Assembly (NCBI GenBank): GCA_945949405.1
Contig: CAMFEP010000007.1
Span: 1-33,838, forward strand
Origin: Kiritimatiellales bacterium
GTDB lineage: Bacteria; Verrucomicrobiota; Kiritimatiellia; UBA8416; JAIOPI01
Reading direction: 5' to 3'
Length of the DNA: 33,838 nucleotides
Position 1 is the first letter of the stretch. Each line of letters begins with the position of its first letter. The notes under the pieces are model-generated. The model was given only the letters and a program-made list of their open reading frames with translations. It ran no database searches and had not been told where the DNA came from. Position numbers and translations under genes: made by a program. This document shows positions 1-33,838 of the stretch, in pieces.

Positions 1-1292
1 ACGACGGGGACGGTGACGGGGGGCTGCATTTGGGGGAGGGTCAGGGTGAGGGTGGTGGGGCTGGGGGCGTATTGTTCGACGTACCATTTTTCCATGGTCA
101 TGCCGACTTCGCTGGCGTCGTGGAGCAGTTGCGCGTAGGACACCTTGCCGGCGAGGCCGTCGAGGTGCAGGTGGCGGTAGGGCCAGGCGAAGAGGTGCAC
201 GTAGAGGCGGTTGGTCTTCGGGTTGTAGGTCAGGCGGCAATCCTGGGGTGTGGCGATGCCCGCCGGGGCGGGGCCGCAGCCGTAGATTGCGCGGCTGTGG
301 CGCTTCATCCATTCGCCCATGCCGGCAAGGCGGTCCTGGGCGCGCGCATCAAACTCGCCGCGCGCGGTCGGGCCCACGTTGAGGAGCAAGTTGCCGTCCT
401 TGCTGACGCAATCGACGAGCGTGCGGATCAATTCATCCGTGCCGCGCCAGGTGTGTTCGTCGCGGTAGTAGCCCCACGAGCCGCTGAAAGTCTGGCAGGC
501 TTCCCAGGCGATGCCATCCTTGGCTTCCCGGGGGCGTTCGCGTGGCTGGGTTTGCTCGGGGGTGACGATGTCGCCGGAGCCGGGCAGGTCGAGGCGGTTG
601 TCCACGACGACATTCGGCTGGAGTTTGCGGACGAGTTTGATCAGTTTTTCGGATTCCCAGTCGTCGCGACCCTTGCCGTCCTTGCCGGGGAAGGAGAAAT
701 CGAACCAGAGCACGTCCACCTCGCCGAACTGGGTGAGGAGTTCGGTGACCTGATTGCGCATGTAGGCGGCGTACTGGCTGACGTCGCGTTTGGCGTTGCG
801 CTTGCGGTACTCGGCGTCATTGCGCTGGGGGTGGTGCATGTCCACGGGGTAGTGCGGGTGATGCCAGTCGAGCAGCGAATAATAGAAGCCGACGCGGATG
901 CCCTCGTCGCGGAAGGCCTGGACCATGGGCTTGAGCAGATCCTTGCCCCAGGGGGTTTGGGTGGCGTTGTACTTCGTGAATTTGGAATTCCAGAGGCAGA
1001 AGCCCTCGTGATGTTTCGTGGTGATCACGAAATACTTCATGCCGGCTTCGCGGGCGGCGCGGGCCCATTCGCGCGGGTTATAGAGGTCGGGATAAAAGTG
1101 GTCGAAGTACTTTTGGTAGTCCTCCTGCGGAATGCTTTCCTTGTTGCGCACCCACTCGTGGCGCGCGGCAAGGGCGTAGGTGCCCCAGTGGATAAACATG
1201 CCGAAGCGGGCATCGGCGAACCATGATGTGTCGCCCTGTCCGTAGGGGCGTGCGGGGCTGGTGGCGGATTGTTTCGGGGTGCGGCTGGCCAT
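1..1292 (-). CDS. Alpha-L-fucosidase, GH29 family (C-terminus beyond window)
   Basis: This gene encodes a retaining exo-glycosidase that releases alpha-L-fucose. The visible 430 residues hold the N-terminal catalytic barrel and part of the C-terminal beta domain. Seen: WFADARFGMFIHWG near residues 24-37, KHHEGFCLW at 93-101, and VLWFDF at 194-199, whose Asp198 matches the GH29 nucleophile. The frame has no stop before base 1, so the gene is cut by the window edge. The ATG at 1292-1290 was chosen because AAGGAGG lies 8 bases upstream (1301-1307). A TATAAC box (minus strand, 1321-1326) could be its -10, but no good -35 is visible. No clear signal peptide is seen, so a cytoplasmic location or an atypical export signal is possible. 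The acid/base residue of GH29 is poorly conserved and I did not assign it. Confidence 0.93.
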   Translation of the reverse strand, partial: MASRTPKQSATSPARPYGQGDTSWFADARFGMFIHWGTYALAARHEWVRNKESIPQEDYQKYFDHFYPDLYNPREWARAAREAGMKYFVITTKHHEGFCLWNSKFTKYNATQTPWGKDLLKPMVQAFRDEGIRVGFYYSLLDWHHPHYPVDMHHPQRNDAEYRKRNAKRDVSQYAAYMRNQVTELLTQFGEVDVLWFDFSFPGKDGKGRDDWESEKLIKLVRKLQPNVVVDNRLDLPGSGDIVTPEQTQPRERPREAKDGIAWEACQTFSGSWGYYRDEHTWRGTDELIRTLVDCVSKDGNLLLNVGPTARGEFDARAQDRLAGMGEWMKRHSRAIYGCGPAPAGIATPQDCRLTYNPKTNRLYVHLFAWPYRHLHLDGLAGKVSYAQLLHDASEVGMTMEKWYVEQYAPSPTTLTLTLPQMQPPVTVPV

Positions 1293-1416
1293 GAAGGGGT
1301 CCTCCTTGAATAAGGCGCGAGTTATAGCGCGTTTGGGCTGGGGAGGAAATGGAAAATCACGGAAGCGAAATGGGCAAGGGTAGGGAAAGACCCCAGAGCG
1401 TTTTTGGCTATGCCGC

Positions 1417-1770
1417 TTGTTTATGGGCGGTGGCGGCAATACGCTGCGTTTCAGATGGGTACACAGAAAAAGCAAGGCAGGAAAATATGAAGACCAAAAA
1501 AACAACGCAGACAAAGGACATCCCGTGGTGGGAAGCATCGCCGGGGGGCTCATGGGCGCACGCCTGGGACCGGTGGGCGCCATTGCCGGTGCGTTTATCG
1601 GCGCCGCGGTGGGGAAGCGCGTGAACAAGAAGGTTGAAAAGTCCGCGAAGGCGATGGCGAGCAGGGCGGCAAAACGCGTCACGAGCGCGACCAGGAAAGT
1701 CGTTTCCAAAAGCAAGAAGGTCGCGAAGAAGACGGGTGCCGCCGTGGTGAAGCAGGCGAAGCGCGCGTAG
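1417..1770 (+). CDS. Small glycine-zipper protein with Lys/Ala-rich histone-H1-like tail; start probably in another frame
   Basis: The convincing part starts near base 1521: a Gly/Ala-rich hydrophobic segment (GSIAGGLMGARLGPVGAIAG, then AFIGAAVGKRV) followed by about 55 residues rich in Lys, Ala, Ser and Val ending KQAKRA. Glycine zippers insert into or pack against membranes; such basic tails usually bind nucleic acid or anionic polymers. The in-frame ATG at 1417 has no ribosome site. A better start, ATG 1487 preceded by AAGGCAGG (1474-1481), lies in a different frame and begins MKTKKTTQTKD; one missing base (for example in the A7 run at 1496-1502 or near 1518) would join it to the zipper. 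The choice is between a real frameshift, a sequencing indel and programmed slippage. Function unknown. Confidence 0.55.
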   Translation: MFMGGGGNTLRFRWVHRKSKAGKYEDQKNNADKGHPVVGSIAGGLMGARLGPVGAIAGAFIGAAVGKRVNKKVEKSAKAMASRAAKRVTSATRKVVSKSKKVAKKTGAAVVKQAKRA

Positions 1771-2040
1771 TCCAAAAGCCCGAAATTGGCCATATCCCGG
1801 GGATTCCGCCCACCCGTTGCGCCACAACGGATGTTGCCGAATTTGTCGCAGGATTTGTTCCTGACGCGGCAAAAAGGGGTCGGTTCTTGATATTGATTGA
1901 TTGCGCGGTGTGCGGCCACGCTCCCGTCATGGTCCGCACTTCGCATTTCCGATCACGAATCCGGCGCCGCGCATGTTTTGGCGCGGTTTGATTGATCTTC
2001 CGTAGCCGGTTGCCGAAGTGTGTCGGCTGGCGGCGGCCGA

Positions 2041-2460
2041 TCACCGGGAAAGGGCGGGTAGGACCTGGAAGCCCATTTGACGGAAATGGCGATCGGTGGT
2101 CAGGGCTTGTTTCAGGCGAAGTTCGCGCATGACCACGAAGCTGGTGCAGTCGGTGAAGGAATAGGTTTTGTCGCGGTGGCGGAAGAAGTGATGGCGCGCT
2201 TTTTCGGCGCGGGGGACATCGATGCACTCCCAGCGCAGGCGCGCACTGCCCTCAACTTGCGCCCACCACGTTTCCGCGGCCGCCAAGCCCAGGCGCATGC
2301 GCAGCAGGGTCAGGGTTTCGTCCATGACATAGTCTGTGGTCACCAGCATGGCGCCGGCGGAGAGTGCGGCGTCGCGGGAGGTGCAGGCCGGGCCGTGCGC
2401 GGGATCGGCGGAATCGGCGCAGGCCACCCATCCGGCCGTATCTACGAAAACGCCATTCAT
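2041..2460 (-). CDS. PIN-domain toxin (VapC-like ribonuclease)
   Basis: A 139-aa PIN-domain protein. The four acidic metal-binding positions of the family are visible: Asp7 in FVDTAGW, Glu48 in VMDETLTLL, Asp104 in SFTDCTS, and Asp123 in TTDRHF. Length is normal for a VapC-type toxin, which cleaves RNA when its antitoxin is degraded. The start codon overlaps the stop of the upstream antitoxin gene by 4 bases (ATGA), so the two are translationally coupled. The pair is a type II toxin-antitoxin module; the specific RNA target cannot be read from sequence. Confidence 0.87.
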   Translation of the reverse strand: MNGVFVDTAGWVACADSADPAHGPACTSRDAALSAGAMLVTTDYVMDETLTLLRMRLGLAAAETWWAQVEGSARLRWECIDVPRAEKARHHFFRHRDKTYSFTDCTSFVVMRELRLKQALTTDRHFRQMGFQVLPALSR

Positions 2461-2705
2461 ACGCGGTACAGCACGGCATCGTGATCCGCGGCCTGGCGCC
2501 CGTCCTTGGAACGACCGACGGCGGGTGCGTGGTAAAGCGAGTCGGACTCCAGCGCGCCGGTGGCGGGGCTCGTGGTCTCCATCGGGGTGATCTGGAACGC
2601 GGGGCGGCTGCGGTAGTTCACGGTAAAGCGCGCGCCCCGGCGCACGCGTGCGACGACGTCTGGCAGCGAGGCGCGCAGTTCGCGCGCGGTGATGATCTGG
2701 TTCAT
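2457..2705 (-). CDS. Antitoxin, Phd/YefM-type (prevent-host-death family)
   Basis: An 82-aa protein beginning MNQIITARELRASLPDVVAR, the pattern of Phd/YefM antitoxins, whose N-terminus binds DNA and whose C-terminus neutralises the toxin. Start ATG 2705-2703 has GGAG six bases upstream. The last codons overlap the PIN toxin start. A perfect 24-bp palindrome 11 bases upstream of the start codon is the likely operator for autoregulation by the antitoxin or complex. The C-terminal half has no recognisable motif, as usual for toxin-binding tails. Confidence 0.85.
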   Translation of the reverse strand: MNQIITARELRASLPDVVARVRRGARFTVNYRSRPAFQITPMETTSPATGALESDSLYHAPAVGRSKDGRQAADHDAVLYRV

Positions 2706-2716
2706 GGTGGACTCCG

Positions 2717-2758
2717 TATGTTTAACTTAAGTTAAACATATTATGACAGAGGCGTCAA
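2717..2758 (-). promoter_or_regulatory. Toxin-antitoxin promoter with 24-bp palindromic operator
   Basis: Bases 2717-2740 form a perfect palindrome with half-site TATGTTTAACTT. On the minus strand a TTGACG hexamer (2758-2753) lies 17 bases upstream of a weak -10 (TTAACT, 2735-2730) that sits in the centre of the palindrome. Binding there would block RNA polymerase. The site is AT-rich within GC-rich surroundings. Position and symmetry support autoregulation; the hexamer assignment is less certain. Confidence 0.7.
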
Positions 2759-2768
2759 GCCAAGCCCC

Positions 2769-3911
2769 TCAATCCAGCGTCTGGCGGTAGCGGCGCAGGC
2801 CGAGGGCGAGGACGGCGACGAGAAAGAGGAGCATGGGCCAGACGTGGGGGGCGACTTCGGCGAGGGTGTTCCCTTTTAACAAAATGCCGCGCACGATGGG
2901 CAGGAAATGCGTCAGGGGCAGGATCGCGCCGAGGGCCTGGGCCCAGTGGGGCATGCCGCGGAAGGGGAACATGAAGCCGGAGAGCAACAGCGAAGGCAGG
3001 AAGAAGAAGACGGACATCTGCACGGCTTGCAATTGATTGCGCGCGATGGTGGAAACGGTCACGCCCACGGCGAGGTTGCAGGCCATGAAAATTGGCGCGA
3101 GGGCGAGCAGCAGGGGCACGCTGCCGACCATGGGCACGTTGAATACGAAGCGCGCGGCGAGCAGGACGACGCAGACCTGCACGTAGCCGACGACGATGTA
3201 GGGCACGATTTTGCCGGTCATGACCTCGAGCGGGCGCACAGGCGAGGAGAGCAGGTGCTCCATCGTGCCGCGCTCGGTTTCGCGGGTGATCGCGAGGGCG
3301 GTGATCATCACGAGCGTCAGGGTGAGGATCACGCCCATCAGGCCCGGCACGATGTTGATCGCGGTTTCGCCTTCGGGGTTGAAGAGGCGGTGCACGCGAA
3401 GATCGGCGGGGGGCGGGGCGGGCTGAAGGTGGGCGAGGGGGCCGGAGAAATCGCGCGCCCACACGGTGGCGAGGAGTTCGCGGATGCCGCCCACGGCGTT
3501 GCCCACGGCGGCGGGGTCGGAGGCGTCGGCCTCGAGCGCCAGGGCCGGTCGGTTGCCGCGGAGGAGGTCGCGCTCAAAATTTGCGGGGATGGTGAGCACG
3601 AACTGGAGCGTGCCGCGCTGCAGGGCGGTGCGCGCCTGCGCTTCCGTTGTGGGGCCATCGTCGCGGATGTCAAAATACTCGCTGTTGCGCATGGCGGCGA
3701 CGAGGGAGCGGGCGAAGGGGCTGTTGTCGGCGGCGAGCACGGCGGTGGGCATGTGCTTGGGGTCGGTGTTGATCGCGAAGCCGAAGAGGATGAGCTGCAT
3801 GAGCGGGACGCCGATCATCATGCCGAAGGTCATGCGGTCGCGCCGCATCTGGATGAACTCCTTGCGGACTACGGCATAAAAGCGGGACCAGGTGAAGCGG
3901 TGAGTGTTCAT
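2769..3911 (-). CDS. ABC-2 type transporter permease
   Basis: A 380-aa inner-membrane permease of the ABC-2 (YhhJ/YbhR-like) family. An N-terminal cytoplasmic stretch with FYAVVRKEFIQMRRDR leads to a first membrane segment (MIGVPLMQLILFGFAI), a large soluble domain of roughly 150 residues, then five hydrophobic segments near the C-terminus, including the conserved region around ETERGTMEHLLSSPVRPLEV. The ATG at 3911 was preferred to upstream codons because the extension would read through a dispersed repeat. It is the last gene of an HlyD-ATPase-permease operon. Only one permease is present, whereas E. coli YbhFSR has two, so it probably works as a homodimer. Likely substrates are drugs or lipophilic compounds, by family only. 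Confidence 0.9.
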   Translation of the reverse strand: MNTHRFTWSRFYAVVRKEFIQMRRDRMTFGMMIGVPLMQLILFGFAINTDPKHMPTAVLAADNSPFARSLVAAMRNSEYFDIRDDGPTTEAQARTALQRGTLQFVLTIPANFERDLLRGNRPALALEADASDPAAVGNAVGGIRELLATVWARDFSGPLAHLQPAPPPADLRVHRLFNPEGETAINIVPGLMGVILTLTLVMITALAITRETERGTMEHLLSSPVRPLEVMTGKIVPYIVVGYVQVCVVLLAARFVFNVPMVGSVPLLLALAPIFMACNLAVGVTVSTIARNQLQAVQMSVFFFLPSLLLSGFMFPFRGMPHWAQALGAILPLTHFLPIVRGILLKGNTLAEVAPHVWPMLLFLVAVLALGLRRYRQTLD

Positions 3912-3938
3912 GCGGGATGGGGGCAGGGGGAGTGGGCG

Positions 3939-3967
3939 ACCACGGATGGGACGGATAGCACGGATAG
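3939..3967. repeat. Short CACGGAT-type dispersed repeat
   Basis: Three imperfect tandem units of ACGGAT (CCACGGATGGGACGGAT, then AGCACGGATA) lie in the gap between ATPase and permease genes. The style resembles the CACGGAG elements elsewhere in this window (25795, 30560, 32604). Confidence 0.5.
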
Positions 3968-3996
3968 GGGTGGCGGCTCCGGGGCCGCTGGGTTCT

Positions 3997-4030
3997 GCCC
4001 GCGCGCGGAGCGCACGGGCCACCTTCGGAG
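3997..4030 (+). repeat. Repeat family A, copy 1
   Basis: This copy shares an identical 28-base core (GCCCGCGCGCGGAGCGCACG, then GGCCACCT) with copies at 5004 and 17357, all in the same orientation. The first 23 bases fold as a hairpin with 10-bp arms (one mismatch) and a GGA loop, like a REP element. It sits in the 136-base gap between ATPase and permease. Confidence 0.85.
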
Positions 4031-4047
4031 ACTGGGTGGAGTGGCAA

Positions 4048-4986
4048 TCATGTGACGTTGTCGGGGACTTGTTGCATGAGGTGGATGAAGACGTCTTCCA
4101 TGCCGGAGGGGGTTGGGGTCCAGCGGTAGGGGGCGCGGCGGTAGGGGGCGGTGGCGCGGTGGAGGGTCGCGGGGTCGGTGCCGCTGACGTGCAGGCCTGC
4201 GCCGAAGGCGGTGACCTGGGTGACGCCGGGGAGGACGCGGAGTTGCGCGGCGAGTTGCGAGAGGTCGGGGCCGTCCACCTCCCAGGTTTCCAGGGCGGCT
4301 TCCTTCACGATTTCGGCGGCGGTGCCTTGCGTGAGCAGGTGGCCGTAGGCGAGGTAGGCGAGGCGGTGGCAGCGTTCGGCCTCGTCCATATAGTGTGTCG
4401 AGATCAGGACGGTCAGTCCGCGCCCGGCGAGGTCATGGATGCGCTCCCAAAAATCGCGGCGGGCCTGCGGGTCCACGCCGGCGGTGGGTTCGTCTAGCAG
4501 GAGCAGGCGCGGCGCGTGCAGCATGCAGGCGGCGAGGGCGAGGCGTTGTTTCCAGCCGCCGGAGAGGGTGCCGGCGAGCTGCTTCTGGCGCGCGGTGAGC
4601 CCGAGTTCTTCGAGGGTGCGGTCGATGGCGGCGCGGCGTTGGGGGAGGGCGAAGAGGCGCGCGACGAAATCCAGATTTTCGCGCACGGTGAGATCGGTGT
4701 AGAGGCTGAAGCGCTGGGTCATGTAGCCGACTTGGAGGCGGATGGCGCGCTGCTCGCGCAGGAGGTCGAGCCCGAGGCAGGTGCCGGTGCCGGCGTCGGG
4801 GGTGAGCAGGCCGCAGAGCATGCGGATGAAGGTGGTTTTGCCGCTGCCGTTGGGGCCGAGGAAGCCGTAAATTTCGCCGCGCTCGACGCGCAGGTCCACA
4901 TGGTCGACGACGATGCGGCCGTCGAATTGTTTGGTGACGCCGCGGACGTCGATGACGGGGGCGTTTTCGGTGGTGACGTCATTCAT
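4048..4986 (-). CDS. ABC transporter ATP-binding protein
   Basis: A 312-aa ATPase that powers the adjacent ABC-2 permease. Seen: Walker A GPNGSGKT at 44-51, a Q-loop region with YMTQRF, signature LSGGWKQRLALA, Walker B LLLLDEPTAGVD, and H-loop LISTHYMDEAE. LSGGW in place of LSGGQ occurs in this drug-export subfamily. A C-terminal segment of about 90 residues follows the nucleotide domain, as in DrrA/YbhF-like proteins. ATG 4986 is preferred over an upstream in-frame ATG because the latter falls inside the repeat at 5004-5036. Middle gene of the exporter operon. Confidence 0.93.
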   Translation of the reverse strand: MNDVTTENAPVIDVRGVTKQFDGRIVVDHVDLRVERGEIYGFLGPNGSGKTTFIRMLCGLLTPDAGTGTCLGLDLLREQRAIRLQVGYMTQRFSLYTDLTVRENLDFVARLFALPQRRAAIDRTLEELGLTARQKQLAGTLSGGWKQRLALAACMLHAPRLLLLDEPTAGVDPQARRDFWERIHDLAGRGLTVLISTHYMDEAERCHRLAYLAYGHLLTQGTAAEIVKEAALETWEVDGPDLSQLAAQLRVLPGVTQVTAFGAGLHVSGTDPATLHRATAPYRRAPYRWTPTPSGMEDVFIHLMQQVPDNVT

Positions 4987-5003
4987 AATGGCGGCTTCGG
5001 CTT

Positions 5004-5036
5004 GCCCGCGCGCGGAGCGCACGGGCCACCTCGGAG
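5004..5036 (+). repeat. Repeat family A, copy 2
   Basis: The same 28-base core as at 3997 and 17357, in the same orientation, in the gap between the HlyD-type gene and the ATPase gene. Two copies in consecutive gaps of one operon could form stem-loops in the transcript. Confidence 0.85.
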
Positions 5037-5046
5037 GGCACCATGT

Positions 5047-5799
5047 TTAGAAAATGATTTCGATGGGTTGGCCGGGGTGGAAGCGGGCGGCTTCCGCGGC
5101 GGGCAAGCGGGCTTCGATCAGGAACACGAGTTTATCGCGGCGGTCGCGGCTGTAGATCACCGGCGGTGTGTATTCGGGGCGGTCGGAAATGAAAGAGACC
5201 GTGGCGTCGGCTTGAGGTGCGGCGCCGCCGGACCGCACGCGCACCGTGGCGCCTGCATGCAATTTTTCCGCTTCGGGGGCGGAGAGGTAAAAGCGCGCTT
5301 TCAGTTTGTCGGGGGGCAGGATCGCCACGAGGGGGCGGCCGGCGGGAACCCAGTCACCGGGCTCGAAATAGGTTTCATGCACGAGGCCGGCGCAGGGGGC
5401 GGAGACGCGTTTTTGTTCCAGGCGCCAGCGTGCCTGTTCGAGTTGCTTTTGTTGTTGCGCGTGCGCGAGGCGCGCCTGGTCCCATTCGCTTTTGGCGATG
5501 ACATCCTTGCCGGCCAGGTTCTGGCGGCGATCGGCTTCGAGGCGGGAGAGTTCTTCCGCCGCGGCGAGTTGGGCGACTTGCAGTTGTTCCTCATCGGTGT
5601 CGAGGGCGGCAAGCAAATCGCCGGCATGGATGGCCTGGCCGCGCGTGACGGGGCGCTCCAGCAGGCGTCCGCCGAATGGCGAGGCGGGGTAGACATAGTC
5701 GGCTTCGATGTAGCCTTGCGTGGGGTGGGGACCGTGCTGTCCGCAGCCGGCGGCGAGCGAGATGAGGAGCAGCGGCAAGATGCAGCGGCGTGGGTTCAT
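5047..5799 (-). CDS. HlyD/YbhG-type membrane fusion lipoprotein
   Basis: A 250-aa periplasmic adaptor for the ABC exporter downstream. The N-terminus MNPRRCILPLLLISLAAGC has a lipobox (LAAGC), so a lipid-anchored form is predicted. It continues with the lipoyl/barrel-sandwich start (GYIEADYVYPASPFGGRL), a short coiled coil (about residues 75-130, QLAAAEELSRLEADRRQNLA), and a return strand SAPCAGLVHETYFEPGDWV typical of HlyD proteins. The ATG at 5799 was chosen because it starts the signal peptide; the longer frame translates a dispersed repeat (5855-5894). First gene of the operon. Confidence 0.9.
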   Translation of the reverse strand: MNPRRCILPLLLISLAAGCGQHGPHPTQGYIEADYVYPASPFGGRLLERPVTRGQAIHAGDLLAALDTDEEQLQVAQLAAAEELSRLEADRRQNLAGKDVIAKSEWDQARLAHAQQQKQLEQARWRLEQKRVSAPCAGLVHETYFEPGDWVPAGRPLVAILPPDKLKARFYLSAPEAEKLHAGATVRVRSGGAAPQADATVSFISDRPEYTPPVIYSRDRRDKLVFLIEARLPAAEAARFHPGQPIEIIF

Positions 5800-5854
5800 A
5801 AGTACCGGGGCGATCATAGCACAACTTATGGCGCGGACAATGGGTGGGAGGGGG

Positions 5855-5894
5855 GCGCCGCGACGCCGCGGGAATCGGGCTCGTGTCACTCGCC
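5855..5894 (-). repeat. Repeat family B, copy 1
   Basis: Forty bases nearly identical (39 of 40) to the reverse complement of 20273-20312. It lies between the HlyD-type gene start and the end of the rcnA-like gene. Read through, it gives a VTRARFPRRRGAP-like peptide, which explains a spurious N-terminal extension of the HlyD frame. Confidence 0.85.
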
Positions 5895-5939
5895 TCTCCC
5901 AGTCGGACATACGACGTTATGTGAAGTCCGGGCGGAGGT

Positions 5940-6740
5940 CTATGGCGCGACGGCATGCAGGCCTTGCCAGCCGTGCCAGGCCATCGCGGTGGCGAGGGCG
6001 AGGAGGACTGCGCAGGAGACGTAGGGCGCGCGGCGCACGATTTCGCCGAAGCCGCGGAATTTTCGTTGGGCGTGCTGCACGCTCCAGGCGGCGAGGGCGC
6101 CGGTGAGGACCATGGTCAACGCCAGCCCGAAGCTGAACGCGGCCACGAGGGCAAAGCCGAGGGTGACTTTTTTGAGCTGGAGGCAGACGAGCAGGACCGT
6201 GAAGGCCGCCGGGCAGGGCAGGAGGCCGCCGGTCAGGCCGAAGAGCACGATTTGGGGTGTGGTGACGGTGCGGCCGGCGAAACGCTGCGCGATTTGCTGG
6301 GCGTGCGCGCGTTCGTGGTCATCTTCAAAGCTGGCGCCCGCATCGTCGTGGTGATGCGCGTGGTGATGATCATGTTGATGGGCTTGCGCGGCATGCAAGT
6401 CGCGGCGCGTGCGGAAAAACATCCAGGCGGCCAGCCCGAGGATCAGCGCGGCGGAGGCGAGCTGGAAATAGGGTTCGGTTTGTTCTGCGTTCCATTGGTT
6501 GCCGTAGTGCAGGGCCAGGCCGGCGAGCAGCCAAATGACGAGCGAATGTGAAAACGCAGCGCAGAGACCGAGCAGCACCGCCTGCGCGATCGTGCCGCGC
6601 ACGGCGACGATGAAGGCGGCCATCATCGTTTTGGAATGTCCCGGTTCCAAGCCATGCAGCGCGCCGAGCAGGATGGCGACGGGGATGTAGAGCCAGGCGT
6701 GCGCGGAACCCTGCTGGAGGAGGTGGTTGAAATCAGGCAC
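5940..6740 (-). CDS. rcnA: RcnA-like nickel/cobalt efflux permease
   Basis: A 266-aa inner-membrane exporter of the NicO/RcnA family. The start (VPDFNHLLQQG, GTG at 6740) and the motifs LLGALHGLEPGHSKTMMAAF and FGLTGGLLPCPAAFTVLL match RcnA very closely, with a His/Asp-rich cytoplasmic loop between (HQHDHHHAHHHDD), the expected metal-sensing or metal-delivery region. About six to seven membrane segments are visible. Length is close to the E. coli protein (274 aa). It diverges from chrA with only 30 bases between start codons. The GTG start is inferred from homology; AGAGG lies too far upstream to be an ideal ribosome site. No RcnR-type regulator gene is adjacent. Confidence 0.9.
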   Translation of the reverse strand: MPDFNHLLQQGSAHAWLYIPVAILLGALHGLEPGHSKTMMAAFIVAVRGTIAQAVLLGLCAAFSHSLVIWLLAGLALHYGNQWNAEQTEPYFQLASAALILGLAAWMFFRTRRDLHAAQAHQHDHHHAHHHDDAGASFEDDHERAHAQQIAQRFAGRTVTTPQIVLFGLTGGLLPCPAAFTVLLVCLQLKKVTLGFALVAAFSFGLALTMVLTGALAAWSVQHAQRKFRGFGEIVRRAPYVSCAVLLALATAMAWHGWQGLHAVAP

Positions 6741-6770
6741 AAAGGAGATAATATCCTCTTGGACACGAAA

Positions 6771-11240
<4,470 letters not shown>

Positions 11241-11329
11241 CGCGGCGCGGAACGAAGAACGAACGCACATCACAGAGGCGCGGGGGTGCGGAGAAGCGCT
11301 TCGATCCTCCATGGTGAATCCGCGCGGGA

Positions 11330-13633
11330 ATGACGCACATGTCAGCGGACACACAAGACAAGCACAGCGTGGTGGATGCGGCGCGCGCATTTTTCGCCAC
11401 GGGTGTGATGGGGCGCCAGATCGCCATCGCGGTGGCGTTGGTCACGGTGATCCCCCTGCTGGCGGTTGCGTATGTGCTCACGCACCTGGCGCCGGATGGC
11501 GCGGGCGCCAATCCCGGCACCCTGCTGATCCTCCTCTGTGCCGTGGCCTGCACCCTGCTGGGGTACGGGATGCTCTGCCGCTATCCGATCGGGCTCGCGC
11601 GACTGCGCCGCACGCTCGAGGCGCTGCTCGAGGATGTGTTTCGTGCCGACACCCGGGCGTTGCGGGACCTTCCTGCGGAGCCAGCCATTGAAGCGGGCTT
11701 GCGCCTGGTGGCGCGGGAGCACCGCAGCAGCGTCGAGCATGTGGAGGCCGAGGTGCGCCGGGTGGACGGGCTGCTCAACCGGCGCCTGCTGGCCTCCACG
11801 GACGCGCAACGCGTGGAGCCCAGCTGGCAGTACTTCCGGCACGAGAATCCCGAGGCGGGGTGGATCGAGCGCAGTCTTTCGGCGGATGCCGCCGGGAATT
11901 TCATGCGTGATCTGCTCGACCTCGTCGAAAGCGCGGCGGTGGCCTACGAGCAGGATGGCAGTCTGGCGTTGGGCGTGGCGGTATCGCCGTGGGCGCGTGC
12001 GTTGTGCCAAGGCGCGGCGCCCGCCCTGTTCGCGCGGGACGCCCAATCCGATTCCGGCAGCCCATTGGTGTCGGAACCGTTGCGCTCGCTGAAGGCGCAG
12101 GCGCGCGCGAGCATGCAACGGGGTGTCGTGGTGGATGGCGAATTGGATTGCGGTTTGCGCGGTATTTGCGCGCCCGTCAAGGCGCGGGGACAATGCATGG
12201 GCGTCGTGGGGTTTCTGTACGGCAGGCCCGCCGGCGACCCCGGCACCTTGCGGGGCGTGGCGGAGCGCTACGGCCTTGCGGTCGCGGACCTGAAGGCGCT
12301 CCCCGCGCCGGATGACGAACTGGTCTTTATTGTCAGCATGGCCAAGAACGGGCTGCTGTTTCTCGCGCGATTGATTGGGGAAAGCCTGGAGCGCAGCCTG
12401 GCCGAGGATGACCTGCGCCAGCACCAGAACGCGCTTGAAGCCGCCGTGCAGGCGCGCACGGCGGAGCTGGAAAACACCAACGCCCAGCTGCAGGCGGAAG
12501 TCAAGGAGCGCAAGCGCGCGGAAGAGCTCAAGGATGAATTTGTCAGCACCGTTTCGCACGAACTGCGGACGCCGCTGGCGATCACCAAGGAAGGCATCGC
12601 GCTATTGCTCGACGGTATTCCCGGCGAGGTGAACGACAAGCAACGCAAGGTGCTGGCCTCCGCGCGGGGCAACATCGACCGGCTGGCGCGGATCATCAAC
12701 GACCTGCTCGACATATCCAAAATCGAGGCGGGCAAGATGCAGATGGCCAAGGACTGCGTGGATTTCGTCGCGCTGACGGAAGGTGTGATGCGCAACTTCG
12801 AAGGGATCGCCCGGCAAAAAGGATTGCTCCTCGAATCCAGCCTGGACCTGCCGCTGCGCCAGGTGCTGGCGGATCAGGACCGCATTATCCAGGTGATGAC
12901 CAATTTGTTGAGCAACGCGCTCAAATTCACCACCGAGGGCGGGGTGCGCGTGACGGCGTGCGTTCGCGAAGAGGCGGTGGAGTGCACGGTCGCGGATACG
13001 GGGGTTGGCCTGGCGCCGGAGGAAGCGGCGCGGGTGTTCGAGAAATTCACGCAGTTTGGGCGCACGCACGGGGCGGGGGAAAAGGGCACGGGCCTCGGGC
13101 TGGCGATTGCCAAGCAGATTGTCGAGTTGCATCGCGGGCGCATCCGGGTAGAAAGCGCCGTGGGCCGTGGATCGCGGTTCATCTTCACGCTGCCCCTGTT
13201 CAGCGACGATGAACTCGTGCGCGAAACGGTCGAGATGGCCATCGTGGACGCGCGCGCGCAGAAGGACGGCTTCATCCTGTTGCTCTTCGAGCTGGATCCG
13301 CGGTTGGGCCCGCGGGACGGCGCGATGCGGGACAAGTACGCGCTTGGGTTCCGGCACCTGAAGGAAATGGAAAATCTGGTGCGGTCCTCGGATCGCATGG
13401 CCACGCGTGGGAACAATCAGGTGGTGATGGTGGCAAAAATATCGCCGGCCCAGATTGCCTTGCTGTATCGCCGATGGAAGGTGCAGGTGGCCACCTGCTT
13501 CTTCCAGGTAGATCCGGCGCTTGACGTGTATATGTCCTGCGGCTACGCTGAATATCCACCGGACGGCTCCACCGCGGCCGAGTTGCTCGTCAAAGCCGGG
13601 CAAACGCTTTCGCCGGCGGACGGGTTGTTGTAG
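11330..13633 (+). CDS. Membrane sensor histidine kinase with PocR-like domain and degenerate GGDEF-like tail
   Basis: A 767-aa kinase. Two membrane helices (about 31-51 and 64-82) precede a PocR-like ligand-sensing region (about 190-325; CGLRGICAPVKARGQ then GFLYGRPAGDPGTLRG). A coiled coil (about 355-395) leads into HisKA with phospho-acceptor His410 (VSTVSHELRTPLA) and HATPase motifs NLLSNALKF, DTGVGL and GEKGTGLGLAIAK. After residue 625 the chain continues for about 140 residues resembling a GGDEF domain (GYAEYPPDGSTAAELLVKAG), but the GGDEF position reads RGNNQVV (693-699). Partner: the interrupted response regulator 43 bases downstream. The start could also be ATG 11339; neither has a strong ribosome site. 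Confidence 0.92.
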   Translation: MTHMSADTQDKHSVVDAARAFFATGVMGRQIAIAVALVTVIPLLAVAYVLTHLAPDGAGANPGTLLILLCAVACTLLGYGMLCRYPIGLARLRRTLEALLEDVFRADTRALRDLPAEPAIEAGLRLVAREHRSSVEHVEAEVRRVDGLLNRRLLASTDAQRVEPSWQYFRHENPEAGWIERSLSADAAGNFMRDLLDLVESAAVAYEQDGSLALGVAVSPWARALCQGAAPALFARDAQSDSGSPLVSEPLRSLKAQARASMQRGVVVDGELDCGLRGICAPVKARGQCMGVVGFLYGRPAGDPGTLRGVAERYGLAVADLKALPAPDDELVFIVSMAKNGLLFLARLIGESLERSLAEDDLRQHQNALEAAVQARTAELENTNAQLQAEVKERKRAEELKDEFVSTVSHELRTPLAITKEGIALLLDGIPGEVNDKQRKVLASARGNIDRLARIINDLLDISKIEAGKMQMAKDCVDFVALTEGVMRNFEGIARQKGLLLESSLDLPLRQVLADQDRIIQVMTNLLSNALKFTTEGGVRVTACVREEAVECTVADTGVGLAPEEAARVFEKFTQFGRTHGAGEKGTGLGLAIAKQIVELHRGRIRVESAVGRGSRFIFTLPLFSDDELVRETVEMAIVDARAQKDGFILLLFELDPRLGPRDGAMRDKYALGFRHLKEMENLVRSSDRMATRGNNQVVMVAKISPAQIALLYRRWKVQVATCFFQVDPALDVYMSCGYAEYPPDGSTAAELLVKAGQTLSPADGLL

Positions 13634-13676
13634 GCGCGGTGCGAGCGGGGCGCGTCCGGCGCCGACAGGAATGGGC

Positions 13677-14039
13677 ATGCGAAAAAAGATTCTGATTATT
13701 GACGACGAAACCGAGTTTGCCGAGATGGTGCAAATGCGCCTTGAGGCCAACGATTTTGTGGTGATCACGGCCAGCAACGGGTAGCAGGGCTACGACGCGG
13801 CGCAAAAAGAGAACCCGGATCTGATTCTGCTCGACGTGATGATGCCGGTCATGGACGGTTTTGAAACGCTGAAAAAGCTGCGCATATCGACGGTCACCGA
13901 AATGACGCCGGTGGTGATGCTCACGGCGCGCGGAGAGTCCGCCTTGATTTTCAAGGCACAGGGCCTGCGCGTGGCCGATTATTTGATCAAGCCTTGCGAG
14001 TCGGCCGAACTGCTTGCCACGGTGCGGAAGCTTGCCTGA
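13677..14039 (+). pseudogene. Single-domain response regulator interrupted by an in-frame TAG
   Basis: Read through the stop, this is a complete 120-aa receiver domain: acidic pair Asp9-Asp10 (ILIIDDETEF), phospho-acceptor Asp53 (ILLDVMMP), Thr83 (MLTARGE) and Lys105 (YLIKPCE). Codon 36 (13782-13784) is TAG, just after ITASNG, where family members normally have a charged or polar residue (GAG, AAG or CAG would each need one change). Without readthrough the 35-aa product lacks the phosphorylation site. AGGA before ATG 13677 supports the start. All other residues are intact, so the change is recent, a sequencing error, or a read-through stop. It is the natural partner of the upstream kinase. 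Confidence 0.85.
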
Positions 14040-14053
14040 CGGAAGCGTCCGGG

Positions 14054-14070
14054 TCCCGCTCGGAGCGGGA
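14054..14070 (+). terminator. Hairpin after the kinase-regulator pair
   Basis: TCCCGCT (14054-14060) and AGCGGGA (14064-14070) pair perfectly around a CGG loop, 14 bases after the regulator stop. No T-run follows, so termination is uncertain. Confidence 0.4.
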
Positions 14071-14148
14071 GAAATCCAGCGGCCCCGGACCACCTTTCGC
14101 CCCTCCCCAATTTGCATCCACCCGCGACCGCATGCTATGCTGATCGAC

Positions 14149-15009
14149 ATGAAGCGATTACTTTTCTTGCTGGCATTCATGTTCGCGGCCCTGGCGGCGC
14201 ACGGGGCTGAGCCCCTGCTGGCTTACACGGATGCGCGGCGCGTGGAGTCCGACATCGACGATGGGGATAGTTTTTGGGCCGAGGTTGCCACGACGAGCAT
14301 TCTGGTGCGGCTCTACTTTGTGGATTGTCCGGAGACCTCCGCATTCAGTGATGCCATGGCGCGCCGCGTGCGGGAGCAAACGCGCTACTTCGGGCTCGCC
14401 GATGCGCGCACGACCTTGGAATTCGGCGGCAAGGCCAAGGCGGTCACACTCGAATTGCTGGCGCGACCCTTCACGGTGCATACGGCCTTCGCGCCCGGGG
14501 GTGGTGCCTCCAGCGATCCGCGCGTGTATGCGTTCATTACGCTGGAAGACGGGCGCGACCTTGCCGCCACGCTGGTGCAAAAGGGATTTGCGCGGGCAAA
14601 GGGCACCGGGCGTCCGACCCCTGGCGGCGCGCTGCAGGCGGAGGAGTGGGACCGTCTGCGCGACCTCGAGGCCGCCGCGATGCTGCGGCGTGCCGGAATC
14701 TGGGCGCACGCGGACGCGGAGCGCATTGCCGAGGCCCGGGCGCTCCAACGCGAGGAGGATGGGGAATTGCGCGCGATTACCCGGGGCGGAACCACGGTGA
14801 TGAATGCGACGGGCCTCGTGAATATCAACAAGGCCACCCGGGAAGAGCTGGACGCGGTGGCAGGCATCGGTCCGGTCACGGCAAGCGCGATCATTGAGGG
14901 GCGACCCTACACCAATGTGGACGATTTGGTGCGGATCCCGGGGCTCGGGCCCAAAATGTTGGGTCGACTCGAATCCGCACTCACGGTGGGCTCTTCGAAC
15001 GCGCCGTAG
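14149..15009 (+). CDS. Secreted SNase-like nuclease with C-terminal ComEA-type helix-hairpin-helix
   Basis: A 286-aa protein with signal peptide MKRLLFLLAFMFAALAAHGA. Residues about 30-200 match the staphylococcal nuclease (TNase) fold: DDGDSFW, LVRLYFVDCPETS with the catalytic Arg and Glu, and DPRVYAFITLEDGRDLA with the second Arg. A C-terminal domain (about 225-280) has two helix-hairpin-helix motifs, NINKATREELDAVAGIGPVT and LVRIPGLGPKML, as in the DNA-uptake protein ComEA. The active residues look intact, so an exported DNA/RNA nuclease with its own DNA-binding module is likely. ATG 14149 starts the signal peptide; ATG 14137 in frame is an alternative. Possible roles are nutrient recovery or processing of incoming DNA. 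Confidence 0.88.
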   Translation: MKRLLFLLAFMFAALAAHGAEPLLAYTDARRVESDIDDGDSFWAEVATTSILVRLYFVDCPETSAFSDAMARRVREQTRYFGLADARTTLEFGGKAKAVTLELLARPFTVHTAFAPGGGASSDPRVYAFITLEDGRDLAATLVQKGFARAKGTGRPTPGGALQAEEWDRLRDLEAAAMLRRAGIWAHADAERIAEARALQREEDGELRAITRGGTTVMNATGLVNINKATREELDAVAGIGPVTASAIIEGRPYTNVDDLVRIPGLGPKMLGRLESALTVGSSNAP

Positions 15010-15032
15010 CATAGCAAGCCCGCTCGAGAAAT

Positions 15033-15077
15033 CCGTTCGACGGGCACGGACACGCCTTACGGCGTTCCTACGAACGG
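15033..15077. repeat. Nested inverted repeat upstream of leuB
   Basis: Outer arms CCGTTCG (15033-15039) and CGAACGG (15071-15077) enclose an inner hairpin ACGCC-TTAC-GGCGT (15052-15065). It stands in a 169-base gap between the nuclease and leuB and is of the same palindromic style as other repeats here. A regulatory role is not shown. Confidence 0.55.
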
Positions 15078-15178
15078 GTCTTCACCGGTGTTCCGCTTGC
15101 GCTTGCATCAACACGGCGAAATGTATATGTTCCCACACTTTTTAACAGAGCCCGATAACGGGGGAAGGGTGCGCGGCC

Positions 15179-16249
15179 ATGAGCGGAAAGACACACAAAA
15201 TCGGGGTGATTGGCGGCGACGGGACAGGGCCGGAGGTGACGCGCGAGGCGATGAAAATCCTCGCGGTGGCGCAGTCGAAGTTCGGCTTCAAGCTGGACTA
15301 CACGAATTACGATTTTGGCGGGGCGCGCTATCTGAAGACGGGCGAGACGCTGCCCGACGCGGCGATCGAGGAGTTCCGCAAGCAGAACGCCCTGTTCCTT
15401 GGCGCGATCGGGCACCCGGATGTGAAGCCTGGAATTCTCGAGGTGGGCATCCTGCTCAAGGCACGGTTCGCGCTGGACCAGTACATCAACCTGCGGCCGG
15501 TGAAATTGTATCGCGCAGAGGACTGCCCGCTAAAGGATAAGGAACCCAAGGACGTGGATTTTGTCGTGATCCGCGAGAACACAGGCGGCATTTATACGGG
15601 CGTGGGCGGCGTGGTGCAGAAGGGCACGCAGATGGAGATCGCCACGCAGGTCATGATTTATGGGCGGCCGGTCGTGGAGCGGTGCGTGCGGTTTGCATAC
15701 GCGTACGCGCGGCGGCGCAACAGCGCGAAAAAGATGCTGACGCTGGTCCACAAGAGCAACGTGCTGACGCATGCGGGCGACCTGTGGGTCCGCACGCACA
15801 AGGAAGTCGGCGATCGCGATTTTCCGGACGTCAAGCAGGATTACAACCACGTGGACGCGGCGACGATGTGGTTCGTGAAGCAGCCGGAGTGGTACGACGT
15901 GATTGTGACCGAGAATCTTTTTGGTGACATCATCACGGACCTGGCGGCGATCATCCAGGGCGGGCTGGGGATCGCGGCGGGCGGCAACATCAATCCCGAG
16001 GGGGTTTCGATGTTTGAGCCGATGGGTGGGAGCGCGCCGAAATACACGGGCCAGAATGTCATCAATCCGCTCGCGGCGATCGCCGCGGCGGGAATGATGC
16101 TCGACACGCTGGGCGAGCGCACGGCGGCGCAGGCTGTCGACAAGGCCCTCACGACGGCATTGAACAGCGGGAAGATCAAATCGCTGGCGGCCGGGCGAAT
16201 GGGGATGGGCACGACGCAAGTCGGCGATCTGGTGGCGGGGTTGGTGTAG
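15179..16249 (+). CDS. leuB: 3-isopropylmalate dehydrogenase-type beta-decarboxylating dehydrogenase
   Basis: A 356-aa cytoplasmic enzyme of the isocitrate/isopropylmalate dehydrogenase family; the likely reaction is oxidation and decarboxylation of 3-isopropylmalate in leucine synthesis. Seen: IGVIGGDGTGPEVTREA (start), FALDQYINLRPVKLY with the substrate Arg, VVIRENTGGIYTG, TLVHKSNVL with the catalytic Lys, and VTENLFGDIITDLAA with metal-binding Asp residues. The LDQYINLRPVKLY form is typical of a LeuB branch in actinobacteria and related phyla. Homoisocitrate or tartrate dehydrogenase cannot be excluded. A purine-rich GGGGGAAGGG precedes ATG 15179. It is followed 46 bases later by asd, suggesting an amino-acid biosynthesis operon. 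Confidence 0.87.
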   Translation: MSGKTHKIGVIGGDGTGPEVTREAMKILAVAQSKFGFKLDYTNYDFGGARYLKTGETLPDAAIEEFRKQNALFLGAIGHPDVKPGILEVGILLKARFALDQYINLRPVKLYRAEDCPLKDKEPKDVDFVVIRENTGGIYTGVGGVVQKGTQMEIATQVMIYGRPVVERCVRFAYAYARRRNSAKKMLTLVHKSNVLTHAGDLWVRTHKEVGDRDFPDVKQDYNHVDAATMWFVKQPEWYDVIVTENLFGDIITDLAAIIQGGLGIAAGGNINPEGVSMFEPMGGSAPKYTGQNVINPLAAIAAAGMMLDTLGERTAAQAVDKALTTALNSGKIKSLAAGRMGMGTTQVGDLVAGLV

Positions 16250-16295
16250 ACGATTGATAATTTGAGATTGCCGAGTGAAGATTGGGGAAGCGGAC

Positions 16296-17303
16296 GTGAG
16301 CCAGCAATACAATGTCTGCGTAGTCGGGATCGGAGCGGTTGGGACGGAAATGGTGCGGCTGTTGGAGCGGCGCAAGTTTCCGATGAAGTCCCTCACGATT
16401 CTGGCGCGCAGCGCCCGGCAGGAAGTCATCGATGGAAAATCGTACCCCGTGAAGGTGGCCGAGCCGTCGGCTTTTGACGGCATGGATTTCGCCTTTTTCG
16501 CGGGCACCGAGGGCGCCAAGGGCGCCTCGCAGACTTTGGGGTGGGAAGCCGTGAAGCGCGGTTGCGTCGTGATCGACAACGGCGACGACTTTCGCATGGA
16601 CCCGCGCGTTCCGCTGGTGATCCCTGAAATCAATTCGGAGGCCCTTAAGGGGCACATGGGGCTCATCGCGAATCCGAACTGCAGCACCATTATTGCGCTG
16701 ATGCCGCTGGCGCCCCTGCACAAGGCGGCGACGATCAAGCGGATCGTGGCGAGCACCTACCAGGCGGTGTCGGGAACCGGCGCGCCGGCGGTGAAGGAAC
16801 TCGAGGCGCAGGCGAAGGCCTGGGCCGCGGGCCAGGCGCTGCCGCGCGAGGTCTATCCGCATCAGATTCTGTTCAACGTGATCCCGTCGGTCGGGTCGTT
16901 CAAGGACGACTCGGGCGAATCGACCGAGGAAATCAAGATGCGCAAGGAAACGCACAAGATCCTGGGCGACGCGGCGATCCGCATCGGCAACACCTGCGTG
17001 CGCGTGCCGGTGGTAAACGGGCACAGCATCGCGATCAACGTGGAGTTTGAGAAGCCGATGACGGTGGAAATGGCGCGTGTGCTGCTGGCGAAGGCGCCGG
17101 GCGTGAAGCTTGTGGACGACCCAAAGTCGGCGGCCTATCCGATGCCGGTGAATGCCTCGGGCGAGTACGACGTGGAGGTCGGGCGCATCCGTAAAGATCA
17201 GAGTTGCGACAATGGCCTCGTCCTCTGGTGTTCTGGCGACAACATCTGGAAGGGCGCGGCACAGAATGCGATCCAGATCGCGGAAGCGTTGATAGGAATC
17301 TGA
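16296..17303 (+). CDS. asd: Aspartate-semialdehyde dehydrogenase
   Basis: A 335-aa enzyme reducing aspartyl phosphate to aspartate semialdehyde for lysine, methionine, threonine and diaminopimelate. Nucleotide motif VVGIGAVGTEMVRLL lies at the N-terminus. Catalytic Cys129 is in ANPNCSTI, substrate Glu lies in STYQAVSGTGAPAVKELE-type sequence, and the active-site His is in RVPVVNGHS. GTG 16296 is preferred over the more upstream GTG 16275 because GGGGAAG (16284-16290) sits five bases before it. Pairing with leuB occurs widely in bacteria. Confidence 0.94.
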   Translation: MSQQYNVCVVGIGAVGTEMVRLLERRKFPMKSLTILARSARQEVIDGKSYPVKVAEPSAFDGMDFAFFAGTEGAKGASQTLGWEAVKRGCVVIDNGDDFRMDPRVPLVIPEINSEALKGHMGLIANPNCSTIIALMPLAPLHKAATIKRIVASTYQAVSGTGAPAVKELEAQAKAWAAGQALPREVYPHQILFNVIPSVGSFKDDSGESTEEIKMRKETHKILGDAAIRIGNTCVRVPVVNGHSIAINVEFEKPMTVEMARVLLAKAPGVKLVDDPKSAAYPMPVNASGEYDVEVGRIRKDQSCDNGLVLWCSGDNIWKGAAQNAIQIAEALIGI

Positions 17304-17356
17304 CGGACTCCGGCTTGGCCTCCGTCCGCCAGAATCCTATATGGGCGGGGGGGCTT

Positions 17357-17388
17357 GCCCGCGCGCGGAGCGCACGGGCCACCTGCGG
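17357..17388 (+). repeat. Repeat family A, copy 3
   Basis: The same 28-base core as at 3997 and 5004. Here it fills the gap between the convergent asd and beta-propeller genes, where a stem-loop could act as a bidirectional terminator. Confidence 0.85.
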
Positions 17389-17395
17389 AATGCCG

Positions 17396-18511
17396 CTATG
17401 GCACAAACAACACGCAGACCGGCTCGGCGATTTGGGCTGTGTGGCCGGCGGGCGTGAGTTTGCCGGTCGTCGCATCGATTTCAAACACGACGAGATTGCC
17501 GGAATCCTGATTCGCGGCGATGAGCCAGCGCCCGGATGGATCCAGAGCAAAGCTGCGCGGGGTGCGGCCCTGCGTGCTGGCGTGGTTGATGAGGGTGAGC
17601 GTGCCGTCGCTGCCGATGGAAAAAACGGCGAGGCTGTCGTGGCCGCGGTTCGAGGCATAGAGAAATTTCCCATCCGGGCGGATGAAAATCTCGGCTGCCG
17701 TGCTTGGATTCGTGTATCCAGCGGGCAGCGTTGAAAGGCGTTGGATCGGGGTCAGTTCTCCGGTGAGGGCCTCGCAGCGGAAGACCGCAATCGTGTTCAG
17801 CAACTCGTTGATGACGTAGGCAAAATTTCCGTGGAAGGCGAGATGGCGCGGACCGGAACCGGGCGGGAGGCGTGCGCCTCCCCGTGCGTCCAGCGTCAGC
17901 GCACCCGAGGCGGCATCGAGCCGGTAAATGCGCACATCATCCGTGCCGAGATCGCAGGCGTAAGCCAGCGCGTCGCGGGTATAGATGCCGTGGGCGTGCG
18001 GCGATTGCTGCCGTTTCGGGTTTGGGCCGGAGCCGACGTGACTCACCGCGATCGCGACCTCGCCGAGGCTGCCGTCGGCAAGGATGGGCAGGGCCGCCAC
18101 GCTGCCGCTGCCGTAGTTCGCGACGAGCACGCTTTTCCTGGATTCATCGACCGCGAGATGGCAGGGGCCATCGCCGTACGAGGACTGCTGGTTGATCAGG
18201 TTCAACGTTCCATCTGCGGCGATGGAGAAGGCGCTGACAGTGCCCACGCGGATTTCGTTCACGGCGTAGAGTTGCCAACGATTCGGAGCAAGGGCCAGGA
18301 ATGTGGGGTTGGGCGTTTCGACGGCGAGGCCACGGGCGGTCAGGGCCCCAGTCGTGGTGTTCAGGCGATAGCGATAGATGCCGGTGCTGCCCTGGGGCTT
18401 GGTGTACGTCCCGACATAGAAGGCGCATTCGGCGGTGGGCGCTGCGTTTGTCATGGTTGAATTCGCCAGCACATGCAGCGCGAGCCCAAGCAGGATGAGC
18501 GGTTTTTTCAT
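17396..18511 (-). CDS. Exported lactonase-fold seven-bladed beta-propeller (6-phosphogluconolactonase-like)
   Basis: A 371-aa protein of the lactonase family (PF10282-like). It has an N-terminal signal peptide (MKKPLILLGLALHVLA, cleavage probably after TNA), followed by AFYVGTYTKPQGSTGIYRY, the usual opening blade, and repeated blades such as GPRHLAFHGNFAYVINEL and RPDGKFLYASNRGHDSLAVF. The propeller closes near the C-terminus. Family members hydrolyse 6-phosphogluconolactone or other lactones, but the export signal makes a periplasmic lactone or an unknown substrate more likely. The start is ATG 18511, 143 bases from the divergent FAD oxidoreductase. No strong ribosome site is seen. Confidence 0.88.
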   Translation of the reverse strand: MKKPLILLGLALHVLANSTMTNAAPTAECAFYVGTYTKPQGSTGIYRYRLNTTTGALTARGLAVETPNPTFLALAPNRWQLYAVNEIRVGTVSAFSIAADGTLNLINQQSSYGDGPCHLAVDESRKSVLVANYGSGSVAALPILADGSLGEVAIAVSHVGSGPNPKRQQSPHAHGIYTRDALAYACDLGTDDVRIYRLDAASGALTLDARGGARLPPGSGPRHLAFHGNFAYVINELLNTIAVFRCEALTGELTPIQRLSTLPAGYTNPSTAAEIFIRPDGKFLYASNRGHDSLAVFSIGSDGTLTLINHASTQGRTPRSFALDPSGRWLIAANQDSGNLVVFEIDATTGKLTPAGHTAQIAEPVCVLFVP

Positions 18512-18654
18512 GGGGAGAGGCGCGGCAGCCGTTTCCGGGCTTGAATAACCGAAAGCTTTGGCGCAAACAAGGGGGAAGGCGATTGGATAAAGATAACCGG
18601 CGGAGAGTACCGGCGGGGACCGCCGGCTCCAGGGTGATGACCAAGAGAAGCGCC

Positions 18655-20271
18655 ATGACGAAAACGATTGCTTTCAGTGGATTGCATTACTTCGATCCCG
18701 GCTGGATTGTGGACACGCAGGAAACGCTACGCGCCGACGTTTGCGTGTATGGCGCGACGGCGGGCGGGGTGGTGGCGGCGGTGAAGGCGGCGCGGCTCGG
18801 CAAGCGCGTGGTGCTGTTGCAGCCGGGCCGGTATCTTGGCGGGCTCACCAGCGGCGGGCTGGGCTGGACGGACCACGGGAAGAAACATGTCATCGGCGGC
18901 ATGGCGCGGCAATTTTACTGCGACGTTGGCCGGGCCTACGGGAAGGCGGAAGAATGGTATTTCGAGCCGCATGTGGCGGAGGCCGTGATGCAGCGCATGG
19001 TGGCCGAGGCGCGCGTGCCGGTGCGATTTTGTCAGTATCTTGACCGCGTCACGATGGACGGCCGGCGCATTGGGGCGGTGACGATGCTGGGCGGGTTGCG
19101 GGTTGAGGCCGCAATGTTCATCGACGCGACATACGAAGGCGATCTGATGGCGAAGGCCGGGGTGAGCTACACGGTGGGTCGCGAAGGTAATGCACAATAT
19201 GGCGAGACGTTGAATGGCGTGCAAATTCGCACCCATCACCAGTTCAGCCACCCGGTGGATCCCTTTGTGATTGCGGGCGATCCCCGCAGCGGTCTGTTGC
19301 CGTCGATTCTGGATGAGGATTATTCGCAGCGCATCGGCGCCGGCGACCGGCGCATCCAAGCCTATTGCTTTCGCATGTGCATGACCGACGATCCCGCGCT
19401 GAAGATCGACTGGCCGCGGCCGGCGGGGTTCGACGCGCGGCGGTACGAACTAGCCACGCGCTGGATCAACGGCGAATTTGACGACTTCAATGATCAGTTC
19501 CCCGGCTACGATGACCGCCATCCGGACGTGCCCAAAAAATTCGATGTCCTGCCCAACAAAACGCCGGGAGGTTTTTACAAGACGGACACCAACAATCACG
19601 GCGCCGTCTCCAGTGATTTTATCGGCGAAAATCACGACTGGCCCGAAGCCGACTATGTTGCCCGCGAGCGCATTTTTCAGCGGCACTTTGAGTATCAATG
19701 CGGGTACTACTGGCATGTGGCCAACACGCCCGAGATTCCCATGCGGTACCGGCGCGCCTACGCCCGTTGGGGGATTCCGAACGATGAGTTTGTGGACACC
19801 GGACACTGGCCGCATCAGCTTTATGTTCGCGAAGCCCGCCGGATGGTTGGCGATGCCGTCCTCACGGAACACGATTGCCGTCTCGATCATCGCGCCGAAG
19901 ATCCGGTCGGCATGGGCAGTTATGCGATGGACTCACACAACTGTTCGCGATTTGTGCGGCGGGAGGATGGGCGGGCGCGCGTCATGAATGAAGGCGATGT
20001 TTCGGTGGAGGTGCCGGGGCCCTATGGCGTGTCCTATCGCAGTATCGTGCCACGCCGCGGCGAATGCGAAAACCTGCTCGTGCCACTATGCCTTTCGGCC
20101 TCGCATATTGCCTATGGTTCCGTGCGCATGGAGCCTGCCTTCATGGTGCTGGGCGAATCCGCGGCGGTTGCGGCGGTGCTGGCCCTCGACGCGGGGTGCG
20201 CGGTGCAGGCGGTTGATTACGGGAAGTTGCGCGGGCAGTTGGTGGCGGACGGGCAGATATTGGCGGTGTAG
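18655..20271 (+). CDS. FAD-dependent oxidoreductase (PF12831-type)
   Basis: A 538-aa flavoprotein. The FAD-binding motif is DVCVYGATAGGVVAAVKAAR about 25 residues from the start, followed by GRYLGGLTSGGLGWTD. Later FIDATYEGDLMAKAGVSYTVG is typical of the family that includes xanthan lyase-like annotations in PVC and Bacteroidetes genomes. A C-terminal FAD-contact stretch has SHIAYGSVRMEPAFMVLGES. No signal peptide is visible. The start is uncertain: ATG 18655 (after AAGAGAAG), ATG 18637, or further upstream, where the frame runs through CCGGCGGGGACCGCCGG-type repeat DNA. Substrate unknown, probably a sugar or sugar-derived alcohol. Confidence 0.85.
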   Translation: MTKTIAFSGLHYFDPGWIVDTQETLRADVCVYGATAGGVVAAVKAARLGKRVVLLQPGRYLGGLTSGGLGWTDHGKKHVIGGMARQFYCDVGRAYGKAEEWYFEPHVAEAVMQRMVAEARVPVRFCQYLDRVTMDGRRIGAVTMLGGLRVEAAMFIDATYEGDLMAKAGVSYTVGREGNAQYGETLNGVQIRTHHQFSHPVDPFVIAGDPRSGLLPSILDEDYSQRIGAGDRRIQAYCFRMCMTDDPALKIDWPRPAGFDARRYELATRWINGEFDDFNDQFPGYDDRHPDVPKKFDVLPNKTPGGFYKTDTNNHGAVSSDFIGENHDWPEADYVARERIFQRHFEYQCGYYWHVANTPEIPMRYRRAYARWGIPNDEFVDTGHWPHQLYVREARRMVGDAVLTEHDCRLDHRAEDPVGMGSYAMDSHNCSRFVRREDGRARVMNEGDVSVEVPGPYGVSYRSIVPRRGECENLLVPLCLSASHIAYGSVRMEPAFMVLGESAAVAAVLALDAGCAVQAVDYGKLRGQLVADGQILAV

Positions 20272-20272
20272 G

Positions 20273-20312
20273 GGCGAGTGACACGAGCCCGATTCCTGCG
20301 GCGTCGCGGCGC
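20273..20312 (+). repeat. Repeat family B, copy 2 (inverted relative to copy 1)
   Basis: The reverse complement of 5855-5894 with one difference over 40 bases. It begins two bases after the stop of the FAD oxidoreductase gene and sits between convergent genes. Confidence 0.85.
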
Positions 20313-20343
20313 TCCGCCCTCCCGTATGCGCAATAAACTTCGA

Positions 20344-20505
20344 TTATTGATCCATGCCGGGGGAAAGGCCGGGGATGGCGGGGCTGCCTTCCCAGGGTTG
20401 GGGGGCATTCCACGGCATGTCGGATTCGGTGGAGGCGCAGCCCGCGGCGGTCAGGCAGGCCGTCAGCAGGAGGATGCGGCCAGCGAACTTGAGAAGCGTT
20501 GGCAT
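20344..20505 (-). CDS. Small lipoprotein, 53 aa
   Basis: MPTLLKFAGRILLLTACLTA followed by AGCASTES: a basic start, a hydrophobic segment and a lipobox (TAAGC), so the mature protein is a lipid-anchored peptide of about 29 residues rich in Pro and Trp (MPWNAPQPWEG, then SPAIPGLSPGMDQ). Its ATG (20505-20503) directly follows the stop of the upstream coiled-coil gene (TAAATG), which implies coupled translation; no separate ribosome site is clear. It lacks similarity that I recognise. The pairing with the coiled-coil protein, and the neighbouring ExbBD locus, suggest an envelope role. Confidence 0.82.
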   Translation of the reverse strand: MPTLLKFAGRILLLTACLTAAGCASTESDMPWNAPQPWEGSPAIPGLSPGMDQ

Positions 20506-21627
20506 TTAGAAGAACGCGATATCGCCGGTTTCGACGGCGGCTTGTTGCCAATCCACCAAGACGTCGGCGATGGCGAGCTTCTCGTCGCGCTTGAGTTGCA
20601 CCAGGCGGACCTTGGAAATGTAGGAATCCCCGCGCTTAAGGAACAGATCAATGGTGGGGAAGCCGGCGATATTCTTGGCGGCGAGTTCGGCGCGCATGGC
20701 GTCGATTTCCGCGAGGGCGACGTCGTTGAGTTGCAGCACGACATAGCTCCAATCGCCGTTGACGGAGACGACCTTGCCCTTGGGGCCGGCTTCCATTTTC
20801 ACGAGGCCCTCCGACGAGCCGATCATATTCGGATCTTTGTTTACGGCGCCCTTCTTGAGGTCCGCGATCTGCAGGCGCTGGGCGGTGATGGTTTCGTCGC
20901 GCAGCTTGATGTCATCGGCCTGGGTCTGGATCGTCTGTTCTTTGGCGGCGACATCCTCCTCGAGGGCCAGTTTTTCGCTTTCGAGGCTGGCGACCTGGCC
21001 TTCCAGGTTGCGTTTTTCATCTTCCAGGGTGGCGATTTGATTGTTCAGGTCGGTGATCTGGACCAGGGAGCGGCGCTGGCGCTGTTTGCCGTCGTTAAGT
21101 TCCTCGATGGTCTTGACGAGTTCCTCGCGCACGGCGGCGAGCTGGTGGCGGGTTTTGTTGAGTTGGTCCAGTTCGTAGGTGGCGGCGTCGCTGATGCGCT
21201 TGATCGTGGCGGCCATGGTGTTGTCGCCCTCGGTTTCGAAGAGCCCGGTGGCGGGATTCTTCGCGGGCTTGCCGGAGATCGGGTCCACCTTGTAATAGTT
21301 CATCAACTCTTCGCGGCGGACGGTCACGAGGGGCTTGTCCGCGGCTTCGAGGTGGAGCGGGTAATCCTTCCAGAACGCGGCGCGCTCCGGCTCGGTGACT
21401 TCCTGGGCGGCGACCTCACCGATGTCTTTTTCGGTGAAGTTGGCGGGGGTCGTGGCGGGGTCGGCGGGGGTTTCCAGCAAGGCGGCCACCTGCATCAGGC
21501 CCTTTTCCAGGCTCTGGGTGCGCCCCATCAGGAGCTGACGCTTGCCGAAGAGCATGATGCCCAGCACCAGTGCGGCAGCGCTCAAAACCAACAAGACAAC
21601 GGTGAGAATCTGGAGCAGTTTTCTCAC
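20506..21627 (-). CDS. Membrane-anchored coiled-coil protein with small C-terminal beta-type domain
   Basis: A 373-aa protein of unknown function. An N-terminal anchor (LLQILTVVLLVLSAAALVLG) is followed by a linker, a long coiled coil (about 150-265; LEDEKRNLEGQVASLESEKL), and a C-terminal region (about 280-373) with GKVVSVNGDWSYVVLQLN, DLFLKRGD and GDIAFF, spaced like FlgT-C-type small beta domains. It is anchored in the inner membrane with the bulk outside, by inference. GTG 21627 is preceded by GGAGAGGGAAG. It diverges from the big TPR gene across 187 bases and is followed directly by the lipoprotein. A spacer or bridging role across the periplasm is a reasonable guess only. Confidence 0.85.
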   Translation of the reverse strand: MRKLLQILTVVLLVLSAAALVLGIMLFGKRQLLMGRTQSLEKGLMQVAALLETPADPATTPANFTEKDIGEVAAQEVTEPERAAFWKDYPLHLEAADKPLVTVRREELMNYYKVDPISGKPAKNPATGLFETEGDNTMAATIKRISDAATYELDQLNKTRHQLAAVREELVKTIEELNDGKQRQRRSLVQITDLNNQIATLEDEKRNLEGQVASLESEKLALEEDVAAKEQTIQTQADDIKLRDETITAQRLQIADLKKGAVNKDPNMIGSSEGLVKMEAGPKGKVVSVNGDWSYVVLQLNDVALAEIDAMRAELAAKNIAGFPTIDLFLKRGDSYISKVRLVQLKRDEKLAIADVLVDWQQAAVETGDIAFF

Positions 21628-21779
21628 GGGCTTCCCTCTCCGGTTTTTACGTCCGGTCTTACGCCCGCGCCGGTCGCGGAATTAAACGAAATCGTGTATT
21701 TCCACAAATTGTGACTTTGTGAGCATAGGCTTGGCGTGGGAAGCATGGCAAGCGCGAAAATGCGCGAAGCCAAAAAGCG

Positions 21780-21808
21780 TTGACGGTTCGGGAGCGCTCG
21801 TGTAGACC
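21780..21808 (+). promoter_or_regulatory. Candidate promoter giving a leaderless TPR transcript
   Basis: TTGACG (21780-21785), 17 bases, then TAGACC (21803-21808). The -10 ends six bases before ATG 21815, so transcription would begin at or next to the start codon. No ribosome binding site lies upstream of that ATG. The -35 is strong and the -10 weak. Confidence 0.5.
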
Positions 21809-21814
21809 CGTCGT

Positions 21815-24800
21815 ATGATCTTGCGCACCATCGCTCGTGCCCTGCGATCCGCTTCTGGGGCGGGTCTTTTGGTCCTGGTGCTCGGGTCTCCGGCCGCGCT
21901 CCGCGCCCTGGCGCAGGGGGCCGCAGTTGCCGCGGGCGGACCTGCGGCCGAGGAAATGAAATACGTCGACGGGCTCAATCGGTTGGGCCTGCCGAACTAC
22001 GCGGAGCTGGTGTTGGCGCGGCTGGGCAGCGGGCCTGAGGTCAAGGCGCGGCAACTGGACGCCGCGCTTGCGCGCGGGGAGTTCGACAAGGTCAAGGCGA
22101 CGATCGACGCGGAGCTGGATCAGAACAGCCTGGCCGCCTGGATGATGCGGCTGCGCCTGGCCGATGCGTATTTTGCGTGGGGAAAATATCCGGAGTGCCG
22201 CGCGCTCTACGACGGGCTGTTCGCCAAATTTGCGGGGAACATCCCTGAGGACTTCAAGGAATTTTACTACAACAGCGCTTACGGCTATGCCCAGATGCTG
22301 GTGCTGATGAACGACCCGGCGGCGGCGATCGAGGCTTACCGGGCGGGGCTCAAGGCCAACCCGCCGCGCGATACGCAGCGGCAGTTTTTGGGCGGGCTCG
22401 GCGACCTGCTGATGCGCCGGGCGGAGAAGACCACGGGGGCGGAGCAGCAGAAATACATCACCGAGGCCGATGAAATTGCCGGCCAGTTGCTCTGGATTCA
22501 GGACTTGTGGTTCGGGCAGGCGATCATTCTCAAGGCCCACGCCAAGATGCTGCAGGGGGATGTCGACGCGGCGATGAAGCTGGTGGACGACTACCGCGAC
22601 GAGTTGGTCGGGTTGGACCAGATCCTGGCTGAGCAGTCGACCGAGGACGAGGACTTTACGCGCTTGAGCCCGATGGCGCAGGCGCGCTACCTGCTTGGCG
22701 CGATCCTGCTCGACGAAGCCAAGAAAATTCTGGCGGCGGGCGGCGACCGCAAGCGCGCCGAGGAATTGCTGGTGGGCAAGCAGGAGCAGCGCACGGGCAA
22801 GCCGCCGCGCCAGCTCCCGGGCGCGGTTCAGCATTTCGGCAACGTGTACATCAATTATCCCAATACCCAGTGGGCGGCCGAAGCCGGCGAAAAATTTGAT
22901 GAAACCAAGCAATTGTTGGCGGATAAATTTGGCCGCACGGTCAAGACGACCCTGACGCCGGAGCAGCAGCGCAAGGTCGAGGCGGAGCAGATCAAGGCGG
23001 CCAAGTCGCTGTTAAACCAGCAGAAATACGCGGAGGCAGCCGAGCAATACCAGGGCATGCTGCGGCGCGCGCCGGAGGGTGACTATGCGCTGATGGCGCT
23101 GACCGATTTGGGCACCTGCTACGTCGAATTGAAGGATGATCTCTATGCCGACGTGGTGATTCGCTACATTGCGGAGCGCTTCAACAAAAATCCGAAGTTC
23201 AGCGCCGGCACGCGCACGCGGGCGGGGGATGTCGTGCTGGGCTTTGGCAGCATGTACAACGCGCGCAAGATGCCGGAGCGCAAGGACGCGATTTACGAGA
23301 CCTTCTTCGACAACTTCAAGACTCACGCCCTTGCCGCGCAGTTGCTGAACAGTTTTGGCGACCGGCGCCTCGCCACCAACGATTATGCGGGGGCGCTGCG
23401 CTATTACCAGCGCGTTGCGCGGGACCACACCAATTCGCCGTCCTCGTTCGTGGCCATGAGCAAGATGGCCCAGTGCTACGAAAAGCTGGGCGACGCGACC
23501 AACGCCTTGCGCACGCTGGAGTTCTACGCGACGCGTGCCGGCCAGGAAAACCGCCTCAATTCCGAATTGATCCGCATCCTGTACCGGGTTGCCACGACGC
23601 ACCGGGAGATGGGCATTTCGCATTTTCCGGCGGCGGTGGCGCGGTACAATGAGATCGACAAGCGCCTGACCGAGAAGCGCGAGGCCTATCAAACCGGTGC
23701 CGAGGAGGCCAAGCAAAACCAGGACATCCAGGAGGCCGCGCTCTACTTCAAGGCCGCGTGCTTCGCGCGCGTGACGCCCCCCAAGGACAAGCCGGAGAAT
23801 ACGTACAAGGAGATGGCGCTGGGGTTCTATCTGAAGCTGGCCGACGCCTATCCCAAGTCCAAGCTGGCGCCGACGGCCTTGAGTCAGGCGGGGACGCTGT
23901 GGACGGTGCTGGGCAAGGCGGAAGAGGCCCAGGCGGTGTTTTCGCGGCTCAAGACGCAGTATCCGGAGGCGAAGGAAGCGAAGAACGTGGACTTCATTCT
24001 CGCCAACAACCTGCTCAAGCTGGGGCGGCGCAAGGAGGCCATTCCGCTCTTCAAACAGATGTTCTCCAGCGGCGCCCAGTATACGCCCGGGCAAATGCTG
24101 GCGGCCGGCCGCGAACTGTTCCAGGCCAAGGAATACGAGATTGCCGTGGAGGCTTTCGATCAAGTGCTGGCCAAGGCGCCCCCGGAAGAGCGCACACTGA
24201 TCGAGCCGACGCTGGCCCTCAAGGGGCGGTCGCTGGTGGCGCTGGGGCGTTACGCGGAAGGCGTCACCGCGCTGGACGCGCTCTTCGCGCAATTTTCGAA
24301 GACCCCCTACACGGTGGAATGCCAGGTTGCCTTGAGCAAGGCCTGCGCGGAGCTTGGCGGCGTGGAGGCGGATGCCACCGCGCGCGTGAATCTGTTCAAC
24401 AAGTCCGTGACGGCGATGAAGACCGTCATGCAGCACGACACGAACACCGTGCGCCGGGGTGAGGCGACGGTGCAGGTGGGCAGCATCTATGAACTCAAGG
24501 CCAAGGCCGAGGCGGCGCACGGGACGCCCGAGCGGGCAGCGGAATTTCGCGATCAGGCGATCGCCAGCTACCAGATCCTGACCTTGTTCGAGGATCCGCG
24601 GGATTTGGTGATGCGACCGTATCTTGACGAGGGCTACCACCGCTGCCTGGCGTTGTATCTGGAAGCCGCGCGCTGGAAGGATCTGTCGGCCGATGCCGGC
24701 GCCTATCTCGCGGCATTCCCTGACGGAAAATATGTGCTCGATATCCGGCAGTGGCGCAGCACCGCGAATGCGCATCTTGCCGCGGAAGGTGGCGCGCCCG

Positions 24801-24853
24801 AGGCCGCGGCGCCGGCGGAACCGAGCGCGGAAGTCGCGCCTCCGAATTCGTGA
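21815..24853 (+). CDS. Large secreted tetratricopeptide-repeat protein
   Basis: A 1012-aa protein with a signal peptide (RSASGAGLLVLVLGSPAALR, cleavage likely after ALA near residue 33). The rest is almost wholly helical repeats of TPR type; clear units include KYPECRALYDGLFAKFAG, KYAEAAEQYQGMLRRAP, DYAGALRYYQRVARDH, KAEEAQAVFSRLKTQYPEAK and KEYEIAVEAFDQVLAKAP. It ends in an Ala/Pro/Glu-rich tail. Such proteins scaffold multi-protein complexes in the periplasm or at the outer membrane (compare YbgF/CpoB next to Tol-Pal, much smaller). It is first in a seven-gene rightward cluster with ExbB/ExbD. The next gene starts 14 bases after its stop. Length is unusually great for a Tol/Exb-linked TPR protein. 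Confidence 0.93.
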   Translation: MILRTIARALRSASGAGLLVLVLGSPAALRALAQGAAVAAGGPAAEEMKYVDGLNRLGLPNYAELVLARLGSGPEVKARQLDAALARGEFDKVKATIDAELDQNSLAAWMMRLRLADAYFAWGKYPECRALYDGLFAKFAGNIPEDFKEFYYNSAYGYAQMLVLMNDPAAAIEAYRAGLKANPPRDTQRQFLGGLGDLLMRRAEKTTGAEQQKYITEADEIAGQLLWIQDLWFGQAIILKAHAKMLQGDVDAAMKLVDDYRDELVGLDQILAEQSTEDEDFTRLSPMAQARYLLGAILLDEAKKILAAGGDRKRAEELLVGKQEQRTGKPPRQLPGAVQHFGNVYINYPNTQWAAEAGEKFDETKQLLADKFGRTVKTTLTPEQQRKVEAEQIKAAKSLLNQQKYAEAAEQYQGMLRRAPEGDYALMALTDLGTCYVELKDDLYADVVIRYIAERFNKNPKFSAGTRTRAGDVVLGFGSMYNARKMPERKDAIYETFFDNFKTHALAAQLLNSFGDRRLATNDYAGALRYYQRVARDHTNSPSSFVAMSKMAQCYEKLGDATNALRTLEFYATRAGQENRLNSELIRILYRVATTHREMGISHFPAAVARYNEIDKRLTEKREAYQTGAEEAKQNQDIQEAALYFKAACFARVTPPKDKPENTYKEMALGFYLKLADAYPKSKLAPTALSQAGTLWTVLGKAEEAQAVFSRLKTQYPEAKEAKNVDFILANNLLKLGRRKEAIPLFKQMFSSGAQYTPGQMLAAGRELFQAKEYEIAVEAFDQVLAKAPPEERTLIEPTLALKGRSLVALGRYAEGVTALDALFAQFSKTPYTVECQVALSKACAELGGVEADATARVNLFNKSVTAMKTVMQHDTNTVRRGEATVQVGSIYELKAKAEAAHGTPERAAEFRDQAIASYQILTLFEDPRDLVMRPYLDEGYHRCLALYLEAARWKDLSADAGAYLAAFPDGKYVLDIRQWRSTANAHLAAEGGAPEAAAPAEPSAEVAPPNS

Positions 24854-24867
24854 AAGGAAGCGTTCAT

Positions 24868-25779
24868 ATGTCTACGAATCAAAGCGGCATGCGTCAGTCA
24901 GGAAGGGGTCGCGCTTGCGCGTCCCCTGTGAAACAAGAGGACTTCGCAAGCGAAGCCCCTACAGGGCCTGCGATCGTTGCGGCTGTCCGTCATGCCGGCA
25001 CCATGCCGCGCCTGCTGCTGGCCGCAGCCATTGCGCTGCTGGCCACGCACATGACCGTCCGGGCCGCCGCGCCCGGCAAAATCATCAAGGCACCGGGTGG
25101 GCAGCAGATGGTGGGCAACATTTCGTGGAAGGGTGGCGCGAAGCAATACGAGGTGTCCACGGGTGCCGGGGTGATGACGATTGTGCCGCTCAATCAAGTG
25201 GGCAGCATCGAAGTGGCGCCGCCCGCGAATCTGGCGGCGGCGGTTGCGGCGGCGCGCGCGGGCGATGGCAGCCAGACGGCGGCACTGACCCAGATCGTGG
25301 ACAGCTATCTGATGCTGGGGCCGGATCTGACGGCGATGCGCTGGCTGGCGGAATTGCAACTCAAGCGTGGCGAGGGCAAGCAGGCGCTGGAAAAATTCAC
25401 CCGCGTCATGGAGAACCGCCAGCCCGGCAGCGTGCCGGCGGAGGTGGTGCGGTCCTACTGGGGCGTGCTGCTGGATGCGGGGAAGACCTCGGAATTGCGC
25501 GAGCAATTGAAGTCCGCCATCGAAAAAGCACCGCGTCCGCAAGCCGCGGCGGCCCAGATGATGCGCGGGGAAGTGGATATGCGCGATGCCAAGTATCGTG
25601 ACGCGCTGGTGGACGGGTTTTTGCGCACGATCGTGCTCTTTGGCGACGTCAAAGAAGTCCAGCCGGAAGCGCTATTCAAGGCGGCGAAGTGTTTTGACGA
25701 ACTGGGCGAAAGCCAGAACGCGGAAAAGATGCGGCGCCGGCTTTCCCAGGATTATCCGGACAGCCCCTTCGCGAAGTGA
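24868..25779 (+). CDS. Exported TPR protein with repeat-derived N-terminal extension
   Basis: A 303-aa protein. From residue 46 (MPRLLLAAAIALLATHMTVR, ATG 25003) it looks like a normal exported protein: signal peptide, a short N-terminal domain (GQQMVGNISWKGGAKQYEVS, then MTIVPLNQVGSIEV), and TPR-like helices (GKQALEKFTRVMENRQPG, KCFDELGESQNAEKMRRRL). The only good ribosome site, AAAGGAAG at 24853-24860, precedes ATG 24868, which adds 45 residues translated from a palindromic repeat (24905-24966). So either the extension is made and hides an internal signal peptide, or translation starts at 25003 without a ribosome site. Partner of the preceding large TPR protein by position. Function unknown. 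Confidence 0.85.
   Translation: MSTNQSGMRQSGRGRACASPVKQEDFASEAPTGPAIVAAVRHAGTMPRLLLAAAIALLATHMTVRAAAPGKIIKAPGGQQMVGNISWKGGAKQYEVSTGAGVMTIVPLNQVGSIEVAPPANLAAAVAAARAGDGSQTAALTQIVDSYLMLGPDLTAMRWLAELQLKRGEGKQALEKFTRVMENRQPGSVPAEVVRSYWGVLLDAGKTSELREQLKSAIEKAPRPQAAAAQMMRGEVDMRDAKYRDALVDGFLRTIVLFGDVKEVQPEALFKAAKCFDELGESQNAEKMRRRLSQDYPDSPFAK
24905..24966. repeat. Two-hairpin palindromic repeat inside a coding frame
   Basis: Hairpin 1 pairs GGGGTCGCGC (24905-24914) with GCGCGTCCCC (24917-24926). Hairpin 2 pairs GGACTTCGC (24939-24947) with GCGAAGCCC (24950-24958). CCCTGT (24924-24929) also pairs with ACAGGG (24961-24966). It is open in the frame of the exported TPR gene. Similar style to 30649-30700. 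Confidence 0.75.
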
Positions 25780-25794
25780 GGGACGGAGAGGATT

Positions 25795-25843
25795 CACCAC
25801 GGAGACACGGAGGCACGGAGAGCTTTTGTGTGTCCCCGTGGTG
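25795..25843. repeat. CACGGAG-type inverted repeat
   Basis: Arms of 14 bases (CACCACGGAGACAC at 25795-25808; GTGTCCCCGTGGTG at 25830-25843) pair with one mismatch. It fills most of the 80-base gap upstream of the zinc-ribbon/GspG-like gene. Related segments occur at 30338-30378, 30551-30571 and 32604-32630. Confidence 0.8.
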
Positions 25844-25859
25844 AGTATCCCAAATTCCC

Positions 25860-26498
25860 GTGAAACTGCGCTGTCCTTACTGCAAGACGATCTTCTCTGA
25901 ATTTCAGGAAGGCTGCTGCCCGGCTTGTGGCAAGGGTGTGCGCCGGCCGGAGCCCAAAAATTCGACGCGCAAGGCCAAGCCCAAATCCATGCTTGCCAAG
26001 GGACCGCGGCGCATGCCGCCCCGGCCGCCGCTGGTCATGTTACCCCTGTATATCTTTGGGGGGCAGCCGCGGCGGTTGCTCTGGCTGATTGTGATCATCG
26101 GCGTGATTGTGGCGCGGATGCTGTTCATCCAGGTTCAGACCGGAGAAACCGGCGGGCCGCAGGTGTCGCCGCGTACGCAGCGTACCCTCGAGGAATTGAA
26201 GGTCCTGCGCACCGCGCTCGAATGGTTCAGTTACCACTGCGAGCGCTACCCGACCACGGAAGAAGGGCTGAAGGCGCTGGTGCGCAATCCCGGAATTTCC
26301 GCGTGGCGGGGATTTTATATCGAGTTTTTGACGCCGGACGTGTGGAGTCATCCCTATCAATATGCCTTCACCAACAATACGGTGATGCTGTTTTCCATGG
26401 GGTCGGACGGCGTGGTGGGAACGGCGGATGACCTGGCGTCGCCGGATCCTGATCTCAAGGCGCTCATGGAGCGGATTTTGCCGGAGGGGGCGGAGTGA
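25860..26498 (+). CDS. Zinc-ribbon membrane protein with GspG-like pseudopilin domain
   Basis: A 212-aa protein with an odd architecture. An N-terminal zinc ribbon has Cys5/Cys8 (CPYC) and Cys20/Cys23 (CPAC). A basic Pro-rich stretch follows, then one membrane helix (about 73-92, LLWLIVIIGVIVARMLF). The C-terminal domain (about 105-205) resembles the type II secretion pseudopilin GspG: ERYPTTEEGLKALVRNP, DVWSHPYQY and SMGSDGVVGTADDL, including the Asp-rich calcium-site loop. It lacks a prepilin peptidase signal, so it is not a standard pilin; topology predicts the zinc ribbon in the cytoplasm and the GspG-like domain outside. The GTG start at 25860 has no ribosome site. It lies between TPR and ExbB genes. 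Confidence 0.85.
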   Translation: MKLRCPYCKTIFSEFQEGCCPACGKGVRRPEPKNSTRKAKPKSMLAKGPRRMPPRPPLVMLPLYIFGGQPRRLLWLIVIIGVIVARMLFIQVQTGETGGPQVSPRTQRTLEELKVLRTALEWFSYHCERYPTTEEGLKALVRNPGISAWRGFYIEFLTPDVWSHPYQYAFTNNTVMLFSMGSDGVVGTADDLASPDPDLKALMERILPEGAE

Positions 26499-26759
26499 GG
26501 GGGCTGGGGGAGCCTTGCGCCAATGCATCACATGCAGGAGGCAGGGCGCGGGCGCTGCACGCGCCGCACAGATCGGCGGGTCCGGCGGCCCCGCCCTACC
26601 GCGGCCTGTTACGCAAAGACGCAAGGATTGGCGGATTCAAAATCCGCCTGTCCCTCGCCGGGCTTGGTGTTGACTTGCGGCCCCCGGGTATGCGAGCCTG
26701 ATTCCGTTCCCGGCGACATGTTAAAGGGAAGCGTTGCGACGACAAACGAGGATCGGAGC
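26499..26759 (+). promoter_or_regulatory. Gap before exbB-like gene: hairpin and possible promoter
   Basis: This 261-base gap holds GC-rich dispersed-repeat-like DNA (around 26577-26604), a perfect hairpin GGCGGATT-CAA-AATCCGCC (26630-26648), and a TTGACT hexamer (26670-26675) with only a poor -10 (GAGCCT, 26694-26699). The ExbB-ExbD part may therefore have its own promoter. Evidence is weak. Confidence 0.35.
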
Positions 26760-27563
26760 ATGAAACGAATCATCCTGCTGGTAATCACCCTGTGTGCGTT
26801 TGGTCTGGCCCTGCCGCCGCTGCTGGCCCAAGAGGCGGAAAAGACCGATGCGCCGGCCGCCGCCACGCCCCATCTTGAGACCGAAGGGGGCGGAGAAGTT
26901 CCCGCCGCCGCCGCCCACAAAGGCGGACTGATCACCATCATCTGGAAGTCCGGCTGGTTCGGCGTGATGATCTGGCTGATGCTGATATTCTGTCTGGGCG
27001 TGGGGGTTTTCCTGGTCGTGGACTCCTACCTGACCATCCGGGTAAAGGCGATTGCGCCGGTGGAATTGGTCAACGACGTTCGCACGGCCATGCAGGAAGG
27101 GGATTTGCTCAAGGCCATCAACCATTGCGAGCAAAACCCGGGGCCGCTGGCGAACATCCTCAAGGCCGGCTTTGGCAACGTGGAAGAAGGATTTGAGGTC
27201 ATTCAGGACTCCGTCAGCGTGGCGGCGGACATCGAGAGCGAAAAAATGCTTTCGAAAGTGACCTATTTGAGCGTCATTTCCAATGCGACGCCGATGCTGG
27301 GGCTGATCGGCACGGTGCAGGGCATGATTTTCGCGTTCGGCACGCTGGGCACCACGGAAGCTGGCGCGGCGCAGCAAGCGATGCTGGCGCTGAACATATC
27401 CCACGGCTTGTGGGCCACGGCCGTGGGGCTGACCACCGCCGTACCGGCCACGGTGTATTACTTCTACTTCAAGAACAAGGCCAGTTCGATCATTCTGGGA
27501 ATGGAAGCGCTGACCCTCGACGTGATCAAGACGCTGCGGAATGTGGAAGTCGTCGACGAGTAA
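26760..27563 (+). CDS. MotA/TolQ/ExbB proton channel protein
   Basis: A 267-aa inner-membrane channel subunit that uses the proton gradient. After an N-terminal signal-like segment (MKRIILLVITLCAFGLALPP) and an Ala/Glu-rich linker comes the first channel helix (WFGVMIWLMLIFCLGVGVFL), a cytoplasmic region, and the conserved pair of helices with NATPMLGLIGTVQGMIFAFG and HGLWATAVGLTTAVPATVYY. These carry the family Thr/Gly pattern lining the channel. The extended N-terminus with a periplasmic segment is common in ExbB of PVC and Bacteroidetes. ATG 26760 has GAGGA eight bases upstream. The next gene, an ExbD, starts 39 bases after its stop. Confidence 0.94.
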   Translation: MKRIILLVITLCAFGLALPPLLAQEAEKTDAPAAATPHLETEGGGEVPAAAAHKGGLITIIWKSGWFGVMIWLMLIFCLGVGVFLVVDSYLTIRVKAIAPVELVNDVRTAMQEGDLLKAINHCEQNPGPLANILKAGFGNVEEGFEVIQDSVSVAADIESEKMLSKVTYLSVISNATPMLGLIGTVQGMIFAFGTLGTTEAGAAQQAMLALNISHGLWATAVGLTTAVPATVYYFYFKNKASSIILGMEALTLDVIKTLRNVEVVDE

Positions 27564-27602
27564 GTCGCCAGCGTCCCGCGGGCGCAGATTCGGATCGACG
27601 CC

Positions 27603-28028
27603 ATGCGTAAACAAGAAGAACTACCCCAGTCGGGCAATCTGACCGCCATGATCGACGTGGTGTTTCAGATCATCATCTTCTTTGTCTGTACGGCCAATTT
27701 GCAGGATTCCGGTCTGGATTCGCGCATCAAGCTGGCCATGGCGCCGCACGGCAAGGTCGAGACTAAGAAAGACCCCCTGCAGGTCGTTATCAATGTAGAC
27801 AAATCGGGGACCATCTCCATTGCCCGGACTCCGCTGACGCAGGCGGAACTGGCGAGCGTGTTGCGGAAGTCGGTCAACGAGGCGAAGCGCTACGGGGGCG
27901 AAGTTCCCGTGGTGATCAGGGCGGATGGCGGGGCGTCGCATCAGATGGTGCGGCAGGCCATGGACATCAGCGCCGCGAGTGGCATATGGAAAATCAAGAT
28001 TGCCGCGTTGAAAGAAAAGGGCGACTGA
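27603..28028 (+). CDS. ExbD/TolR family protein (first copy)
   Basis: A 141-aa partner of ExbB. Short cytoplasmic N-terminus, then a single membrane helix with the essential Asp18 (NLTAMIDVVFQIIIFFVCTA), then a periplasmic domain (LQVVINVDKSGTISIARTPL; EVPVVIRADGGASHQMVRQA) of normal ExbD/TolR fold. The Asp carries protons through the motor. It differs strongly from the following ExbD copy, so the motor may contain a mixed dimer. Confidence 0.93.
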   Translation: MRKQEELPQSGNLTAMIDVVFQIIIFFVCTANLQDSGLDSRIKLAMAPHGKVETKKDPLQVVINVDKSGTISIARTPLTQAELASVLRKSVNEAKRYGGEVPVVIRADGGASHQMVRQAMDISAASGIWKIKIAALKEKGD

Positions 28029-28043
28029 CGGGACGGGTGTGCC

Positions 28044-28454
28044 ATGGCGAGGAAACGACGCGAAAATCACGAGACCCCGGGCGAGTTGAACCTGACCGCC
28101 ATGATCGACGTGGCCTTCCAGTTGCTCAATTTCTTCGTGATTTCCTCGCACCCGATGGACGTCATGACCAACATGGATATTTTCCGGCCGGCGCCGGAAT
28201 CGGAGATCACGGAGCCGCCCCCCGTCGACATCACGATGCTCGAAATCATGGTGCATGCGAACGGGTACGCGATCCAGAAGCACAATGTGCGTTTCGAGGA
28301 ACTGGATCGCCAACTCACCAAGCTGGCAGCCACCAGCAAGAACGTGTCCGTGGTGATCAAGTGCACCGGGGATTCGCCCCATACCGGGCTCGTCAACGTG
28401 CTGGATCTTTGTTCCAAGGTCAAACTCACCAAGCTGGCCGTATTCAGCATGTAA
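28044..28454 (+). CDS. ExbD/TolR family protein (second copy)
   Basis: A 136-aa protein with the same layout as the upstream gene: membrane helix with Asp22 (LNLTAMIDVAFQLLNFFVIS) and a periplasmic domain (VSVVIKCTGDSPHTGLVNVL). The helix-following segment is different (HPMDVMTNMDIFRPAPESEI), rich in Met and acidic residues. It starts 15 bases after the first ExbD and ends 36 bases before the TonB-like fusion gene, so all four genes are probably one transcript. Confidence 0.92.
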   Translation: MARKRRENHETPGELNLTAMIDVAFQLLNFFVISSHPMDVMTNMDIFRPAPESEITEPPPVDITMLEIMVHANGYAIQKHNVRFEELDRQLTKLAATSKNVSVVIKCTGDSPHTGLVNVLDLCSKVKLTKLAVFSM

Positions 28455-28490
28455 TCCGATGCGCCACGGAAATAAATCCGCACTGAATTC

Positions 28491-30269
28491 ATGAGCGAAC
28501 AACTTCCAAAACCGGATAGCGGCCTTCCTCCCGTGCATGCCCAAAAAACGCTGCGCGACATGATGGGCAGCGAGAGCTTCAAGGAATACATCGCCAAGAT
28601 TCGCCACGGCCTGAAGCAGCCGAAGGACTCCGGCGAGTACAAGTATGCGATTCACCAGGTGGTGCGCGTCTGGTCCCCGATCGCCAGCGTGGCGCTGCCC
28701 ATTCTGCTGGTGCTCGCCGTGATGCTCGCGCCAGAGCAGAAGCACGAGGCCGCCAGCACCTTCGAAATCACGATGATGGACAACGACGCGGTCGAGAAGC
28801 TGGACGACATCGAGGAAATCGAACCGCCCAAGCCGCCGGATGAATTTGAGCCGCCGCCGCTGGAGGAATTCACGCCCGAAGACATCCAGAAGATGAATCC
28901 GGACGATATTGTCAGCGGCGCGGCGGGCCCGAGCGTGGGGGCGGCGGCGGGTCCGTCCACCACGGGGGCCAGCGAGTTCAGCCCGCAACCCGCGGCCTTC
29001 GACAGCGTGGCGATGATCAAGAGCCCGATCAAGATGACCGGCATTTTTGGCAGCCGCACGCCAGGTGCGCGCGGCAGCGCGCTGGCCCAGTATGGCGGTG
29101 GTGGCGGCGCGGGTGGCGCGGCCACGGAGCATGCGGTCTATCTGGCGTTACGCTGGCTCAAGAAATACCAGGAACCGGACGGCAGTTGGTCCACGGGGTC
29201 GGGAGGCGGAGAGAACCAACATGACGGCGCGCGGCCAGCCATGACGGCGCTGGGGCTGCTGACATTTCTGGCGCATGGCGAAACGCCGGCCTCGGAGGAG
29301 TTCGGCCAGACCGTGGAGCGCGCAATCAAGTGGCTCGTGGCGGCACAGGATCCGAGTACGGGGCACTTCAAGGGTTCTGACAACCATGATTACTGCATGC
29401 CTATCGCGACCTACGCCTTGTGCGAGGCGTTTGCGATTACGCGCATTCCGATGGTGAAGGCGGCGGCGGAGAAAGCGGCGCTGGCGATCGTCAAGGGCCA
29501 GAATCCCTCCGGGATGCTCTGGAATTATAATTTTGATCCCAAGGCGGAACTCAAGGCGAACTCCAACGCGGCGGACCGCAACGACCTGTCCTACGCGGGC
29601 TGGTGCATGCAGGCGCTCAAGGCGGCCGGCATGGCGGGGCTGGAAGTCGAGGGACTGGAGGAGGCCAAGCGCAAGGCGGTCCAAGGAACGAAAATCATGG
29701 GCGTGGCGAATGCAGATGGTTCGCGGGCGTTTGGCTATGGGCGCACAGGTGGCGAGGCCTATGGCCCATGGGAAATCACCGGCGCGGGTGTGCTTTGCCT
29801 CCAGTTGCTGGGCGCGGGAAAGTCGAAGGAAGCACAGGACGGCCTGCTGTGGCTCAAGCGTGCGACGTGCGAGTGGGCAAATCCGTGGATGCTGGACCAG
29901 GACAAGGACGGCAAGCCTTCGGGGAATCCGATCTATCACTGGTACTACGTCACGCAGGCCAAGTTCCACGCGGGTGGCGCCTATTGGACCGACTGGAACA
30001 AGCAATTTTCTCCACAGCTCGTGAAAAACCAGATCATCGTTCAGAATGCCATCCAGGACGACAAGGGCCAGCTGGTGGACATCGGCTATTGGAAGTCCGC
30101 CAGCCCGACGGAATTCTGCCAGTCCCATGTCTACAACACGACGCTCTGCGCGCTGATGCTCCAGGTCTATTACCGCTATCTGCCCACCTATAAAGCGCCA
30201 GAGGACGTCGAAGAGGGCGACACGACGCTGTCCAACGAAAGCAAAGACGTGGACATCGAAATCCTGTAG
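28491..30269 (+). CDS. TonB-like N-terminus fused to terpenoid-cyclase-fold alpha toroid
   Basis: A 592-aa protein. Residues 1-60 are cytoplasmic; 61-80 is a membrane helix (WSPIASVALPILLVLAVMLA). Residues 81-140 are acidic and proline-rich (IEEIEPPKPPDEFEPPPLEE), as in TonB. After a Gly/Ala/Ser-rich linker ending IFGSRTPGARGSALAQYGGG, residues 212-575 form repeated helical hairpins of the prenyltransferase/squalene cyclase type, with QW-like motifs (KKYQEPDGSW, GQNPSGMLW, NADGSRAFGYG). The proton-donor motif DxDD of squalene-hopene cyclases is absent, so no cyclase reaction is expected. Its position after ExbB-ExbD-ExbD suggests that this protein takes the TonB role, with the toroid as the energised periplasmic domain. 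Confidence 0.9.
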   Translation: MSEQLPKPDSGLPPVHAQKTLRDMMGSESFKEYIAKIRHGLKQPKDSGEYKYAIHQVVRVWSPIASVALPILLVLAVMLAPEQKHEAASTFEITMMDNDAVEKLDDIEEIEPPKPPDEFEPPPLEEFTPEDIQKMNPDDIVSGAAGPSVGAAAGPSTTGASEFSPQPAAFDSVAMIKSPIKMTGIFGSRTPGARGSALAQYGGGGGAGGAATEHAVYLALRWLKKYQEPDGSWSTGSGGGENQHDGARPAMTALGLLTFLAHGETPASEEFGQTVERAIKWLVAAQDPSTGHFKGSDNHDYCMPIATYALCEAFAITRIPMVKAAAEKAALAIVKGQNPSGMLWNYNFDPKAELKANSNAADRNDLSYAGWCMQALKAAGMAGLEVEGLEEAKRKAVQGTKIMGVANADGSRAFGYGRTGGEAYGPWEITGAGVLCLQLLGAGKSKEAQDGLLWLKRATCEWANPWMLDQDKDGKPSGNPIYHWYYVTQAKFHAGGAYWTDWNKQFSPQLVKNQIIVQNAIQDDKGQLVDIGYWKSASPTEFCQSHVYNTTLCALMLQVYYRYLPTYKAPEDVEEGDTTLSNESKDVDIEIL

Positions 30270-30336
30270 GTCCTTCCGGCTTTCCCGTGGGATTTTTTAT
30301 GGCCTCCGCAGGTAAACCATAAGCGAATCGATTTCG

Positions 30337-30571
30337 GATTCACCACCCGCTGCGCTGGAGGCACAGAGGCACGGAGCGCCAAGAATTGCTGCTCCTGTGC
30401 TCTCTTCCGGCCATTCGTTGTGCGGATTTGGCACTGGGCGCGCCCCAATGGTGCCAGCACAACACGCATGCGCGATTCGCCCTGCGCCAAATCCGCGCAA
30501 CACTCCGCAGGGAGGCTGTGGAGAGGTCGGTCATGCCTCTTGCCCGCCAATCCTCCGTGTCTCCGTGGTAA
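30337..30571. repeat. About 235-bp inverted-repeat element with CACGGAG-type ends
   Basis: The left edge has GGATTCACCAC and GAGGCACAGAGGCACGGAG (30337-30376). The right edge has the opposite-strand form CCTCCGTGTCTCCGTGGTAA (30552-30571). Inside, 24-base arms (30417-30440, TTGTGCGGATTTGGCACTGG core; 30478-30501) pair with three mismatches around a 37-base loop. No transposase gene is inside. It resembles a MITE or a composite of smaller repeats. Confidence 0.7.
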
Positions 30572-30648
30572 GGTTTTTGCCCGTACTTGCGAGCCCCAGC
30601 CCCGATGTGATCAATGAAATTTCCCCCGCTATTCCCGGAAGAGCCATT

Positions 30649-30700
30649 CTGTAAGCGCGAGGCCGCGCCTACAGGATTTCGAGTGGCCGTGCGACACGGC
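30649..30700. repeat. Two adjacent hairpins
   Basis: Hairpin 1: CTGTA-A-GCGCG (30649-30659) pairs with CGCGC-C-TACAG (30664-30674). Hairpin 2: GCCGTG (30686-30691) pairs with CACGGC (30695-30700). The arrangement resembles the element at 24905-24966. Confidence 0.65.
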
Positions 30701-30761
30701 TTATGTAGGGCGGGCTGCCTTTCTCCTTTCGCCCATCTCCCTTCCTTTCTATTCTTCACGC

Positions 30762-32591
30762 ATGGCCGTTGCATCCCGTATCCGTGTGCTGCCGGAACAC
30801 GTCGCGAATAAGATCGCGGCGGGTGAGGTGGTGGAGCGCCCGGCCTCGGTGGTGAAGGAGCTTGTCGAAAACGCCGTGGATGCGGGGGCCACGCAGATCG
30901 ATGTGGCGATTGTCGCGGGCGGGCGCAAGCGCATCGCCGTGAGCGACAACGGCAGTGGGATGAACCGCGACGACGCGCTGCTGTCCATTGAGCGCACCGC
31001 CACCAGCAAAATTCGCGATGTGGACGACATCGAGCACATCCGCACGCTGGGCTTTCGTGGAGAAGCGCTGGCGGCGATTGCGTCCACCTCGCGGTTCCGT
31101 GTGACGACCTGCGCGGGCGAAGGCGAGCCGGGCACGGAGGTCAGCATTGTGGCGGGCAAGGTGCAGGACGTGCGCGAGGTTGGGCGGCCCGTGGGCACGA
31201 CGATGGAGGTGCGCGACCTGTTTTTTAACATTCCCGCGCGCCGCAAATTTCTGCGTTCGCACCAGACAGAAATGGGGCATGTGCGCAACGTGTTCCTCGT
31301 GCAGGCGCTGGCGAGCAGCCAGATCGGGATGAGCCTCACGGTGGACGGGCACGTCCTCTACCGACTCGCCCCGGCGGAGGCCCTGACCGACCGGCTGCGC
31401 GATCTCTTCGGGCCGGACTATCTCGCGGGACTTGTGCCCGTGGAGGCGCGCGGCGGGGCGGTTGGCGTAACAGGGTATGTGAGCCGGCCCGGGGTGACGC
31501 GCGCCGATCGCGAGGAGCAATATGTATTTGTCAACGGGCGCGCCACGTCCGCGCCGACGATTGCCTTTGCGATTCGCGAAGGCTACCGCGGCGCGCTACA
31601 GAAGGATCGGCATCCTTCCGTGTTTTTGTTTGTGACGCTGGATCCGGGCGAAGTCGACGTCAACGTCCACCCGACGAAGCGTGAGGTGCGTTTTCGCAAT
31701 TCCGGCGCGGTGCGCGATGCGCTGATCGCTGCGCTGGAGGCGGCGCTGGCGGGGGCGGGAAGCGGCGGGGGCCCGCCGCCATCCGGCGCACCGGCGGTGC
31801 CCGCGGCGCCGGCCTGGGCCGCGGAGCAGATGCACATCGAGGGATTGCCGCCGCCGCGCGCCTTTCATTATCCGCGCGCCGCGCAGCCGCCGGCCGACGA
31901 TGCCGGACCCGGGTTTGCGGGTGGCGTTGCCGCGCTAAACGGTGATGGACAGGAATCCGACCCCGGGCGCGACGCGCCCGTCACGGCGACTGCGCCGCAA
32001 GCGCAGACGCCGTGGGCCTGGTGCCGTGTCGTGGGGATGGTCGGCGGGCAGTATGTGCTGCTGGAAACCGAGGACGGCATGGTGATTATGGACCCGCGCG
32101 CCGCGCACGAACGCGTGCTCTACGAAAAATTCCTGGCGGATGTCGCGCGCCACAACGTGCCGGGACAAAATTTATTGATGCCGGAGTCGGTCGAATTGCG
32201 CCCGCCGGATGCGGCGCGGGTGCGCAAGCATTTGGACCTGATGAAGGCGATGGGTTTTGGCATTTCCGAATTTGGCGGGGATACGTTTGTGGTGGATGCG
32301 CTGCCGGCCTATTTCGCGGAAGCCTCGGCGCAGGTTTTATTAGTCGAGGTGGCGGCGGGGATCGAGGCGGCGGGCCCGCGGCGCGGCACCGGGCGCTGGC
32401 GCGAGGAGCTGGTGGCGCAGGCGGCCTGCCGTGCCGCCGTCAAAAGCCGCGACCGTTTAAGGCTCGAAGAATTGGAGCAACTCGTGATCGACCTTGCGCG
32501 TGCGGAAATGCCCTACACCTGCCCGCGCGGGAGACCGACGCTGATCTTTACGTCGCTCAAGGAGCTGGAGAGGAAGTTCGGGAGAGAATAG
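30762..32591 (+). CDS. mutL: DNA mismatch repair protein MutL, endonuclease motifs altered
   Basis: A 609-aa MutL. The N-terminal GHKL ATPase is clear: ANKIAAGEVVERPASVVKEL, ENAVDAGAT, SDNGSGM, and RTLGFRGEALAAIAS; a Pro/Ala-rich linker (about 325-420) leads to the dimerisation domain. In MutL endonucleases that domain has DQHA-x2-E and CPHGRP. Here these read DPRAAHE (444-450) and CPRGRP (587-592): His has become Arg in both, while Glu450 and Cys587 remain. Nicking is therefore doubtful. No mutS or mutH is in the window. No ribosome site is obvious before ATG 30762, but the protein aligns from its first residues. Length is normal. Confidence 0.95.
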   Translation: MAVASRIRVLPEHVANKIAAGEVVERPASVVKELVENAVDAGATQIDVAIVAGGRKRIAVSDNGSGMNRDDALLSIERTATSKIRDVDDIEHIRTLGFRGEALAAIASTSRFRVTTCAGEGEPGTEVSIVAGKVQDVREVGRPVGTTMEVRDLFFNIPARRKFLRSHQTEMGHVRNVFLVQALASSQIGMSLTVDGHVLYRLAPAEALTDRLRDLFGPDYLAGLVPVEARGGAVGVTGYVSRPGVTRADREEQYVFVNGRATSAPTIAFAIREGYRGALQKDRHPSVFLFVTLDPGEVDVNVHPTKREVRFRNSGAVRDALIAALEAALAGAGSGGGPPPSGAPAVPAAPAWAAEQMHIEGLPPPRAFHYPRAAQPPADDAGPGFAGGVAALNGDGQESDPGRDAPVTATAPQAQTPWAWCRVVGMVGGQYVLLETEDGMVIMDPRAAHERVLYEKFLADVARHNVPGQNLLMPESVELRPPDAARVRKHLDLMKAMGFGISEFGGDTFVVDALPAYFAEASAQVLLVEVAAGIEAAGPRRGTGRWREELVAQAACRAAVKSRDRLRLEELEQLVIDLARAEMPYTCPRGRPTLIFTSLKELERKFGRE

Positions 32592-32603
32592 GCGGGGAGG
32601 GGA

Positions 32604-32630
32604 ATAACCACGGAGGCACGGAGATACGAA
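32604..32630. repeat. CACGGAG-type short repeat
   Basis: ATAACCACGGAGGCACGGAG followed by ATACGAA, just after mutL, matches the edges of the repeats at 25795 and 30552. Confidence 0.7.
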
Positions 32631-32656
32631 GAGAAGCACCAAGGGCCCGGAATCTC

Positions 32657-32690
32657 GGCTCGCGTCCGAGCCCCAGAATCGCTAGTTTTT
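32657..32690 (+). terminator. Possible mutL terminator
   Basis: GGCTCG-CGTC-CGAGCC (32657-32672) forms a perfect 6-bp stem, and a run of five T follows 13 bases later (32686-32690). The gap before the T-run makes intrinsic termination doubtful. Confidence 0.35.
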
Positions 32691-32756
32691 CCCCATGGCC
32701 CGCCCCACACCCAAAGGCCCAATTACGCAACAACCTGTTGCGCAATTGCCATGGGG
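32691..32756. promoter_or_regulatory. Nested palindrome upstream of the AlbA_2 gene
   Basis: Inner arms CAATTACGCAACA (32720-32732) and TGTTGCGCAATTG (32736-32748) pair with one mismatch around ACC. Outer arms CCCCATGG (32691-32698) and CCATGGGG (32749-32756) pair perfectly; the right outer arm directly abuts the inner stem. It ends 33 bases before ATG 32790, so an operator is possible. Confidence 0.55.
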
Positions 32757-32789
32757 CCACGTTCTCCGGGTCATGCAACGGGCCAAATC

Positions 32790-33838
32790 ATGAAGGAAAA
32801 CCAGCAACTCGAATGGAAAGAAACGTGGCGGGATGAGTTTCTGCGCTGGGTCTGCGGCTTTGCGAATGCCGGGGGTGGCGAGATTCACATCGGACGCAAT
32901 GACAAAGGCCAGGTTGTCGGGCTACCGGATTTTGCGAAGCTGCTGGAGGAAATCCCCAATAAAGTCCGCGACCTCCTCGGCATCCTCGTCGCCGTCAATG
33001 CCCGCGAGGAAAACGGGCTTCCCTGGCTGCAGATCGTCGTTGATCCCTATCCCCATCCCATCAGCTATCGTGGGCACTACTTCCAGCGCAGCGGCAGCAC
33101 CAATCAGGAGTTGAAGGGTGCAGCGCTCGATCGCTTCCTGCTCCGCCGTCAGGGCCGCACCTGGGACGGCGTGCCAGTCCCGGGCGTCAAAATCTCCGAC
33201 CTCTCCACGTCGGCCATCCGCCAATTTCGTGATCTGGCCCGCACCAGCGGACGGCTCGACCCGGCCGACCTGCGTTCTTCCAAAGCCACCCTTGTCGAAA
33301 AGCTTCAGCTTACCGATGGCACCTATCTCAAGCGCGCCGCCGTCCTGCTATTTCACGAAAATCCCGAAAAATACGTCACCGGTGCCTTCGTGAAAATCGG
33401 CTTCTTCCGCTCCGGCTCCGATCTCGCTTACCACGATACCCTTCACGGTGATCTTTTCACCCAGACGGCCAAAACCATTGACCTCGTGCGGACCAAATAC
33501 CTGAAGGCCGCCATCACTTATCAAGGCATCCAGCGCATCGAGCGCTACCCCGTGCCCGATGCCGCCCTGCGCGAAGCCATCCTCAACGCCCTTGTCCATC
33601 GCGACTACGCCATCGGCGCACCCGTGCAGATTCGCGTCTATGAAGACCGCCTGAGAATTTGGAACCCAGGCGCTCTGCCCGACGGCTGGACGGTGAAAAA
33701 CCTGCTCCAAGCGCACACCTCCACCCCCTTCAATCCCGCCATCGCCAACGTCTTCTTCCGCTCCGGCGAGATTGAGATCTGGGGACGTGGCATTCAGCGC
33801 ATCTTCGCCGCCTGCAAGGAAGCCAGCGCACCCAGACC
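32790..33838 (+). CDS. AlbA_2 (Schlafen-type) ATP-binding regulator, C-terminus beyond window
   Basis: The visible 349 residues start with the AlbA_2/Schlafen domain (QLEWKETWRDEFLRWVCGFA, NAGGGEIHIGRNDKG) and continue with an HATPase_c_4-type region (AILNALVHRDYAIGAPVQIR, LRIWNPGALPDG, FRSGEIEIWGRGIQRI). Annotators often call such proteins RecG-like helicases or transcriptional regulators; the helicase motifs are absent. The family is common near mobile or variable loci. ATG 32790 was chosen at the start of the domain; no strong ribosome site is visible. The reading frame is open at the right edge. Codon use is A-richer and the style differs slightly from mutL, hinting at transfer, but this is not measured. 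Confidence 0.87.
   Translation, partial: MKENQQLEWKETWRDEFLRWVCGFANAGGGEIHIGRNDKGQVVGLPDFAKLLEEIPNKVRDLLGILVAVNAREENGLPWLQIVVDPYPHPISYRGHYFQRSGSTNQELKGAALDRFLLRRQGRTWDGVPVPGVKISDLSTSAIRQFRDLARTSGRLDPADLRSSKATLVEKLQLTDGTYLKRAAVLLFHENPEKYVTGAFVKIGFFRSGSDLAYHDTLHGDLFTQTAKTIDLVRTKYLKAAITYQGIQRIERYPVPDAALREAILNALVHRDYAIGAPVQIRVYEDRLRIWNPGALPDGWTVKNLLQAHTSTPFNPAIANVFFRSGEIEIWGRGIQRIFAACKEASAPR

Follow-up and report, generated by a model that had tools for sequence, protein, structure and literature searches.

An ExbB/ExbD operon conserved in Kiritimatiellia encodes a TonB-like protein with a terpene-cyclase-type toroid: a putative trans-envelope machine

The stretch of DNA analysed here (the window) comprises 33,838 nucleotides of a Kiritimatiellales bacterium (assembly GCA_945949405.1, contig CAMFEP010000007.1). 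Nine genes at positions 20344-30269 had been described in an earlier note, from the letters alone, as a candidate envelope machine powered by ExbB and ExbD. An ORF check and Pfam/NCBIfam searches confirmed that the nine ORFs are real, lie where they had been placed and carry the domains described. They are given below together with the parts of the last protein; "core" marks the six genes that recur in relatives.

20344-20505, minus strand: P0001, a 53-aa lipoprotein (lipobox LTAAGC) encoded after the coiled-coil gene
20506-21627, minus strand: P0002, with a TM segment, a coiled coil and a C-terminal beta domain; divergent neighbour, not core
21815-24853, plus strand: TPR1 (P0003), a 1012-aa secreted TPR protein with YbgF/CpoB-like repeats (Pfam/NCBIfam); core
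24868-25779, plus strand: TPR2 (P0004), a secreted TPR protein with an N-terminal beta-type region; alternative ATG at 25003; core
25860-26498, plus strand: P0005, a GspG-like zinc-ribbon/pseudopilin-type protein (Pfam); lineage-specific insertion, not core
26760-27563, plus strand: ExbB/TolQ-like proton-channel subunit (P0006) with an N-terminal signal peptide (Pfam, ExbB tree); core
27603-28028, plus strand: ExbD1 (P0007), with the Asp of MIDVVFQ (Pfam); core
28044-28454, plus strand: ExbD2 (P0008), with the Asp of MIDVAFQ (Pfam); core
28491-30269, plus strand: putative toroid transducer (P0009), 592 aa, with a TM helix, D-box-like strand, Pro-rich arm, linker motif and alpha/alpha toroid; core
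28668-28730, plus strand: TM helix of P0009, about residues 60-80, S-x3-P (S-x3-H in part of the class relatives)
28761-28781, plus strand: D-box-like strand FEITMMD of P0009, residues 91-97 (pattern from PMC10907165)
28998-29108, plus strand: linker motif of P0009 around SPIKMTGIFGSRTPGARGSALAQYGGGGG, residues 170-206, common to ECF/anti-sigma vWA proteins
29112-30197, plus strand: alpha/alpha toroid head of P0009, residues 208-569 (AlphaFold2, Foldseek, profile search)

TPR domains are found in both P0003 and P0004, and P0003 reaches 86.2 bits against YbgF/CpoB, below the cut-off of 90.1. P0005 matches T2SSG (8.8e-17) and weakly a zinc ribbon, P0006 matches MotA_ExbB (1.3e-21), P0007 and P0008 match ExbD (6.7e-20 and 2e-18, respectively), and the match of P0009 to the squalene-cyclase toroid is weak. 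The start of ExbB has been revised from 26523 to the ATG at 26760, which opens the signal peptide MKRIILLVITLCAFGLALPPLLAQ, and that of TPR2 from 24751 to either 24868 or 25003. A dispersed repeat with 27 matches in its own genome lies at window positions 24895-24985, within the N-terminal coding region of TPR2, which is consequently about 40 residues longer than in the relatives, or else is forced to start anew at 25003. Intergenic gaps in the plus-strand unit range from 15 to about 261 bp, and thus the tight spacing noted earlier holds for some junctions and not for others.

The gene content of motor-linked loci in relatives of the same class was obtained from neighbourhoods clustered without prior labels. 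In all 33 of these loci the genes follow the order TPR1-TPR2-ExbB-ExbD1-ExbD2-toroid, so that the arrangement is not a product of chance. The complete ordered set is also present in 40 of 80 database loci from named genomes, and it is found in the cultured Pontiella sulfatireligans F21 (L157), in P. desulfatans (L162) and in a Victivallales bin (L146). Of 57 relatives, 52 have a homologue of P0009, in most cases with TM helix, arm and toroid all present. Across the phylum, members of the toroid family were detected in 83 of 195 genomes, and outside the class many of the matches are to the toroid domain alone.

That all nine genes constitute one machine, as first proposed, is very unlikely. The coiled-coil/lipoprotein pair does adjoin TPR1 divergently in about 12 of the 33 loci, but the GspG-like gene is confined to the window and a congener (L084), that is, to two of them. 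The coiled-coil protein, which is present in 54 of the 57 relatives and mostly in a single copy, is unlinked outside the taxonomic order and is found in two genomes without a toroid protein (G031 and G050). Furthermore, leuB and asd (window 15179-17303) are also conserved upstream neighbours of the operon, and the pair may therefore reflect plain synteny. Conserved gene order, co-occurrence with the toroid and linkage to ExbB/ExbD hold for the two TPR genes and fail for the GspG-like gene, the linkage failing also for the coiled-coil gene; the conserved unit across the class is six genes rather than nine, apart from the Ton, Tol and vWA motors. Downstream of the toroid gene, 19 of the 33 loci have MutL (window 30762-32591), which with leuB and asd places the operon within a conserved housekeeping block. 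No Foldseek match to the fold of the coiled-coil protein was obtained at E ≤ 0.001. An anti-phage motor of the Zorya type was considered and rejected, PADLOC giving weak coiled-coil matches to P0002 alone.

The motor subunits retain the Thr and Asp residues of the proton channel. The pore Thr residues of GTV and AT are kept in the window ExbB, and the channel Thr is kept in the ExbBs of nearly all toroid loci. Both window ExbDs have a single TM helix with the channel Asp (MID), which is likewise kept across nearly all loci. At the Glu of the ExbB E-A-L motif, equivalent to E176 of E. coli ExbB, most toroid-operon ExbBs have Gln and those of the window and L084 have His, and this counts against a machine in which force is transmitted to the toroid protein. 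In the ExbB tree, the toroid ExbBs form one clade (100/99) apart from those of Ton and Tol. It is sister to the vWA ExbB clade (97/89), a relation that is provisional in view of the long-branch warning given by the tree tool.

Among the window ORFs scanned, no TonB_C, TolA, Pal, TolB or receptor was detected at the locus, as had been noted. This absence is a property of the locus and not of the clade, since TonB_C is found in 48, a receptor plug in 53 and an OmpA/Pal domain in all 57 of the relatives. The genome of the window itself, which is 76% complete, has three receptors and no TonB_C match; both congeners have TonB_C. In relatives the Ton loci are separate, often with two ExbB-like genes, ExbD and TonB, and so are the Tol-Pal loci (TolQ, TolR, TolA, Pal) and the vWA motors. 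Ton in the relatives has an ExbB and ExbD of its own; together with the ExbB clade, this bears out the earlier view that the motor is distinct from Ton and Tol.

The toroid protein is built like TonB, with a single TM helix followed by a D-box-like strand and a Pro-rich arm, which agrees with the earlier suggestion that it is the likely moving arm. In the AlphaFold2 model a single helix spans residues 48-79. The D-box of TonB, a strand of hydrophobic/hydrophilic pattern, is the part bound by ExbD (PMC10907165). FEITMMD in the window protein matches this pattern and fits a D-box-like strand as a candidate site for pairing with ExbD. The pattern follows the TM helix in 27 of 50 homologues, against a mean of 2.7 and a maximum of 9 in shuffled sequences, and occurs elsewhere in the linker in one of the 50. 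The docking motif in the TM helix of TonB and TolA is S-x3-H-x6-L-x3-S (PMC12905483). The window helix has S66-x3-P70 in its place. Among the 50 class homologues S-x3-H is kept in 12 and Pro replaces His in 29, the window variant being of the latter kind; this replacement also counts against force transmission. As a natural variant, it provides a handle on the requirements of motor coupling.

The head of P0009 is an alpha/alpha toroid according to AlphaFold2 and Foldseek. A profile comparison with squalene-hopene cyclase (1gsz) gives an E value of 1.7e-18, and a single-sequence search of the PDB with P0009 gave no match. Like members of the squalene-hopene cyclase family, the homologues carry a QW-type motif (50 of 50); unlike them, they lack the catalytic DxDDTA (0 of 50), and the head is anchored in the membrane behind a Pro-rich arm. 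Terpene cyclase activity was considered and rejected on account of the missing motif, and the toroid is probably a head without such activity. A complement-type thioester was also discarded, its motif not being found in the homologues. An enzyme acting on glycans or terpenoids, presented to its substrate by the motor, is nevertheless suggested by the Foldseek matches, most of which are alpha/alpha barrel sugar enzymes (AGE, GH88, GH76) besides squalene cyclase, and by polar and aromatic residues that may line a pocket, of which E312, Y301, Y416 and Y485 are invariant and D365 and S367 nearly so. Such an enzyme appears unlikely, because DxDDTA and the thioester motif are absent, the best sequence match covers just about 80 residues of squalene-hopene cyclase, and the Foldseek matches are at the level of fold only, with an rmsd above 6 Å.

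The same head occurs away from the motor. In G009, at the locus L090:5893-10306, an ECF sigma gene is followed by the gene of a 1253-aa protein in which zf-HC2, linker motif and toroid are fused to a YfbK-type vWA domain. A comparable set occurs in G033, where the zf-HC2-like part has a gene of its own. At L214:2692-7298 an ECF sigma gene is followed by an anti-sigma (zf-HC2) protein with the same linker motif and toroid, and in L043 toroid proteins with a zf-HC2-like N-terminal start lie behind an ECF-sigma-like gene. Since the linker-toroid module serves alongside a motor as well as a sigma/anti-sigma pair, ligand binding is favoured as the property that underlies both uses. The toroid might accordingly be a sensor whose head, on binding an envelope ligand, controls proton flow through ExbB/ExbD or downstream signalling, and the fusions to zf-HC2 and vWA as well as the orphan copies adjoining no motor are in keeping with this. 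Such a role is improbable for the operon protein, whose D-box-like strand is a feature of coupling, as is the S-x3-H motif that some members of the class keep.

Gene content and order, the ExbB clade and the motifs are read from the sequences, and from these we infer how the proteins may associate and move, what the TPR proteins may do and what the head may bind. A six-gene machine driven by the proton motive force across the envelope, with the toroid protein as a force transducer bearing a new head, is the reading that we regard as rather probable. In this machine, ExbB (a pentamer by homology) and ExbD1/ExbD2 (likely a heterodimer) would form the motor, the TM helix of the transducer would dock on ExbB, and the D-box-like strand just outside the membrane would pair with the periplasmic domains of ExbD. 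The Pro-rich arm would span the periplasm to the terpene-cyclase-like toroid, probably devoid of cyclase activity, as the working head, and the two secreted TPR proteins would act as CpoB-like periplasmic adaptors between head and envelope. The ligand would be an envelope glycan, lipid or protein. The recurrence of the six-gene order in relatives and database loci, the presence of the fusion in most relatives, the frequencies of the D-box and S-x3-H, the retained channel Asp and Thr, the separate ExbB clade with the other motors at other loci, the absence of DxDDTA and the closeness of TPR1 to YbgF/CpoB all count for the transducer machine. Besides the substitutions in the TM helix and in E-A-L, the many toroid copies away from any motor count against it, as does the occurrence of the toroid in ECF/anti-sigma proteins, which implies that pulling is not a necessity for this head.

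The layout is partly anticipated. Force transducers with a vWA domain instead of TonB have been published for PVC and other bacteria (Williams-Jones et al., 2025; PMC12204202), in the PVC group as part of an operon TPR-TolQ-TolR-TolR. The toroid operon has the same composition, namely a TPR gene, one TolQ-like and two distinct TolR-like genes, and a transducer of TM segment, linker and globular head without a TonB or TolA domain. It differs in that the head is a toroid and no vWA domain is present (Pfam, AlphaFold2), in that the His of SHLS kept in vWA transducers is Pro in the window protein, and in that vWA loci are ordered ExbB-ExbD-TPR-vWA and lie apart, both in the window's own genome and in relatives. 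Ton shares the motor subunits and the stem of the transducer but ends in TonB_C where the toroid stands here. Tol-Pal shares motor homologues and a TPR protein resembling YbgF/CpoB but has TolA, TolB and Pal, which the toroid locus lacks. The text of PMC12204202 does not mention a toroid, cyclase or squalene, and among published open-access papers no report joining ExbD with squalene or prenyltransferase, on Ton in Kiritimatiellae or on TtpC with TPR was found. New here is the toroid head on the motor. The ExbBD/TolQR engine thus seems to have acquired at least one further type of working head, which is broadly conserved in a class whose members retain ordinary Ton and Tol systems as well. It is conceivable, though somewhat doubtful, that Kiritimatiellia and some relatives possess a further class of proton-driven machine beside Ton, Tol-Pal and vWA, in which a repurposed terpene-cyclase toroid would hold on to an envelope ligand while a motor with heterodimeric ExbD pulls it; ECF/anti-sigma systems would have taken up this head too, as their external part. 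Its function can be tested in P. sulfatireligans F21, a cultured type strain carrying the set.

The window's own genome has three ExbBs, at the toroid locus and at two others. One of these (L035:8327-13710; ExbB-ExbD-TPR-vWA) encodes a transducer that keeps the S-x3-H motif in its TM helix, and apparently belongs to the vWA family of 2025 (PMC12204202). At the other (L034:2451-7062), TPR-ExbB-ExbD is followed by a 263-aa membrane-anchored protein without a Pfam match, possibly another transducer. A second toroid-motor arrangement is seen in a congener (L088:3-7448) and also in L089, where TPR-ExbB-ExbD precedes a 1297-aa protein with a C-terminal toroid.
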